From Desulfotomaculum nigrificans DSM 574 (lineage in GTDB: Bacteria > Bacillota > Desulfotomaculia > Desulfotomaculales > Desulfotomaculaceae): a DNA stretch of 64,000 bases. Shown one piece after another: positions 1 to 64,000 of the stretch. Within the stretch, counting starts at the first letter, position 1, and every line of letters starts with the position of its first letter. The notes under the pieces are model-generated. The model was given only the letters and a program-made list of their open reading frames with translations. It was not told where the DNA came from and searched no databases. The stretch lies in assembly GCF_000189755.2 (NCBI RefSeq), contig NZ_KI912183.1, forward strand, positions 2,234,257 through 2,298,256, written 5' to 3'. The translations under genes were made by a program, and so were the position numbers.

Positions 1-236
1 TCCCCGGCCATAATCAGCGGCCAGCGGCCTCCTGATTTGGGAGGAATTAATTGCAATTGACCGTTATGAATAGCCAGCAGGCCATCTTTATCATTTAGAG
101 AAACGTTTTTCTCTTTTAAAGTTGGACTAATAGAGTTAAGAGAGGAATCACTTTCTTGTCGTGCCAATTGGTCCGTATCATTTAATAATTCAGCAATAAT
201 TTTACTTAACAAATCCTCGTCAGTATATTTACCCAT
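1..236 (-). CDS. FapA/DUF342-like protein, N-terminal part (cut by window edge)
   Basis: Only the first 78 codons are present. The start is the ATG at 236, behind GGGTGAG. The N-terminal half is polar and unrecognised. After it comes the segment GLLAIHNGQLQLIPPKSGGR, which resembles the start of the beta-rich DUF342 (flagellar assembly protein A, FapA) domain, where an NGQ/NGK strand is followed by a P-x-x-x-G-x-x-P/W pattern. The gene follows the sensor gene by about 30 bases on the same strand, so the two are probably co-transcribed. The family assignment rests on a short motif and would need the rest of the gene. Confidence 0.5.
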   Translation of the reverse strand, partial: MGKYTDEDLLSKIIAELLNDTDQLARQESDSSLNSISPTLKEKNVSLNDKDGLLAIHNGQLQLIPPKSGGRWPLIMAG

Positions 237-267
237 TCATCTCACCCGTTGATTGGTTTTAAAAACT

Positions 268-1629
268 TCAACACTTGGATTTAGATAAACTAATTTCCAA
301 TGCTAACCGGGTCCCACTTTCCGATGTGCTTAATATTAATTTATCCAGATAACGAAACATTATAGAAAAGCCAAAACCCATAGATGTCTTGGTTGAAAAA
401 CCTTTAAGAAATACCATAAAGGGAAGTTTAGCCAACTCCATACCCGGCCCTTGATCAAGAACATAGAAAACAATCCGATTATCATTCAATGCTAACAAAA
501 CCTCTCCGCTACCGGCGTGTTTAATTACATTAGTCATGGCCTCAGAGAGGCAAAGGAGCGCTTTATGTCTCCTTGGACTTTGCCAGCTGGAACAAACTTT
601 GGTCAAATATTGGTCTATTTCCATTCGACACCTGGTAATATCGTGAGGGGAGTTTAGTTTAAAGTTTAAAACCGGCACTTCTTGTTGAATTATTTGAGAA
701 AATTCTGCAGGTGATGTTAAGTAAACCTTCTCCTGGGTGATCGCTCTGATAACATCCCGGTAAACCCGAAACATCTTATCTTTTTCATCCAGTACCTCAT
801 TTGATAACAATTCCATCCTTTGCTTCAAAGCATGATTTGTATCTAAAAACCGGTTAAAATTATTAGGCGTCAATCCTAAGTCAGCGGCTGCTCCCTCCGG
901 CAAATGAATGGAACTATAGTCTTTTTCTATTTCTGTCAGGCGATTGGTCATAACCCTTATTGGTTTAAGTAGGGAATAAACCATAACAAAACAGAGGGTT
1001 ACTATTATAACTGGTAAAATTAGTAATATAATTAGATTATATTTAAGCGAGCGGCCATCAAAATTTACAGTATCAGCTACGTTCATATGCAAACCTAAAA
1101 CAGCGGTGACTTTTCCTTTACTGCTCAATATAGGAATGCAGGATGATATCATCTTATTATCATTCACCGTAAAATAAGCACTAACTACCTCGCCTGAATA
1201 AGCTTGCCTTATTTTAGATTGTGGTAAACGGATTTCATTCTTATTGGCTTTTCCGGTGTAACTAATGTTAACCGCAAACTGCCAGGTATTAGCCCTATCA
1301 GTCGGCACCAGGATATATATCTGACTGATTTCCGGAAACTTTTGTCGGTAACTGATCAGAAGATTTTTTAACTTACCATCAATGTTTTTATCCCCATCTT
1401 TTCCCAATTTTATGGCAGGATTTTCATAAACATCTCCATCTATCTGTTCTGCAATTAATTTACCTATCGTTATTAAGTGTTCAGTTTTAGACTTTAAAAC
1501 GTATTCATTAAATTTTTTATTAAAAGTAAAATAGGTTATTAAAGAAAAGGAAATCATTCCAATAATTAACAGGAAAAATACTAACCTGTAAATTTTTTCT
1601 CCTTTAAGCCTGCTAATGATTACTTCCAT
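268..1629 (-). CDS. membrane sensor with Cache domain and RsbW-like ATPase domain
   Basis: A protein of about 453 residues. It has an N-terminal membrane segment (about residues 14-36), an extracytoplasmic Cache-like domain (about 40-190), a second membrane segment (about 197-221), a short HAMP-like stretch (KPIRVMTNRL) and a C-terminal GHKL ATPase domain with N-box EAMTNVIKHA, DQGPGM and a GFSTKTSMGFGFS lid. No histidine phosphoacceptor helix is seen, so it is closer to RsbW-type serine kinases/anti-sigma factors than to classical histidine kinases. The partner is not in the window. A GTG 39 bases upstream has no ribosome site; the ATG at 1629 has AAGGGGTG but very close spacing. It sits behind a c-di-GMP-I riboswitch, so its expression probably follows c-di-GMP level. 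Confidence 0.75.
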   Translation of the reverse strand: MEVIISRLKGEKIYRLVFFLLIIGMISFSLITYFTFNKKFNEYVLKSKTEHLITIGKLIAEQIDGDVYENPAIKLGKDGDKNIDGKLKNLLISYRQKFPEISQIYILVPTDRANTWQFAVNISYTGKANKNEIRLPQSKIRQAYSGEVVSAYFTVNDNKMISSCIPILSSKGKVTAVLGLHMNVADTVNFDGRSLKYNLIILLILPVIIVTLCFVMVYSLLKPIRVMTNRLTEIEKDYSSIHLPEGAAADLGLTPNNFNRFLDTNHALKQRMELLSNEVLDEKDKMFRVYRDVIRAITQEKVYLTSPAEFSQIIQQEVPVLNFKLNSPHDITRCRMEIDQYLTKVCSSWQSPRRHKALLCLSEAMTNVIKHAGSGEVLLALNDNRIVFYVLDQGPGMELAKLPFMVFLKGFSTKTSMGFGFSIMFRYLDKLILSTSESGTRLALEISLSKSKC

Positions 1630-1683
1630 CACCCCTTGCGTAATATTGGCACATAATTCTTGGTACACAAACTTTAAAAAACA

Positions 1684-1724
1684 AGAAAAACTACTTGCTT
1701 ATAGAAAAGCCTTGTTGCAAGTAG
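1684..1724 (-). terminator. intrinsic terminator, expression platform of the c-di-GMP riboswitch
   Basis: On the minus strand the arms CTACTTGC and GCAAGTAG (plus-strand 1717-1724 and 1691-1698) form a perfect stem followed by TTTTTCTTGTTTTTT. It lies directly 3' of the aptamer and 5' of the sensor gene, as expected for a transcription-terminating riboswitch. Whether ligand turns it on or off cannot be read from the sequence alone. Confidence 0.75.
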
Positions 1725-1727
1725 CTT

Positions 1728-1819
1728 TAAAAAATTATCAGCAACCGGCTGTCATGGTTTATTTAAACTTTAGACCCCGGCTTTGCGTCCTTGCCTTTCG
1801 ACAAGTTTGCCCTTTTTAA
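1728..1819 (-). promoter_or_regulatory. c-di-GMP-I (GEMM-I) riboswitch aptamer
   Basis: The minus strand carries the conserved GEMM-I core in order: AGGGCAAAC, a GAAA tetraloop in TCGAAAGG, GGACGCAAAGCC, a CTAAAG receptor-like element and a final GCCGGTTGC arm. A/T-rich P1 strands (TTAAAAA at 1813-1819 and its partner at 1728-1735) close it. It precedes the sensor gene at 1629 and lies just downstream of the EAL gene, linking this locus to c-di-GMP twice. Confidence 0.9.
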
Positions 1820-1870
1820 CTCAGATATTCAATTTTCAATATTTTTTATTTCTCTTTAAACCGAAATAAT

Positions 1871-2584
1871 TTACTTATCTTCACATTGATTTTTCCATGG
1901 TTTCGGTTTACCCAGTAAAAAACCTTGCCCATAATTTATCCCCATCTCAACTGCTGTTTTTAAATCTTCAGGTCTTTCTATTCCTTCTAAAATAAGTTGG
2001 GTACTTCCATGAAATAACTCCACTAAACTTTTAATAATCTTCTGCTTTCGCATATGGGTTGATAAATTCGCAGTAAAATACCGATCAACTTTTACAAATT
2101 CCGGTTCTAATTCGATCCAATGTTGAAAAGATGAATAACCTATTCCCAGATCATCTACTGCAATTTTAACTTGTCTTGCCTTTAGTTCTTTAACAATTTT
2201 CTTTAACGTTGTCCAATCTTTTACAGGTTCATTTTCAGATAGTTCTATAGCAATGGGAATTCCCTTTACAAGGTACTTATCATAAACATAAAGAAAATCT
2301 TCTTTTAACAATGTAGAAGGAAAAACATTAATGAATAATACTCCAACATCAGAACTAACTTGTTTTGATGCCATTATCAAAGACTGTAAATCGAGTTCAT
2401 TCAGTAATCCGGCTGTTTTTGCTTTATTAAATATATTTTCTGGTGAAAACTTACCATTTGAATAACGCAGCAATGCTTCATAACCTATGATTTCTCTAGT
2501 ATTCAAATTCAAAATTGGTTGGTACCAATGAGTTATTAAATCTATATTTAAGATACTCTCCAAATATTTACTATTCATGTACAT
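1871..2584 (-). CDS. EAL-domain cyclic-di-GMP phosphodiesterase
   Basis: A stand-alone EAL domain of 237 residues, close to the normal domain length, with no sensor or GGDEF part. The catalytic signature looks complete: GYEALLR, an N in FINVFP, E in IELSENE, the DD loop AVDDLGIGYSS, K and D in VKVDRYF, E in LEGIER, and GQGFLLGKP. It should hydrolyse c-di-GMP to pGpG in the cytosol. The first ATG (2584) has AAAGGA only two bases away; the second ATG (2578) has better spacing and may be the true start. The left 34-bp inverted repeat begins 20 bases upstream, so its promoter must lie in or beyond the putative invertible segment. Confidence 0.88.
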   Translation of the reverse strand: MYMNSKYLESILNIDLITHWYQPILNLNTREIIGYEALLRYSNGKFSPENIFNKAKTAGLLNELDLQSLIMASKQVSSDVGVLFINVFPSTLLKEDFLYVYDKYLVKGIPIAIELSENEPVKDWTTLKKIVKELKARQVKIAVDDLGIGYSSFQHWIELEPEFVKVDRYFTANLSTHMRKQKIIKSLVELFHGSTQLILEGIERPEDLKTAVEMGINYGQGFLLGKPKPWKNQCEDK

Positions 2585-2604
2585 TTTTCCTTTAAGGTAG
2601 CTTC

Positions 2605-2638
2605 ACAAATGTAACAAATTGCTTAAAATGTTACTTTA
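2605..2638 (+). repeat. left 34-bp inverted repeat of the invertible element
   Basis: This stretch is the exact reverse complement of 3464-3497 over all 34 bases. Inside it are two facing half-sites, ATGTAACA and TGTTACTT, separated by an AT-rich centre, which fits an 11-6-11 tyrosine-recombinase core site. It lies between the EAL gene and the recombinase gene. Confidence 0.93.
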
Positions 2639-2704
2639 CTTATTGAGAAACTCTTTGGCTTTTCCTGGTTCTGATAAAGATAGATAAGGTATCATAATTT
2701 ATAT

Positions 2705-2754
2705 TTGATTTGTATATGTAACATTTAATATAATATATAAGCTAATTGTTACAT
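2705..2754 (+). promoter_or_regulatory. recombinase promoter overlapped by extra half-sites
   Basis: TTGATT (2705-2710) and TATAAT (2729-2734) are 18 bases apart and point to the recombinase gene. The half-site ATGTAACA (2716-2723) and its complement TGTTACAT (2747-2754) flank the -10 box; the same motif forms the arms of the 34-bp repeats. This suggests that the recombinase binds its own promoter, which is inference. Confidence 0.5.
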
Positions 2755-2782
2755 ACAGCTGTTAATTAAAGGAGGTTACTTT

Positions 2783-3343
2783 ATGACAGTTGAACCAATT
2801 AGAAATAAAAACAAAATAAAACAAATGTATCAATATTTAAATAGAAAAGATTCTAAATATGGACTTCTTTTTAAGTTCGGTCTTAATACCGGCTTAAGAA
2901 TTAGCGATATTCTACCGTTAAAAGTTAAGGATATTTTTAATAACAATGGAGAATTTAGAGATTATTTAGTTTTAATAGAAAAGAAAACCGGGAAAGAAAA
3001 GAAAATCAAGTTAAATAACGCCCTGCGCAAAACTATTAAAGCATATGTTAAAAACAACCAGCTCTCCTTTGAACATTATATTTTTGCAAGTCGCAAAGGT
3101 AATCATATTGGTCGAGTACAAGCCTATCGCGTGTTAAAAGAAGCTGCTGATATTGTAGGAATCGAAAATTTCGGTACCCATAGTTTACGTAAGACATGGG
3201 GATATTGGACTTATAAAATATCTCGGTATAATATCGGACTTATAATGGATACTTTTAACCACAGTTCACAGAGTATAACACTCCGTTACATAGGAATGAA
3301 TCAAGACCAAAAAGATGAACTATATTCACTTGTTCAATTTTAA
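2783..3343 (+). CDS. small tyrosine recombinase (putative DNA invertase)
   Basis: A 186-residue protein made only of the catalytic domain of the phage-integrase/XerC family. Conserved residues are visible: R in GLRISDIL, K in KKTGKEKK, the HSLRKTWG box (H-x-x-R), H in FNHSSQ and the nucleophile Y in TLRYIG. It lacks the N-terminal core-binding domain of Xer proteins, like the small inversion recombinases of the FimB/RecV type. The start ATG follows AAAGGAGG at 2769-2775. The gene is AT-rich and lies entirely between perfect 34-bp inverted repeats, so it would flip with its own segment. A strong terminator follows. Confidence 0.88.
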   Translation: MTVEPIRNKNKIKQMYQYLNRKDSKYGLLFKFGLNTGLRISDILPLKVKDIFNNNGEFRDYLVLIEKKTGKEKKIKLNNALRKTIKAYVKNNQLSFEHYIFASRKGNHIGRVQAYRVLKEAADIVGIENFGTHSLRKTWGYWTYKISRYNIGLIMDTFNHSSQSITLRYIGMNQDQKDELYSLVQF

Positions 3344-3353
3344 ACTTAAAATA

Positions 3354-3406
3354 AGGCAAAATACTCCTAATTCATTTATCAATTAGGAATATTTTGCCTA
3401 TTTTTT
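3354..3406 (+). terminator. strong terminator after the recombinase gene
   Basis: Arms AGGCAAAATA (3354-3363) and TATTTTGCCT (3390-3399), with an inner CCTAATT/AATTAGG stem, are followed by six T. If the segment inverts, this hairpin would point at the EAL gene and block read-through. Confidence 0.85.
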
Positions 3407-3463
3407 AATTTATGGAGCAAACATGCAGGAACAATAAGATTTACGTCGAATGTATCAACGTAT

Positions 3464-3497
3464 TAAAGTAACATTTTAAGCAATTTGTTACATTTGT
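3464..3497 (-). repeat. right 34-bp inverted repeat of the invertible element
   Basis: Exact inverted copy of 2605-2638. Together they bound a segment of 825 bases that contains the recombinase gene, its promoter and its terminator. The bases outside the two copies differ at once, so the repeat is sharply delimited. Confidence 0.93.
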
Positions 3498-3661
3498 ATA
3501 AATACAATTCGTTATTTTAGTAATAATTTTTTAAAAATACTGATTATTTTGGTATTATTGAACTAAGTTTCCTGGGCTGTTTATTCCCGGGAAATCGTTC
3601 AATTAAGATTAAATACCAACCCTGACCCCGGTGTAATATGACGGAAAATTTTAAATTTTCC

Positions 3662-3690
3662 TTGAGATATTTAAGTTGGAATTATATAAT
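3662..3690 (+). promoter_or_regulatory. promoter of the glycine riboswitch/symporter transcript
   Basis: TTGAGA (3662-3667), a 17-base spacer and TATAAT (3685-3690) lie about 50 bases upstream of the glycine riboswitch. A palindrome GGAAAATTTTAAATTTTCC precedes it. The region between the right repeat and this promoter holds only AT-rich sequence and a short hairpin near 3570-3594. Confidence 0.65.
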
Positions 3691-3739
3691 ATAAATTAAC
3701 TAACTGACACCTAAGAACTGAATATTTCATGCTGGATGA

Positions 3740-3905
3740 GATTTACGGGAGAGTGGCTTTAGCCCGCCAACGGAGTAAAACTCTCAGGTGCTTGGATTCA
3801 GCAGGACCGTAGATCGACAGAACTCTGGAGAGATCCCATAATGGGGCGCCGAAGGGGCAAAGCGACAGTAATTAGCAGAATCTCTCAGGCAAAAGGACAG
3901 AGGAT
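3740..3905 (+). promoter_or_regulatory. tandem glycine riboswitch
   Basis: Two glycine aptamers lie in series. The first carries GGGAGAGTGGC, GCCGCCAACGGAGT-like joining sequence and AAACTCTCAGGTG. The second carries CTCTGGAGAGA, GCGCCGAAGGGGCAA and AATCTCTCAGGCAAAAGGACAGAGG. This is the standard gcvT-type pair. It precedes an amino-acid:sodium symporter rather than gcv genes, a known pairing in which glycine limits its own uptake or export. Confidence 0.93.
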
Positions 3906-3961
3906 TCGGTTTAAATGGAAAAGTTTTCTGAGATACTCCCAAGTAAACCGAAGCCATCCAG

Positions 3962-3993
3962 AGTCAAATCATTTTTCATGATTTGGCTTTTTT
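3962..3993 (+). terminator. terminator in the glycine riboswitch expression platform
   Basis: AGTCAAATCA and TGATTTGGCT form a ten-pair stem (one G-U) followed by TTTTTT. A competing pairing of TTCGGTTTA (about 3905) with TAAACCGAA (about 3944) lies between aptamer and terminator, consistent with transcriptional control. Confidence 0.8.
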
Positions 3994-4122
3994 ATTATTA
4001 TCGGGCTTTATACGGTTACCCCGGGGGAGGTGATGTAAGGAAAGCAACACAAATAAGCCGGATTACATGCGCCTAAAGACAAACGCAGCAACGGAAATTA
4101 GCAAAAGGGGGAATTGATTTTA

Positions 4123-5520
4123 ATGGAAGCATTTCATGAGTTTGTCAAATGGATTGACGGTTACCTCTGGGGACCACCTATGCTGGTTCTGCTTTTCGGT
4201 ACGCACTTATTCTTAACATTCCGCACCAGAATCATTCAAAAATATATCTTTAAAGCTATTAAACTCTCTGTTACTAAAGATAGATCCGCTGAAGGGGATG
4301 TTAGTCAGTTTGGCGCTCTAACCACTGCACTGGCTGCCACTATTGGTACCGGTAATATTGTCGGGGTTGCCACCGCTGTAGCCCTGGGGGGGCCTGGTGC
4401 CGTGCTATGGTGCTGGCTGACAGGGGTATTCGGTATTGCCACCAAGTACTCCGAAGCATTATTGTCCGTTAAATATCGGGTTAAAACCTCTGATGGTACA
4501 ATGCTTGGCGGTCCTATGTATGCACTGGAAAACGGTCTTGGTCAAAAGTGGCTGGCCGTATTATTCTGTATTTTTACTTCCTTTGCTGCTTTTGGTATTG
4601 GCAACACGGTACAGGCCAACTCTATTTCCAGCATGGTCAAGGAAACATTTAATATCTCTCCGTATATCACAGGTATTATCCTGGCCATCTTGACCGGTAT
4701 CGTAATTCTCGGTGGGGTTAAATCCATTGCCAGGGTATGTGAAAAGCTTGTTCCCTTTATGGCTATCTTTTATGTACTGGGCTGTATCATTATCTTAGCT
4801 ATGAACGCTAAGTACGTTGGCCCCGCCATCGCTTTAATTGTGAAACATGCCTTTACACCGCAAGCAGCCGGAGGCGGTTTTGCCGGTGCAACGGTAATGA
4901 TGGCGGCCCGCTACGGGATTGCCCGCGGTCTGTTCTCAAACGAATCCGGCTTGGGATCCGCTCCCATTGTTGCGGCAGCCGCCCAAACCAGAAACCCTGT
5001 CCGCCAGGCCCTGGTATCTTCCACCGGAACATTCTGGGATACCGTTGTTGTTTGTGCCATGACCGGTTTGGTATTAGTAAGCAGCATGCTTGAAAATCCT
5101 GCAGCTGTTCAGGGTTTACAGGGAGCCGCCCTAACCAAAGTCGCTTTTGAGCAAATTCCTATTATCGGACCTATTGTCTTGACCGTTGGACTCTTAACAT
5201 TTGTATTCTCCACCATTCTCGGATGGTCTTATTATGGTGAAAGAGCCATTGAATACCTGTTTGGTAAAGCTGCTATCAAGCCTTACCGGATTGTCTGGGT
5301 TATATCCGTCTTTTTAGGTTCTGTTATGACTTTGCCGTTGGTTTGGGATTTGGCCGATGCCATGAATGCCATGATGGCCATCCCGAACTTGATTTCCTTA
5401 CTCCTCTTAAGCGGGGTGATTGTAGCAGAGACCAGAAAGTATCTCTGGGAAGGCAGCTTGGATGAGGTTTCCAATGAACCCATCCGCCTTTACGGTGAAC
5501 AAAAGCAGGTCAGTATTTAA
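4123..5520 (+). CDS. alsT: sodium:alanine/glycine symporter (AGCS family)
   Basis: A polytopic inner-membrane transporter of 465 residues, normal for the alanine-or-glycine:cation symporter family. Family motifs are visible: GALTTALAATIGTGNIVGVATA near the N-terminus in part, GGPGAVLWCWLTG, and the GLFSNESGLGSAP loop. It imports a small neutral amino acid with sodium. The upstream tandem glycine riboswitch points to glycine as the relevant substrate. A TTG lies nine bases upstream, but AAAGGGGG at 4105-4111 is best spaced for the ATG at 4123. A bidirectional terminator separates it from the convergent PTS operon. Confidence 0.9.
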   Translation: MEAFHEFVKWIDGYLWGPPMLVLLFGTHLFLTFRTRIIQKYIFKAIKLSVTKDRSAEGDVSQFGALTTALAATIGTGNIVGVATAVALGGPGAVLWCWLTGVFGIATKYSEALLSVKYRVKTSDGTMLGGPMYALENGLGQKWLAVLFCIFTSFAAFGIGNTVQANSISSMVKETFNISPYITGIILAILTGIVILGGVKSIARVCEKLVPFMAIFYVLGCIIILAMNAKYVGPAIALIVKHAFTPQAAGGGFAGATVMMAARYGIARGLFSNESGLGSAPIVAAAAQTRNPVRQALVSSTGTFWDTVVVCAMTGLVLVSSMLENPAAVQGLQGAALTKVAFEQIPIIGPIVLTVGLLTFVFSTILGWSYYGERAIEYLFGKAAIKPYRIVWVISVFLGSVMTLPLVWDLADAMNAMMAIPNLISLLLLSGVIVAETRKYLWEGSLDEVSNEPIRLYGEQKQVSI

Positions 5521-5542
5521 GAACTAATAATATGTTGAAAGT

Positions 5543-5573
5543 GAAAAAGAGGGTAGATTCTACCCTCTTTTTC
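5543..5573. terminator. bidirectional terminator between alsT and ptsI
   Basis: A perfect 15-bp palindrome (arms GAAAAAGAGGGTAGA and its complement with one central base) is T-rich on both strands, serving both convergent transcripts. Confidence 0.9.
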
Positions 5574-5582
5574 CTATTGGAC

Positions 5583-7337
5583 CTATTTGCTGTTATAAAG
5601 ACCTTTTTCCTTTTGGAATTCCGCCAGTTTTTTACGCACTTCACTGGTTGTAGTGAGGGTCTGGATTTCTTCTAACAATTTTTCACATTCCCCGCGGCTA
5701 ATCTGTGAAATAACCTGCTTCACTTTTTTGATGGATCCTGCCACCATACTCCATTCATCAAGCCCTAACCCTATTAAAAGAGGAGCTGCTAACGGGTCTC
5801 CGGCCATACCACCGCACATACCGGTCCATTTACCTTCCCGGTGAGATGCCTCAATAACTTGTTTGACAAGGCGAATGACAGCCGGGTGAAGGTGATCATA
5901 CAAATAGCCAATTTTTTCATTCATGCGATCCACAGCTATCGTATATTGAACAAGATCATTTGTCCCGATACTGAAGAAGTCAACCTCTTTCGCAAATTTA
6001 TCAGCCAAAATGGCAGTGGAAGGGACTTCTACCATAATCCCTACTTCAACCGACGGGTCAAATTCAACTCCTTCTTTTGCCAGCTGGTCCTTAACTTCCT
6101 CAAAGATATGCTTAGCCTGTCTCCATTCTTCCAGGCTCGATATCATAGGAAACATGATTTTTACTTTACCATAGGCACTGGCTCTTAAAATCGCCCGCAG
6201 CTGGGTAACAAGCAATTCGCTTTGATCTAAACTAAGGCGGATTGCTCGGTATCCTAGAAACGGATTCATTTCTTTGGGCAAGGAGAGGTACGGAAGCTCT
6301 TTATCTCCCCCAATATCCAGCGTACGGATAATAACCGGCTTATCTCCCATGGTCGATACAACCTGTTTATAGGCTGCAAATTGTTTTTCTTCCGAGGGCA
6401 TGGTTGTTTCATTCATAAACAAAAATTCTGTTCGATATAACCCGATACCCTCAGCACCATGTTCCAGGGCCGGTTTAGCCTCTGCCGGCGTTCCAATATT
6501 GGCTGCTATTTCCACCCGGAATCCATCCGTTGTTATCGCCGGCTTAAAGGTAAATTTTTCCAGTTCCTGTAACTCTTCCTCTTCTCTTTTCCTTTTTACT
6601 TCGTATTCTTTTGTAAGCTGATTATCAGGGTTTACAATACAAGTACCGGTGCTGCCATCAATAATAAGAAAATCCCCGTCATTAATTTGTTCAATATTTT
6701 CACCCAGACCAACGACAGCCGGAATACCAAGGGAACGGGACAATATTGCCGTGTGTGATGTTTTACCACCCACGCGAGTAACAAATCCCTGAACGTATTT
6801 TTTGTTTAATTGTACAGTATCGGAAGGTGCCAAATCATCAGCTACCAAGATAACTTCTTCTTTAATGTCTGATAACTGTACGCCTTTTTTTCCCTGGAGA
6901 TGCAGAATTAGGCGCTTTCCTACATCCCGTACATCAGCAGCTCTTTCCCGTAAGTATTCATCATTCATTCCTTCAAATATCGTGGCAAACCGTTCGACCA
7001 CTTCATTTACTGCTTTTTCGGCAGAATATTGGTGCTGGCGGATTCCTTTTTCCATCTCCGGGCAAAAGGAAGGGTCATTTAAAAAAGCTTGCTGTGCCAT
7101 CAAAATAGCTGCCTTATCTTTACCAAGCTCTGCTCTTGTCCGTTCAATGAGTTCATTAAGTTCCCGGTGTGATTTTTCTTTAGCCAGCTGCAGCCGCTGT
7201 AGCTCATCATTGATTTGTTCTTCAGATATCGTCTCATGTACGGGCTTGTCCTGATTAATAAGCGGTTTATAAAGGAAAGCCTTTCCTGAACGTATCCCTT
7301 CAGATACGCCCGTACCACTGATCATTATTCCTGCCAT
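5583..7337 (-). CDS. ptsI: PTS enzyme I, phosphoenolpyruvate-protein phosphotransferase
   Basis: A 584-residue cytosolic protein of normal length. It takes phosphate from PEP and passes it to HPr. Domains in order: HPr-binding N-terminal domain, the phospho-histidine swivel domain with GGKTSHTAILSR, and the PEP-binding barrel with GIGLYRTEFLFM, TLDIGGDKELPY, FSIGTNDLVQYTIAVDR and the catalytic cysteine in GMCGGMAGD. The start overlaps the ptsH stop (TAATG arrangement), implying translational coupling. It is the last gene of the fructose PTS operon. Confidence 0.97.
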   Translation of the reverse strand: MAGIMISGTGVSEGIRSGKAFLYKPLINQDKPVHETISEEQINDELQRLQLAKEKSHRELNELIERTRAELGKDKAAILMAQQAFLNDPSFCPEMEKGIRQHQYSAEKAVNEVVERFATIFEGMNDEYLRERAADVRDVGKRLILHLQGKKGVQLSDIKEEVILVADDLAPSDTVQLNKKYVQGFVTRVGGKTSHTAILSRSLGIPAVVGLGENIEQINDGDFLIIDGSTGTCIVNPDNQLTKEYEVKRKREEEELQELEKFTFKPAITTDGFRVEIAANIGTPAEAKPALEHGAEGIGLYRTEFLFMNETTMPSEEKQFAAYKQVVSTMGDKPVIIRTLDIGGDKELPYLSLPKEMNPFLGYRAIRLSLDQSELLVTQLRAILRASAYGKVKIMFPMISSLEEWRQAKHIFEEVKDQLAKEGVEFDPSVEVGIMVEVPSTAILADKFAKEVDFFSIGTNDLVQYTIAVDRMNEKIGYLYDHLHPAVIRLVKQVIEASHREGKWTGMCGGMAGDPLAAPLLIGLGLDEWSMVAGSIKKVKQVISQISRGECEKLLEEIQTLTTTSEVRKKLAEFQKEKGLYNSK

Positions 7338-7606
7338 TAGGATTCACCAAACTTTTCTTCTACCAGTTGCACCAGTGCTGCAGCGGCCTGTTCTGCATCA
7401 TCTCCACTGGCTTCAATGGTAATTTTGGTACCTTTGGTAAGACCCAGACTCATCAGTCCTAAGATACTTTTAGCGTCTGCGGCAGATCCGTCTTCCTTTT
7501 TTATTTTAATTTCGGATTGAAACTCACCGGCTTTTTGGACAAAGAGTTGAGCCGGCCTGGCGTGCAGGCCTGTTTCATTTAAAATAGTTACCTCTTTTGT
7601 TACCAC
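7337..7606 (-). CDS. ptsH: phosphocarrier protein HPr
   Basis: An 89-residue HPr with the phosphorylated histidine in GLHARPA (about residue 15) and the regulatory serine in DAKSILGLMSLG (about 47), the site used by HPr kinase in Firmicutes. HPr carries phosphate from enzyme I to the EIIA domain, and Ser-phosphorylated HPr acts in carbon catabolite control. No hprK or ccpA is in the window. AGGAGG is well placed before the ATG at 7606. The gene lies between the EIIA gene and ptsI. Confidence 0.97.
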   Translation of the reverse strand: MVTKEVTILNETGLHARPAQLFVQKAGEFQSEIKIKKEDGSAADAKSILGLMSLGLTKGTKITIEASGDDAEQAAAALVQLVEEKFGES

Positions 7607-7620
7607 TGTAAAGTCCTCCT

Positions 7621-8073
7621 TTAAACTGTCTCTAATACCTGCAAAACTTCTTCCGGTGACTTAGCTTCCTTTAGCCGGTTCCGAAATTCTTCGTGGATGA
7701 GTTTACGAGCAATGGCAGCTAAAATTTGTAAATGTTCATTTCCCGCCTGTTCTGCCGGAACAGCAATTAAAAACACAATGGATACCGGATTGCCATCAAG
7801 TGATTGCCAATCAACGGGGTGGGCCAGTTTGGCAAATCCTAATGCCGGCGCAGCTACCCCGTCAGATTTGCCATGGGGAATCGCCACTCCGAAACCGACC
7901 CCTGTTGTTCCCTTTTGCTCACGTTCTAATACCGTTTGTACATAGGCCTCTTTGTTGGTGACAGCCCCCGTTTTGACCATTTGCTCAGCCATTTGTTGAA
8001 TACACTCTTCTTTAGTTTTAACATCCAGGGAAAGCTGAATGGTTTCATGTTTAAGGATTTCCACTAACTTCAC
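7621..8073 (-). CDS. fruB: PTS fructose-type EIIA component
   Basis: A 150-residue single-domain EIIA of the mannitol/fructose family. The active-site histidine lies in GVAIPHGKS, preceded by GTTGVGFG, and the LIAVPAEQ and HLQILA segments are typical. It receives phosphate from HPr and passes it to the EIIB domain. It is encoded separately from EIIBC, whereas many fruA proteins are fused ABC. The gene symbol is a convention and may differ in this lineage. Confidence 0.88.
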   Translation of the reverse strand: MKLVEILKHETIQLSLDVKTKEECIQQMAEQMVKTGAVTNKEAYVQTVLEREQKGTTGVGFGVAIPHGKSDGVAAPALGFAKLAHPVDWQSLDGNPVSIVFLIAVPAEQAGNEHLQILAAIARKLIHEEFRNRLKEAKSPEEVLQVLETV

Positions 8074-8118
8074 CGGTATATCCTCCCATTTTAATATTTA
8101 GTTAAGATTTTAAGTTTT

Positions 8119-9498
8119 TTATACTTCAGTAGCATTTGCAGGCCGTTTTAAAAGATTTACCAGTATGGCCGTAATTACAGTTCCGATAATTATGGCCACC
8201 ACATACATGAACAAGTTCCCTACAGCGTGTGGTATCGGTAAGACAAAAATGCCACCGTGGGGTGCGCGCAAAGTTGCGCCAAACAACATAGAAAGTGCAC
8301 CTGTTACTGCGGAACCGGCCATAATGGCTGGGATTACCCGGAGCGGATCGGCCGCGGCAAATGGTATTGCTCCTTCTGTAATGAAAGAAATGCCAAGGGC
8401 GGCAGCTGCTTTGCCTGCTTCTCTTTCTTCCGGTGTGTATTTCTTGGGTGAAAGAACTGTCGCCAGCCATAAACCTAAAGGCGGTGTCATGCCGGCTGCC
8501 ATAACAGCTGCCATAGGTTCATAAATTGCACTTCCTAAGAGTCCCACAGCAAAGGTATAGGCTGCTTTATTTACCGGGCCACCCATATCGAAGGCCATCA
8601 TGGCCCCTAAAATAAGCCCAAGGATAACGGCATTGGTTCCGGTTAACCCGCTTAGCCACTTTGTCAGACCATCCATAATAGCCTTTACGGGACCCCCGAT
8701 GACATAAATCATAAGCAGACCGGTTGTTAATGTGGCTAAGAAAGGTATGATTAATACCGGTTTTAAACCTTCCAGATTCTTTGGCACTTTAATTGTGTCT
8801 TTCAACCATTTGGCAATATAGCCGGCAACAAAACCGGCAATAATGCCGCCCAGAAAACCCGCGCCAATTTTTGACGCCAGCATACCACCTACCAGTCCGG
8901 GTGCCAGCCCGGGTTTTTCGGCAATGGAATGAGCAATAAAACCGGCCAGAATCGGTACCATTAAGGCAAAGGCTGAATTGCCGCCGATGTCCATTAATGC
9001 CGCAGCCAGTGTTCCTTTTTCTTTGAAGGCCTCAATACCAAAGATAAATGAGATAGCAATAATTAATCCCCCGGCCGCCACCAGCGGAATCATGTAGGAA
9101 ACACCGTTCATCAGGTGTTTATATACACCGGTGCGCTGGGCGCTGCGTTCAGCCTTTGTTTTTTCTATTTCTGCCACGTAATCCCTGGTAGCTGGTTTTT
9201 TATTCAGCGCCTCATCCAACAGTTTTCCGGGATTCTTAATGGCCTCGCTAACCGACACTTTAACCACAGGTTTATCACCAAAACGTCCCTCATCAACATC
9301 GGTATCCGCTGCGATAATGATAGCGTGAGCCTCGGCGATATCCTCTTCTGTTAAAGCATTTTCCACACCAACGGCCCCGCGGGTTTCCACCTTAAGTTCT
9401 ATATTTTTTTCTTCGGCTGCTTTCTTAAGTGCTTCCGCAGACATGTATGTGTGGGCGATACCGGTAGGACATGCTGTAACGGCCAAAATCTTTTTCAT
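8119..9498 (-). CDS. fruA: PTS fructose-specific EIIBC component
   Basis: A 459-residue membrane permease. Residues 1-100 form EIIB with the phospho-cysteine in VTACPTGIAHTYM. The rest is the fructose-type EIIC with about ten membrane segments, including GGPVNKAAYTFAVGLL and FITEGAIPFAAADP, both typical of the family. It transports fructose and phosphorylates it to fructose-1-phosphate, the substrate of the adjacent fruK. The ATG at 9498 follows GGAGGAG. Confidence 0.95.
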   Translation of the reverse strand: MKKILAVTACPTGIAHTYMSAEALKKAAEEKNIELKVETRGAVGVENALTEEDIAEAHAIIIAADTDVDEGRFGDKPVVKVSVSEAIKNPGKLLDEALNKKPATRDYVAEIEKTKAERSAQRTGVYKHLMNGVSYMIPLVAAGGLIIAISFIFGIEAFKEKGTLAAALMDIGGNSAFALMVPILAGFIAHSIAEKPGLAPGLVGGMLASKIGAGFLGGIIAGFVAGYIAKWLKDTIKVPKNLEGLKPVLIIPFLATLTTGLLMIYVIGGPVKAIMDGLTKWLSGLTGTNAVILGLILGAMMAFDMGGPVNKAAYTFAVGLLGSAIYEPMAAVMAAGMTPPLGLWLATVLSPKKYTPEEREAGKAAAALGISFITEGAIPFAAADPLRVIPAIMAGSAVTGALSMLFGATLRAPHGGIFVLPIPHAVGNLFMYVVAIIIGTVITAILVNLLKRPANATEV

Positions 9499-9536
9499 TT
9501 CTTCTCCTCCCTACTTATATCTTGCTGTTATTAAAG

Positions 9537-10475
9537 TTAGATTCTTATAACCTGAACCTCATTTAATAAACGCTCTACTTCGGTCAAGGAACATACTTCC
9601 GTGCCTGCTTTAGAAGCTGTCACCGTACCTGCTGCGGTGGCCCAGCGCGCCACTTCTGCCAATGGTTTATTTTTCAGGAAAGCATAGGTCATGGCCGCAA
9701 CCATCGAATCTCCCGCTCCCACAGTACTCTGCGGAGTAATGGGGAAAGGTTTTACGTAATAAGCTTCTTCTTTATCCAGGACGATCGCTCCCTTGCTACC
9801 CATGGAAATCACAACAACCATAATCCCTTGATGGATCAGCTCTTGACCGGCGGCAACAATATCCTTCTCGGTTGCCAACGAACGTCCTACTAACCGTTCA
9901 AGCTCATGGATGTTAGGCTTCACTGCAAAGGGGCGTGCTTTAATGCCTTCTGTTAATGCCATCCCATCCGCATCAAGAATTGTTTTAACATTTTTCTCTC
10001 CGGCCATAGTAATATAATCCTGATAAATATCCTCCGGCACTCCCCGGGGTAAACTTCCTCCAAGCACAAGACACGATGCATCCTGCAGAAAATAAGATAG
10101 TTTATCGCGAAATTTTGCTAAATCTTCGGCCAACACCGCAAAACCCGGCTCGTTAATTTCTGTTGTTACTTTGGTATTATTATCAACAATTTTTAAATTG
10201 GTACGCGTTGCCCCCTGAACTTCCACAAATCCTGTTGTGATCCCTAAATCTTTTAAACTTTTTTGAATAACCCCTCCTTGAGAACTCCCGATAAATCCGG
10301 TAGCAATTACATCAATAGAAAATTTTTTTAGAACCTTTGCTACATTAACACCTTTTCCACCGGGATCAAAACGTATTTGTTCGACGCGGTTTAGACCCCC
10401 GACTTCCAATCGTGGAACAGTAACAGTTTTATCTAGAGCAGGGTTAAGCGTGACGGTTACAACTTTTGACAGCAT
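9537..10475 (-). CDS. fruK: 1-phosphofructokinase
   Basis: A PfkB/ribokinase-family sugar kinase of about 312 residues. It has TVTLNPALDKT at the N-terminus, GGKGVNVAKVL, and the GAGDSMVAAM anion-hole motif with the catalytic aspartate. It converts fructose-1-phosphate to fructose-1,6-bisphosphate. An ATG lies 24 bases upstream, but AGGAGG ends six bases before the ATG at 10475, so that start is chosen. It follows the regulator gene directly and precedes the EIIBC gene. Confidence 0.95.
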   Translation of the reverse strand: MLSKVVTVTLNPALDKTVTVPRLEVGGLNRVEQIRFDPGGKGVNVAKVLKKFSIDVIATGFIGSSQGGVIQKSLKDLGITTGFVEVQGATRTNLKIVDNNTKVTTEINEPGFAVLAEDLAKFRDKLSYFLQDASCLVLGGSLPRGVPEDIYQDYITMAGEKNVKTILDADGMALTEGIKARPFAVKPNIHELERLVGRSLATEKDIVAAGQELIHQGIMVVVISMGSKGAIVLDKEEAYYVKPFPITPQSTVGAGDSMVAAMTYAFLKNKPLAEVARWATAAGTVTASKAGTEVCSLTEVERLLNEVQVIRI

Positions 10476-10485
10476 ATGTTTCCTC

Positions 10486-11253
10486 CTATGGGTAGACAAG
10501 GTGTACTTTTATGCCTAATGTTTTTAGTTGCTTGATAAAGTGCTCATCTGCCGCATCATCTAAAATAATTTGATGGATCTCATTAACATCTGTTATTTTG
10601 GCTTGAGTTATTACCCCCACTTTACTATGGTCCGCTAATAAAATAACCTGCTTGGCAATATTTATCATTTTTCTCTTTGTAGCTGCTTCTATTAAATTTG
10701 GAGTTGTCAGGCCTGCTTCCACATCCAATCCGTTCGTGGCTAAAAACAATTTGTCCACACGAATCATGCTTAAGGCTTGTTCAGCCATAGGTCCGACCAT
10801 CGCCAGAGTTTCTTTTCTTAGTGTCCCTCCTATTATTATCAGTTCAATGCCAGGGTGGGTAATTAATTCTTGAAAGATATTAACAGCATTGGTAACAACC
10901 ACTAATTTGGAAAAGGATTTAAGTTGTTTAGCCAGCTCAAAGGTGGTTGTGCCGGCATCCAGTAAGATCGTGTCTCCCTCTCTGATTAGTTCCAGCGCCT
11001 TTTTAGCAATGGCACGCTTTTCTTCTAAAAACGTTATTTCTTTTTCACCAAGCGTAGGCTCAAAATTTACGCTTTGTAAAGATAAAGCACCGCCGTGTGT
11101 TCGTTTTAAAAGCCGGGCTTCTTCCAATTCTTTGAGGTCACGGCGAATTGTTGATTCGGAAACCTGAAAAATTTCCGTGAGTTCCTGTACAGATGCCCTT
11201 CCATGATTTTGAATATAATCTAAAATTACTTTCTTTCGCTCTTCACCGTACAA
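10486..11253 (-). CDS. fruR: DeoR-family repressor of the fructose operon
   Basis: A DeoR/GlpR-type regulator with an N-terminal winged helix (ASVQELTEIFQVSESTIRRDL) and a C-terminal sugar-phosphate sensing domain with DAGTTTFELA and the LADHSKVG motif. Its ligand is probably fructose-1-phosphate. The proposed TTG at 11253 gives the usual family start (YGEERKKVILDYI) and follows AGGAGG; an ATG at 11280 lacks a ribosome site. It heads the fruR-fruK-fruA-EIIA-ptsH-ptsI operon and probably represses its own promoter through the phased repeats upstream. Confidence 0.88.
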   Translation of the reverse strand: MYGEERKKVILDYIQNHGRASVQELTEIFQVSESTIRRDLKELEEARLLKRTHGGALSLQSVNFEPTLGEKEITFLEEKRAIAKKALELIREGDTILLDAGTTTFELAKQLKSFSKLVVVTNAVNIFQELITHPGIELIIIGGTLRKETLAMVGPMAEQALSMIRVDKLFLATNGLDVEAGLTTPNLIEAATKRKMINIAKQVILLADHSKVGVITQAKITDVNEIHQIILDDAADEHFIKQLKTLGIKVHLVYP

Positions 11254-11294
11254 TGCATCAACTCCCTCCTGTTTGCCCATTAAACCCGGGCACC

Positions 11295-11350
11295 TTGACG
11301 TTTTTTGACTTGTTTTGATTTTTTATGATTATTTATAATAATATATGATT
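11295..11350. promoter_or_regulatory. helically phased operator repeats upstream of fruR
   Basis: TTGACG, TTGACT, TTGATT, ATGATT, ATAATA and ATGATT begin at 11295, 11305, 11315, 11325, 11335 and 11345, exactly ten bases apart, so all lie on one DNA face. They cover the -10 region and the start of the transcript. DeoR-family proteins bind such repeats. Confidence 0.6.
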
Positions 11351-11366
11351 GTTTTCTAAATTTCAA
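11338..11366 (-). promoter_or_regulatory. promoter of the fructose PTS operon
   Basis: On the minus strand TTGAAA, a 17-base spacer and TATTAT form a sigma-A type promoter. The -10 box lies inside the ten-base repeat array, which fits repression by steric block. Confidence 0.7.
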
Positions 11367-11468
11367 TAAAATTATTTGCTATTTTTTCAAATGCGTGGTA
11401 TCGTTTTACCGGATTCAATTTATTATTAACAAGTTTTAGTTTAGTAATTAGCATAGATGTATCAAAAT

Positions 11469-11497
11469 AAAAAAGAGGGCAGAAATTCTACCCTCTC
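11469..11497 (-). terminator. terminator after the YjbQ-like gene
   Basis: On the minus strand AGAGGG and CCCTCT with an inner AGAA/TTCT pair form a hairpin followed by TTTTTTATTTTG. Confidence 0.75.
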
Positions 11498-11525
11498 TCT
11501 TACAGTCGGTGGATTCATAAATACG

Positions 11526-11927
11526 TTAATCTTTTTGTACTTTGACATAAAAGGTCCGCCTCCGGGGGCCGTCAAACTCACAGAAATAAATCCCCTGCCA
11601 TGTCCCCAGGACCAGCTGGCCGTCTGCCACCGGAACTGATTGAGAAGCTCCCATGGTACTTGCCTTTAAGTGAGCGGCCGAATTACCTTCGGTATGACGG
11701 TATTGGGGATGCACCCAGGGATAGACTTCATCCAACCGCATCAACAGGTCCCGTACCACATCAGGGTCAGCATTTTCGTTTATGGTGACGCCGGCGGTAG
11801 TATGGGGACAGTAGACAGTCACCACCCCATCCTTGACCTTTTCTTGCCGGACCACCGCTCTCACCTGATCGGTAATATCAATCATCTGGTCACGACTTGT
11901 AGTTTGGATATGGATTTTATGAAGCAT
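11526..11927 (-). CDS. YjbQ/UPF0047 family protein
   Basis: A 133-residue member of the secondary thiamine-phosphate synthase/UPF0047 family. Family signs are [20 protein letters not shown] (histidine-rich active-site region), [13 protein letters not shown] and [17 protein letters not shown]. coli YjbQ has weak thiamine-phosphate synthase activity, but the real role of the family is unsettled. The gene is 18 bases downstream of the AEC transporter gene and probably co-transcribed with it. No thiamine genes are near. Confidence 0.88.
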
Positions 11928-11945
11928 GGAAATATCTCCTCCAAC

Positions 11946-12893
11946 CTAGCGCATATTAAGCCAGAAAAATAATATAGGAAACCCAGCCACTAAAAATACC
12001 GCTGTAGTAAGGACAAATGCTGCCATGGCAATATTCAGATTCAAGTTATATATTTTTACGGCTACAACGGCATTAATTGCCGTCGGCATACTGGCCAAAA
12101 TTAGGATTGTATTTAACGCCGTGTGGTCGGAAATGACCATTCTGGCTAAGAGATATGCCAGTGCAGGAGTTACAATAAATTTAATGGGAATAAGATCGAT
12201 GATACCCGTGTAATATTTACGCATTTCCGTGAAGTCAATTGAGTGGCCAACCGGTAAAAGAGCCGTCCACGCAGCAATATGCACCAAAGGATCAACCATT
12301 ACGCCAGCAATACCCGGACGCGGTACACCCATTAACTTTAGCAGGATACCTATCGCCATGCCTATGACCGGTAGCTGATTACGGTTGAAAAACATAGCGG
12401 ATAGCGACTGCTTTTTTATATCTTGATGAAGGCTCTTTTGGTAAAAATATTGGGCCAGCGGAAAGCAGAACATGAAGACAACAACGTTCTGCAACACCAG
12501 AACCAGCTGGGTATAAGCAAAGCCGACCTCCCCGTATACAATAAATGCGCACAGTCCACCCAACGTTCCGATATTGGACAGCATGGCGCAGATAATATAA
12601 CTGCCTTTATCCAGTTCATTGGGATATTTATTTCTCACCCGCAAGTACGCTGCTATCCCGGGGATGACGCTAAGCAACATGCCAAAGATGGGCAGCCAGA
12701 TTAATTCATAATTTAAGGATAATACCCAAAAAGTCAAAACCGATAACACCGGATATATAACCAATATACTGACGTCAATCAGTCTTCTAAAAAAACTATC
12801 GCTGCCCCATGACTTAGACCGGCAAAAATAGCCAATTGCCAACGGCAAGACAAGGTCGATAAGCATATATATTAACTTTGTTTTTATCTCCAC
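11946..12893 (-). CDS. AEC-family (auxin efflux carrier) transporter
   Basis: A 315-residue polytopic membrane protein with about ten hydrophobic helices. The family pattern is visible: an N-terminal helix with LPLAIGYFCR, a broken helix region around SNIGTLGGLCAF, and a C-terminal half with ASMPTAINAVVA. AEC proteins transport carboxylates such as malate, or other organic anions; the substrate cannot be inferred here. It is expressed from its own upstream region and is followed by the YjbQ-like gene. Confidence 0.85.
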   Translation of the reverse strand: MEIKTKLIYMLIDLVLPLAIGYFCRSKSWGSDSFFRRLIDVSILVIYPVLSVLTFWVLSLNYELIWLPIFGMLLSVIPGIAAYLRVRNKYPNELDKGSYIICAMLSNIGTLGGLCAFIVYGEVGFAYTQLVLVLQNVVVFMFCFPLAQYFYQKSLHQDIKKQSLSAMFFNRNQLPVIGMAIGILLKLMGVPRPGIAGVMVDPLVHIAAWTALLPVGHSIDFTEMRKYYTGIIDLIPIKFIVTPALAYLLARMVISDHTALNTILILASMPTAINAVVAVKIYNLNLNIAMAAFVLTTAVFLVAGFPILFFWLNMR

Positions 12894-12937
12894 AAGTTAT
12901 TCTCCCATGCAATGTTTTTTCTGCTTAATAGTATAAT

Positions 12938-12971
12938 AAACCCCCGGATCCGAATCTTCCAGGGGTTTTTT
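12938..12971. terminator. terminator between AEC and amidotransferase genes
   Basis: AACCCC (12939-12944) pairs with GGGGTT (12962-12967); a T run follows on the plus strand and an A/T-rich flank on the minus strand. It most likely ends the minus-strand amidotransferase transcript. Confidence 0.6.
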
Positions 12972-13025
12972 AGCAACAAGGGATGATTCCCGTATCAGAG
13001 GCATATAACGTCAAATTCCCTTGGA

Positions 13026-13754
13026 TTAGCTCGTTTGATCTGAATATCTCACTATTTCCCAAAAGCGCTTTAACAGCATCATGCCATAAATATGATCCTG
13101 AACGGTTTTCTGCAATTGTTCAATATCATAACCTGCCTGAGCTAATTCCTGTTTTTGTTCATCAATGTAGGCCCGGGTTATTTCGGCACCAAACTCAGGA
13201 TGAAATTGCACGCCCCACATATTGCCCCGGATAACGAAGGCATGATGAGGTTCAAAGTCATTTTTGGCTAATAACTTTGCTTCGTCCGGAAGTTTAATGA
13301 CTGTTTGCGAATGGTCAACATGTCCAAGAAAAGAATTTGGTAAAAAACCAAGTAACGGATCTTTCCGGCCTTCCTGTGTTAGTTGAATACTAACTGTTCC
13401 AATTTCCACCCCCTGGGGGTGATATCTTACCTCGCCACCAAAGGCATGTGCCAACAATTGATGCCCGTAGCAGATACCAAGTACCGGAAGTGACCCGGCC
13501 GGTATGTTTCGAAGCCATTCAGCCAGATACTCGCTCCATTCTTCCCGGTCTGTAACCATAGAATGTGATCCGGTTATAATCACTCCCGAGATTATATCTA
13601 GCTTAGGCAGCCATAGTGTTTCAAAAATAGGGGCGATAATAGCGTCATGAGCAGTAATTTGTAATTGGCTAAGGATGAAATCGTCAAAATCTCCATATCG
13701 TTGGCGTATTGACGAAAAAGTAGTCCCTGTTTTGACGATCAGCAGCGGTTTCAA
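13026..13754 (-). CDS. class I glutamine amidotransferase-like protein
   Basis: A 242-residue stand-alone amidotransferase domain. The nucleophile cysteine sits in GICYGHQLLAHAFGG and the His-Glu pair in VQFHPEFGAEITR. It resembles the GMP-synthase-like glutamine amidotransferases of unknown partner, which hydrolyse glutamine or related gamma-glutamyl compounds. The start is TTG at 13754, six bases after GGGAGGGG. A stem-loop lies in its leader at 13785-13811. No synthase partner is adjacent. Confidence 0.85.
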   Translation of the reverse strand: MKPLLIVKTGTTFSSIRQRYGDFDDFILSQLQITAHDAIIAPIFETLWLPKLDIISGVIITGSHSMVTDREEWSEYLAEWLRNIPAGSLPVLGICYGHQLLAHAFGGEVRYHPQGVEIGTVSIQLTQEGRKDPLLGFLPNSFLGHVDHSQTVIKLPDEAKLLAKNDFEPHHAFVIRGNMWGVQFHPEFGAEITRAYIDEQKQELAQAGYDIEQLQKTVQDHIYGMMLLKRFWEIVRYSDQTS

Positions 13755-13784
13755 GGTAACCCCTCCCTCATCATAACAAATAAA

Positions 13785-13811
13785 GGCCCAAAGACATACA
13801 GTCTTTGAGCC
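13785..13811 (-). other. stem-loop in the amidotransferase leader
   Basis: On the minus strand GGCTCAAAGAC and GTCTTTGGGCC pair in ten of eleven positions with a five-base loop, followed by TTTATTTG, about 30 bases before the start codon. It could be an attenuator or the end of a lost upstream gene. Confidence 0.4.
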
Positions 13812-13890
13812 TCATTGCTCTCTTTGTTACATTTAACTATATCACATTTTACTATAAAATGAAGGGAAGAATGTTTGGAAATACTATGTT

Positions 13891-15274
13891 ATGCATCCAT
13901 GTTGCATTGAGACTATTAAGGGGGGATTTTTCAGATACAAAATGGATGATGCACCTGAAGAATTAACCACCCATTCGGGTTTAGCTCTTATTGGCGCTTT
14001 ACTGGCTAAAACCCAGATAAAAAATCGTCTAAACAAGACAATGTCTAATGAACAAAAGAAACCTCATATATCTAATGGAACTGTTGGTATTGCCTACATT
14101 GGCTTATTATGCCAAGGAAAGAGTGATTTTGACCACATTGAACCCTTTCGGAAAGATAATTTTTTTCAATCTCATTAAATATCAGAGAGACACCGTCAAG
14201 CCCCACTCTCCGTCAACGACTGGATATGGTTGCTAAGGATGGGCAATGGAATAATATCCTATTGGAAGAATCCGCAGAGTTAATTAAGAAAATCAATGCT
14301 CCGCTTACTCCTGTGTACTTGGGTAAAGAAAACAGGGCCTATGTTCCACTGGATATTGATGTGTCTCCTTTTGATAACTCTAATACCAAAAAAGAAGGGG
14401 TATCCCGAACTTACAAAGGAACCGACGGTTACGCCCCCATCTTTGCATATCTAGCAAAGGAAGGTTCCTGCGTAAATACTGAGCTGCACCAAGGGAGTGA
14501 GCATTGCCAAAAGAACACCTCTGAATTCGTTGCTGAAAGTATTCGCTATGCCAGAAAAATTACCCATAAGCCATTGCTTCTAAGAATAGATTCAGGCAAT
14601 GACAGTGCAAGTAATATCGAGATTTGCTTAAATAATGAAACTCAAGTAGATTTCATTATCAAGCGAAACCTTCGTAAAGAAACCCCTGAAGGGTGGCTGC
14701 TATTGGCAAGAAATAATAAAGATATTTACTGCCAGGAACGTGAAGGTAAAAAAGTCTACTATGGTTCCATGATGAAATACAAAAAAGAACTAAAAAGAGA
14801 AATCAGGGTAGTTTATAAAATTACCGAAGAACATCGGATAAAAACGGCCAAATCTTTCTTATACCGCAGGTGGAAGCAGAAACATATTGGACATCACTGC
14901 CAGATCCACCGCATGTAATCGAAAGACTATACCACGAACATGGTACCAGCGAGCATTTTCACAGTGAAATCAAGACAGACCTAGATTTAGAAAGACTACC
15001 ATCTGGCAAATTTGATACTAACAACCTAGTGCTACATTTTGGAGTGGTGGCCTACAACCTGTTAAGGATGATAGGGCAATCAACAACCAGGATGCAGTAT
15101 GTGCCCCTACGTAAGCAGGCAGAACGCCGCAGGATTAAAACGGTGATTCAGAACCTAATCACATTAGCTTCTAGGTTAGTGTCACATGCAAGAAAGAAAA
15201 AATTACAGTTTGGTAAACACAGCCCTTGGTTTGAAACATTTAAACAAGTCTACTCTGTGTGTTTAGCAAGATAA
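13891..15274 (+). pseudogene. IS1380-family transposase, broken by two frameshifts
   Basis: Three consecutive fragments in different frames make up one IS1380-type transposase. Fragment 1 (to about 14160) has THSGLALIGALLAKTQ. Fragment 2 (about 14172-14860) has the LRIDSGNDSASN aspartate region. Fragment 3 (about 14870-15274) has HGTSEHFHSEIKTDLDLERL, the glutamate region. The first shift falls at a T8 run near 14158-14166, the second near 14860. IS1380 elements are not known to use programmed shifts, so this copy is probably dead. Terminal repeats could not be located with confidence. Confidence 0.85.
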
Positions 15275-15677
15275 AGTTATTTACAAAAGAATCATACTGA
15301 ATCTGCACCTAAAGAGGGGCTTAGATTGTTATTGCCAATTTTAGGCTAATACCAACGTGGTGTCACCTTTGTTAAAGTCAACAATCTTAAAAATAAAGAT
15401 TTTACCATAAACTAATGATCTGAAGGGCTGCCTGTAAGTAATTCACGGATTCAGGGAAGTTGTTTTATTTGTATGTTTGTTCGTATATTTTTTATGTATG
15501 TTTGCAGGATATAAATTAAGAAAACAGAAGTATCTATTATTTAAATGTTGAAATATGTTCTTCAAAAACAATTTGGCAAAAAGGCACTGGTAGCTGGTAA
15601 TAAGCCATATTGGGGAAATAGCAATATTTTTGCTAATATTAATTATTTATGGATTACTCGATACAGGAGGTGAGTAT

Positions 15678-15838
15678 ATGACTTACCAAGAACAACCCAG
15701 AAATCCACCAAATATTTAGAGTACACAGATAATACCGTTCTCGGGTATAAAGATGGTACACTAAATGGTTGGGTAACTGTAACCTTGTCTGGCGAAAAAT
15801 ATTATCTTTTAAGTTATAGTAGCACCCTTAGTAGGTAA
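15678..15838 (+). pseudogene. small broken gene of unknown function
   Basis: An excellent ribosome site (AGGAGGTGA) precedes an ATG at 15678, but the frame stops after 13 codons. A different frame then stays open to the TAA at 15836 and reads YTDNTVLGYKDGTLNGW onward, which looks like the C-terminal part of a beta-rich protein. A one-base frameshift would join them. No family recognised. The 400 bases between the transposase remnant and this gene contain nothing I can name. Confidence 0.35.
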
Positions 15839-15846
15839 GATAAAAA

Positions 15847-16110
15847 ATGAATAAATATATTTTTAACTTCTTATCGCTAATAACCCTATGCTTATTAATA
15901 TGGGGATTTTACGTTACAATTTCTTATCATACTAATGGTTATAGAATAGGGGTATCTACTATTCTTTGCTCACTAACCTCTTTCATATCATTTAGATTAT
16001 CAATAAAATACGATAATCTTTTAGAAAAGTTATTCTTTGTAACTGGCTTAATATTTCTATCCCTTACAATTTTAATTGTGCTGCCTGTCTATTTAGGTAC
16101 AAGTAAATGA
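15847..16110 (+). CDS. small membrane protein of unknown function
   Basis: An 87-residue protein with three predicted membrane helices (about residues 5-26, 35-52 and 61-83) and a lysine-rich loop between the second and third. No known family. The ribosome site is poor (GATAAAAA before the ATG), so it may depend on translation of the broken gene eight bases upstream. A good terminator follows. It lies among insertion-sequence remnants and may be acquired DNA. Confidence 0.55.
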   Translation: MNKYIFNFLSLITLCLLIWGFYVTISYHTNGYRIGVSTILCSLTSFISFRLSIKYDNLLEKLFFVTGLIFLSLTILIVLPVYLGTSK

Positions 16111-16124
16111 CGTTACGAAAAAAC

Positions 16125-16156
16125 TAACCGGGGAATTAACCCCGGTTATTTTATTT
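16125..16156 (+). terminator. terminator after the small membrane protein gene
   Basis: TAACCGGGG and CCCCGGTTA form a perfect nine-pair stem with a six-base loop, followed by TTTTATTT. Confidence 0.85.
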
Positions 16157-16287
16157 CAGTATCATTGAACTTTCCAAACTTTAAGTAACGCTTCGTAAGC
16201 TTGCCTGTATTTGTCAACTCAAAATTCCCCCTTGTGGGCTGATTATTGCCATAGAATAGAGCTGGTTTTGTCAACACAAAAGTTGAC

Positions 16288-16309
16288 GGTTCATTGTAAA
16301 ATTAAATGC
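16288..16309. mobile_element. orphan end of the IS30-family element
   Basis: These 22 bases are identical to the left end of the intact IS30 element at 54800-54821 and then diverge. No transposase accompanies them. They form the exact breakpoint of the truncated IS21 gene, so they look like the scar of an IS30 insertion followed by deletion. Confidence 0.7.
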
Positions 16310-16793
16310 TGCTGAAGCGTATTAGAAATACATCACCGTTAATATCCCGGCCGTTAATTTTAACCGTGGCAGGAGTCCAATCACATTGGGCACGGCCAAC
16401 CGGATCATGTTCCAGGGGAACATATGTCTCGACACGTTCGATATTCAGTTGTTGCTTAATTTCCCTGACCCAGCCTCGGACGGTTGAATCACAGCCGGTA
16501 AAGCCTTTCTATTCTTGAAGGCGTTCAAAGATACGGCTGGCGGTGTAACGTTGTTTGGGTGGAGCATTAAGGTTTTCAACTAGCCATTCGCGGATAATTG
16601 GTAAAAACTGTTCCTTAAGCGGTGCGGGTGGGGAAACTTTTCGTTTGTAACGTGTGACCTCTTCCACAGAACCATAAAGTATTTTGCGGATGGTCTGCCG
16701 GGCAAGACCAGTTTCCCTAGAAATTTGTCTTATTGATTTGCGTTCCTTGATGTGAAGATCTTTGATATACTTATAAGTGTCCACCTTGATCAT
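16302..16793 (-). pseudogene. istA: IS21-family transposase IstA, truncated remnant
   Basis: The first 94 residues form the helix-turn-helix part of IstA (KSIRQISRETGLARQTIRKIL). An in-frame TAG follows at LQE, after which the same frame continues with STVRGWVREIKQQL and YVPLEHDPVGRAQCDWTPA, the start of the DDE domain. The frame then runs into an orphan IS30 end and stops. So it carries both an amber codon and a 3' deletion. No istB is present. TTGTCAAC motifs at about 16220, 16270 and 16822 resemble the IS21 terminal repeats. Confidence 0.85.
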
Positions 16794-17137
16794 CCTTTTC
16801 TACCTGCCTTTGCTGTTGTCTTGTCAACTCCAGCATAGCAGGTTTGATGGTCAGGGTGGTCAACTTTTTCTTTAGCATTTTCCTTTCTAGTAGTCAATTT
16901 TTATTCTAGCAAATACACCAAGTCACGATTGCTTCTTAAAACACTCTTATACAATTTAGATAAATAACTAATTATCAGGCCATATTGATGGCCTCGGGCA
17001 TTTTATTGCCTTAAAACAGGAAGATATTCAATAAAGGTTCATTGGCCCCGATTTATGATAAACTTATTGATTTTACATTTTCGTAAAAAAACTAATTACG
17101 TCCTCAACTTTTTCCCAAAATCCGATGCATAAGAGAA

Positions 17138-17180
17138 GCCGCAGGTCAAAAACGCCGTTTAGCGCCTCCTGCGGCCTTTT
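17138..17180 (+). terminator. terminator-like hairpin in a gene-free stretch
   Basis: GCCGCAGG and CCTGCGGC pair with a 22-base interior, followed by CTTTTCT. No plus-strand gene ends here now, so it may be left from a deleted gene. The stretch 16794-17255 otherwise shows only the IS21 end. Confidence 0.5.
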
Positions 17181-17255
17181 CTACTTCAGCTTTCTAAAAA
17201 TCTCACCGTTACTTATGATACGGTTCTCTGTAACGCCCTAACAATAATTTTAGCA

Positions 17256-17906
17256 CTATTCCTTAAAAAAGATAATTTCACTTTCCGGTTTGCGAGGGGT
17301 AAGTGGCAATTCTTTTGCCGGGTAACCAACGATGATAGCTGCGGTAATAACTTCTGTTTCAGATAGATTAAAGTATGACTTGATTTCGGCATACTTTTGA
17401 TCGTTGACAGCGACCAATTCATTGTCTACTTCACCAACAATGCATGCACCCAATCCTAGATGCATCGCTTCTAAAATCATAAATCCATAAGCTATACCCA
17501 TATTTTCAAATGTGCGGGACATAATAGATGCCGGCTTTATGGACAACGACTGGGCTAACTCGTGGTTAAGGTATCTTTTCTCAATCTCTTCATCTGTCAT
17601 AGCAATTCCTGCAGCTCCCATCAACTCCTTTAACCGTTCTAATTGGTGAGCCTTGACCCAGGATTGCAATGTTCCCACACAAAGGATGACGGCTGGGGCT
17701 TTTTTAATCAATACTCCCATGGTGAAAACCTCTGCTAGCTTAGCACGATCTTTTTCTTCGGTAATCGCAATAAATTTCCAGGGTTGAATATTTTTCCACG
17801 ATGGAGCTCTACGCCCCGCTTGCATTATGCTTAATAACTTGTCCTTTGTAACAGGCTCTGAAGTAAACTTTCTTACACTTTTCCATTCGGAAATCTCTTT
17901 AAGCAA
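17256..17906 (-). CDS. nitroreductase-family protein
   Basis: A 216-residue flavin-dependent oxidoreductase of the nitroreductase superfamily. Visible are the FMN-binding N-terminus SVRKFTSEPVTKDKL, the RRAPSWKNIQPWKF loop and the C-terminal glycine-rich segment LGLGACIVGEV followed by IVGYPAKE. The physiological substrate is unknown. The start is TTG at 17906 behind GAGGGGTG. The gene stands alone on the minus strand, with no redox partner adjacent. Confidence 0.88.
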   Translation of the reverse strand: MLKEISEWKSVRKFTSEPVTKDKLLSIMQAGRRAPSWKNIQPWKFIAITEEKDRAKLAEVFTMGVLIKKAPAVILCVGTLQSWVKAHQLERLKELMGAAGIAMTDEEIEKRYLNHELAQSLSIKPASIMSRTFENMGIAYGFMILEAMHLGLGACIVGEVDNELVAVNDQKYAEIKSYFNLSETEVITAAIIVGYPAKELPLTPRKPESEIIFFKE

Positions 17907-18057
17907 ACTACCACACCCCTCATAATATGATATTTTTCTTAAGCCTACTGGACGGATCTTTAATATTTACATTGCTTAATATCCTAATAAATAAATCTAA
18001 TTCTATTACTATCCGTTCGTTTGCCTGCTGAAGGCAGTTATTTGCATGAGATAGTTT

Positions 18058-18937
18058 CTATAGAGAGGTTCGTTTAAAAGTCTTGGCTAAGACTTCTTCA
18101 TCAAAGTTTTGGATACCATGTTCTAACACTTTTAACATTTTATCCTTATCTCTGGGCAGGATACCTGATACCGGAATCACATTGGTCGGATGCACACCGT
18201 AAAAAGGCACATTTTCTAATTCAATGCTTTCAATTAATGTTTTTTCTTCTATATAAATTTTCTATTTCTGGAGCTTCCACAAAGGTTCCTGCCTTAACTT
18301 CTTCATACAATTTTGTTCCTTCAAAAACCCCCAAAGTACCAACCCATACAATCTTTGGCTTGGTTACATTAAGGAATTCTGCCGTTGCCTTAGCATTTTC
18401 TATTCCCTTTCCTTTTCCTGCTACGCCCAGCATAAGTAGGGCTATATGGTTTATGTTTGCTTCATTTAATCTTTGCAATTGTTCGGTAGCTTCTTTAACA
18501 GTATGTCCTTTCTGGATGTGGGCCAACACCTCATCGCAACCTGATTCTATTCCTACGTATAAATCATTTATTCCTAATACCCTCAATTCCTCTAATTCTT
18601 TATCGGTTTTAGATTTAATATTCTGTATTGAAGCATACATGGTTATTGTATTGCATTCGGGAAAATACTCTCTTATCTTAACTGCTATCGCTTTTAAGTA
18701 GTCTGCTTTAAGAACAAAGGCATCCCCATTTAGCAAAAATATTCTTTCAGCTCTTTTAATATACTCTCTTGCTTCCTTTAAATCTTCTTCTATTTGTTCT
18801 AAACTTTCTATCCTGAAACTCACATCTTTATACATATTACAATAGGTACAATTATTATGAGCACAACCTACGGTAACTTGCAAGAGAAGTGAACTTGCTT
18901 CAATTGGTGGTCTATAAGTTATACCGTCGTAATGCAT
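18058..18937 (-). pseudogene. radical SAM protein, frameshifted
   Basis: The first 235 codons encode a radical SAM enzyme with the iron-sulfur cysteines in GCAHNNCTYCNMY and the LYVGIESGCDEVL segment. The frame stops early after ENLYRR. A second frame continues without a break from about 18240 to a TAG at 18058 and reads TLIESIELENVPFYGVHPTN and on to DEEVLAKTFKRTSL, the usual C-terminus of this family. One inserted T in the TTATATAG stretch near 18250 explains the shift. The truncated protein keeps the radical SAM core but loses about 60 residues. The substrate is unknown. Confidence 0.82.
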
Positions 18938-19092
18938 ATCTCATACCTCTTTCTTTATACGATTAATCGGTTTTTTCCGATATGTTAATATTATTGTTTT
19001 GTTTCACTATTGTCAAGCATTCATTTTTTTCCTGCTTTTTAGCTCCTTATCCTATGAGTACTGAGCTGAGTCACGGAAAATCTTGAGTATAA

Positions 19093-19121
19093 TTGACATA
19101 TTTTAAAAAAACTAATAAAAT
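19093..19121 (+). promoter_or_regulatory. promoter of the ArsR-family gene (leaderless)
   Basis: TTGACA, a 17-base spacer and TAAAAT end six bases before the ATG at 19128. The predicted transcript start falls on or next to the start codon, and no ribosome site is present. Confidence 0.6.
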
Positions 19122-19127
19122 TAAAAT

Positions 19128-19439
19128 ATGGAACCGGTAAAAATTTTTAAAGCATTAGCAAATGAAACACGTTTAAATATATTGCACTGGTTGAAAGACC
19201 CTGGTACCCACTTCCCGCCACAAAGCCATGCCCTTGTCACAAATGATTTCTCCAGAGGGGTCTGTGTGGGAAGCATTCGTGATAAAACCGGCTTATCTCA
19301 ATCTACCATCTCTGAGTTTCTGTCATTGCTTCAACAAGCAGGCTTGCTGGAAGCTAAGCGAATCGGTCAATGGACCTATTTTCGCAGGAACGAGAAAGCG
19401 ATTGAGGAACTAATAAAATGGATGGCAAAGACATTATAA
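19128..19439 (+). CDS. ArsR-family winged-helix transcription regulator
   Basis: A 103-residue regulator. It starts with KIFKALANETRLNILHWL, continues through an insert rich in His, Phe and Asp, and then has the recognition helix RDKTGLSQSTISEFLSLLQQAGLLEAKR and the wing GQWTYFRR. A single cysteine (GVCVGS) precedes the DNA-binding helix. The inducer is unknown; the typical partner, a permease or oxidoreductase, is not adjacent. A 26-bp perfect hairpin overlaps the stop codon. Confidence 0.88.
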   Translation: MEPVKIFKALANETRLNILHWLKDPGTHFPPQSHALVTNDFSRGVCVGSIRDKTGLSQSTISEFLSLLQQAGLLEAKRIGQWTYFRRNEKAIEELIKWMAKTL

Positions 19440-19500
19440 AGGTAAAAGACCATCTAAAAGGGAAAATATTTACTCTTTTAGATGGTCTTTTACCTTTATA
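19435..19500. repeat. 26-bp perfect inverted repeat, hairpin at the end of the ArsR gene
   Basis: The arms 19435-19460 and 19475-19500 are exact reverse complements with a 14-base loop. The TAA stop lies inside the left arm. The run TTTTACCTTTAT at the 3' side gives only a weak terminator tail. Confidence 0.85.
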
Positions 19501-19743
19501 TTCAGAAATAAGGAGATATTTAGCGCTACTGGTGTTATGGGACAATTCTCTTACCCCAGTATGGCGCCACCCCTGTTGTCGTACCTTTTTAGGGTACTCT
19601 TTTCCTCTAAAACCTTTTGTATAACCAAAAAACAAAAATAATTGGAGTAGATGCAACATAAATAGCAATTTTATGAGATGTTTAACTTCTCATACTTGAC
19701 ATTCCTTCTAAATTCATACTGTTCTTTAAGGAGGAGAGTTTCC

Positions 19744-20982
19744 TTGTTGGCAGAAAAATTTGATGTTTTCTTGTTTGATTTGGATGGAGTTATCTACATC
19801 GGAGGTAAATTGCTGCCCGGTGTTAAAGAAACCCTGGCACAACTGCGCAGGCTAAATAAACGGATCTATTTCTTAACCAATGACCCCATCCCCACACGAC
19901 GGCAATTCGTAGAACGACTACAAGGCCTTGGGATAGAAGCGCACCTGGACGAAATAATCTCCAGCGGTTGGGCCACAGCCAAAACCCTCCGCCTAATGGA
20001 GATCAACTCTGTCTATGTTTTGGGGAGCGACGGTCTAAAAACGGAGATCCGGGGATTTGGGATAGATGTGGTGGAAAAGAGTGACTGCCAGGCGGTGGTT
20101 GTGGGTCATGATGATCAACTTTCCTATGGCCATATCCGTCAAGCCATTCAACTGATTCACCGGGGAGCCAAATTTATTGCCACCAACGTCGACGCAACCT
20201 TCCCCGGACCCGAAGGCCCCTGCCCCGGTACCGGTGCCATTGTTAGCGCTGTTCAGACCTCCTCCGGTAGACGTCCAGTCATCATTGGAAAACCCTATCC
20301 CCCAATGTTTCGTACGGTCCTTGATCATCTGGACCCCCACCTCCGGGTGGCCATGGTGGGGGACAACCCCTACACTGATATCTTAGGAGCCCACCAGCAG
20401 GGGATCACGGCAATTCTCCGCTCGGACAAGGCAGTGGATTTCCCTTCCCCCAAGGATTTCCGCATTCCGGATGCCAGAATCACAAACCTCAAGGAACTTT
20501 TTACCCCTGCGATAACGGCTCGTCCCTGGGGCAAGCCCCCCTATGCCTGGCCGGAAACTGTTGAGCCTGCTGTGGCGGCCGTGGTTTTTGACGGAGATGG
20601 CAGGATTCTTTTGATTAAACGAGTTGACTTTGATGTGTGGGGCTTGCCCACCGGACACATCGAACCCGGGGAGACCGTGCAGGAAGCCGTTATCCGGGAA
20701 GTCTACGAAGAAACCGGGTTACGGGTAAAAGTAAGCCGGTACATCGGGGTCTACTCGGACCCGATGTACCTGGTGGTGTCTCATCCTTCGGGCAAAGTGT
20801 GTCACTACATTACGTCCTGTATGGAATGCAAGATAGTTGGGGGGTACTTGCGGGCAGACTGTGTGGAGACTGCGGAGGTTGCATTCTTTGAACTGGATAA
20901 CCTGCCGACCAACCTCCTAACCCTGCACGGTGAATGGCTAAGGGATGTGCTTAATCGGGACAATGCCGGGGTTTTAAGGTAG
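19744..20982 (+). CDS. fusion of HAD-IIA phosphatase and Nudix hydrolase
   Basis: About 412 residues in two enzyme domains. Residues about 5-255 form a NagD-like HAD phosphatase with FLFDLDGVIY, FLTNDP, the GKPYPPMF lysine and GDNPYTDILGA. Residues about 280-410 form a Nudix domain with a complete box GHIEPGETVQEAVIREVYEE followed by TGL. The pair suggests sequential hydrolysis of a nucleotide-like substrate and dephosphorylation of the product. The start is TTG (19744 or 19747), seven bases after AAGGAGGAG. The gene looks more GC-rich than its surroundings, which may mean transfer. Confidence 0.88.
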   Translation: MLAEKFDVFLFDLDGVIYIGGKLLPGVKETLAQLRRLNKRIYFLTNDPIPTRRQFVERLQGLGIEAHLDEIISSGWATAKTLRLMEINSVYVLGSDGLKTEIRGFGIDVVEKSDCQAVVVGHDDQLSYGHIRQAIQLIHRGAKFIATNVDATFPGPEGPCPGTGAIVSAVQTSSGRRPVIIGKPYPPMFRTVLDHLDPHLRVAMVGDNPYTDILGAHQQGITAILRSDKAVDFPSPKDFRIPDARITNLKELFTPAITARPWGKPPYAWPETVEPAVAAVVFDGDGRILLIKRVDFDVWGLPTGHIEPGETVQEAVIREVYEETGLRVKVSRYIGVYSDPMYLVVSHPSGKVCHYITSCMECKIVGGYLRADCVETAEVAFFELDNLPTNLLTLHGEWLRDVLNRDNAGVLR

Positions 20983-21005
20983 ACAAGGCTATGTTCATTC
21001 CTCAC

Positions 21006-21464
21006 CTAATCTTTCGACACATCCACCCACTGTCCGCCGGTGATATCCTTCAGTTCAGCTACTTTTAACTCTACGGCGGCATTTGTTTCCCCTGCTGCCG
21101 GAAAAACACGCTCATATGCTTGTAAGGACTTGTCTAAATAAATGGGAATCGGCTGTTTTAACCCAAAGGGGCATACCCCGCCCACGGGATGCCCTGTCAC
21201 GGCCATGACCTCATCAACATCGGGCATCTTAGCCTTTGTTTGAAAAACGTCTTTAAACTTCCGGTTATCCAAACGCTTATCCCCGGCCATCACAATCATT
21301 ACATAATCATCTTTAACCTTAAATAACAATGATTTGGCAATTTCCCCATGGGTTACTCCCAAGGATTCTGCTGCCTTCGCAACGGTACTTGTATCTTGAA
21401 AGGTTAATATTTCTACAGGCTTTTTCCGCTGATTGAAAAACTCTATTACAGCTTGTACCGACAT
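21006..21464 (-). CDS. YbaK/EbsC-family aminoacyl-tRNA deacylase
   Basis: A 152-residue stand-alone editing domain related to the prolyl-tRNA synthetase insertion domain. Typical elements are GEIAKSLLFKV with the conserved lysine, MAGDKRLDNRK, and GHPVGGVCPFGL. Such proteins hydrolyse misacylated tRNAs (for example Cys-tRNA-Pro) in trans. It is convergent with the HAD-Nudix gene. The specificity cannot be told from the sequence. The 180 bases upstream show no recognisable signal. Confidence 0.9.
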   Translation of the reverse strand: MSVQAVIEFFNQRKKPVEILTFQDTSTVAKAAESLGVTHGEIAKSLLFKVKDDYVMIVMAGDKRLDNRKFKDVFQTKAKMPDVDEVMAVTGHPVGGVCPFGLKQPIPIYLDKSLQAYERVFPAAGETNAAVELKVAELKDITGGQWVDVSKD

Positions 21465-21644
21465 AACTTCCTCCCTATTAAGATGCGTTTATCTATCTAC
21501 AAACCAACTAATCCCCATTTTGCCTTAATCTTTTTAAAATGGCAAGATCGGCTGAGCGAACTCACAATAAATCAACCATTGCAACCACTAGACAAGAACA
21601 AGATCAAGTATATATAAGTCCCTTGACAAAACAACTTTTCGCTG

Positions 21645-22124
21645 TTACTTATGGTAGGGTTCATTTTTAATTATCCTAAAACACCGATAAACCTGCTCCA
21701 GCAAAACCAGTCGTACTATCTGATGAGGAAAGGTTAGTTTAGACAAAGACAACAACAAATCGGCTCTATCCACAATAGACGTTGCCAGACCAACTGAGCC
21801 GCCTATAATGAAGGTTATATCACTGCGACCGGTTAGGGCCAGTTCCTCTATTTTTCCGGCCAGTTCTTCTGAGGTGAACATTTTCCCCCGGGCGTCCAGA
21901 ACGATGAGGAAAGTACCTGGACGCAGGCGTTTTATTAATCTGTCTGCTTCTTTTTGTTTGACTTGCTCTTCTATGGCCGGGGGGGCGTTTTCGGGGCAGG
22001 GTTCGTCCGGTACCTCTGATATTTCTACCCTGGCGTAGGGGTTTAGTCTTTTCAGGTATTCTTTAACCCCTTCCACCAGGTATTTTTCTTTTAGCCTACC
22101 TACGGCTAATATGGTGATCTTCAT
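21645..22124 (-). CDS. rlmH: 23S rRNA (pseudouridine-1915 N3) methyltransferase
   Basis: A 159-residue SPOUT-class methyltransferase of the standard length. It has ITILAVGRLKEKYL at the N-terminus, the SAM-binding FIIGGSVGLA loop and the C-terminal LSLSKLTFPHQIVRLVLLEQ followed by YRCFRIIKNEPYHK, which is diagnostic. It methylates the pseudouridine in helix 69 of 23S rRNA on assembled ribosomes. RlmH is often near the origin in Firmicutes, in agreement with the rest of this window. Confidence 0.97.
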   Translation of the reverse strand: MKITILAVGRLKEKYLVEGVKEYLKRLNPYARVEISEVPDEPCPENAPPAIEEQVKQKEADRLIKRLRPGTFLIVLDARGKMFTSEELAGKIEELALTGRSDITFIIGGSVGLATSIVDRADLLLSLSKLTFPHQIVRLVLLEQVYRCFRIIKNEPYHK

Positions 22125-22164
22125 GTTTTTCTCCTTGACCTTGATAAATACTCATGTTTCCTCT

Positions 22165-22198
22165 AGAAAAAAAGCATGCCGGTGGCACGCCTTTTTTT
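22165..22198 (-). terminator. terminator after murA
   Basis: On the minus strand GCGTGCC and GGCATGC pair (one G-U), preceded by A7 and followed by TTTTTTTCT, just past the murA stop. Confidence 0.85.
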
Positions 22199-22223
22199 AC
22201 ATTCTTCCATTTTGTCAGTTTGC

Positions 22224-23477
22224 CTATTCCCTGCGGATGCGAGCTCCCAGGGAGGTTAGCTTTTGTTCTATATTGGTATATCCACGGTCCACAAAGTGAA
22301 CGTTACTGATTTCGGTTTCACCTTTGGCCATCAGGCCTGCAATTACCAGGGCGGCACCGGCTCTCAGGTCCGAGGCTTTTACCTGGGCCCCTTGTAATTC
22401 TGTTACTCCCTCAATAACGGCCATTCTGCCTTCAACCTTAATATTGGCGCCCATGCGCTTTAGTTCATCGGCAACCCGGAAACGGTTTTCAAAGATATTT
22501 TCTACAATAATGCTGGTACCTGGCACCGTGCTGAGAAACGACATCATTTGGGACTGCATGTCAGTGGGGAAGCCGGGATAAGGCATGGTTTTAATATCAA
22601 TGTTTTTCGCCTCGATACCGATTGCTTTAACGTGAACTGAATCTTCCCCTTCCAGAACCTCTACGTTGGATTCCCTGAGTTTAGCGCTAAGGGGTTCCAG
22701 GTGGCGGGGAATTACGTTCTCCAACAATATATCCCCTCTGGTGGCAGCAGCGGCCACCATAAAGGTGCCAGCCTCAATTCGGTCGGGGATAATGCTGTAC
22801 CGGCCACCGGTTAATTTAGGCACACCCTGAATTTTAATCAGATCGGTACCAGCACCCCGAATTTTAGCTCCCAGGGAGTTTAGGAAGTTAGCCAAATCAA
22901 CAATTTCCGGTTCTTTGGCCACGTTTTCTATAACTGTTTGGCCCCTGGCCAAACAGGCCGCCATCATAATATTCTCGGTGGCTCCTACGCTGGGAAAATC
23001 GAGATACACCCGGGTACCGTGCAGGCCTTGAGTGGTGGCTTGCACCGAACCACGGTCCAGGTTAATCTCTGCCCCCAGAGCGACTAACCCTTTAAAATGC
23101 AAATCCATGGGCCGCACACCAATGTTACAACCACCGGGCAATGATATTTGCGACTTTTTATAACGGGCCAGCATGGGTCCTAAAAGTAAGTTAGAAGCTC
23201 TTAGTTGTTTTACCAAATTATAGGGGGGTTCTTCGGTTACTTGTTCAGGAGCTTTCAGGGATAAAATATCATTAGCCAACCAGCGTACTTTGGCACCCAT
23301 GGTGCCCATGATTTCTAACATAATCCGAACATCACTGATATCCGGAACATTTTCTAAAACAACTTCATCCTCCGCCAGCAAAGCACCGCACAGGATAGCC
23401 AGGGAAGCGTTTTTAGCGCCACTGATCTTTACCTTGCCATGGAGCGGGTATCCTCCTGCAATTATAAGTTTGCTCAA
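22224..23477 (-). CDS. murA: UDP-N-acetylglucosamine 1-carboxyvinyltransferase
   Basis: A 417-residue enzyme of normal length that adds enolpyruvate from PEP to UDP-GlcNAc, the first committed step of peptidoglycan synthesis. Visible are the lysine in KISGAKNASLA, the catalytic cysteine in LPGGCNIGVRPMDLH (the fosfomycin target), PSVGATENIMMAA and DRIEAGTFMVAAA. Firmicutes often have two copies; the second is not in the window. It is followed by a terminator and then by rlmH. Confidence 0.97.
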   Translation of the reverse strand: MSKLIIAGGYPLHGKVKISGAKNASLAILCGALLAEDEVVLENVPDISDVRIMLEIMGTMGAKVRWLANDILSLKAPEQVTEEPPYNLVKQLRASNLLLGPMLARYKKSQISLPGGCNIGVRPMDLHFKGLVALGAEINLDRGSVQATTQGLHGTRVYLDFPSVGATENIMMAACLARGQTVIENVAKEPEIVDLANFLNSLGAKIRGAGTDLIKIQGVPKLTGGRYSIIPDRIEAGTFMVAAAATRGDILLENVIPRHLEPLSAKLRESNVEVLEGEDSVHVKAIGIEAKNIDIKTMPYPGFPTDMQSQMMSFLSTVPGTSIIVENIFENRFRVADELKRMGANIKVEGRMAVIEGVTELQGAQVKASDLRAGAALVIAGLMAKGETEISNVHFVDRGYTNIEQKLTSLGARIRRE

Positions 23478-23579
23478 CTGTCTTAACCTCCTAAACTTCT
23501 GTCGCTCCCCACACCGTACATGATATTCTCTAAAAGTCTCAATAAATCCTGCAAATTAACTAAATACTGGCTAAAAGTC

Positions 23580-24482
23580 CTACAATTGGTGCAATTTTTC
23601 CTTTTCCATCCCCCATTTTTGATATTTGGCCTCAAACTGCAGCATTTCCATGCCCAACACGGACTGCAGAGCTAGCTCCATGTTTTTACCCCGGGCCAAA
23701 TTTATCAAAATGGATTTAAGAGCACCTTCGCCGTATTCTTCAGCAATATAACGTACCGCCAAATAAGATTGCCGGTAGGCCAAAGGTTGGTTGGGCAAGT
23801 TATCAAAATCCCGGTCCATTTGACTTAATGAATACAGGGGCTGGTCCAGCGAAGCAGCGGGTTCATCAAATTCAAACCCGGTAAGTTTATATTCCTCGTA
23901 TTGGGCCATCCCCTCGGTAAACCAACGGGTATAATTACCCGCGGTGACATAGTCTACCACCAGGTGGGTAAATTCGTGGGCCATGGGCCCTGATTTTTTA
24001 AAGGTTTCCTGGAATGATAAAGGATCCTGGTCCGGAACCCACACGGTTGGTGATAAAACCCTGATCACGCCGGCCCAATATACGCCCATGGCGCTTTCAT
24101 TGGCCGGCCAACCAAAGTTGCGATTTAATTCTGCCCGGGAGGGGTAGACAATCACGGGAATTTTGCGGGAACTGGAGAAACCATACTTGGCTGCGATGGG
24201 GCCGTAAAATTGTTCCGCCGTTGCCAATACCAGTTCGGCATCTTTTCGGTTGCCGTTAGTATAGCGAACAATAAAATGTTGGCCCGTTATGGTCTCCATA
24301 TCCCGGGTGGTCCAAACAGCCTTTTCTTTTAAACCTTCCCTAAGCAGACTGTAAGTACTGTTACGGATAAAGTTAGGAATTTTCATTAAAAAAACCGCCA
24401 CTAGAACTAAGGCGGCTAAAACTATGCCTAAAGGTATATATAAACTTGGCCGCGCTAATTCCTGGTTATTTACACGAGGCAT
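23580..24482 (-). CDS. membrane-anchored peptidase MA-like metalloprotease
   Basis: About 300 residues with one N-terminal membrane segment (about 15-38) and a large extracytoplasmic part. The zinc motif HEFTH, followed by a glutamate in WFTEGMAQYEEYK, marks a gluzincin of the peptidase MA group. The substrate is unknown. The ATG at 24482 is chosen because AGGAGGTG lies seven bases before it; an upstream ATG has none. It lies between murA and envelope-related genes, so a cell-surface role is plausible. Confidence 0.85.
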   Translation of the reverse strand: MPRVNNQELARPSLYIPLGIVLAALVLVAVFLMKIPNFIRNSTYSLLREGLKEKAVWTTRDMETITGQHFIVRYTNGNRKDAELVLATAEQFYGPIAAKYGFSSSRKIPVIVYPSRAELNRNFGWPANESAMGVYWAGVIRVLSPTVWVPDQDPLSFQETFKKSGPMAHEFTHLVVDYVTAGNYTRWFTEGMAQYEEYKLTGFEFDEPAASLDQPLYSLSQMDRDFDNLPNQPLAYRQSYLAVRYIAEEYGEGALKSILINLARGKNMELALQSVLGMEMLQFEAKYQKWGMEKEKLHQL

Positions 24483-24580
24483 ATGGACACCTCCTGTCAT
24501 AAACTAGTTAACTAATCTAATTATATGACCAGAATGGTGTTAGTCCTAGTGGTAATTTGTTGCATTAAAAGGCCGGGCTT

Positions 24581-25159
24581 TTACTGCCCGGCAGCTGCCT
24601 TCCAACTTTCAATCAGTTTACGTGCCTCGTCAGCTCTGGGACCCTGCTTTTCGGTCTGCAGCACTTTTTCCATGGCTGCTATGGCACCTTGATAATTTTT
24701 CTTTTCGGCTTGTAATTGAGCATACTGGAAATTCACATCCGGGTTGTTGGGTTCAATTTGCAAAGCCTTGTTCAACTGCCGCTCTGCAACATCGGTTTTT
24801 CCCTGAGCATAGTATATCAGGGCCAGGTTTTCCATAACGCTAACATTTTTCGGTTCCAGGGATAAAATTTTCTCATAGGTGGTGGCAGCCTGCCCTAATT
24901 TGCCGGCCTCGGTATAGTTAGCAGCCAGGGCATTTAGCAGTTCGGTGTCATGGGGCTTTTTCTTAGATTGTTCCTCCAGGGCTTTGATCCTTTCTTCCAC
25001 GGTGGTGGGGACTTTGGCTTGCTCGTCCTGAATACCTCCTAAACCTGACCACACCACAGACGACCCAATCAAACCCAGTGCCAGTACCGCTGCCAGTATA
25101 CCAAATACAATACGCTGGGTGCGTTTATTTCTTGCGCTGGGGGAAAAGAATTTAAACAA
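24581..25159 (-). CDS. TPR-repeat protein with N-terminal membrane anchor
   Basis: About 192 residues. A hydrophobic segment near the N-terminus (FGILAAVLALGLIGSSVVW) is followed by a short coil and three tetratricopeptide repeats (TELLNALAANYTEAGKLGQA, VSVMENLALIYYAQGKTDVA, PDVNFQYAQLQAEKKNYQGA). It is probably a scaffold facing the outside. The start is set at TTG 25159, six bases after GAGGTGG; longer forms would read through the terminator hairpin of the upstream gene. Confidence 0.8.
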   Translation of the reverse strand: MFKFFSPSARNKRTQRIVFGILAAVLALGLIGSSVVWSGLGGIQDEQAKVPTTVEERIKALEEQSKKKPHDTELLNALAANYTEAGKLGQAATTYEKILSLEPKNVSVMENLALIYYAQGKTDVAERQLNKALQIEPNNPDVNFQYAQLQAEKKNYQGAIAAMEKVLQTEKQGPRADEARKLIESWKAAAGQ

Positions 25160-25211
25160 ATTTAACCACCTCAACTTAATTGGCAAACCTGGGAAAATGA
25201 TATCAAATAGT

Positions 25212-25249
25212 TTATAAAAAGTAAACCTCACAGCGCAACATCTGTGAGG
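25212..25249 (-). terminator. terminator after the M23 peptidase gene
   Basis: CCTCACAG and CTGTGAGG form a perfect stem with an eight-base loop, followed on the minus strand by TTTACTTTTT. Confidence 0.75.
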
Positions 25250-25260
25250 TCTGGTACGTC

Positions 25261-26610
25261 TTATAGATAAGCAAGGGGATTTCTCGGTACACCGTTAACA
25301 ATAACTTCAAAATGCAGGTGCGGACCGGTGGACCTACCGGTGGAACCGATTCTGCCGATAACCTGCCCTTTACTAACGGTTTGTCCAACCATTACGCCAA
25401 TGCTGGACATGTGTGCATATCTGGTTACCACACCGTTACCGTGGCTGATGTCAACACAATTGCCGTAACCGCCATACCAACCGGCCCGGATAACTTTACC
25501 GGCCTGGGCAGCCCGGATGGGAGCACCATAGGCGCCAGCCAAGTCTACCCCGGTATGCATGCGGCCTCCTCTGGTGCCAAAGGGTGATAAAATTGCACCA
25601 CTTGGCCGGCTAAGTCCACGGGATGCCACCATGGTCCGGGAACTGCGCTCAATAATTTGGGGTTTAGCTTCTTTAATTACTTTTACCCCCAGCACCTGAC
25701 GTTCGGTTTCCAATCCGTTAACCGCAACAATACGATAAGTAACTTCTTTTAAGCCCTTTTCACCCACTTGCACAACTTTACTCTTGCCATAGGGTAAATT
25801 GGGGTTTTTCCGCACCTGTTGGGGTAACTCAGTTTGTTCCTTGATGGTTTTTTCGGTGGTGGCCACCACATCTAAAATAGGCTCTGCCACACCAACCATT
25901 TTTAGCTTCTGGCCAATTTGCATTCTTTCGGGTACAAAATCTGGGTTAGCCGCCTGTAAATCTTCAGCAGAAATATTAAAGGCCTCGGCAATATCCCAGA
26001 TGGTATCACCTTCTTTTACAACATAGAAACGGGGTTTATCTGATTCCCCCTTTAATTTCTTTAAGGCCTGTTCCTTGGACATAATCTTGTTGGCCGGTAA
26101 GGGCAAATCTACCAGATCGACTTTTTGCGCAAAGGTTACTTTATAACTTGAATCAACCTGGTAGGTTCGCTTAAGTTCTTCAAGAACTTGTTCCGCCGTG
26201 GGGCGGTCTTTTACAGCCAGTTTTAATCCACCATTAACCTTAATCCCCACAGCAGTGGCTTCAAAGGTCAATTTCTTGGCCAGTAACTCTTTTAACTCCT
26301 GTTCACTGATAACTCTGTCACTACCGTTTACCCGTTTATATGTAATTTTCTGTAATGGCTTAACGTTAGCAGCTTTACTTTGTTGTTCCTTAGTTAACGA
26401 GCTAACAACACCTTCTGCCACAGACTGGTTTTGGACAACCGCCACCTCACGGCCGTCTAGCATCACGGCACAGGCACTATTGGCTTTGGCCACCGAAATA
26501 GCTCCCAGCACCAGTACCACCGCTAAAAGCCCGGCCAACCCCCGCTTAATAACCGCCGGCTGCTTGTCCAACCAGCCTTTTAACGATATCAACTTTTCTT
26601 TTACTTGCAT
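25261..26610 (-). CDS. LysM-G5-M23 peptidoglycan endopeptidase
   Basis: A 449-residue exported or membrane-anchored cell-wall enzyme. Order: N-terminal membrane helix (about 24-44), a region of unknown fold, LysM domain (about 193-238, FYVVKEGDTIWDIAEAFNIS), G5 domain (about 245-322) and a C-terminal M23 metallopeptidase with HTGVDL and HLHFEV zinc ligands. It should cut peptidoglycan cross-links, perhaps at division or sporulation. AAAGGAG lies before the ATG at 26610. A terminator follows, so the downstream TPR gene probably has its own start. Confidence 0.93.
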   Translation of the reverse strand: MQVKEKLISLKGWLDKQPAVIKRGLAGLLAVVLVLGAISVAKANSACAVMLDGREVAVVQNQSVAEGVVSSLTKEQQSKAANVKPLQKITYKRVNGSDRVISEQELKELLAKKLTFEATAVGIKVNGGLKLAVKDRPTAEQVLEELKRTYQVDSSYKVTFAQKVDLVDLPLPANKIMSKEQALKKLKGESDKPRFYVVKEGDTIWDIAEAFNISAEDLQAANPDFVPERMQIGQKLKMVGVAEPILDVVATTEKTIKEQTELPQQVRKNPNLPYGKSKVVQVGEKGLKEVTYRIVAVNGLETERQVLGVKVIKEAKPQIIERSSRTMVASRGLSRPSGAILSPFGTRGGRMHTGVDLAGAYGAPIRAAQAGKVIRAGWYGGYGNCVDISHGNGVVTRYAHMSSIGVMVGQTVSKGQVIGRIGSTGRSTGPHLHFEVIVNGVPRNPLAYL

Positions 26611-26791
26611 CGGTCAGCTCCTTTCGGGTGTTTTCACCTAATTTTTTATAATGGTCCCTATTAAGTTGGAAAAGAAGCTAAAGAAAGGCAAATTTCGGCA
26701 CTGTTAATTATAACATGTCAGCAATCAATCAGCAAAGGTTTTATGGTAAAAGAAGCTCTGCCCATAACTAAAGGACAGAGCTTCTTTGTTT

Positions 26792-28144
26792 TTAGGCCAG
26801 TCCGGCCTGCTTCACCTGCAGATAAATGGCGCACTCAAAGCGTTTTTTGGCTAATTGGCAGCCTAATTGATATGGTTTTAACAGGTCACCGTTAAAGGCC
26901 ATGGCGTTGGCATGGCAACCGCCGCTGCAGTAGAATTTGGCCCAGCAATTTTGGCACGCTTCTTTGTTGTAGACATGAGCCTGCCTAAAACCATCAATAA
27001 TGTCATGGCGTTTGATGCCTTCTTTTACATTACCTAGTAAAAACTCCGGTTTACCTACAAATTGATGACAGGGGTACAGGTCGCCCTCCGGGGTGACGGC
27101 CAAATATTCATAACCTGCGCCACAACCGGATAATCGTTTGGGTAAGCAGGGACCTCCTTTGAGGTCGATATTAAAATGGAAAAAGTTAATCGGTTCTCCG
27201 GCCTGACGGCGGGCCCATAATTCCCTGGTCAACTTGTCATATTGATCCATTAAGGAAGGAATATCTTCCTCTTTAAAGGCATAATCGGTGTCGTTTCCCG
27301 CCACCACCGGCTCAACAGAAACATCCTTAAACCCCAGCTCGGCCATGTGTAGTACATCTTGGCTGAAGTCCAGATTATGCCGGGTGAAGGTGCCCCGGAT
27401 GTAGTAACCGGCGGCAGGCTGCCGCTGGACATACTCCTGGAAATGTTTAACCACCATATCGTAGGATCCCTTACCGGAGGGGGCGGGACGCATGGCGTTG
27501 TGGACTTCCGGCCGACCGTCCAGGCTTAATACAGCGGCCATATCATTGTCGATCAGGAATTGTTGTACTTCTTGATTCAGCAGCACCCCGTTGGTGGTTA
27601 AGGTAAACTTGATCTTTTTGCCGGCCTGCTCCGCTTTTTGTCGACCGTATGGCACCAGCTCTTTGATCACCTTAAAGTTAAGCAGGGGCTCGCCGCCGAA
27701 AAAGTCTATTTCTACATGTTTACGATTACCTGACTGCTCAATTAGGAAATCAATGGCTGCCCTACCCACTTCCTCGGAAAGTAATCCACTGGGACCCCCG
27801 AACTGCCCCTGGCCGGCAAAACAGTACCGGCAGCGCAGGTTGCAGTCATGGGCAGCGTGCAAGCACAGGGCCTTAACTACCCCGTCCCTTTTAGGTTGGT
27901 AGCCTTCCCGGTGGGGATCAGTGGTAAAGAGTAACCCCTCTTGCTGCAGGCCTTCTATTTCAATGAAAGCTTGCTCAATATCCGCAGTGTTGTATTTGGC
28001 GGACAGCAAGGCCAATATTTCTTCTTTGGTCCTGGCTTGGTATTGGTCCAGAATATCCCAAACCAATTCATCCACAACATGTACTGCCCCGCTGTGGACA
28101 TCTAAAACTATTCTCACATCATCAAAAATAAATTTATGTAACAC
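26792..28144 (-). CDS. scfB: radical SAM/SPASM maturase of the SCIFF peptide
   Basis: About 450 residues. The N-terminal part resembles a precursor-recognition (RRE-like) domain (VLDVHSGAVHVVDELVWDIL). The radical SAM core has HAAHDCNLRCRYCFAGQG (C-x3-C-x2-C) and FFGGEPLLNF. The C-terminal SPASM region is cysteine-rich (GCGAGYEYLAV, YPCHQFVG, ACQNCWAKFYCSGGCHAN). It forms thioether bridges in the six-cysteine peptide encoded just upstream. The start is GTG 28144 after GGAGGGG; longer forms reach back toward the terminator. Confidence 0.93.
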   Translation of the reverse strand: MLHKFIFDDVRIVLDVHSGAVHVVDELVWDILDQYQARTKEEILALLSAKYNTADIEQAFIEIEGLQQEGLLFTTDPHREGYQPKRDGVVKALCLHAAHDCNLRCRYCFAGQGQFGGPSGLLSEEVGRAAIDFLIEQSGNRKHVEIDFFGGEPLLNFKVIKELVPYGRQKAEQAGKKIKFTLTTNGVLLNQEVQQFLIDNDMAAVLSLDGRPEVHNAMRPAPSGKGSYDMVVKHFQEYVQRQPAAGYYIRGTFTRHNLDFSQDVLHMAELGFKDVSVEPVVAGNDTDYAFKEEDIPSLMDQYDKLTRELWARRQAGEPINFFHFNIDLKGGPCLPKRLSGCGAGYEYLAVTPEGDLYPCHQFVGKPEFLLGNVKEGIKRHDIIDGFRQAHVYNKEACQNCWAKFYCSGGCHANAMAFNGDLLKPYQLGCQLAKKRFECAIYLQVKQAGLA

Positions 28145-28257
28145 TAACAGCCCCTCCATAGAAAACTTGACTGGCACCAAGCCTTGAGGCATACCCACAA
28201 GAGGCACAGGCAGACGGGGCCTTAGTGGCCCTGGTGCAAAGTTCTTACCCATATGCC

Positions 28258-28289
28258 AAAAAAATTACCTTATCCCGACGGGACAAGGT
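28258..28289 (-). terminator. intergenic terminator between scfA and scfB
   Basis: On the minus strand ACCTTGTCCC and GGGATAAGGT pair over ten positions (one G-U) with a three-base loop, followed by AATTTTTTT. It would let the peptide gene be transcribed more than the maturase gene. Confidence 0.85.
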
Positions 28290-28324
28290 TCCTTTTGACC
28301 GGTAGCATTATGCCGGTTAGTTGA

Positions 28325-28480
28325 TTAAGCTTGTTTAGCGCAAACCTGGTTACCCACAGTGCAGGAGGTTTTGCAAGCGGATTGGCAAGAAGTAGCGCAC
28401 TCGCCACAACCACCGGTTTTCAAGGTCTCTTTTAAGGAAGTCTTATTCAAAGTTTTGATATGTTTTGTCAAGTCTTTCAT
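28325..28480 (-). CDS. scfA: six-cysteine SCIFF precursor peptide
   Basis: A 51-residue peptide. The leader (MKDLTKHIKTLNKTSLKETL) is followed by a core with six cysteines: GGCGECATSC, QSACKTSC, TVGNQVC. This is the SCIFF (six cysteines in forty-five residues) ribosomal peptide found across Clostridia, with unknown final function. Its maturase lies downstream on the same strand. The ATG at 28480 follows AAAGGGG. The region upstream (28481-28770) contains AT-rich promoter-like sequence and one large hairpin. Confidence 0.95.
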   Translation of the reverse strand: MKDLTKHIKTLNKTSLKETLKTGGCGECATSCQSACKTSCTVGNQVCAKQA

Positions 28481-28680
28481 CCCCTTTCCGGATATCATTA
28501 TAAAGCACCTGGTTTGTCCAAAGCAAGTAAAACTTGGTTAGAGTCACTTTATTACCATTCCGGTGAAAAATATAATTCCAATAGATTTTACCAATCTTTA
28601 AGATATTTTTAATGTTAACATTATATAATAAAGATCAAATGTAGGTTTTCCGTCCTACTTATAAATTTTCCTCACCTCCG

Positions 28681-28721
28681 TTAAGAAGGGGCGCCGGGTT
28701 GGTGCTCCTTCTTAATTTTAT
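28681..28721. terminator. large hairpin upstream of scfA
   Basis: TTAAGAAGG and CCTTCTTAA flank a GC-rich interior (arms 28681-28689 and about 28707-28715), with ATTTTATT on the plus-strand side. It lies between the tRNA operon and scfA; which transcript it serves is unclear. Confidence 0.4.
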
Positions 28722-28773
28722 TCCGGCTGATATAATATTTGATGATCATTTGGTCGGGTACCAAAAGGGCACC

Positions 28774-28812
28774 AAAAAAACCTCCGCAGGATTAAATAAA
28801 TCCCCGGAGGCC
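28774..28812 (-). terminator. terminator of the tRNA cluster
   Basis: On the minus strand CCTCCG..GGATT and AATCC..CGGAGG form a stem followed by TTTTTTT, 10 bases past tRNA-Gly. Confidence 0.85.
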
Positions 28813-28821
28813 TTGAAATAT

Positions 28822-28896
28822 TGGAGCGGGTGACGGGGATCGAACCCGCAACCCTCAGCTTGGGAAGCTGATGCTCTACCATTGAGCTACACCCGC
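28822..28896 (-). tRNA. tRNA-Gly (CCC)
   Basis: The minus strand folds as a 75-base cloverleaf: acceptor GCGGGTG/CACCCGC, GTTCGATCC T-arm, anticodon loop TTCCCAA, encoded CCA end. It is the last gene of a Lys-Glu-Gly cluster read on the minus strand. Confidence 0.96.
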
Positions 28897-28954
28897 AATG
28901 TATTTATTATTATACCCATAAGTAAAAAGGCTGTAAACAAAAAAATAAAAATTT

Positions 28955-29030
28955 TGGTGACCCCTACGGGATTCGAACCCGTGTTACCGCCGTGAAAGGG
29001 CGGTGTCTTAGGCCGCTTGACCAAGGGGCC
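28955..29030 (-). tRNA. tRNA-Glu (TTC)
   Basis: A 76-base cloverleaf: acceptor GGCCCCT/AGGGGTC, anticodon loop CTTTCAC, T-arm GGTTCGAATCC, encoded CCA. Confidence 0.96.
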
Positions 29031-29045
29031 ACAAAATTTTTGTGG

Positions 29046-29121
29046 TGGTGATCCATCCGCGACTCGAACGCGGGACACCCTGATTAAAAGTCAGGTGCTC
29101 TACCAACTGAGCTAATGGATC
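29046..29121 (-). tRNA. tRNA-Lys (TTT)
   Basis: A 76-base cloverleaf: acceptor GATCCAT/ATGGATC, D-arm AGCTCAGTTGGTAGAGC, anticodon loop CTTTTAA, encoded CCA. It is the first gene of the cluster. Confidence 0.96.
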
Positions 29122-29258
29122 GTATTTTCTTTTGTTTAGCGCTCAGCGCGCCTCACGAGTGTTATAATACAACATCAGTATAACTTGTGTCAACAAGTTT
29201 GTCCGCAAAATTTTACTTGAATAATTTAGTAAAAAAGATAATTAAAATACCGGCAATT

Positions 29259-29296
29259 GGCGTTTTTAAACAATTCAAGGGGCCCTTTGGCCCCTT
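29259..29296 (-). terminator. terminator after purA
   Basis: AAGGGGCC (29277-29284) pairs with GGCCCCTT (29289-29296); on the minus strand GAATTGTTTAAAAA follows. It separates purA from the tRNA cluster. Confidence 0.7.
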
Positions 29297-29301
29297 AGGT
29301 T

Positions 29302-30687
<1,386 letters not shown>

Positions 30688-30810
30688 CTACCCGCTGAAA
30701 TAAAAATAACCCAAACAGAAACTTAAAAAGTTATCTATTTGAGTTAGAATTATAATACCCCCACCATTTTTGAATATTATTGTCAAGTTCAACTTAACCA
30801 GAACAGGCAT

Positions 30811-30857
30811 ATGTTAACATTAGCATATTTGATTGTCAAGTTTCATTATTTGACAAT
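30811..30857 (-). promoter_or_regulatory. purA promoter with a dyad over the -35 box
   Basis: On the minus strand TTGACA (30834-30839), a 17-base spacer and TAACAT (30811-30816) form a promoter. ATTGTCAA (30832-30839) and TTGACAAT (30850-30857) form a perfect dyad spaced by ten bases across the -35 box. It does not match the PurR PurBox. A further ATTGTCAAG lies at 30779. Confidence 0.55.
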
Positions 30858-30907
30858 TAATACCCTCTGGACCCATTAGTTTGTTCTTATTTGCACAACC
30901 GCCGATT

Positions 30908-32230
30908 TTATTCTCTTTTGGCTAAATTAACAAATTTGGTAAATTCCCTGAAGAATCCTAATTCCACTGTACCCACCGGGCCATTTCTCTGCTTGGCGAT
31001 AATAATCTCAGCAATACCCTTTTTTTCAGAGTCCGGGTTATAGTATTCATCACGGTAAATAAACATAATTAAATCAGCATCCTGCTCAATGCTGCCGCTT
31101 TCCCGCAGGTCGGACATCATGGGACGTTTATCGGTCCGGCTTTCCACTGCCCGGCTTAACTGGGAAAGGGCCAAAACCGGCACCCCTAATTCTTTGGCCA
31201 ACCCCTTTAGTTTTCTGGAGATATCGGCAATTTCTTGCTGCCGGTTTTCGATCCGCTTTCCGCCGGACATTAGCTGCAGGTAGTCAATAATAATCAATCC
31301 CAGGCCCTTTTCAGCCTTCAGCCGGCGGGCCTTGGATCGCATTTCCCGTACGGTGGCGGCCCCGGTGTCGTCTAAATAAATTGGGGCCCGGGATAAGTGC
31401 CTGGCTGCCTCGCTGAGCTTACTCCAGTCTTCATCGGACAGGTTGCCGGTACGAACTTTATGTGCGTCAACCATGGCCTCGGAGCATAACATACGCTGCA
31501 CCAGCTGCTCCTTGGACATTTCCAAACTAAATATGGCCACCGGTATCTTGTGTTTCAGTGCGGCATATTGACCAATCAAGATGGCCAAAGCTGTTTTACC
31601 CATACTGGGGCGAGCCGCCAAAATAATTAGATCGCCCTTTTGAAAACCGTTGGTCATATGGTCTAACTCAATAAAGCCGGTGGGCACCCCGTTGATTTTG
31701 CCCCGGTTGTTATAGACCTGTTCCAGGTTTTCAAAGGTATCCACCAAAATATCCTTAATCGGGGTAAAGGTGGTGGTACTGCGACGCTGGCTCAATTCCA
31801 GGATGGAACGTTCGGCTTCGTCCAGCAATTCCTCCGGACTCTCAACGCCTTCGTAACCCCGGCTGGCAATTCTGGTACTAACAGATATGAGGGCCCGGGT
31901 GAGGGCCTTTTCCTCCACAATCCTGGCATAATACTCAGCATTGGCCGCCGTGGGCACCAGGTTGGCCAGGGTGGCCACATAGGTTATACCGCCTACCTTT
32001 TCCAAGTCACCCTTATCCCGCAGTAAGTCGGTGACAGTAATTAAATCCACCGGGCTGCCGCTTTCCGCCAGTTCCAGGATGGCCTCATAGATGATGCGAT
32101 GGCTTTCCTTATAAAAATCATCCGGTTTTAGGAACTCCATCACCTTAAAGATGGCTTCCCGCTCCAGCAGCATGGCGCCCAGCACTGACTGTTCCGCATC
32201 TATATTTTGTGGTGGTACACGGTCGAGCAT
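30908..32230 (-). CDS. dnaB: replicative DNA helicase DnaB (DnaC in Bacillus)
   Basis: A 440-residue hexameric helicase. It has the N-terminal primase-interacting domain (PPQNIDAEQSVLGAMLLE), then the RecA-type motor with Walker A AARPSMGKTALA, Walker B LIIIDYLQLM, the SQLSRAVE segment and SGSIEQDADLIMFIYRDEYY. It unwinds DNA at the replication fork. It heads away from the rplI-lonC genes, in the usual clostridial cluster order (DUF2232, rplI, lonC, dnaB). Confidence 0.97.
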   Translation of the reverse strand: MLDRVPPQNIDAEQSVLGAMLLEREAIFKVMEFLKPDDFYKESHRIIYEAILELAESGSPVDLITVTDLLRDKGDLEKVGGITYVATLANLVPTAANAEYYARIVEEKALTRALISVSTRIASRGYEGVESPEELLDEAERSILELSQRRSTTTFTPIKDILVDTFENLEQVYNNRGKINGVPTGFIELDHMTNGFQKGDLIILAARPSMGKTALAILIGQYAALKHKIPVAIFSLEMSKEQLVQRMLCSEAMVDAHKVRTGNLSDEDWSKLSEAARHLSRAPIYLDDTGAATVREMRSKARRLKAEKGLGLIIIDYLQLMSGGKRIENRQQEIADISRKLKGLAKELGVPVLALSQLSRAVESRTDKRPMMSDLRESGSIEQDADLIMFIYRDEYYNPDSEKKGIAEIIIAKQRNGPVGTVELGFFREFTKFVNLAKRE

Positions 32231-32252
32231 AAGAAAACCTCTCTTGAGATTC

Positions 32253-32465
32253 TTTGTGGTCTAGTCGTTAGCCTTAAAGGCTATGCTTTAAGGTCCTGTC
32301 CTTAGTCGTTAATACTAAGGCATTAGTTTGGGGTAAAAATTAGTCGTTCGTTTTTGTTGGTATTCTTAAGGCCAAAAAAGCTTCTGTATGCCCCTAAGAA
32401 ATGCCTATTACGAACGACTGGACCTGTAAGGAATACCCTTCAGGCCAACTAACGACAGACCTATA
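32253..32465. repeat. dispersed hairpin repeat, copy A
   Basis: The gap between lonC and dnaB is filled by long imperfect inverted repeats built from TAGTCGTTAG, TAAGGAATACC-like and ACTAACGAC blocks. The same blocks recur at 39510-39735 and 40822-40902. No coding potential. Confidence 0.6.
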
Positions 32466-32478
32466 ATTATACAATTCT

Positions 32479-34419
32479 TTAACTAGCTAAACAAGATCTA
32501 TTCTGCGGCCAAATACGTCGTAAAATCTCTTCCACCGTTTGTACAGGAATTATTTCTATACCTTTTAAATCCACAGGAACATCTTTAATGTTCTCCGCCG
32601 GGATAAATATCTTTTTAATGCCGGCCTGTTTGGCGCCGTAGATTTTTTCAAACACGCCGCCAACAGCCCGCACTTTACCCTGGATGGAAATCTCACCGGT
32701 GACGGCAATATTCTGGGGCAGGGGCTGATTTTTAATGGCGCTCAGCATGGCTAACATAATGGCTACGCCGGCCGAGGGGCCGTCAATCCTGCCGCCGCCC
32801 ACCACGTTGACGTGGACATCGTAATTACTAATATCCTCACCGGTGATTTTTCTAATCACCGAAGCAGCGTTAAACACCGAGTCCTTAGCCATGCTGCCGG
32901 CGGTATCGTTAAACCTGATGTTACCCTGGCCCGGACTGCGGGCCGGGAAGGCCACAGTCTCAATTTCAATTACTGAACCAAGATAACCGGCCACACCAAG
33001 GCCAAATATTTTACCCACTTCACTGTCATCGGACGCTTTGCACAGGACATAAGGCGTTAACCGGCTGGTTTGAATTACTTCGTAAACATCCTGCACAGTA
33101 ATGAGAATAGACTCGTCGCCACCTGCTTGTTGCTGCCGGTAAGAGGCCAGACCATAGGCGTCCGCTAAAATGTTTATGGCCTTACGACCTTCAATGGTAT
33201 ATTCAGAAATTATTTCCGGCACCTGGTCATCCATGGCCACCTTTAATTTACCGGCGGCCTGTTTGATAATATTCTGAATGGCGGCCGGCGTCAGGGGTTC
33301 AAAGAATATTTCGGCACAGCGGGAGCGCAGGGCCGGGTTAATCTCCTCAGGTTCCCTGGTGGTAGCCCCGATGAGAATAAAATCAGCCGGAGCACCCTCT
33401 TCAAATATCTTTTTAATGTACTGGGGCACGTTGCCGTCATTGGGGTCGTAGTAGGCCGAATCAAAAAAGACCCTTTTATCTTCCAGGACTTTAAGTAATT
33501 TATTCTGCAGGGCGGGGTCCAGCTCACCCACTTCATCAATAAACAGTACCCCCCCGTGGGCATCGGTGACCAAACCTAACTTGGGCTCGGGGATGCCTGT
33601 CTCAGCCAGGTCACGCCGGGCACCCTGGTAAATGGGATCATGCACCGAACCCAGCAGCGGGTTGGTGACTTCTCTGGGATCCCAGCGTAAGGTGGTGCCG
33701 TCCACCTCCACAAAAGGGGCGTCCTTGGCAAAGGGGGACTGCTTGATACCCTTGGCCACCTCTAAGGCCAGCCGGGCAGCGGTGGTTTTCCCCACCCCCG
33801 GCGGCCCGTATAGGATGATATGCTGCGGGAAGGGGGAGGCCAGTTTAGCCAGCAGGGCCTTCACCGCCCGTTCCTGGCCAATTACTTCGGCAAAACTGGC
33901 GGGGCGTAGGACCTCCATGGCCGAGGCGGCCAAATGCTTGGAGTCTAACTTTTCTAAAATGGCCAGTCTTTTTAATGTTTGGGCATTTTCCGGTCCGGCG
34001 TTTTCCTTAATCACCTGCATCTTGATTTCGCGGTAATAGTCTTCATGCCGCTGGATCATTTTCTCGCCGATCTTCTTTTCTAACTCCTCTTCCACTGTGC
34101 GCCGGGCAATGGTGTCGGCGATTTCTTCTTGAATGGATTCTAAGATAGCCGGGATCTCTGCTACGGTCGGTAATGTGTCATAGGTGGGGTCTTCAAATAC
34201 CAGCTTTTGCAAAGCTAATACTCTTTCCTCAATTCGCTCGGAACGCATCAATTGCAAGGCTTCCAACTTACCTGCCCGAAGCACCAGCTTGTCTGACCCG
34301 TAGATACTGCTTAACAGTCCGTATAAAGCAGTGACCTGCCGTTTAAGCTGATCTTCTTCGGAAAATTTGCCGGATACCTGATCTTTGGTGCCCTTGAACC
34401 TTGCGAGGAAAACTTTCAT
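32479..34419 (-). CDS. lonC: Lon-family ATP-dependent protease LonC
   Basis: About 646 residues. A coiled, charged N-terminal region (about 1-190) replaces the classical Lon N-domain. The AAA+ module has Walker A LYGPPGVGKTTAA and Walker B VLFIDEVGEL. The C-terminal serine protease has the catalytic serine in GGRIDGPSAGVAIMLAML and the lysine in the GKVRAVGGVFEK region. It matches the spore-associated LonC type. The ATG at 34419 follows AAAGGAG; any longer form would overlap rplI out of frame. Confidence 0.93.
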   Translation of the reverse strand: MKVFLARFKGTKDQVSGKFSEEDQLKRQVTALYGLLSSIYGSDKLVLRAGKLEALQLMRSERIEERVLALQKLVFEDPTYDTLPTVAEIPAILESIQEEIADTIARRTVEEELEKKIGEKMIQRHEDYYREIKMQVIKENAGPENAQTLKRLAILEKLDSKHLAASAMEVLRPASFAEVIGQERAVKALLAKLASPFPQHIILYGPPGVGKTTAARLALEVAKGIKQSPFAKDAPFVEVDGTTLRWDPREVTNPLLGSVHDPIYQGARRDLAETGIPEPKLGLVTDAHGGVLFIDEVGELDPALQNKLLKVLEDKRVFFDSAYYDPNDGNVPQYIKKIFEEGAPADFILIGATTREPEEINPALRSRCAEIFFEPLTPAAIQNIIKQAAGKLKVAMDDQVPEIISEYTIEGRKAINILADAYGLASYRQQQAGGDESILITVQDVYEVIQTSRLTPYVLCKASDDSEVGKIFGLGVAGYLGSVIEIETVAFPARSPGQGNIRFNDTAGSMAKDSVFNAASVIRKITGEDISNYDVHVNVVGGGRIDGPSAGVAIMLAMLSAIKNQPLPQNIAVTGEISIQGKVRAVGGVFEKIYGAKQAGIKKIFIPAENIKDVPVDLKGIEIIPVQTVEEILRRIWPQNRSCLAS

Positions 34420-34471
34420 TTGTGCTGCTCCTTTCAGTGCCATGTCCTGTCCCGGTTCCCGTTCTGGCATC

Positions 34472-34921
34472 TTACTCCCCGGCTTGTACCTGTACGTTAA
34501 TATCTGCCTGGGCCACCGGGTGAATTTTAATAGTAATCTTGTGGTCGCCCAGAGTTTTAATAGGTTCTTTAAGGACAATCTTTTTCTTATCCACATCATA
34601 GCCGTGCTGTGCCTTAAGGGCATCAGCAATATCTTTACTGCTAATGGCGCCAAACAGGCGACCACCCTCACCAACCCTGGCCTTTATGGTCACCGTTAAA
34701 TTGCTAATTTTAGCTGCCAGTTCCCTGGCCTGTTCTTCTTGTTGTTTTTTCTTGGCGGCTTGGGTTTGTTTTTGAATGGAAATTTCCTTCAACTTTCCTT
34801 CCGAGGCCGGTGCGGCCAGGTTACGTGGGAATAAAAAGTTTCTGGCATAACCTTCGGTGACGTTAACCACATCGCCTTTTTTACCTAATTTAGACACATC
34901 CTGTAACAAAACAACCTGCAT
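34472..34921 (-). CDS. rplI: 50S ribosomal protein L9
   Basis: A 149-residue L9 of normal size. The N-terminal rRNA-binding domain carries MQVVLLQDVSKLGKKGDVV and EGYARNFLFPRNLA; a central helix rich in Lys/Glu/Gln links to the C-terminal domain with GRLFGAISSKDIADAL. It binds 23S rRNA at the base of the L1 stalk. It is co-oriented with lonC and DUF2232 at short spacing. Confidence 0.98.
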   Translation of the reverse strand: MQVVLLQDVSKLGKKGDVVNVTEGYARNFLFPRNLAAPASEGKLKEISIQKQTQAAKKKQQEEQARELAAKISNLTVTIKARVGEGGRLFGAISSKDIADALKAQHGYDVDKKKIVLKEPIKTLGDHKITIKIHPVAQADINVQVQAGE

Positions 34922-34957
34922 GATAATCTCCCCTTATATATTTAAATCTTTTATAAG

Positions 34958-35905
34958 CTAGATTTCTTTTTTAATTAAGGGCCGACGGATGTTAAATATG
35001 GCATCAAAGATACCTAACACTGCCACCGCCCAGTACATAAAGCCGATGTAGATAAACAGCAAAACAATCATGATAGTTTTAAAAGGTTTGGATAACGGCA
35101 GCACTTTGAAATAATAGACCACCACCGACAAACCAACGACAAAAAAGCTAAAGCCAAATATCATTAATAAATTTTGACCGGTGATATTTAACCAATTTAA
35201 ATTAAATTTGGCTCCGGCCATAAAAAAGGATAGACCTAAAATTAAACCCCATATGGAGTACCAGGGTAACCGCCACTGGCTAAAGGGTGGCAGGGCACTC
35301 ACTTTATAACCCAGGCGCTTTAATACTTTGCTACCAATGATATAGGTTAAAACAGTAGACAGCACCGAACTCAAAACCCAGATGGCCGGCAGCAGGCTGA
35401 CAGCTGTTTTAATGCTGTCCCGCAGCAGTTTTTGCTCCTCCGGAGGTACCGATAAACCAGCCTGTTGGTACATTTGAAATACCTTGTCCAGCGAGGTATT
35501 GGCAGCTGCCTGTAAGGTGGCTAAATTTAATTCGCCAATTAAAAAAACCAGGGCAATCACTGCCACAGACGCAATTACCGATATTAGTGAAGCGGTGACC
35601 AGGGCATGACCGGCAGTCACATAATTTTTATATAAAAGTCCCAGCACCAGTCCCAGGGGACCAAACTGAATTAACAAAACAGCGGCTTGTAAAGGATTGG
35701 CGTAAAGGATGGTCATCAGGATGCCGGTTACCGCCAGGGATAAAACAGCCACCCGTAAATCCCGGCGCATTACCAGTACCGCCAGGGGGATGGGCATGAC
35801 AATCAGAATGGGTGGGATAATTATCCCCAGCAAACCCATGACAGTGGTGAGCCCGGCCATAAAGGCCCCTTCCACCAGTGCCCGGGTATTTAAAAAGGAA
35901 GCCAA
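34958..35905 (-). CDS. DUF2232 (YybS-like) membrane protein
   Basis: About 315 residues with eight or so hydrophobic helices, of the YybS/DUF2232 family found next to rplI in Firmicutes. The N-terminal half resembles the S-component fold of ECF transporters, but no substrate is known. The start is TTG 35905 after GAGGTGA; an upstream ATG at 35941 has no ribosome site. It is probably the first gene of the DUF2232-rplI-lonC-dnaB group. Confidence 0.85.
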   Translation of the reverse strand: MASFLNTRALVEGAFMAGLTTVMGLLGIIIPPILIVMPIPLAVLVMRRDLRVAVLSLAVTGILMTILYANPLQAAVLLIQFGPLGLVLGLLYKNYVTAGHALVTASLISVIASVAVIALVFLIGELNLATLQAAANTSLDKVFQMYQQAGLSVPPEEQKLLRDSIKTAVSLLPAIWVLSSVLSTVLTYIIGSKVLKRLGYKVSALPPFSQWRLPWYSIWGLILGLSFFMAGAKFNLNWLNITGQNLLMIFGFSFFVVGLSVVVYYFKVLPLSKPFKTIMIVLLFIYIGFMYWAVAVLGIFDAIFNIRRPLIKKEI

Positions 35906-36160
35906 GAAACAATCACCTCTTTGTAGTTTATACACGGGCAAACTTTCGTAAATACAGCCCCTAAAACAATTAACTATTCGCTGGTATTAGCTTTATTTCC
36001 TGCCACCGGTCCGGTGTTATTTGTTACCCCTGCTGGTTAAATAAGCAGGGGGCGGCGAATTTAACCTATTCTTAAGAAGCCTATGGACAGACCAGGCCTC
36101 ATGAGTTAGAATTTTATCATTGATTTATTTTGAATTCTAATTAATTTGGGGGCAAGTGCA

Positions 36161-37687
36161 ATGAGTCATTCAGAAGAGAAAAATACTTCCTTTTGGTTAC
36201 CATTGTTTGTGCTGGTGACCGGGGCCTTTGCCGCCATCTTCAACAGCAGTACCATTAACGTGGCTATTCCCAAGCTGATGACCATCTTTGGTGTGTCCAG
36301 TGATGAAATTCAGTGGGTGCTAACCGGTTATATGTTAACCTCGGCTGTGGTGATACCCATCACCGGTTACCTGGGAGACCGGTTTGGTAATAAAAGGGTT
36401 TTTATTTACTCTCTGGCCATCTTTACCCTGGGTTCGGTACTCTCTTCCTTTTCCTGGAGCAACAACTCCTTAATTGCTTTCCGGGTACTGCAGGCCCTGG
36501 GCGGCGGCATGATCATGCCCATCAGTATGGCCATTATTTACCGTATTGTGCCCATGAACATGATCGGCCTGGCCCTGGGGGTTTGGGGTATGGCTGCGGT
36601 AATGGGCCCGGCCATCGGACCGACCCTTGGTGGTTACATCATTGACCACTTTAACTGGCGGCTGTTGTTTCTTATTAACATACCTGTAGGAATCTTAGGT
36701 ATAATCTTATCCATTTTAACCCTGGAAGAAACCCCTCTGCAGACGGACACCAAATTTGACTTTTGGGGCTTTGTTACCTCAGCAGCCGGATGTTTTGCCC
36801 TGCTGCTGGCCTTAAGCCAGGGCAATAAGGAAGGTTGGACTTCTTTTTACATAGTTATGCTGTTTATTTTTTCCTTCTTTACCCTGTTACTTTTTGTATT
36901 GATTGAACTTAACAGTGCAGACCCCATGCTGGATCTGCGTTTGTTTAAAAATAAAACCTTTACCCTTTCGGTTGCTATCGGCGGTTTAATTAACATCGGC
37001 CTTTTCGGCGGTGTTTTCCTGATGCCTATCTTTACTCAAAATCTCATGGGATTAACTCCATATGAGGCGGGACTGCTGTTATTACCCGCCTCCCTGGTCA
37101 GCGGTGTAATGCTGCCCATTAGCGGTGCTTTATTTGATAAATTTGGGGCCAAAGCCATCGGGGTGATAGGTGTGACTATCGCCGGTCTGGGTACCTTGAA
37201 ACTGCATTATTTATCGGTGGATACCAGTTTCCATGATATTATCATGATTATGGTTATTCGCTCCATCGGTATAGGTTTGGCCATGATGCCCATCAGTACG
37301 GCCGGTATGAACGTGGTGGCCAAACATTTGGTGGGTCGGGCCTCATCCTTAAGTAATGTAATCCGGCAGATTTTTGCTTCCTTTGGCATTGCCATTTTAA
37401 CAGCGGTGATGCAGAACCGGCAAATATTCCATTATGCCAGTCTATCGGAGGGGGTTTCTGACGCTTCTCTGGTGGCTCCCTTAACCATTAAACAACTGCA
37501 GGGGCTTTTGGGCAGCCCTGATACGGCCATTGGTGTTTTAGCAGGTCTGGCCCAAAAACAGTCCCTTATTAATGCCATTGACGATAGCTTTTTAATCTGC
37601 GGTATTTTTGTTATTTCCGCCGTCCCCTTAATCTTTTTTCTGCAGGATGTCCGAAAATCAAAGACAGCGGCTTCTAAGGCCAGTTAA
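36161..37687 (+). CDS. DHA2-type (EmrB/QacA) multidrug MFS exporter
   Basis: A 508-residue transporter with fourteen predicted helices. Signs of the 14-TMS drug:proton antiporter family are WVLTGYMLTSAVVIPITGYL, the loop LGDRFGNKRVFI and the motif C region WGMAAVMGPAIGPTLGGYI. A TTG 15 bases upstream is possible, but GGGGG lies best before the ATG at 36161. It converges on a MarR-type gene, which may control it. An inverted repeat TTAGAATT-N19-AATTCTAA (36106-36140) lies upstream. Confidence 0.93.
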   Translation: MSHSEEKNTSFWLPLFVLVTGAFAAIFNSSTINVAIPKLMTIFGVSSDEIQWVLTGYMLTSAVVIPITGYLGDRFGNKRVFIYSLAIFTLGSVLSSFSWSNNSLIAFRVLQALGGGMIMPISMAIIYRIVPMNMIGLALGVWGMAAVMGPAIGPTLGGYIIDHFNWRLLFLINIPVGILGIILSILTLEETPLQTDTKFDFWGFVTSAAGCFALLLALSQGNKEGWTSFYIVMLFIFSFFTLLLFVLIELNSADPMLDLRLFKNKTFTLSVAIGGLINIGLFGGVFLMPIFTQNLMGLTPYEAGLLLLPASLVSGVMLPISGALFDKFGAKAIGVIGVTIAGLGTLKLHYLSVDTSFHDIIMIMVIRSIGIGLAMMPISTAGMNVVAKHLVGRASSLSNVIRQIFASFGIAILTAVMQNRQIFHYASLSEGVSDASLVAPLTIKQLQGLLGSPDTAIGVLAGLAQKQSLINAIDDSFLICGIFVISAVPLIFFLQDVRKSKTAASKAS

Positions 37688-37693
37688 CTATAG

Positions 37694-37720
37694 AAGCACA
37701 CCCGCAGGTGTGCTTTTATA
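37694..37720. terminator. terminator between the MFS and MarR genes
   Basis: AAGCACACC and GGTGTGCTT form a perfect nine-pair stem with a four-base loop, then TTTTAT; it can serve both convergent genes. Confidence 0.85.
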
Positions 37721-38126
37721 ATGTTGATTCCAATTTATTTAACAACTTAACCAGTGTTTTAATTTCGGCATCAGAAAAGTTTGGTTTTAGCTTTTGCTCA
37801 AGGTATTCATCAAAATCAGGACAACGCCCTTGAAGTTTTAATGCTTGCTCTGTTAAATATATTTTGACTACCCGTCGATCATCGTTACCCCTTTCCCGGT
37901 AAACCAACCCGTCGCGCTCCATTCGGTCCACCAGAGAGGTAATGGTACTGGCCTTTAAAACCAGTTTCTCGCCCAGTTCGGTAACCGTTAACCCGTTTTG
38001 CTGCCACAGTTCTCGCAGGGCTGCCAACGGGGCGGAATCCAACCCTATTTGATCCGCCAGGCGTTGATACTCCATCTGTACTTTTTTAAAAGCTAAGTAA
38101 AGACTAAATGACAGCCGGTGTTCCAT
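37716..38126 (-). CDS. MarR-family transcription regulator
   Basis: A 136-residue winged-helix repressor: PLAALRELWQQNGLTVTELGEKL, the recognition helix KASTITSLVDRMERDGLVYRER and the wing DDRRVVKIYLT. It is convergent with the drug exporter, so control of that gene is plausible but unproven. The ATG at 38126 follows GGAGAT. A palindrome TGAACTAAAGTTCA lies 29 bases upstream and is probably its own operator. Confidence 0.9.
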   Translation of the reverse strand: MEHRLSFSLYLAFKKVQMEYQRLADQIGLDSAPLAALRELWQQNGLTVTELGEKLVLKASTITSLVDRMERDGLVYRERGNDDRRVVKIYLTEQALKLQGRCPDFDEYLEQKLKPNFSDAEIKTLVKLLNKLESTL

Positions 38127-38143
38127 AATATCTCCACATTCTT

Positions 38144-38175
38144 GGTATAATGATTGAACTAAAGTTCATTATACC
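38144..38175. promoter_or_regulatory. probable MarR operator and divergent promoter region
   Basis: The perfect dyad TGAACT-AA-AGTTCA (38155-38168) lies inside a larger inverted repeat GGTATAATG..CATTATACC. TGGTATAAT on the plus strand is an extended -10 box. The MarR gene starts about 20 bases to the left. Confidence 0.6.
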
Positions 38176-38289
38176 TATTCCCGAAAGCAAAGTCCAGGTT
38201 AGGAGGACACTTACTGAAACAGGCTTTGGACGGTCTTGTATTAAGGTTTGCTCATTGGGCAAATAAAGCTGTTCCACAGGCCTGGCATA

Positions 38290-38332
38290 AAATAAAGAAA
38301 AGGATGGGAGAAGGTCTCCTATCCTTATTTTT
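38290..38332 (-). terminator. terminator of the rpsF-ssb-rpsR operon
   Basis: On the minus strand AAGGATAGGAGA and TCTCCCATCCTT pair, followed by TTCTTTATTTT, eleven bases past the rpsR stop. Confidence 0.8.
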
Positions 38333-38342
38333 GCTACATTTC

Positions 38343-38573
38343 CTATTCAGCAGTAAAGGGTAATAAGCAAATATTACGTGCTCTCTTAATGGCTGTAGTT
38401 AACATACGCTGGTGATGAGCACAGTTGCCGGAAATGCGGCGAGGTAAAATTTTACCACGCTCGGTGATATATTTCTTAAGTCTGGGAACATCTTTATAAT
38501 CGATAGAAGTCATTTTATCTACACAGAAGCTGCAGATACGCTTTTTGCCTCTGCGTCCGCGTTCACGTTTCAC
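38343..38573 (-). CDS. rpsR: 30S ribosomal protein S18
   Basis: A 76-residue S18, with a basic N-terminus, CSFCVDKM (a zinc-ribbon-like cysteine pair), [19 protein letters not shown] and [14 protein letters not shown] near the C-terminus. It binds S6 and 16S rRNA on the platform of the small subunit. It is the last gene of the rpsF-ssb-rpsR operon. Confidence 0.98.
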
Positions 38574-38618
38574 AGTCTTCCCTCCTTGCTCGGGTACTGG
38601 TAATACACTAAAACCCGC

Positions 38619-39041
38619 TTAGAACGGTATGTCGTCTCCGTTAAAGCTAATTTCGCTGCCAAAATCACTGCCCAGGTTGCCACCGCCGTACCCGGTACCA
38701 CCGCCTAAATTATCTCTGTCTTTAGGCCAGTCCAGGAACTTTACGTTTTCTGCCACTACCTCAGCAGCCTTACGGCGAATACCCTGGTTATCGTCATAGG
38801 AACGGATTTGCAGCCGGCCTTCTACTGCCACTAACCGACCTTTGCCTAAATTGTTGGCACAGATTTCGGCCAGTTTAGACCATACCACCACATCGATAAA
38901 ATCCGTTTCCTTTTCTTTTTCTTTATTAAATTGCGGACGATCAACCGCCAAACTAAACTTGGCCACTGCAGTACCGTTTGTGGTGTAACGGAGTTCGGGA
39001 TCCCGGGTTAGACGCCCAATTAAAATAATCTTATTGAGCAT
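38619..39041 (-). CDS. ssb: single-stranded DNA-binding protein
   Basis: About 140 residues. The OB fold runs from MLNKIILIGRLTRDPELR to AENVKFLDWP; a glycine-rich linker follows, and the C-terminus ends in the acidic tip NGDDIPF that recruits partner proteins. The ATG at 39041 is preferred (AAGGCGGTG upstream). It lies between rpsF and rpsR, the usual Firmicute order. Confidence 0.97.
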   Translation of the reverse strand: MLNKIILIGRLTRDPELRYTTNGTAVAKFSLAVDRPQFNKEKEKETDFIDVVVWSKLAEICANNLGKGRLVAVEGRLQIRSYDDNQGIRRKAAEVVAENVKFLDWPKDRDNLGGGTGYGGGNLGSDFGSEISFNGDDIPF

Positions 39042-39079
39042 TTTGTACACCGCCTTGGGTTTGTTCTATCTCAAAAAAC

Positions 39080-39367
39080 CTACTCATCCTCACGAACAAT
39101 TATGTGGCGAATGATGTCGTCAGAAATCTTCAGAACCCGATCCAATTCGGCAGCTGCAGCGGGCTCAGCCTTAAACTGCATTACCACATAAATACCTTCG
39201 CGGAGGTGGTTAACTTCATAGGCCAGACGACGCTTACCCCACTTATCAAGTTTGGTAACTTCGGCGCCTTGATTTTCCACCAGACCCTTGAACCTCTCCA
39301 CTAAAGCATTTAATTGTTCATCTTCAACATCGGGTTTGACAATGTACATCACTTCGTAATTGCGCAC
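39080..39367 (-). CDS. rpsF: 30S ribosomal protein S6
   Basis: A 95-residue S6 with MRNYEVMYIVKPDVEDEQLN, KLDKWGKRRLAYEVNHLREG and the C-terminal IIRHIIVREDE. It forms a complex with S18 in the small subunit. It is the first gene of the operon and has a long leader that may bind S6:S18. Confidence 0.98.
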   Translation of the reverse strand: MRNYEVMYIVKPDVEDEQLNALVERFKGLVENQGAEVTKLDKWGKRRLAYEVNHLREGIYVVMQFKAEPAAAAELDRVLKISDDIIRHIIVREDE

Positions 39368-39375
39368 AACAGTTC

Positions 39376-39450
39376 ACCTCCTCCCCACGGACTAAAACGG
39401 CCCTACCTTGTGATAGAGCAGGGTGGAAACATGCCTTATTAGGCACTGTA
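39376..39450 (-). promoter_or_regulatory. candidate S6:S18 autoregulatory leader of rpsF
   Basis: On the minus strand a stem with CCCTGC..GTAGGG is followed by GGCCGTTTTAGTCCGTGG just before GGAGGAGGTG. A CCG element next to the ribosome site is the mark of the conserved S6:S18-binding leader. The match is by eye. Confidence 0.45.
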
Positions 39451-39509
39451 AGATTATATCATTATTTGTTGTTAAGGGCAAGGGGCAGCTGGCTTTCGGG
39501 TATTTCTTT

Positions 39510-39735
39510 TTGGTCCAGTTGTTAGACTAATGGGTATTCCTTTGGGGTCCTGCTATTCGCTATTCGCCTTATAGGTATTCCTTTTGGGTCCTGTTTTTAG
39601 CTATAAGACTTCAGCTTTCAGCCAGACCCCAAAGGAGTACTTAAACCACAAGACCCTTAAGAAATACCTATAAGTCTAACAACCAGACCCTAAAGGAATA
39701 CCCGCAGGTCTAGACCACAAAGGAATACTTATAAG
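39510..39735. repeat. dispersed hairpin repeat, copy B (compound)
   Basis: The gap between DUF951 and rpsF contains several units of the block GGTATTCCTTTTGGGTC, their complements (GACCCTAAAGGAATACC) and AGTTGTTAG/CTAACAAC, making nested inverted repeats. It resembles copies A and C. No open frame of note. Confidence 0.7.
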
Positions 39736-39744
39736 CACGGGGGG

Positions 39745-39936
39745 CTATTGGCCCCCCGTGCTTACCACTGCTTTCACGCTTTTTTCAAATTTCTGCCGGG
39801 GCAGCATTAGTACCCGGCCGCATTTCTGGCATTTAATCCGAAAATCCACGCCAACACGCATGACTTCCCAAGTGTCGTTACCACAGGGATGGGGTTTACG
39901 GGTTTTTACCACATCCCCAATTTGATATTTATGCAC
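39745..39936 (-). CDS. DUF951 family protein
   Basis: A 63-residue protein of the small DUF951 family, common in Firmicutes next to ribosomal or origin genes. Pattern: YQIGDVVKTRKPHPCG, WEVMRVGVDFRIKCQKCGR and VLMLPRQKFEKSVK. Three cysteines suggest a metal site, and the fold is probably a small nucleic-acid binding barrel; function unknown. The start is GTG 39936 after AGGAGGTG and overlaps the end of the mscS gene, so the two are likely coupled. Confidence 0.85.
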   Translation of the reverse strand: MHKYQIGDVVKTRKPHPCGNDTWEVMRVGVDFRIKCQKCGRVLMLPRQKFEKSVKAVVSTGGQ

Positions 39937-40795
39937 CGGAACCACCTCCTGTGGCGATAACTACCCGGCGAGGATAAGGAATTTCGATTCCCTCTCGGTC
40001 AAAAACTTCTTTAATGCTTTTTCTTAGTTGACGCTCGATTTCCCACTGGCGCATGGGTTTGGTCTTAGCCACTATCCTAATAACCACGTCTGATTCGCCA
40101 AACCTCACTACACCTAGTACATCCGGTCCTTCTAACAGGTCCTCCTGCCAGTCAACCGCAAATTGGGCACTCATTTTCTTTAACACATCAATGGCCCGAT
40201 CTATGTTTTCTTCGTAGGATATGCCTATTTCCACCATCGCCATGATACCGCCCCGGTTATAGTTTGCCACCTGGTTAATGATACCGTTAGGAATAATGTG
40301 AAGTTGGCCGCCGGCTTCTCTAATTTTAGTTACCCTAAGGCCAATTTCCTCCACTGTACCGGTAACACCGGCCACAGTAACATAATCTCCCACGGCAAAT
40401 TGATCTTCAAAAAGGATAAAAAACCCGGTAATCACATCCCGCACCAGGTTCTGGGCTCCAAAACCAACCGCCAGACCTAAAATGCCGGCCCCGGCTAAAA
40501 CGGTTTTAGCTGCATTAGGAACAAAAATCTGGATAATGGACATGGCTGCTACGAAATAAACCGTATATTTTAAAATACTCTTCAGCAGACCAGTTAGGGT
40601 TTGGGCCCTGTGATCACTGATGAACTTACTTGCCTTGCTGTTAAAAATCTTTTCAATGATTTTGCCGCCATAATAAATAACCAGTTTAGCTAAAATCAGA
40701 GTAATGACTATTCTTAAAGCGGTGGTAAAGGCAGCTGTAATATCTTCTACTGTATATAACCCCAGCAGCCACTGCTTAATTGCCGCTAAATCCAT
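39929..40795 (-). CDS. small-conductance mechanosensitive channel (MscS family)
   Basis: A 288-residue membrane protein with three N-terminal helices, the pore-lining helix GAGILGLAVGFGAQNLVRDVI, then the cytoplasmic beta domain with FEDQFAVGDYVTVAGVTGTVEEIGLRVT in part. It opens under membrane tension to release solutes after osmotic downshock. The ATG at 40795 follows GGGAGAGG. It is upstream of and overlaps DUF951. Confidence 0.93.
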   Translation of the reverse strand: MDLAAIKQWLLGLYTVEDITAAFTTALRIVITLILAKLVIYYGGKIIEKIFNSKASKFISDHRAQTLTGLLKSILKYTVYFVAAMSIIQIFVPNAAKTVLAGAGILGLAVGFGAQNLVRDVITGFFILFEDQFAVGDYVTVAGVTGTVEEIGLRVTKIREAGGQLHIIPNGIINQVANYNRGGIMAMVEIGISYEENIDRAIDVLKKMSAQFAVDWQEDLLEGPDVLGVVRFGESDVVIRIVAKTKPMRQWEIERQLRKSIKEVFDREGIEIPYPRRVVIATGGGSGA

Positions 40796-40821
40796 GCATT
40801 AAACCTCTCCCTTTTCAGACT

Positions 40822-40902
40822 TATAGGAATTTCTTTTGGGTCTAGTTGTTAGCCTTTCGGGCAACACCAGTCTAACAACTAGACCTTTAAGGAATACCTA
40901 TA
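40822..40902. repeat. dispersed hairpin repeat, copy C
   Basis: Arms 40822-40852 and 40872-40902 are complementary in about 26 of 31 positions, with a 19-base loop. It is the simplest copy of the family also seen at 32253 and 39510. The TAG stop of the M18 aminopeptidase gene lies inside the right arm. Confidence 0.8.
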
Positions 40903-42295
40903 ATGCAAAGAACGCTTTATATGCCCTGTATGCCTCAAACACATCTGCCTTGCTGGCAATTTCAAAGGGGGCGTGCATAGAAAGTAAGGCCACCCCGCAA
41001 TCAATAACCTCAAAACCCAGCTCGGCAATCATATGGGCGATGGTACCGCCACCACCCTGATCAACTTTACCCAGCTCTCCGGTCTGCCAAACGATGTTAT
41101 TTCTATTAAACAACGACCTGACAAAAGCCACAAATTCGGCACTGGCATCATTGGTGTGATACTTACCCTTGGCTCCGGTATACTTGCTGATTGCCACCCC
41201 GCCACCAATCCGGGCGGCATTATTCTTTTCCAGCACTCCCTCAAAGTTGGGGTCCAGACCGGGGGTCACATCTGCGGATAGAGCGATGGATTTGGCCAAT
41301 ACCCGGCGTAGTGTCAGGTTGTTAAACTGTGGATGTAACCGGGAGCCTATTTCCGCCAGGGCATCCGGCAGGAAACTGCCGTTCATACCGGTATTGCCGG
41401 TGCTGCCAATTTCCTCCTTATCAACAAATAAAGCCACCGCCGTGCGGAATGGGTTAGTAGTTTCTAAAATAGCCCGCAAAGAGGTGTAAACACATACCCG
41501 GTCATCCTGCCCATAGGCCCCCACCATGCTGCGGTCCAACCCTACATCATAGGCCGGACCGGCGGGTACCGCTTCTAATTCGGCACTAATGAGATCTTCC
41601 TCGGTAATACCATAATTTTGATGCAGTAAATTTAATATGGCCAGTTTGACAGCATTGTCCTTTTCCCCGTCTTTTAAGGGTATACCCCCGATCAGAATAT
41701 TTAGCTGTTCACCATCCACTGCTTCAGTTAACTTTTTCACCATCTGATCCTTAGCCAGGTGCGGCAGCAGGTCGGTGATGTTAAAAACCGGGTCGCCGGG
41801 ACCATCCCCAATGGCAATGTCTATGGTTTGACCATTCTGCAGACAAACCACACCATGTAAGGCCAGCGGCCTGGCCAACCACTGGTACTTTTTAATACCG
41901 CCATAGTAATGAGTTTTAAAATAAGCCATACCTGCTTCCTCAAACAGGGGTTGGGGCTTCAGGTCCAGCCTAGGTACATCGGTATGGGAACCAATTAAAC
42001 TAACCCCATTATCTAATCCCTGCTGACCGATTACCGCCAGCAGCAAAGCTTTTCCCCGGTTATTCATCATTATTTTATCGCCGGGTTTTAAGCCATTACT
42101 TTGTTCGATAAATTTAAACCCCTGGGCCGCGGCTCGTTTAATAATCTCCCTGACACAGGCTCTTTCGGTTTTACCGGCAACCAGAAAATGTTTATAGTCC
42201 TCACTGAAGTTCATGATTTCTTGTCGCATGGCATCACTGGACTGGGCCCATACATTCTTACGACTATACTTTAGTTGTTCCGGTTTAAAAGACAC
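40898..42295 (-). CDS. M18-family aminopeptidase
   Basis: About 465 residues. Zinc-ligand regions are GSHTDVPRLDLKP (His and Asp), DKEEIGSTGNTGM (catalytic Glu-Glu) and ADVTPGLDPNF; the last histidine lies in the C-terminal region HMIAELGFE. Such enzymes remove N-terminal residues from peptides in the cytosol. The start is GTG 42295, eight bases after GGGAGG; ORF extension upstream has no ribosome site. The stop lies inside a hairpin repeat, so the 3' end has been shaped by it. Confidence 0.9.
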   Translation of the reverse strand: MSFKPEQLKYSRKNVWAQSSDAMRQEIMNFSEDYKHFLVAGKTERACVREIIKRAAAQGFKFIEQSNGLKPGDKIMMNNRGKALLLAVIGQQGLDNGVSLIGSHTDVPRLDLKPQPLFEEAGMAYFKTHYYGGIKKYQWLARPLALHGVVCLQNGQTIDIAIGDGPGDPVFNITDLLPHLAKDQMVKKLTEAVDGEQLNILIGGIPLKDGEKDNAVKLAILNLLHQNYGITEEDLISAELEAVPAGPAYDVGLDRSMVGAYGQDDRVCVYTSLRAILETTNPFRTAVALFVDKEEIGSTGNTGMNGSFLPDALAEIGSRLHPQFNNLTLRRVLAKSIALSADVTPGLDPNFEGVLEKNNAARIGGGVAISKYTGAKGKYHTNDASAEFVAFVRSLFNRNNIVWQTGELGKVDQGGGGTIAHMIAELGFEVIDCGVALLSMHAPFEIASKADVFEAYRAYKAFFAL

Positions 42296-42362
42296 TTTAG
42301 GTACCTCCCTTAATTTTAAAATCAATTTATTTTTCCCTCATCCTGGATTTTTACAAGTACTT

Positions 42363-43148
42363 TTAAATTTTGGTTCCCACCGGATGCTTCAGGTTCTTAA
42401 GCAAGAAATCCTTTCCCAACTCAGGTATTAACGAAGGAATTATATTTGTACTATACACTAAAGATCCAAAATTGGTCATAATGTAGGAATCATTTAGACC
42501 TCTTGCCAATACCCCCAGGATTCCCTGGGCACCAATTAAGGCTAAGGGAATTTGCAGGGGGGCCATAATAGTCATGATCACGGCAATGATAACGCAACCG
42601 GTAATTAAACCCAGCACTAAACCTCCCATTTTGTCCACCAAACCCAGGGGTGTAAACCTAACCGGCAGCAATATAACGGACCCTAAAAAGTTGATAACAC
42701 CCCTAACCAGTATAAGTATAACGACAAAGGAAAATATTTCAATTATACCCCGGGCCAATAACAAATTAATGGCCTGTCCCACATTTTGGTGCGGTCCCAG
42801 CTTACTTAGATGACCAATTATCTGCGGCCACGGCGGTGGCAAGGGGATGCTGGTGCTTATTTGCTGCAGCAATCCCACGGGTAATTTCAGGATTTCCGCA
42901 TTGTTAAAGGGACCCGGCAGCTTTACCAGAGGTTTTAAAATTTGGGCCAGAGTGTCTGCCCAACCCCATTGGCTGGACAGCCAAGCGGCCATTTTGGTGT
43001 GATAGGTAACGGCCACCCAAAAGGAAACAATTAAACCGGCTATCCGAACCAAACTACGCAGGATACCGGTGGCCCATCCTTTAAGACCGGAAAGTACTAA
43101 AATAGCTAAAAATGAGTAATCAACCCAATTTATTGCAGACACCCCCAC
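42363..43148 (-). CDS. CvpA-family membrane protein
   Basis: A 261-residue protein with four to five hydrophobic helices; the N-terminus INWVDYSFLAILVLSGLKGWATGILRS and the later GGLVLGLITGCVIIAVIMTIM follow the CvpA/colicin V production family pattern. Function is unclear; some members affect envelope integrity. It has a longer central extracytoplasmic loop than short CvpA proteins. Confidence 0.75.
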   Translation of the reverse strand: MGVSAINWVDYSFLAILVLSGLKGWATGILRSLVRIAGLIVSFWVAVTYHTKMAAWLSSQWGWADTLAQILKPLVKLPGPFNNAEILKLPVGLLQQISTSIPLPPPWPQIIGHLSKLGPHQNVGQAINLLLARGIIEIFSFVVILILVRGVINFLGSVILLPVRFTPLGLVDKMGGLVLGLITGCVIIAVIMTIMAPLQIPLALIGAQGILGVLARGLNDSYIMTNFGSLVYSTNIIPSLIPELGKDFLLKNLKHPVGTKI

Positions 43149-43196
43149 CTAATGGTCTGTCCTTTTGTGTTCGCTACTCAATAGAACAAATCCTCC

Positions 43197-44240
43197 CTAG
43201 TAGATTTTAGACCTGACCGGAACTATCAGCAGGGAGCCTAATAATACAATTCCGGCTAAACCAAACAAGGGGTAAAGGACCCTGATCAGGGTGGGAAAAT
43301 CCAAATAGGTTAAGGGGAGGACAATAAGACAAACTGCCATACCAATGAATGAGTAGCGCCTGCCCCCTTGTGGGGCCAGCCGACTGGCAATGGCATGGGT
43401 ATTGGCTATGGCGTTAGTTAACATCGCCAACCAAATAATAAAAGCAAATAAAGGCTTTAACAATTGACTAACCTGTGATGAGATAAACAGCATGGGAACC
43501 TGATAATTGGCTACCTCTGGATAAAAAACCAGACCGGACAAAGCCACCAGGCCAATGGACAGCCCCATACCCAGGCCTCCCAGCAGACCGGCTGTTATAG
43601 CTATCCTTTTATTAATTATACGGCCGGTGGTACACAGAACAGCCAGGGGAATATTGTAAGAAATATATAGTAAAGTGCCTAAAAACCAATTGCCGCTGAC
43701 TCCTTTGTTTAATTCAGGTATATTGGTGGGCAAACCGTACATACCCAGGACCAAAACAGTAATTAAGCAAATGGCCAGAAATTTTACCGGTACCAACAAT
43801 ACATTAACCGTTAAAAACCCCTGCAGTCCATTTAAAACCACAATAAATATAGTTATTAAGGCCACCCCAATACCAAACCATGGGGATAAACCCAGGTACT
43901 GGTTGATCACCGCGCCGGTGCCGGCCAGCATAATGCCCAAGCCACCCGTCAGCATAAATAGATTTAGTCCGTCCATCAATCTACTGCCCCAGGGCCCCAA
44001 TAAATAAGTAAGAACTGGTTGATAATTTACCGACCTAAATTTCACACTCAGGTAAAGCACCATTGCCCCCAGGTAAGCAAAAAAAACGGTGGCCACCACT
44101 ACCCCCAATAAACCTTTATAACCAAACAGCATAAAAAACTGTAAAATTTCCTGCCCCGAAGCAAAACCGGCCCCGATGATGGAGCCCACATAGGCAGCTA
44201 CCATCCGTACCAGTAGTCCTAATTCACCATTTTTGATCAT
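43197..44240 (-). CDS. YkvI-like membrane transporter of unknown substrate
   Basis: About 347 residues with ten hydrophobic helices. The N-terminus VGSIIGAGFASGQEILQFF is characteristic of the YkvI family within the amino acid-polyamine-organocation superfamily. No substrate is known. AGGAGGTGG lies before the ATG at 44240, and an upstream ATG lacks one. It is divergent from the yyaC gene, with about 130 bases between them. Confidence 0.82.
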   Translation of the reverse strand: MIKNGELGLLVRMVAAYVGSIIGAGFASGQEILQFFMLFGYKGLLGVVVATVFFAYLGAMVLYLSVKFRSVNYQPVLTYLLGPWGSRLMDGLNLFMLTGGLGIMLAGTGAVINQYLGLSPWFGIGVALITIFIVVLNGLQGFLTVNVLLVPVKFLAICLITVLVLGMYGLPTNIPELNKGVSGNWFLGTLLYISYNIPLAVLCTTGRIINKRIAITAGLLGGLGMGLSIGLVALSGLVFYPEVANYQVPMLFISSQVSQLLKPLFAFIIWLAMLTNAIANTHAIASRLAPQGGRRYSFIGMAVCLIVLPLTYLDFPTLIRVLYPLFGLAGIVLLGSLLIVPVRSKIY

Positions 44241-44374
44241 CAAGCCACCTCCTGTAAAATTACTATGCAAAAAAAGCAGGTGGTTGACCAAATAAAAGTG
44301 GATTACCCGGAATAAATATGTGCTAACCAGGGAATAAATATAGTAGTTGTTTGCTTTGGAGAGGAAGTGGTAAT

Positions 44375-44980
44375 ATGTCTTTAACTTTTAATACGGTGGA
44401 ACAAACTGTTCCTACCCCCAAAACCAGGATTAGTGTCGAGGACCCCCTCGCTGTAGATAACTTTAGTTGGGATTTGGCCGCCAGGTTAAAGGCTTACGGC
44501 GTTAAACATGATTCCCGTGTGGTGATTGTTTGTATCGGTACCGACCGGTCCACCGGGGATTGCCTGGGGCCTTTGGTGGGCTCTAAACTGACCACCAGTC
44601 CGGGCCACAATTTTATCGTTTATGGTACCCTGGATGAACCGGTGCACGCCAGCAATTTGCATCAGAAGTTGGCAGATATTCAGGCGAACCACCCGGATGC
44701 CGTAGTAATTGCTGTTGATGCCTGTCTGGGTCATTTAGAAAATGTAGGTTGTGTGAGCATTGGCGATGGTTCCCTGCAACCCGGGGCCGGGGTGAATAAA
44801 TCCCTGCCGTCTGTGGGGCAGTTGCATATTGCCGGGGTGGTTAACGTAGGCGGCTTTATGGAATACCTTGTATTACAAAATACCAGGTTACATCTGGTCA
44901 TGCGATTAGCCGATCTGATCACCGAAGGTTTACTTAAGACTGCGCAAATATTAACTAATGAAGAAACCCGAAGTTGTTAG
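44375..44980 (+). CDS. yyaC: YyaC family putative spore protease
   Basis: About 201 residues, of the YyaC family related to the GPR spore protease. Visible are VVIVCIGTDRSTGDCLGPLVG, GTLDEPVHASNL, VVIAVDACLGH and the C-terminal GGFMEYLVLQNTRL. It is taken as a sign of a spore former. The ATG at 44375 follows GAGAGGAAG. In Bacillus yyaC also lies near oriC and parAB. Confidence 0.9.
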   Translation: MSLTFNTVEQTVPTPKTRISVEDPLAVDNFSWDLAARLKAYGVKHDSRVVIVCIGTDRSTGDCLGPLVGSKLTTSPGHNFIVYGTLDEPVHASNLHQKLADIQANHPDAVVIAVDACLGHLENVGCVSIGDGSLQPGAGVNKSLPSVGQLHIAGVVNVGGFMEYLVLQNTRLHLVMRLADLITEGLLKTAQILTNEETRSC

Positions 44981-44990
44981 CTTCGGGTTT
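44964..44990. terminator. terminator between yyaC and the phosphoribosyltransferase gene
   Basis: AAACCCGAAG and CTTCGGGTTT form a perfect ten-pair stem at the 3' ends of two convergent genes; the yyaC stop codon lies in its loop region. Confidence 0.75.
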
Positions 44991-44995
44991 CATGA

Positions 44996-45643
44996 TTATT
45001 TACAACATCTCTGTCCTTTAAGTAAGGAAATAACCTCATCATCGGCAATCTGGCAAAAGTTCTGGTAGAACTGGCCCACCGCATAAAATGGTTCTTCGGA
45101 CCGGAGACAAACCAGTTCATCCACTTCTTGTTGCAGCCGTTCTACAGTATCCGGCGGAGCCACCGGAACAGCCAGGGTGATTTTGCTGCAGTGGGAATTT
45201 TTCAACGATTTCAAGGCAGCGATGACCGTAAAACCTGTGGCTATCCCATCGTCCACTAAAATTACTTTTTTACCGGCTAAATCAGGTGGTTTAACGGTTC
45301 CCCGATAGGTCATCATACGTCTATTAATCTCACTGATAACTTCTTCCACCAGTGGTGCCACATCTTCCGGAGTTAATCGCAGGCGGGTCAGCAGGTTTTG
45401 ATTATAAATAACTGTACCGTCCTGAGTCACAGCACCGATAGCCACTTCCGGATTCTGCGGCGCTCCGATTTTTCTGGGAATAATAATGTCTAAAGGCAAA
45501 TTTAAACCCGCCGCCACCTGGGCCCCCACCACCACACCACCCCTGGGGATGGCCAGCACCAGGTCATACTTTGTTCCTTTACCGGCTAACTCTTGGGCTA
45601 ACCTTTGTCCCGCATCAATCCGATTCTTAAACAAAAATACCAC
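44996..45643 (-). CDS. phosphoribosyltransferase-family protein
   Basis: A 215-residue protein with the PRPP-binding loop KKVILVDDGIATGFTVIAA and the dimerisation/flexible region LVLAIPRGGVVVGAQVA. It resembles the Rv0571/erythromycin-esterase-associated group of stand-alone phosphoribosyltransferases whose substrate is unknown. It is separate from purine salvage genes here. The start at 45643 lacks a perfect ribosome site (a GGGGTGG lies 3 bases upstream). Confidence 0.82.
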   Translation of the reverse strand: MVFLFKNRIDAGQRLAQELAGKGTKYDLVLAIPRGGVVVGAQVAAGLNLPLDIIIPRKIGAPQNPEVAIGAVTQDGTVIYNQNLLTRLRLTPEDVAPLVEEVISEINRRMMTYRGTVKPPDLAGKKVILVDDGIATGFTVIAALKSLKNSHCSKITLAVPVAPPDTVERLQQEVDELVCLRSEEPFYAVGQFYQNFCQIADDEVISLLKGQRCCK

Positions 45644-45674
45644 CCCTTACGCCATAAGGTGGGCTAAAGTAGAT

Positions 45675-46184
45675 TTAATTATGCAAGTTGGCCTCCATGG
45701 TTTTTTTGATGGCTTGTTGTTCTTCTTCTGTCAAACTGTAATCAGAAGTTCCTTTACGCACAGGCTTAGCATAAATTCTTGTTTCATCCCTGCCGTAAAG
45801 GCCGGTTAAAACTACGCCATCTCCCTTTCGATCAAGCAGGGACAGGGAGAAACTAAGGTCACTACCCATATTTTCAAAGGCGTTAAACCTGACCAAACCT
45901 ATATTATTAATACTCTCCGCCACTTGAACTTTTATCAAATTTTGTTCCTGTGCTAACTCCCGGGCCAATTGTTCTAAATTCTTTACATCACTGGCATATT
46001 GGTGTAAAATTTGCTCTAAATCTACTCCCGAAGGACCACGGGTGAGCAGTTTGTATCTTCTGCTTACTGCCTTAAAACGGCGGTATAATATTAACTGAGA
46101 CAACAGCAATAGGATCACCAGAACTGATAAACCAAGGATAATGGCGGAAGAATTTATTTCAATGACCTGCCAAATATTGTTCAT
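45675..46184 (-). CDS. DUF4446 family protein
   Basis: A 169-residue protein: one N-terminal membrane helix (AIILGLSVLVILLLLSQLIL), a coiled segment (about 50-90, EQILHQYASDVKNLEQLAREL) and a compact C-terminal domain with VRFNAFENMGSDLSFSLSLL and GVVLTGLYGRDETRIYAKPV. This fits the DUF4446 family, usually found beside parAB in Firmicutes, of unknown role. A GTTATGA..TCATAAC inverted repeat (46259-46280) lies upstream. Confidence 0.85.
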   Translation of the reverse strand: MNNIWQVIEINSSAIILGLSVLVILLLLSQLILYRRFKAVSRRYKLLTRGPSGVDLEQILHQYASDVKNLEQLARELAQEQNLIKVQVAESINNIGLVRFNAFENMGSDLSFSLSLLDRKGDGVVLTGLYGRDETRIYAKPVRKGTSDYSLTEEEQQAIKKTMEANLHN

Positions 46185-46463
46185 TTAATTATCCCCTTTT
46201 GTAAAACATAACTATGCTAATAAATCTTAAGCTGAGAACATGCTTAGTATGGCATTTTTGTTATGACCTAATGATCATAACTAAATGGGGTCCGAGGAAT
46301 ATTATACCAAATATTTTGCTTAATTTATTAGGTAATTGAAGATTAAAATAAAAAAATCTAGAGAATCTAACCCATTGATAGGAATTACTTTCCAATTAAT
46401 CAGATATTTTTAAAATATATTTATAAAAAATCTAATAATTTTTTATAACGGGGTGTGTTTAAT

Positions 46464-47669
46464 TTGAAGATTCTATATTTTGATTGTTTTGCCGGTTTGC
46501 AAGAGGAGGCAGCCCTGGCTGCCCTTTTACGTGCCGGGGGCAGTGAATCTTTTTTACAAGAAGAATTGGCTAAAATCAATGTATATAATTTTAAGATAAA
46601 ATTTTGGCCCACTTCATCAACTACTTCGGCTAAGATTGAGTTATTAAATTATGAAAATCAACCGGTCTATACCTACGAGGATATGGTACAAATAATCGAA
46701 ACCAGTGACCTAAAGCCTGAGGCTAAAGAATTGGCCATTAAAATGATCGATAAACTAGCCCGGGCAGAAGCTGTTACCGCCGGATTGGTTACAGAAAAGG
46801 TTTTTGTTCAAGAATTAGCATCCCTTAATTCTATTTTGTATATGGTTGGTATATCAATTTTAATCAGTGCCATAGCCCCTGATAAAATAATGATGTCTGC
46901 ACTCCCTTTAGGTGCTGGTTTAATTAAAAAAGGTAACGACTGGCTACCACTCCCTACCCCGGTTACTCTGGAATTGGTCAAGGGGATCCCGGTAAAGCTT
47001 ATCCCTATGCAGAGTGAAATGGTAACTCCCGGGGGTGCAGCCATAGCGGCAACGCTGGTGGACGAATTTGGCTCCCCGCCGTTGATGATACCGTTGTCAG
47101 TTGGTTATGGCCCCGGTTCCGGTGATGCAGGTTTACCCAATTTACTTAGAGTAATTATCGGAGAAATTGAAGATTTAGGGGCAACCGGAGACCGGGTAGC
47201 TGTTTTAGAAACCAACATTGATGATATGAATCCGGAATTTTACCCCTTTATTATTGAAAGGTTGCTCTCCCAGGGGGCATTGGATGCCTTTCTTACCCCC
47301 ATTATTATGAAAAAAGGCCGTCCCGCCATTAAATTATCGGTGCTGTGTAAACAAGATGATGTTGCTCATATTACCGATCTGATGCTCAAGGAATCATCCA
47401 CGCTGGGTATCCGCATAAGTTATCAAAATCGCCGCATCGCATTTAGGGAAATTGTGCAGGTAAATACCACTTATGGAGAAATTAAGGTTAAAGTATCTCG
47501 TCTAACCCCGGGGGCACCTATCCTTAGAATTACGCCGGAATATGAAGATTGCCGGGCTATGGCCTTAGCGGCCAATGTACCTATTTCCAAGGTATACTCG
47601 GCCGCCCTCGAAGAAGCGGAAGCTAAGCTTATGGTTAATAAAACAAATAACTTTAAAAACAAAAATTAA
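46464..47669 (+). CDS. divergent LarC-like protein (nickel-pincer cofactor family)
   Basis: About 401 residues. The C-terminal half keeps the LarC2 features ETNIDDMNPEFYPFIIERLL, PIIMKKGRPAIKLSVLC and RLTPGAPILRITPEYEDCRAMA. The N-terminal half is altered: the usual CFSGISGDM reads CFAGLQEEA, the FHEVGAxDS motif reads FVQELASLNS, and the histidine-rich loop is missing. LarC normally inserts nickel into the pyridinium cofactor of lactate racemase using CTP. No larA, larB or larE is near. TTG 46464 after GGGGTG gives the standard MKILYFDCF start. Confidence 0.8.
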   Translation: MKILYFDCFAGLQEEAALAALLRAGGSESFLQEELAKINVYNFKIKFWPTSSTTSAKIELLNYENQPVYTYEDMVQIIETSDLKPEAKELAIKMIDKLARAEAVTAGLVTEKVFVQELASLNSILYMVGISILISAIAPDKIMMSALPLGAGLIKKGNDWLPLPTPVTLELVKGIPVKLIPMQSEMVTPGGAAIAATLVDEFGSPPLMIPLSVGYGPGSGDAGLPNLLRVIIGEIEDLGATGDRVAVLETNIDDMNPEFYPFIIERLLSQGALDAFLTPIIMKKGRPAIKLSVLCKQDDVAHITDLMLKESSTLGIRISYQNRRIAFREIVQVNTTYGEIKVKVSRLTPGAPILRITPEYEDCRAMALAANVPISKVYSAALEEAEAKLMVNKTNNFKNKN

Positions 47670-47755
47670 GCTGGGGCTTCTGTTATCCAAGAGTGAACCC
47701 CTATGGGAGCACCGCAAAAACACTACTTCCTAAAGAAAAGAGCGGCAACCCGGTT

Positions 47756-48451
47756 TCATATCCCTATATTTAATTTAGCCCATAACCAGGAAAAGAATAT
47801 AGCCATTATAATAGCCGGTAGCAGGTTACCTACCTTGATCGCCTTGATACCCAAAATATTGCTGGCTATACCTACAATTAATAACCCACCGGTGGCGGTC
47901 ATTTCTGTAATCATGGCTGGGGTCAAAAAAGATTTCAGGACTCCGGCCATTAATGTAATAGCTCCTTGATAGATCAGCACCGGAATGGCGGAAAAGGCTA
48001 CACCAAACCCCATGGTAGATGAAAAGATCACTGCTGAAGTTCCGTCCAATAATGACTTAGCATAGAGGGTGGTGGCGTTACCGCTCAAACCATCTTCCAG
48101 GGCCCCCATGATAGCCATGGCCCCTACACAATAAATCAGGCTGGTGGTTACAAAGGCCCTGGCCACCTCACCATCCGAACCGCCCACTTTGGATTCTAAA
48201 TAGGCACCAAGCTTAGCCAGTCTACCTTCAATATTCAATACTTCACCTATTATTCCGCCGACAACCAGGCTTAAAATGACAATTAATTCATTCTCAGTTT
48301 TAAAGGCCATTTTAAATCCGATTAAGGCTACAGCTAAACCTATCCCACTCATTACTGTATTATTTATTGATTCACTGATACCCTTACGAAATATCAGTCC
48401 TACGGCAGTGCCAGCCACAATTGCTGCTGCGTTGGCTATTGTCCCTGTCAT
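47756..48451 (-). CDS. DUF554 family membrane protein
   Basis: A 231-residue protein with six or seven hydrophobic helices, with GTIANAAAIVAGTAVGLIFRKGI at the N-terminus, the VVGGIIGEVLNIEGRL segment and a conserved GAMAIMGALEDGLSGN. This fits the DUF554 (YqgA-like) family, possible transporters with unknown substrate. It is 41 bases downstream of parB, with a parS site in the gap. Confidence 0.87.
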   Translation of the reverse strand: MTGTIANAAAIVAGTAVGLIFRKGISESINNTVMSGIGLAVALIGFKMAFKTENELIVILSLVVGGIIGEVLNIEGRLAKLGAYLESKVGGSDGEVARAFVTTSLIYCVGAMAIMGALEDGLSGNATTLYAKSLLDGTSAVIFSSTMGFGVAFSAIPVLIYQGAITLMAGVLKSFLTPAMITEMTATGGLLIVGIASNILGIKAIKVGNLLPAIIMAIFFSWLWAKLNIGI

Positions 48452-48475
48452 GTTTCCCCCTCAATTCCAGACCAA

Positions 48476-48491
48476 CGTTTCACGTGAAACA
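48476..48491. other. parS site 1
   Basis: A parS centromere site: GTTTCACGTGAAAC core with one flanking mismatch (C for T at the first base). It sits just after parB, before DUF554. ParB loads here and slides on DNA. Confidence 0.9.
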
Positions 48492-48492
48492 A

Positions 48493-49374
48493 TCAGGCCA
48501 TCTTTATTTCATCAGCTAATAATAATTCTAGAATTCTATCTAAATCAACATCATCATAGAAATCAATTTCAATTTTGCCGCCCCGTTTATTAGTTTTAAT
48601 TTGTACCTTGGTGCCCAACACAGACCTTAACTGGTCTTCTATTTCAATTATTTCAGGTTTTTTAGGCTTATCTTTCTTCTTTGGTGGCTCTCCGGTCTCA
48701 TTTTTTTTGTTTATAGTCCTGACCATATCTTCTACCTGGCGCACCGACAGGTTTTTCTTGATGATTAAATTAGCTAAATCAATTTGCTGTTGACGGGAAT
48801 CTAAACCTAATAAAGCCCTGGCGTGCCCAACTGACAACTCACCTGTATTTAACCAAACCTTAATTTCATTGGGTAGGCTTAATAAACGCAGCATATTTGT
48901 AATTTGCGGTCTGCTTTTACCAACCCGTTGAGATACCTCATCCTGGGTTAATTGAAACTCATCCATCAGTCTTTTGTAAGCTGTTGCTTCTTCCAGGGGA
49001 TTTAGATTTTCCCTTTGTAAGTTTTCAATCAAAGCTATGGCCGCTGATTGCAGTTCTCCAAATTCTCTAACCACCGCCGGAATGTACTCCAAACCTAATT
49101 GCTGACAGGCTCGCCATCTTCGTTCACCGGCAATCAATTCATAGCCGCCGCCAGGCCGCACCCTGACCACTACCGGTTGTACTACGCCGTATTCCCTGAT
49201 AGATTCAACCAATTCCATTAATTTTTCTTGATCCATGCGCAGGCGTGGTTGTTTAGGGTTAGGTCTGATGTCCGACACTCTAATTTCCTTTAACATACCC
49301 TGGGCCGGGGGTTCATTGGAGCTAATAGGCATGAGGGCCTGTAATCCTTTTCCTAAACCTCTTTTCTTATTCAA
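48493..49374 (-). CDS. parB: chromosome partitioning protein ParB (Spo0J)
   Basis: A 293-residue ParB with KKRGLGKGLQALM at the N-terminus, the CTP-binding GERRWRACQQLGLEYIPAVV box with ENLQRENLNPLEEA, and the helix-turn-helix that reads parS (TQDEVSQRVGKSRPQITNML). A charged linker leads to the C-terminal dimerisation domain IEIDFYDDVDLDRILELL. It overlaps the end of parA by eight bases and acts on the three parS sites close by. Confidence 0.97.
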   Translation of the reverse strand: MNKKRGLGKGLQALMPISSNEPPAQGMLKEIRVSDIRPNPKQPRLRMDQEKLMELVESIREYGVVQPVVVRVRPGGGYELIAGERRWRACQQLGLEYIPAVVREFGELQSAAIALIENLQRENLNPLEEATAYKRLMDEFQLTQDEVSQRVGKSRPQITNMLRLLSLPNEIKVWLNTGELSVGHARALLGLDSRQQQIDLANLIIKKNLSVRQVEDMVRTINKKNETGEPPKKKDKPKKPEIIEIEDQLRSVLGTKVQIKTNKRGGKIEIDFYDDVDLDRILELLLADEIKMA

Positions 49375-50128
49375 TACCCATCACTTCCTTAGCTAGTTCT
49401 CGGTAAGCCTCAGATCCTTTGGATTTGGGATCATAAACAACAACCGGCAGGCCATGACTGGGGGCCTCGCTTAAGCGTACATTCCTGGGAATAATGTTTT
49501 TAAATACCTTGGTGCCAAAAACTTTTTTTACCTCATCCACCACTTGAATGGAAAGGTTAAGCCTGGCATCAAACATAGTCAATAAAACACCCTCAATTTT
49601 TAAATCAGGATTAAGGTGTTTTTGTACCAACTGAATGGTGTTCATTAACTGACCTACACCTTCCAAAGCATAAAACTCACATTGAATAGGAATTAACAAG
49701 GAGTTGGCCGCAGCTAAAGCATTTAGTGTCAGCAGTCCCAATGAAGGCGGGCAATCAATAATAATATACTGGTATCTATCTTTCAGGGGCACGAGGGCTC
49801 TTTTGAGTATCTGTTCCCTGGCCAGCATCGATACCATTTCCACTTCTGCACCGGCCAACTGCATAGTGGCAGGAATAATATCCAAATTTCTAATCTCAGT
49901 GTTAATAATAACCTCTTCCGGTGGTACCTCATTAATAAGCACATCATATACACACCGGTCTAAATCATTTTTGTCTATACCAACACCGCTACTGGCATTT
50001 CCCTGGGGGTCAATGTCCACAAGCAAGACAGGTTGGCCCATTAGGGAGAGGCTGGCCCCTAAATTGACGGCGGTTGTGGTCTTTGCCACTCCGCCTTTTT
50101 GATTTGCTATGGCGATTATTTTCCCCAA
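49367..50128 (-). CDS. parA: chromosome partitioning ATPase ParA (Soj)
   Basis: A 253-residue deviant-Walker ATPase: KIIAIANQKGGVAKTTTAVN (Walker A'), LLVDIDPQGNASSG and YIIIDCPPSLGLLTLNAL. It binds DNA non-specifically as a dimer and is released by ParB; in Bacillus, Soj also regulates DnaA. It is upstream of parB in one operon. Confidence 0.98.
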   Translation of the reverse strand: MGKIIAIANQKGGVAKTTTAVNLGASLSLMGQPVLLVDIDPQGNASSGVGIDKNDLDRCVYDVLINEVPPEEVIINTEIRNLDIIPATMQLAGAEVEMVSMLAREQILKRALVPLKDRYQYIIIDCPPSLGLLTLNALAAANSLLIPIQCEFYALEGVGQLMNTIQLVQKHLNPDLKIEGVLLTMFDARLNLSIQVVDEVKKVFGTKVFKNIIPRNVRLSEAPSHGLPVVVYDPKSKGSEAYRELAKEVMGIE

Positions 50129-50228
50129 CTGAGCACCCCCTAAATTTAAATTTTAAACAACTAAACCTATTCAACAAGTTAATGTCTGGTTCCTTCTTCT
50201 TTAAACAGCTATCCAATCAAGTTATTTA

Positions 50229-50244
50229 TGTTTCACGTGAAACA
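50229..50244. other. parS site 2
   Basis: A perfect 16-bp TGTTTCACGTGAAACA palindrome, 100 bases upstream of parA. Confidence 0.95.
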
Positions 50245-50388
50245 TCCATTTATAAATCAACTACTTTTTTATTTTGTTCATACCCCTTTAGGTCTTAAGC
50301 TGAGTTGTTAAAGTTTGTAGTTTATTGCTATAGGAATTGTCATTTAAATCCGGTTTGGAAAACCAGACACATATTAAATACCTCACGT

Positions 50389-50404
50389 TGTTTCACGTGA
50401 AACA
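50389..50404. other. parS site 3
   Basis: A second perfect TGTTTCACGTGAAACA palindrome, 160 bases from site 2, directly next to the rsmG terminator. Confidence 0.95.
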
Positions 50405-50405
50405 T

Positions 50406-50433
50406 AAAAAATCCAGGCAGCACCTGGATTTTT
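50406..50433 (-). terminator. terminator after rsmG
   Basis: AAAATCCAGG and CCTGGATTTT pair with a five-base loop and T-rich flank on the minus strand, adjoining the rsmG stop. Confidence 0.85.
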
Positions 50434-50434
50434 G

Positions 50435-51157
50435 TTATACTATTGGTTTTTTAGCAGGAACTCCTGCTTTGCGGGGATATTGTTTAGGGGTTGGCTTTAT
50501 TTTTTTAATAACCACTAAACTTCTTGGATCCCCAATTAAAGGTAATTGAAGTTTTTTAACCTCGCTTAACTGGCCCCCCAGTTTATCTATGGCCTTTTGC
50601 GCCTCTTTAATTTCATTATCAATATCCGGTCCCTTTTGGGAAATGAAATAACCACCGATTTTAACACAGGGTAAACAGTATTCAGATAATACAACCAACC
50701 TGGCCACTGCCCTGGAAACAACCACATCAAAATTTTCCCGATTAGCAGGTTGTTGGCCAAAATCTTCAGCCCGGCTGTGTATGGCAGTGATATTATTGAG
50801 CCCCAGTTTATTAATGGTATCCTGTAAGAAAAGTATTCTTTTATTTAAAGAATCCATTAATGTTATCTGTAGATCCGGTCGGTATATTTTTAATGGGACG
50901 CCCGGAAACCCGGCGCCGGAACCGATATCCAGTACCTTAGCACCGGTGGGGAAAGAAACCGCCAATAAACAGGTAAGAGAATCAACAAAGTGTTTAATGG
51001 CCACTTCTTTAGGTTCAAGGATTGCGGTAAGATTAATCTTTTCGTTTCCCTCAATAATTAAGGACAAATATTTATTGAATAAACTAATTTGTTGGGTCTC
51101 TATGGGCAAACCAATTTCTTCTAATCCTTGATTTAAAAAAGGAGTAACATCAACCAA
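50435..51157 (-). CDS. rsmG: 16S rRNA (guanine-527 N7) methyltransferase
   Basis: About 240 residues. A Rossmann-type methyltransferase with FPTGAKVLDIGSGAGFPGVPL, TLMDSLNKRILFLQ and the catalytic NFDVVVSRAVARL segment. It modifies G527 of 16S rRNA; loss gives low-level streptomycin resistance. The start is TTG 51157 after GGAGGTG; a GTG upstream would overlap mnmG. It follows mnmG directly. Confidence 0.96.
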   Translation of the reverse strand: MVDVTPFLNQGLEEIGLPIETQQISLFNKYLSLIIEGNEKINLTAILEPKEVAIKHFVDSLTCLLAVSFPTGAKVLDIGSGAGFPGVPLKIYRPDLQITLMDSLNKRILFLQDTINKLGLNNITAIHSRAEDFGQQPANRENFDVVVSRAVARLVVLSEYCLPCVKIGGYFISQKGPDIDNEIKEAQKAIDKLGGQLSEVKKLQLPLIGDPRSLVVIKKIKPTPKQYPRKAGVPAKKPIV

Positions 51158-51159
51158 AC

Positions 51160-53049
51160 CTATACACCTCCGGCTGCCTTGCGCCGTTCCTGTTCCAACC
51201 AAACCAATAACACAGATATATCAGCCGGACTGACTCCCGATATACGGGAAGCCTGTCCAATGGAGTCAGGTTTAAATTTATCCAATTTTTGGCGGGCTTC
51301 CACTGAAAGGCCTTTGATATTTAAATAATCAATATCCTTACTTAACTTGCGACTTTCTAGTTTTTCAAACCTCTCCACCTGGGCCAGTTGTTTTTTAATA
51401 TATCCTTCATACTTAATTTCAATTTCTACCTCTTCCAAAACCTCATCATTTAGCTGAGGCATATCAATATTAAGTTTTATCAAATCCCTAAGATGAATTT
51501 CCGGGCGCCGGATCAGGTTCACTGCCGGTACCGGCTGGTTAATTTCACTGGATCCTAAATCTTTCAATAAATTATTAACTTCTTCGCTGGCAGGGATCAC
51601 CTGGCTCTGCAGTCGGTCAATTTCATTTTTAATGGCAGACCACTTTTCTACGTATTTCCGGTACCTCTCTTCAGTAACCAAACCAATATCATAACCCTTT
51701 TGAGTTAACCTGTGGTCAGCATTATCCTGGCGCAACAGTAACCGGTACTCAGCCCGGGCGGTCATTAAACGGTAAGGTTCATTGGTTCCCTTGGTGACCA
51801 AATCATCAATTAAAACACCAATATAGGCCTCAGCTCGGGATAAAGTGAAGGGTTCTTTTTCCTTAATTTTTAAAGCAGCATTAATCCCGGCCATAATCCC
51901 CTGGGCTGCCGCCTCTTCATAACCGGATGTACCGTTAATTTGACCGGCGGTATATAAACCATCTATATTTTTGCATTCCAGAGTAGATTTCAATTGAGTG
52001 GGCACCACATAGTCATATTCAATGGCATAACCGGGACGCATTATTTCCACCTGTTCTAAACCCGGAATGGAGCGTAACATTTCTAATTGCACATCAGGGG
52101 GTAAACTGGTAGACATGCCTTGCACATACATTTCAAAAGTACTTAATCCCTCTGGTTCAATAAAAATTTGATGTTTAGGTTTATCCGCAAAACGAACGAT
52201 TTTATCCTCAATGGAGGGGCAGTACCTGGGACCAACACCTTCAATGATGCCAGAGTAAAGGGGAGACCGGTGTAAGTTATCCCTGATGATCTGGTGAGTT
52301 CGCTCAGTGGTATAAGTTAACCAACAGGGCACCTGATCTCTATGTTTTACCGGATTAAGAAAAGAAAAATTATGTACCCGTTCGTCACCCGGCTGAATAG
52401 TCATTTTGGAAAAATCAACGGTACGCCGGTCAATCCGGGCCGGGGTACCGGTTTTAAAACGTCCCAATTCTAAACCCAGTGACCGCAAATTTTCGCTGAG
52501 ATTCATGGCTGCATGCTGGCTATTGGGCCCGCCGGGATAATACACGCTGCCAATAATGATTCTACCCTTTAGGTATGTACCGGTGGTTAAAATAACTGCC
52601 CGGGCGGAAAACTCCGCTCCAATATTGGTGGCCACACCACGGACCTGACCGTTTTGCACCAAAATTTCCTCCACCAGCAATTGCTTTAAATCTAAATTAG
52701 GTTGAGATTCCAGGGTTTTTTTCATTAACTGCTGGTAGCGTAATTTATCGGCCTGCGCCCGCAGGGCATGCACCGCCGGTCCCTTGCCGGTGTTAAGCAT
52801 CCGCATTTGAATGGCAGTTAAATCAGTGTTAATACCCATTTGACCGCCCAAGGCATCAATTTCTTTAACCAGATGTGACTTGGCCGGACCACCCACAGCA
52901 GGGTTACAGGGCATAAGAGCCACATTATCCAGGTTTAAGGTTAATACCAGAGTTTTACAGCCCATCCGGGCGGCGGCCAAACCAGCCTCACAGCCCGCAT
53001 GACCTGCCCCCACCACAATTACATCATAATCACCGGCATGATAACGCAC
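51160..53049 (-). CDS. mnmG: tRNA uridine-5-carboxymethylaminomethyl modification enzyme MnmG
   Basis: About 629 residues. The N-terminal FAD-binding [20 protein letters not shown], the [20 protein letters not shown] segment, [20 protein letters not shown] and the C-terminal SAP-like domain with [18 protein letters not shown] are diagnostic. With MnmE it modifies U34 of tRNAs. The GTG at 53049 follows GAGGTGG; it lies 11 bases after mnmE. Confidence 0.97.
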
Positions 53050-53060
53050 CGGAAACCACC

Positions 53061-54446
53061 TCACTTACCAATACAAAAGTCTGCAAATATCCGATCGATT
53101 AAGTCCTCTGTTACATTGTTGCCAGTAATCTCACCTAAAATTTCCCAGGCTGATTTTAAATCTATGGAAATCAAATCTGCCGGGACAAATTCCTTGATAC
53201 CCCGCTGTACTTCCTGCAGATGCTGTTTAGCTCTGACCAGGGCCTGTTTATGTCTGGTATTAGAAATGATAACATTATCAGCGGCGGTAACTTTTCCGGC
53301 CAACACCAATTCTAAAATGGCCTGTTCTAATTTATCTAAACCTATTTCCTGTTTGGCAGATATTTCCAATGTAAAACTATCACCCAGATACCTTTTGATT
53401 TTATCACTATTTATCCGGTTAGCGGCAATATCTATTTTATTAATTAAAACTAAAGTTTTCTTATCCTTAACCAGGGAAATGATCTTTAAATCATCTTCCG
53501 TAATACCGGTGGTGGCATCCAACACCAGTAAAACCAGATCGGCCTGGTTTATTAACTGCCGGGATCTTGCCACTCCTAATTTTTCCACCAAGTCATCAGT
53601 CTCACGCAATCCGGCTGTATCAATAATTTTTAAAGGTACACCTTGAATATTTAAAAATTCTTCAATTATGTCCCTGGTGGTTCCCGGAATATCGGTGACA
53701 ATGGCTCTTTGCTCTTTTAGTAAGGCATTAAGCAGAGAGGATTTGCCAACATTAGGTTTACCGATAATAACGGTCTGCAACCCCTCCCGATAAATTTTTC
53801 CGGTATCAGCGTTATCTAATAATGTATTAACTTTTTGTAACATAATATTGCACTGGGCAGCTATTTCATCCAAGGTAGCTTCTTCAATATCATCCTCGGG
53901 AAAATCAATAATGGCCTCTATTTTTGCCAGTAAACCTAAAATATCGGTTTGTAAAGAAATAATTTCACTGGAAAGTCGGCCGTCCAGTTGCGACATAGCC
54001 ACCTTAGCGCCGGCATCGGTTTTGGCCCTAATAATATCAATGATAGCCTCGGCCTGGGCCAAATCCAGCCGCCCATTGATAAAAGCTCGTTTACTGAATT
54101 CTCCTGGTTCAGCCAGTCGAGCACCCTGGTTAAGTACCAATTGCAGAACCCGGCGTAAAGGAACAATACCGCCATGGCAACTGATCTCCACCACATCCTC
54201 GGCGGTAAAGCTATGAGGCCCCCGCATTACCGAAAGAAGAACTTCGTCTAAAACCTCGCGGGTATCAGGATCAACAACATGCCCGTACACTAGCTTATAA
54301 TTATCCTTTATGTACCAATCCTTATTTTTTTTCGGTACAAAGACTCGCCGACCAATTGCAATAGCATCGGGTCCACTGATCCTAATCACCCCAATACTGG
54401 CTTCCCCCAGGGGAGTAGCAATGGCTACAATGGTATCTGCTAACAA
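53061..54446 (-). CDS. mnmE: tRNA modification GTPase MnmE
   Basis: A 461-residue protein with the N-terminal tetrahydrofolate-binding domain ([20 protein letters not shown]), a helical domain, and the G domain ([40 protein letters not shown]). It ends in the C-terminal cysteine motif FCIGK. It acts with MnmG on U34 of tRNAs. Upstream lies a terminator that isolates it from the disrupted jag gene. Confidence 0.98.
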
Positions 54447-54486
54447 TTTAATACCTCCAGAAAACGGTTGGCACCATTAGTTTGGA

Positions 54487-54517
54487 AAAACCCAGCAACC
54501 TAATGTTGCTGGGTTTT
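54487..54517. terminator. terminator between jag and mnmE
   Basis: AAAACCCAGCAAC and GTTGCTGGGTTTT form a perfect 13-pair stem, five-base loop, T run on both strands. Confidence 0.9.
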
Positions 54518-54540
54518 GCTTTAGTTTATTCATTGATTTT

Positions 54541-54799
54541 TTATTTTTTTGGTGAAATGATAATTTTTCTGAAGGGCTCTTCCCCTTCACTAAAGGTATA
54601 GATATCATCCCGGCCCTGTAAAGCAGTATGAATAATTCGTCTTTCTTGGGAATTCATTGGTTCTAAAACAACACTTCTACCCCGTTGTTTAGCTTTATCA
54701 GCCAACCTGATAGCTAATTTTTGGAGTGTTTCTTCCCGACGTTTACGGTAACCTTCCACATCAAGTATAATTTTACGTCTTTGTTCCTGGTTTTTGTTT
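54541..54799 (-). pseudogene. jag: jag/khpB, C-terminal fragment (R3H domain)
   Basis: The reading frame from the IS30 junction down to the TAA at 54541 encodes NKNQEQRRKIILDVEGYRKR, REETLQKLAIRLADKAKQRG and the R3H-type RSVVLEPMNSQERRIIHTAL domain of Jag. It has no start of its own near the junction apart from an internal ATG at 54759. The matching N-terminal part lies beyond the IS30 element at 56105-56497. The 13-base sequence 54787-54799 is duplicated at 56123-56135. Confidence 0.9.
54787..54799. repeat. target-site duplication, left copy
   Basis: CTGGTTTTTGTTT; identical 13 bases at 56123-56135 flank the IS30 element. Confidence 0.85.
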
Positions 54800-56104
<1,305 letters not shown>

Positions 56105-56122
<18 letters not shown>

Positions 56123-56497
56123 CTGGTTTTTGTTTACTGCTAAGTTGACCAAATACTGCAGAGAATCTAAGGTTTCGCCGCGCCGTCCGATGAGTACCCC
56201 CAAATCAGGTCCTTCCATATTTACCAGCAAAATTTGATCCTGCTCAGTAATTTTTACTTCCACAGGTATATCCATAGCTGCAAATATACCTTTTAATAAC
56301 CGTTCAGTGCGCTGTACTGGATTATCCTTTAAAGTTAACCGAACCTTAGCCGGACGGCCGCCAATTAAGCCAAACAACCCCTTAGAAGGTTCTTCGATAA
56401 CTTCAATAATTACTTCGTCCCTGAGCACCCCAAGCTCCTGAAGCCCCAGTTCTATCGCTTCATCGATGGTCTTACCGACCTTTTCTACTACCTTCAA
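56105..56497 (-). pseudogene. jag: jag/khpB, N-terminal fragment (Jag-N and KH domains)
   Basis: The frame runs from the TTG at 56497 (AGGGGG nine bases upstream) through the Jag-N domain (VVEKVGKTIDEAIELGLQEL, SKGLFGLIGGRPAKVRL) and most of the KH domain (GVLIGRRGETLDSLQYLVNL), then enters the IS30 end after NKNQ and stops. Normal Jag/KhpB is an RNA-binding partner of KhpA that affects cell length and division in other Firmicutes. Here the R3H domain is cut off. The start overlaps the yidC stop. Confidence 0.9.
56123..56135. repeat. target-site duplication, right copy
   Basis: Identical to 54787-54799. Joining the two jag fragments across one copy restores an uninterrupted reading frame. 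Confidence 0.85.
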
Positions 56498-57161
56498 CTC
56501 CGGTTACCCCCTCTTTAAGCTGCAGGGTTTCTTTATTGATAAACCACTGTTGAATTGTTCCCACGATATTAAATACTACCCAGTACAGAGCCAAACCGGC
56601 CGGAACAGTATAGGCAATCCAGCCAATAAACAAAGGCATCATATATAACATGGTTCTTTGTGTTTGATCCTGGGTATTGGTGGTTAGTCTTGATTGTAAA
56701 TAAGTGGTAGCCGCTGCCAGAATGGCTAAAGGTATATCACCAGTTTTACTTAAAGATTCAACCCAAAGGAAGTGTGCATGGGCTGGATTTTTAAAAGGAA
56801 AAGCATATAAGGCCCGGTAAAGAGCGATAAGAATTGGCATCTGTATCAACAATGGCAAACAACCAGCCATCGGGTTGACATTGTTTTCTTTGTAAAGCTC
56901 CATAATCATTTGCTGCATTTTTTGCGGATCTTTGCCCTTATACTTATCTTGGATTTGTTTAATCTCAGGGGCCAATTTCTGCATCATAACCATTGAGCGC
57001 ATTTGCTTTTTAGAAAGAGGATATAAGGCCATTTTAATGATAACGGTTAAAATAATAATGGCCAAAGCATAGCTAGGCACGCCAATCTGAACGGTGAAAC
57101 CATACAGTAAGTTCATTAAATCAGTCATACCAGTTTTAATGTAATCAAACCAACCAAACAA
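56472..57161 (-). CDS. yidC: membrane protein insertase YidC
   Basis: A 229-residue short-form YidC/OxaA without the large extracytoplasmic domain. Five helices with YALAIIILTVIIKMALYPLS, KKQMRSMVMMQKLAPEIKQI, GCLPLLIQMPILIALYRAL and the C-terminal YTVPAGLALYWVVFNIVGTIQQ in part. It inserts membrane proteins alone or with SecYEG. It is the usual upstream neighbour of jag. Confidence 0.96.
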   Translation of the reverse strand: MFGWFDYIKTGMTDLMNLLYGFTVQIGVPSYALAIIILTVIIKMALYPLSKKQMRSMVMMQKLAPEIKQIQDKYKGKDPQKMQQMIMELYKENNVNPMAGCLPLLIQMPILIALYRALYAFPFKNPAHAHFLWVESLSKTGDIPLAILAAATTYLQSRLTTNTQDQTQRTMLYMMPLFIGWIAYTVPAGLALYWVVFNIVGTIQQWFINKETLQLKEGVTGVEGSRKGR

Positions 57162-57193
57162 ATCTAAACCCTCCTTAAAACCTCAGCCAACAA

Positions 57194-57400
57194 TTATATG
57201 GGATCATATCCTCCTGGATGAAAAGGATGGCATTTGGCCAATCTTTTAACAGTTAGCCATAAACCTTTAACCACACCGTATTTCTCAACAGCTTGTATAG
57301 AATATTGCGAACAAGTAGGATAAAACCGACAAGTGGGAGGCTTTAAGGGGGAAATAAACCTACGATAAAAACGAAGGCATAATAAAACCGCCTGCCGCAC
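57194..57400 (-). CDS. yidD: membrane protein insertion efficiency factor YidD
   Basis: A 68-residue YidD: an amphipathic start, [32 protein letters not shown] and the [11 protein letters not shown] tail. It assists insertion of membrane proteins. It lies between rnpA and yidC, its standard place. Confidence 0.96.
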
Positions 57401-57411
57401 TATATCCTCTC

Positions 57412-57741
57412 CTAATTTAATAATCTACCCAAGACATGCCACACGTGTTTTTCCAACTGATGATATCCCTGATCAAAAGAAGGTTGGCGAACGATAAAAA
57501 CATAGTCATGTCCATCGGGAAAACGATCCAAATTAAGGCGACAAATCTCCTTTAATAACCTGCGTAAACGATTACGGCAAACTGCATTACCAACCTTTTT
57601 ACTGATGGAAAATCCAAACCTGCGTATTGAACTGCCATTAGGATGCATATACAACACAAGATAACGATTAGCAGCAGATTTACCATATTGATAAATATTT
57701 TTAAAATCTAAATTTTTTTTCAACGGAACAAACTTAGACAT
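57412..57741 (-). CDS. rnpA: ribonuclease P protein component
   Basis: A 109-residue basic protein. The signature is present: [27 protein letters not shown], of which [14 protein letters not shown] is the RNR motif. With RNase P RNA it trims the 5' ends of tRNAs. It lies just after rpmH. Confidence 0.97.
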
Positions 57742-57833
57742 TAAGCAGGTTTCCCAATTAGAGTTTTTTTTAATAGGCTAACCAATGAAACTAAAGTATA
57801 TACAAATTAGGAAAAGGCCACCAATTAAGCGGC

Positions 57834-57968
57834 CTATGCAGTCAAACGTTTTCTACCTTTTAAGCGTCTTCTCTTTAGGACATTGCGGCCGGATTTAGTG
57901 GACATCCGTTTCAAAAAACCATGAACCTTTTTATGTCTACGATTTTTGGGTTGGTAGGTTCGCTTCAA
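57834..57968 (-). CDS. rpmH: 50S ribosomal protein L34
   Basis: A 44-residue L34: [43 protein letters not shown]. The start is TTG 57968, eight bases after AAAGGGGG. rpmH is the gene bordering oriC in most Firmicutes. Confidence 0.97.
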
Positions 57969-58116
57969 AGTATATACACCCCCTTTAACAACTTATAGTA
58001 TATCAAAAAAATATGGAAATACTAGACAGTCACTGAAAATTATATTAAAATTCGCATCTTCAGTCAAGGACTACGTACCTTTGAAATTTTTAGGCTATTT
58101 AGTTATCTATACCATT

Positions 58117-58233
58117 TGTGGATATCCATTTAGCTGTTGATAACCTCTGGGAGTTTTGGTATTATTGATTTACACTTGTGGATTATTTTAGTTATCCAGT
58201 TTTTACACAGGCTGTGGATAAAACTGTGTACAA
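58117..58233. other. putative oriC part 1: DnaA-box cluster
   Basis: Between rpmH and dnaA are TGTGGATAT (58117), TGTTGATAA (58135), TGTGGATTA (58177), TTATCCAGT (58192), a perfect TGTGGATAA (58213) and TGTGTACAA (58225). The flanking DNA is AT-rich. Position and content fit the upstream half of a bipartite Firmicute origin and DnaA autoregulation. Confidence 0.8.
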
Positions 58234-58287
58234 CTTTGTTGACTAATGAAACTTTATAATTAGCTGCAGCACAGCTACAGACTGAAG

Positions 58288-58316
58288 ATTCCCTTATATT
58301 CTAAGGGGATTTTTTT
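58288..58316 (+). terminator. terminator-like hairpin in the dnaA leader
   Basis: ATTCCCTTA and TAAGGGGAT pair over nine positions (one G-U), five-base loop, then TTTTTT, 40 bases before the dnaA ATG. A smaller stem TAGCTG..CAGCTA lies just upstream at 58261-58277. Confidence 0.6.
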
Positions 58317-58356
58317 CGAATTCTTATCGAGCACCGTCAGGGGGTTTTTTCTTTAG

Positions 58357-59685
58357 ATGCAAAGTAATATTCAAGCCATGTGGGATCAAGTTCTGGTCCT
58401 TTTGGAAAAACAGGTTAATAAACATTCCTTTGACACATGGTTGGCCAAATGCAAACCGGTGGCATTTTATGACAATACCATCATTATAGAGGTACCGGAC
58501 CATTTTTCTAAAGGTTGGCTGGCCGACCGTTATGCGCCTATTATTAAACAAGCATACGAGGTTATTGCCCATCAAGAAGTTTCCCTGCAATTTATCCTGG
58601 CGGGCCAAGAACTTGAACAACCAAATAAGGCGAGGGAAAAAGCCCAAGATGAAACTTACATTAATATATTAAATCCCAGATACACATTTGATACTTTCGT
58701 TATTGGTAACAGCAACCGTTTTGCCCATGCGGCATCCCTGGCCGTTGCCGAATCTCCGGCGAAAGCTTATAATCCTTTGTTTATATATGGGGGAGTGGGT
58801 TTAGGTAAAACCCACTTGATGCACGCCATCGGACATTACATTCTGCAAAATAACCCTGGTCTCAAGGTGGCCTACTGTACATCAGAAAAATTTACTAATG
58901 AACTGATTAACTCAATCAGAGATGACCAAACCGAAGAGTTCCGTAATAAATACCGTAGTATGGATATTCTTTTAATTGACGACATTCAATTCCTGGAGAA
59001 AAAGGAACGCACCCAGGAAGAATTTTTCCATACATTTAATACCCTGTATGAAGCCAATAAGCAAATAATTATCTCCAGTGACCGGCCGCCGAAGGAAATT
59101 GCCACTCTGGAGGACCGTTTACGTTCCCGTTTTGAATGGGGTTTAATCACAGATATTCAATCTCCTGACTATGAAACCAGGGTGGCAATTCTGCGTAAAA
59201 AAGCTCAATTAGAAGGTTTATCTAATATTCCAGATGAAACCATTGCCTTTATTGCTGATAAAATTCAATCCAACATTCGGGAACTGGAGGGAGCTCTAAT
59301 CAGGGTAACCGCCTTTTCCAATTTGGAAAAACGAGAGGCTACTCCAGCCCTGGCGGCGGAAGTATTAAAAGATGTTATCTCACCAAGCAAACCTAAGGTA
59401 ATTACGGTACCTCTAATTATGCAAACCGTGGCTGATTTTTATGGCATTCGCCTGGAGGATTTAAAAGCTAAAAAACGTACTCGTTCGGTGGCTTTCCCGC
59501 GCCAGGTAGCTATGTATTTAACCCGGGAATTAATGGATTTATCTTTACCCAAAATCGGTGAAGAATTTGGAGGCCGGGATCACACCACTGTTCTACATGC
59601 CTGTGACAAAATTGTTGCCGATCTGGCCAGTGACCCGGTTCTGCAGGAAACCATTAAAGAATTAAGAAAACGAATCAGTGAATAA
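58357..59685 (+). CDS. dnaA: chromosomal replication initiator DnaA
   Basis: A 442-residue initiator. Domain I (about 1-80) is followed by a short linker, then the AAA+ domain with [20 protein letters not shown], Walker [17 protein letters not shown], Walker [12 protein letters not shown], and domain IV with the DnaA signature [15 protein letters not shown]. It binds DnaA boxes and opens oriC. AGGGGG lies 12 bases before the ATG, a long gap, and a terminator-like hairpin sits in the leader. Confidence 0.98.
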
Positions 59686-59718
59686 TGTGAATTGACAGTG
59701 GACATTTCTGTTAAAAAA

Positions 59719-59920
59719 GTGGATACCGTAAAAATTAATTTATTGCACCTGGAAAGCTGTGGATAATAATACCTGACTTTCTCCACAGCTTTCTTACAGG
59801 CAGAGGCTAATAAATTCCAGTACTCTAAGTCCATATGCACAAATTAACAACCTTTATTACTATTACTGCGAAAATAATATAAAATAATAATAAATAAAAT
59901 AAAAAAATAAACGGGAGATA
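59719..59920. other. putative oriC part 2: DnaA boxes, hairpin and AT-rich unwinding region
   Basis: In the dnaA-dnaN gap are AGTGGATAC (59719), a perfect TGTGGATAA (59758) and TTCTCCACA (59779). The 12-base arms 59752-59763 and 59782-59793 form a perfect hairpin containing box sequence. From 59847 to 59910 the DNA is almost all A/T, with TTATTACTATTACTG that may be DnaA-trio elements on the complementary strand. This is a candidate unwinding site. Confidence 0.7.
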
Positions 59921-59924
59921 GAAT

Positions 59925-61022
59925 ATGAAAATAATCTGCACCCGTCAGAACCTAGTTCAAGGAGTAACCACAGCCCAACGGGGTGTATCAGCCAAAAACC
60001 CCCTGCCAATTCTTTCGGGTATCTTATTTATAGCTAAAAATAACAGTTTAGAACTGCATGCCACAGATTTAGAAATGGGTATTCAATGTACCATACCCGC
60101 CAATGTCCAAGAAGAAGGATCAATAGTATTACCAGCCAGGTATCTGGGTGAAATTGTCAGAAGACTACCCGATGCACCCATCCAAATTGATGCCACCCAG
60201 GATAACAATGCGATAATCCGTTATGGACAGTCAGAAATTACCATTAATGGGTATGATGCCCAAGAGTTTCCGGTGCTTCCTACTCCCCAGGGTAAGGGTT
60301 CATTATCTATACCGGAGGAAGATTTAAAAGAAATACTCCGCCAGGTATTGTTTGCCACCTCTACTGATGAAAACCGCCCTGTTTTTACCGGAGTTCTCAT
60401 GGAAAACAACAATGGATGCTTGCGATTGGTGGCCACTGACACCCACCGGTTGGCCTTAAGAGAGGAGAATATCGGTAACGATATTGAGGACATCAGCGTC
60501 ATCATCCCTGGCAAAGCCCTTAATGAATTGGCCAGAGTAATTGGCGCCCCGGATCGTAATGTAACCATTTCACTGGGCGATAACCAGGTTATCTTCAGTA
60601 TGGAAGATACCAGGTTAGTTTCTCGGTTAATTGAAGGACAATTTCCTAACTACCGTCAGGTAATTCCCCGGGGATACAAAACCCGTCTGCGTATGCGCAC
60701 CAAAGAATTACTGGAATCGGTAGAAAGGGCCTCATTGTTGGCCAGGGTGGGTTCCCAAATTGTGCGTTTAGCCATTGAAGAGGAAAAAGTCATTATTACC
60801 GCCAATACAGAAGTAGGACGTATTCATGAAGAAGTTCCTGTTTTCCTGGATGGGGAAACAACGGCTATTTCCTTTAATGCCGTTTACTTGATTGATGCCT
60901 TAAGGGCAATTGGCAGCGATAACATTTATTTAGACCTGTCCGGGCCCCTAAGTCCCGGTATATTGCGTCCGGTGGAAGAGGATAATTACCTGTCGCTGGT
61001 GTTGCCGGTTCGTACATCCTAA
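59925..61022 (+). CDS. dnaN: DNA polymerase III beta sliding clamp
   Basis: A 365-residue clamp of normal length with three repeated clamp folds; VTTAQRGVSAKNPLPILSGI at the N-terminus, ATDTHRLALRE in the middle and the C-terminal YLVLPVRTS-type end (SLVLPVRTS). It encircles DNA and tethers the polymerase. It is the second gene of the dnaA operon. Confidence 0.98.
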   Translation: MKIICTRQNLVQGVTTAQRGVSAKNPLPILSGILFIAKNNSLELHATDLEMGIQCTIPANVQEEGSIVLPARYLGEIVRRLPDAPIQIDATQDNNAIIRYGQSEITINGYDAQEFPVLPTPQGKGSLSIPEEDLKEILRQVLFATSTDENRPVFTGVLMENNNGCLRLVATDTHRLALREENIGNDIEDISVIIPGKALNELARVIGAPDRNVTISLGDNQVIFSMEDTRLVSRLIEGQFPNYRQVIPRGYKTRLRMRTKELLESVERASLLARVGSQIVRLAIEEEKVIITANTEVGRIHEEVPVFLDGETTAISFNAVYLIDALRAIGSDNIYLDLSGPLSPGILRPVEEDNYLSLVLPVRTS

Positions 61023-61036
61023 GGGGTGGTGTCGCG

Positions 61037-61246
61037 GTGGAAAAAATCAAAATTAACAACCCAATAAGACTGGATCAGTTTTTAAAATGGGCTAACGTTA
61101 CAGGTTCCGGGGGTCAAAGCAAAATCATGATCCAATCGGGCATGGTTAAGGTGAACGGGATAACTGAAACACGACGCGGCAAAGTATTAAAAGCCAATGA
61201 TACTGTGGAAGTGGATGGTGCCGGCATTTTTCAAGTTGTGATGTGA
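61037..61246 (+). CDS. S4-domain RNA-binding protein (RlbA/YaaA type)
   Basis: A 69-residue protein with one S4 domain: RLDQFLKWANVTGSGGQSKI, MIQSGMVKVNGITETRRGKV, LKANDTVEVDG. It lies between dnaN and recF, the usual place of the YaaA/RlbA protein, suggested to act in 50S assembly. The start is GTG 61037, seven bases after GGGGTGG. Confidence 0.92.
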   Translation: MEKIKINNPIRLDQFLKWANVTGSGGQSKIMIQSGMVKVNGITETRRGKVLKANDTVEVDGAGIFQVVM

Positions 61247-61256
61247 AGGTGAAATT

Positions 61257-62360
61257 TTGCGGGTAGAAAATATAACCCTGAACAACTTTCGTAATTATGC
61301 TAAGGTTTCCTTTAAGCCCCATCCCTCTATAAATATCATCACCGGACACAACGCCCAGGGTAAAACTAATCTGCTGGAATCAATTTATTATAGTTTAAAA
61401 GGCCACTCCTTCAGGGCTGACAGAGACCGGGATGTAATTAAATGGCAACAGGAAACTGCGGTTATCAATACTGAAATCATGGTTTCCTCCCGGCAGTTTT
61501 TAATTCAGTGGTTAATTAAAGCCAGTGGCAAAAAATTTCGCCTTAACGGTACCGAGGTACCCCGGGCGGAATTAGATCAATTTGGAGTGGTTTTGTTTTG
61601 TCCGGAGGACCTGTACTTGGTTAAAGGTTCGCCCCAGGAAAGGAGACGCTTTCTTGACCTGGAAGTAGGCCCCCTGCACCCGGGTTACAGTCATGCATGC
61701 CGACAATATGCCAGGGTATTGAGTCAAAGAAATATCCTGCTGAAGGAAATTAGGGGTCGGCAAGCGAACCCGGATATATTAGATATTTGGGATGAGCAGC
61801 TTTACCGCCATGGCGCCAGGGTAATTTTTTTGCGGCTGCAGGTTCTCAAAAAATTAATTCCGGTGGCCAGAAGCATTCATCTTGAACTAACAAACGGCTT
61901 AGAACAATTACAAGCTAAGTATTTATCTTCCCTGGTCTTAGATCTTAGCTTTAGCGAAGAACAAATTTACCAGGTTTTTTCCCAGGCGGCCAAACAAATT
62001 AGAAAGCTGGAAATAGACAGGTGTCAAACCTTGCTGGGACCCCACCGGGATGATATCTCACTGGCCATTAACGGCGCCGAGGCCAAAACCTTTGGCTCCC
62101 AGGGACAGCAACGGACAGTGACCTTATCTTTAAAACTGTCAGTCCTGGAACTGTGGTACCGAGAATTCGGTCATTACCCGGTTTTGTTACTGGATGATGT
62201 ATTATTTGAACTGGATCATAACCGGCAAACCATGCTGTTAGATAAACTGCAGGACAAAGTGCAAACCTTTATTACCACCAGCTTCCCAGGGGGCATTGAT
62301 AATCAGATCAAGCAGGTGGGACAAGTCTGGCGGGTACATGCCGGTAACCTTACAGGATAG
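61257..62360 (+). CDS. recF: DNA replication and repair protein RecF
   Basis: A 367-residue SMC-like ATPase: ITLNNFRNYAKVSFKPHPSI, Walker A ITGHNAQGKTNLLESIYY, the signature FGSQGQQRTVTLSLKLS, and Walker B YPVLLLDDVLFELD. It helps load RecA at gaps. The start is TTG 61257, shortly after the S4 gene. Confidence 0.96.
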   Translation: MRVENITLNNFRNYAKVSFKPHPSINIITGHNAQGKTNLLESIYYSLKGHSFRADRDRDVIKWQQETAVINTEIMVSSRQFLIQWLIKASGKKFRLNGTEVPRAELDQFGVVLFCPEDLYLVKGSPQERRRFLDLEVGPLHPGYSHACRQYARVLSQRNILLKEIRGRQANPDILDIWDEQLYRHGARVIFLRLQVLKKLIPVARSIHLELTNGLEQLQAKYLSSLVLDLSFSEEQIYQVFSQAAKQIRKLEIDRCQTLLGPHRDDISLAINGAEAKTFGSQGQQRTVTLSLKLSVLELWYREFGHYPVLLLDDVLFELDHNRQTMLLDKLQDKVQTFITTSFPGGIDNQIKQVGQVWRVHAGNLTG

Positions 62361-62371
62361 GAGGAGTTTTC

Positions 62372-62632
62372 ATGTTTTTACACTTGGGTGGAGATGTGGT
62401 AGTCCTAAAAAAAGACATTATTGCTATTCTAGATACCCGTACCAAACAGTCCAGTATTACCAGGGAATTTATTGATATTGCCAAGGATGAAGGGTTTATT
62501 CAATCGATATCCAATCAGGAAAAAGAAAAATCCTTGGTTATTACCACTAAGGAAATTTATGTATCTCCTATATCCTGTACTACCCTTAAAAAGAGATCGG
62601 AAAATATTTTAGAAACCCAGGACGAAGAGTAG
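62372..62632 (+). CDS. remB: DUF370 regulator RemB
   Basis: An 86-residue DUF370 protein: MFLHLGGDVVVLKKDIIAIL, DTRTKQSSITREFIDIAKDE. In Bacillus the family member at this place (YaaB/RemB) relates to biofilm matrix control; RemA is its DNA-binding relative. GGAGGAG precedes the ATG. A terminator follows and separates it from gyrB. Confidence 0.9.
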   Translation: MFLHLGGDVVVLKKDIIAILDTRTKQSSITREFIDIAKDEGFIQSISNQEKEKSLVITTKEIYVSPISCTTLKKRSENILETQDEE

Positions 62633-62635
62633 CGA

Positions 62636-62660
62636 AACCGTGTTAACCACGGTTTTTCTA
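62636..62660 (+). terminator. terminator after remB
   Basis: AACCGTG and CACGGTT form a seven-pair stem, five-base loop, then TTTTCT. Confidence 0.8.
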
Positions 62661-62746
62661 ATTGCTTGGGAAAACTTGAACCTATGGATAGATAACGTAA
62701 GTACCCTATTTCGCCAGGGTGATTATTAAGACGTTAGATAAGTTTC

Positions 62747-62775
62747 TTGAGTGGTAATACTAATCATGGTATAAT
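62747..62775 (+). promoter_or_regulatory. gyrB promoter
   Basis: TTGAGT (62747-62752), 17 bases, TATAAT (62770-62775) with an extended TGG element, 35 bases before the gyrB start. Confidence 0.75.
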
Positions 62776-62809
62776 ATGGCGTTACAGTGAATGGATGGAG
62801 GTCATGGAC

Positions 62810-64000
62810 ATGGACCAACAGATTAATAAATATAGTGCGGACCAGATCCAAGTCCTGGAAGGACTGGAAGCAGTTAGACGCCGTCCAGGTATGTATATTG
62901 GCAGCACCAGTTCCAGAGGGCTGCATCACCTGGTGTATGAGGTGGTGGACAACAGTATTGACGAGGCCCTGGCCGGTTTTTGCAACCGCATAAGCGTGGT
63001 TATCCATAAAGATAATTCCGTTACCGTGGAGGATAACGGGCGGGGTATCCCGGTTGATTTGCACCCCAAGGTAGGCAAACCGGCGGTGGAAGTGGTTTTA
63101 ACCATGCTGCACGCCGGGGGCAAATTTGGCGGTGGCGGCTATAAAGTTTCCGGTGGTTTGCACGGTGTTGGTGTATCCGTTGTAAATGCCTTGTCCGAAA
63201 AATTAGAAGTTGAGATCAAAAGAAACGGTAACATTTATCATCAAGCATATTCCCGGGGTGTGCCTGTTTCTGAATTAAAAATAATTGGCAAAAGCAAAAG
63301 CACCGGCACTAAGGTTACCTTTAAACCGGACCCGGAGATTTTTGAGGAAACAACCTTTAGTTTAGAAACCCTGGTGCAAAGATTAAGGGAACTGGCATAT
63401 TTAAATAAAGGTGTTAAAATCACCATCAAGGATGAGAGAAAAGACCCCCCTGTAGAACAAACTTTTCAGTTTGATGGGGGAATTAGGGATTTTGTCAAGC
63501 ACCTCAATAGGAATAAACAAGTCCTGCACAGTAAGCCAATTTATGTAACCGGGGAAAAGGAACAAATCATTGTTGAAATAGCCCTGCAATATAATGACAC
63601 CTATAACGAAAATATTCTTTCCTTTGCCAACAACATTCATACGGTTGACGGTGGCACCCATGAAATAGGCTTTAAAACAGCCTTAACCAGGGTGGTTAAC
63701 GATTATGGTCGAAACCACAACCTGCTAAAAAACAGCGATCCTAACTTGTCCGGGGAGGACATCAGGGAAGGGGCCACCGTTGTCATCAGTGTAAAGGTAC
63801 GGGAACCCCAATTTGAGGGACAAACTAAAACAAAGCTAGGCAATAGTGAAGTTAGAGGAATTGTTGACTCTATTTTTGCCGATGGATTAGCCACTTATTT
63901 AGAAGAAAACCCCACGGTGGGTAAACGAATTATTGAAAAAGCCATTACTGCCGCCCGGGCCCGGGAAGCAGCCCGCAAGGCCAGGGAGCTTACCCGTAGA
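62810..64000 (+). CDS. gyrB: DNA gyrase subunit B, N-terminal part (cut by window end)
   Basis: 397 codons are present without a stop. The ATPase domain has [20 protein letters not shown], the Mg-binding [22 protein letters not shown], and the lid [33 protein letters not shown] marks the transducer loop with the catalytic lysine. It drives negative supercoiling with GyrA. Two ATGs are possible; the one at 62810 is eight bases after GGAGG and is preferred to 62804. Confidence 0.97.

Follow-up and report, generated by a model that had tools for sequence, protein, structure and literature searches.

A compact, very probably self-inverting promoter cassette with its own tyrosine recombinase beside a c-di-GMP phosphodiesterase gene in Desulfotomaculum nigrificans and related clostridia

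Directly upstream of a gene for an EAL-domain c-di-GMP phosphodiesterase, Desulfotomaculum nigrificans DSM 574 carries a cassette that is very likely a self-contained, self-inverting ON/OFF promoter switch. The invertible promoter is a known kind of element; the cassette described here, very probably self-inverting, is a new variant of it that depends on a tyrosine recombinase. Related cassettes correspond to one well-supported recombinase clade across clostridia. An earlier note on this DNA had proposed a compact module with the recombinase inside the segment, which is confirmed, and had missed that the module belongs to a widespread family. All positions are coordinates of the window, the 64,000-nt stretch of contig NZ_KI912183.1 that was analysed.

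Architecture of the segment and its target genes

The segment and its neighbours comprise the following features:

3..236, minus strand: start of the FapA gene (631 aa in full)
268..1668, minus strand: HATPase-domain protein (membrane protein by reading), second of the target set
1737..1821, minus strand: c-di-GMP-I riboswitch aptamer in the gap between the EAL and HATPase genes (77.5 bits, gathering cut-off 35)
1871..2584, minus strand: EAL-domain c-di-GMP phosphodiesterase, first of the target set (E 1.1e-40)
2605..2638, plus strand: left inverted-repeat arm, with the 28-bp recombination site at 2609-2636, ATGTAACAAAT-TGCTTA-AAATGTTACTT
2705..2734, plus strand: probable recombinase promoter, TTGATT-N18-TATAAT, picked out by eye
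2716..2754, plus strand: two extra facing half-sites over the recombinase promoter (2716-2723, ATGTAACA; 2747-2754, TGTTACAT), suggestive only
2783..3343, plus strand: tyrosine recombinase, 186 aa, catalytic domain only, with R39, K71, H133, R136, H160 and Y169 present
3354..3406, plus strand: intrinsic terminator of the recombinase gene (hairpin z -6.95; 0 of 200 shuffles equally stable)
3427..3451, plus strand: outward sigma-H-type promoter motif, AGGAACAATAAGATTTACGTCGAAT, directed away from the EAL gene in the assembled orientation
3464..3497, minus strand: right inverted-repeat arm, with the 28-bp site at 3466-3493, same sequence as the left site

The two arms are 34 nt each, 100% complementary and 825 nt apart, and they enclose the recombinase gene, its strong terminator and the outward promoter motif. 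Several points of the earlier note hold here: the perfect repeat, the recombinase gene (by its match to PF00589) and terminator hairpin inside it, the facing half-sites with the geometry of a recombinase core (ATGTAACA-N12-TGTTACTT, 28 bp), and the 20 bp between the left repeat and the ATG of the EAL gene. Among the inverted repeats listed for positions 1-9000 of the window, this pair is the longest perfect one; the sole longer pair (35 nt, 83% complementary) is the terminator hairpin. A search of the 3.05-Mb single-contig genome with the inner 32 bases, allowing up to 3 mismatches, found no further copy of the repeat. The left arm has no support for a terminator-like hairpin of its own (z above 0 on both strands). 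The assembly records a single orientation of the segment.

The recombinase matches Pfam PF00589 (E 2.5e-24; 86.4 bits, cut-off 27.1) and has the full set R39, K71, H133, R136, H160 and Y169, which we take to be the catalytic residues (R-K-H-R-H-Y) of a tyrosine recombinase, so that it qualifies as a tyrosine site-specific recombinase. With all six residues in place and the gene intact, there is no sign of the dead enzyme that the earlier note had named as refuting its proposal. The same residues are found in 46 of 46 full-length close rows, the window counted (the partial, frameshifted or duplicate rows L037, L038, L039, L051, L121 and L124 are left aside). The domain search and the predicted model (mean pLDDT 91) agree that there is no N-terminal core-binding domain, and the nearest folds are XerA and XerH (best Foldseek hits). 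Against NCBIfam, the XerA-type model gives 4.2e-17 and the ‘tyrosine-type DNA invertase’ models 1.5e-8 and 7.9e-6; the protein scores under the curated cut-off of all nine models matched, those of XerC and XerD included. It is the only close copy in the genome, where three other matches are just 23-27% identical.

Past the window, FapA is followed on the same strand by an HD-GYP gene and a SpoIIE-type phosphatase gene, and the EAL, HATPase, FapA, HD-GYP and SpoIIE-type genes probably form one operon. The EAL protein reads, by eye, as catalytically intact by its motifs. At E 1e-30, the EAL gene has matches in 2/9 genus genomes (its own and one at 34% identity) and the HATPase gene in 1/9, its own; FapA finds only matches of 26-31% identity in the genus. 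The set looks like an accessory region, since the first two genes lack a close match in the other 8 genus genomes and the third is weakly matched. The earlier note was right that the EAL gene adjoins the repeat, and it missed the larger gene set with its c-di-GMP riboswitch and predicted OFF state.

A glycine riboswitch aptamer (3815-3910, plus strand) precedes a sodium:alanine symporter gene (4114-5520) on the other side of the cassette. The promoter motif of the cassette currently faces this riboswitch, about 360 bp upstream of it.

Recombination sites and inversion in relatives

Both 28-bp sites, ATGYAACA-N12-TGTTRCAT with some mismatches, flank the recombinase gene in 43 of 52 related rows, so the site pair is not a matter of chance. 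These rows lie at about 61-100% identity and include the window; L121 duplicates L029, and L123 and L124 represent one element. Among the nine rows without both sites, five meet a contig end (L038, L039, L123, L124, L126), three have a single site that can be recognised (L037, L099, L122), and L017 has none.

Left and right sites were compared at 43 loci, i.e., 42 distinct loci from the scan plus L037, whose right site was chosen by eye. Across site positions 12-17, left and right differ in 0 of 258 comparisons; at variable outer positions, up to 28% of loci show a difference. Positions 12 and 17, like the conserved half-site bases, barely vary between loci and carry little information; the informative positions are 13-16, which are unlike in 56-76% of comparisons between loci. 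When left and right sites are re-paired at random 5000 times, the mismatches average 115 and never fall below 91, a figure that serves as a contrast and not as a probability because related loci are not independent. The 43 loci have 32 different hexamers. A hexamer that is matched within each locus and varied between loci is the mark of strand exchange that requires identity in the overlap, and the pattern fits an 11-6-11 site composed of 11-bp arms and a 6-bp crossover region.

Several cassettes may occupy one genome (A05DMB11 has four, UBA1308 two and G229 two), and their hexamers are all different, a result that is powerless as a test of private addressing because random pairs of loci nearly always differ. 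At L019, three sites with the same hexamer surround one recombinase, and the outer right site (of the pair at 4652-4679 and 4740-4767) could allow a longer inversion.

Additional half-sites occur near the recombinase promoter of other family members. After three arms under 70 bases were dropped, a forward extra half-site was found in 16 of 40 left arms (base-shuffled mean 6.4, maximum 13) and a facing one in 11 of 40, a count made without a control. The fourth base of the extra half-site is that of the locus’s own site in 12 of the 16 (permutation p 0.0005, kinship ignored). This arrangement over the recombinase promoter is suggestive of possible autoregulation.

Turned cassettes are found in two sets of relatives. 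Contigs C18 and C25 of genome G446 end in the same element, within which 187 bp upstream of the recombinase gene, the gene itself and 108 bp after it are identical. The shared element ends in both contigs at the outer edge of the hexamer of the right site, and identity stops at the outer edge of the hexamer in the left site as well. Compared with L125, the single-contig locus of a sister species, C18 is collinear (83% over 4759 columns, left flank plus element). The flank of C25 corresponds to the right flank of L125 reverse-complemented (84% over 1792 columns). These alignments (L123 and L124 versus L125) are most simply explained if the assembly captured one locus in both of its orientations; an inverted duplication of the element inside that locus is a possible, less simple alternative. 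In the second set, both flanks are shared by L032 and L098 (82% over 670 columns, 83% over 3505), with the cassette in opposite orientations in the two genomes; the viral-contig loci L128 and L129 have the orientation of L032.

Contig ends inside a site are a further sign. The Caloranaerobacter contig C98 ends at site base 26, the last before left and right sites diverge, and contig C49 begins at site base 1. Contig ends inside a site are recorded for L009/L190 and for L126, which starts inside one as judged by eye. The breaks in Caloranaerobacter and L126 back inversion in a supporting role only.

By the usage applied to invertons, inverted sites bound the segment in the window, and both orientations have been found in relatives only, whose recombinases are 65-72% identical to that of the window. 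Comparison with these relatives supports the earlier note’s self-inverting segment (G446; L032/L098), and at the window locus itself inversion is inferred from the identical sites and the intact recombinase. The segment might instead be a decayed or locked switch that has inherited its architecture and no longer flips in this strain, as the one recorded orientation and the existence of decayed relatives would allow. We consider this unlikely: the two sites of the window are identical over 34 bp although 35 of the 43 loci have mismatches outside the hexamer, and every catalytic residue is present.

Promoter motifs, targets and polarity

Promoter motifs were sought in both arms and compared with shuffles. 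Reading outward, the right arm has a sigma-H-type motif (AGGAW...GAAT) in 14 of 46 cases (shuffle mean 0.36, maximum 2) and a sigma-A-type motif with up to 2 mismatches in 22 of 46 (mean 4.6, maximum 9), shuffles that provide a contrast and not an independent test because the patterns were written after the arms had been viewed. One right arm has both types, and 11 of 46 have neither at the cut-offs used; the inward control found sigma-H in 0/46 and sigma-A in 4/46. Toward the recombinase, the left arm has no sigma-H-type motif (0/43) and a sigma-A-type motif in 15/43 (shuffle mean 6.5, maximum 13), which is the recombinase’s own promoter.

An outward promoter in the left arm, which would make the assembled orientation the ON state, was considered and rejected: sigma-H motifs number 0 and sigma-A motifs 2 among 43 left arms, not above shuffles (means 0.08 and 5.1). 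A promoter there may have been missed by the motif search.

All 14 sigma-H-type motifs are 25 nt long. The same is true of the single motif in 3.2 kb around the genome’s spoVG, which sits just upstream of that gene, and of a C. difficile SigH promoter in Table 3 of PMC7438776, a paper that gives promoter examples. A search of 3.3 kb around the genome’s spo0A found none of these motifs. A printed sigma-H consensus was sought in the literature and not found, the relevant passage of PMC8032392 containing none.

Since the right arm, behind the recombinase, is the one with the outward promoter motifs, a cassette should be ON only when the right arm abuts the target. The left arm of the window cassette is on the EAL side, so the EAL operon is predicted to be OFF in the assembled orientation, as in most copies found. 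Here the recombinase would bind the two 28-bp sites and invert the roughly 0.89-kb segment containing its own gene. The promoter behind the recombinase terminator points outward and, as assembled, would face away from EAL; after inversion it would read through the site into the EAL gene, whose start codon would be 66 bp away from the -10 element. Transcription would continue past EAL to the genes for HATPase, FapA, HD-GYP and the SpoIIE-type phosphatase, the genes further along also lying behind the c-di-GMP riboswitch. Given the sigma-H-type motif, ON cells would express the target at the transition to stationary phase or sporulation. The polarity, sigma factor and output of the window switch are in each case predictions from sequence. 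The earlier claim that inversion exchanges the promoter DNA of the EAL gene is supported, with the correction that the relevant promoter is the outward one at 3427-3451 and not the recombinase’s own.

The genes beside the cassettes are of a restricted kind. On the 5' side of the recombinase (the left side), where all 44 genes were scanned singly, 36 of 44 loci have a chemotaxis, c-di-GMP or FapA gene: HD-GYP-type HD_5 in 13, CheW in 7 (four of them CheA), MCP signalling in 5, FapA in 4, response regulator in 4 and EAL in 3. Two more are truncated MCP-type sensors (L014, L027), and six are others (L021, L034, L038, L098, L116, L119). On the right side, where the family tally lists 25 of 101 families, at least seven of 46 genes have such a domain; these are L021, L034, L039 and L116, where the cassette is turned, L027 (a repeated copy), L008 (GGDEF) and L013 (CheB). 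In a phmmer comparison, a left gene has a homologue among the other left genes in 38 of 44 cases, and a right gene has one among the left genes in 8 of 46 (Fisher p 1.9e-11, kinship of loci ignored), one of the eight being the flank of L032 that is shared with L098. In orientation to the target, 38 cassettes lie one way and five the opposite way (L021, L034, L039, L098, L116). One expectation from the family held in Caloranaerobacter, where the flank absent from the contig of the cassette was located on another contig and begins with a GGDEF-EAL gene. The Defluviitalea locus (L008) has a GGDEF-CBS gene (4763-5620, minus strand) on the far side of the cassette as well, so that FapA or signalling genes border it on each side.

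Of 49 other sources scanned, 9 have a c-di-GMP-I-class riboswitch no more than 300 bp beyond the target-side site, and in five of these (L011, L024, L025, L114, L119) it is 24-35 bp from that site; L007 and L099 have one elsewhere at the locus. At such loci, inversion would supply transcription and the riboswitch would gate it by the second messenger that several of the targets are expected to degrade. The neighbour at L119 is an IS110-type transposase gene beside the riboswitch.

Distribution, mobility and known systems

The family scan covered one genome per species (84,980 species), and the best 80 of its 81 matches are 79 distinct loci. Extra searches of 100, 113 and 398 genomes, each with the source genome included, gave 11 (E 1e-20), 4 and 14 (E 1e-70) matches in overlapping sets. 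In a tree of 97 proteins made with a quick method, the site-bearing rows fall into one group with SH-aLRT 99, and at least one site is recognisable in 46 of the 47 rows of that group (L037, L038, L039, L051, L080, L082, L084, L121, L124 and L129 are outside the tree). L043 is the only one of 45 relatives (33-53% identity) with a strong inverted repeat on its flanks within 900 bp; L041 and L046 have weak distant ones, and some of the 45 loci are short on one side. The L043 repeat (2228-3194; 50% identity, Syntrophomonadaceae) is its own, 53 bp and nearly perfect, with another sequence.

The nearest recombinases to that of the window, among the matches listed, are those of Caloranaerobacter and Defluviitalea (87% identical), and the recombinase of the genus mate G004 groups with Desulfosporosinus. 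About 0.94 kb separates the right site from a conjugation coupling protein gene at L032 and L128, and the cassette locus of L032, L098, L128 and L129, with its HD-GYP gene and c-di-GMP riboswitch, is possibly carried by an integrative conjugative element. This scattered distribution, together with the one lineage beside a coupling protein gene, is what might be expected if the unit were a small IS-like mobile element whose inverted repeats are its ends and whose recombinase moves it rather than flips it. Against this, the genome of the window has a single copy, cassettes have turned between unchanged flanks in relatives, and the cassette precedes one gene class. Because the same-genome copies of A05DMB11, UBA1308 and G229 have diverged and differ in their hexamers, and because polarity is mostly kept, such movement is a minor rival that we judge improbable. 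It is more doubtful still, to the point of being negligible, that the repeats are regulator operators or plasmid-type resolution sites, although plasmids (881 of 72,556 records, E 1e-20) and phages (144 of 50,697, E 1e-15) commonly carry the wider family (under 60% identity, best listed 49%) and extra half-sites overlap the recombinase promoter: the sites are inverted, both orientations occur in relatives, and a perfectly matched hexamer is needed by strand exchange, not by operators.

Among known systems, the H segment of Salmonella Hin is about 1 kb long, has 26-bp inverted sites and carries an outward promoter that gives ON/OFF control of an adjoining operon. The cassette works like Hin but is not a Hin-family member: the gene is inside the segment, and the enzyme is not a serine recombinase. 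To our knowledge, the recombinase gene does not lie inside the invertible segments of the C. difficile switches. The passages on Salmonella Hin place the invertase gene within the invertible segment (PMC5903667) and describe a serine recombinase that works with an enhancer (PMC3798978); the cassette, in contrast, has a tyrosine recombinase from another enzyme superfamily, dif-like 11-6-11 sites and signalling targets instead of flagellin. FimB/FimE-type and Xer enzymes are alike in their catalytic-domain-only enzyme, Xer-like fold and dif-like 28-bp site, but the sites of the cassette surround the recombinase’s own gene and the protein scores under the NCBIfam cut-offs. The 28-bp 11-6-11 site is as in Xer/dif; a protein of 186 aa with inverted sites is not the full-length Xer of chromosome dimer resolution.

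In C. difficile, invertible promoters precede c-di-GMP phosphodiesterase or motility genes (passages of PMC9286219 and PMC5903667), and the pdcB switch with its invertible promoter has been demonstrated there (PMC9286219), so the parallel drawn in the earlier note is correct. Among the switches described in those passages (flg, cmr, cwpV, pdcB, pdcC), RecV serves several, unlike the self-contained cassette, and the pdcB enzyme is stated to be unidentified (PMC9286219). Sekulovic et al. (2018) report from read pairs that signalling and chemotaxis are the most prevalent functions near invertible sites of Clostridia; examples in the sections available are an HD-type phosphodiesterase in Desulfitobacterium dehalogenans, an MCP in Anaerotignum propionicum and chemotaxis genes in C. 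thermocellum, as well as an 844-bp Providencia segment enclosing a recombinase gene (PMC5903667). Some of these Clostridia inversions are probably members of the cassette family; in those sections, no common cassette, recombinase, site or promoter is described, nor any transfer. Gut invertase groups have been linked with invertons, one tyrosine-recombinase group being tied to a mostly-Clostridia inverton group (PMC11892184). A full-text literature search (subscription papers and supplements excluded) found no published description of the family.

A broader proposal, to which we give even credence, is that the cassette is a portable, self-addressed phase-variation device, a tyrosine-recombinase counterpart of Hin spreading among clostridia. 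Each copy would have a private 6-bp crossover address, so that several copies could flip independently in one genome, and lineages would plug a sigma-H or sigma-A promoter into chemotaxis and c-di-GMP operons, some stacked on a c-di-GMP riboswitch. If this is true, a compact transferable device would give clostridia, many of which are environmental, bistable motility and second-messenger signalling, and one enzyme and one site rule could explain why most of the inversions found in Clostridia lie at genes for signalling and chemotaxis. Any genome can be examined for the rule (by site, matching hexamer, polarity and target class), and the cassette may serve as a single-enzyme inversion tool with exchangeable hexamers.

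Decay and rearrangement are also seen in the family. L017 has lost its sites, and the recombinase is frameshifted in L037 and apparently in L051. L099 has lost its left site and has, by reading, a transposase-like gene close by. At L027, the start of an MCP gene and the upstream region of the cassette are repeated with 100% identity (1-1348 and 3511-4858, 3510 bp apart), which points either to target and cassette having been duplicated in tandem or to an artefact of scaffolding (single N’s at 2699 and 5828).
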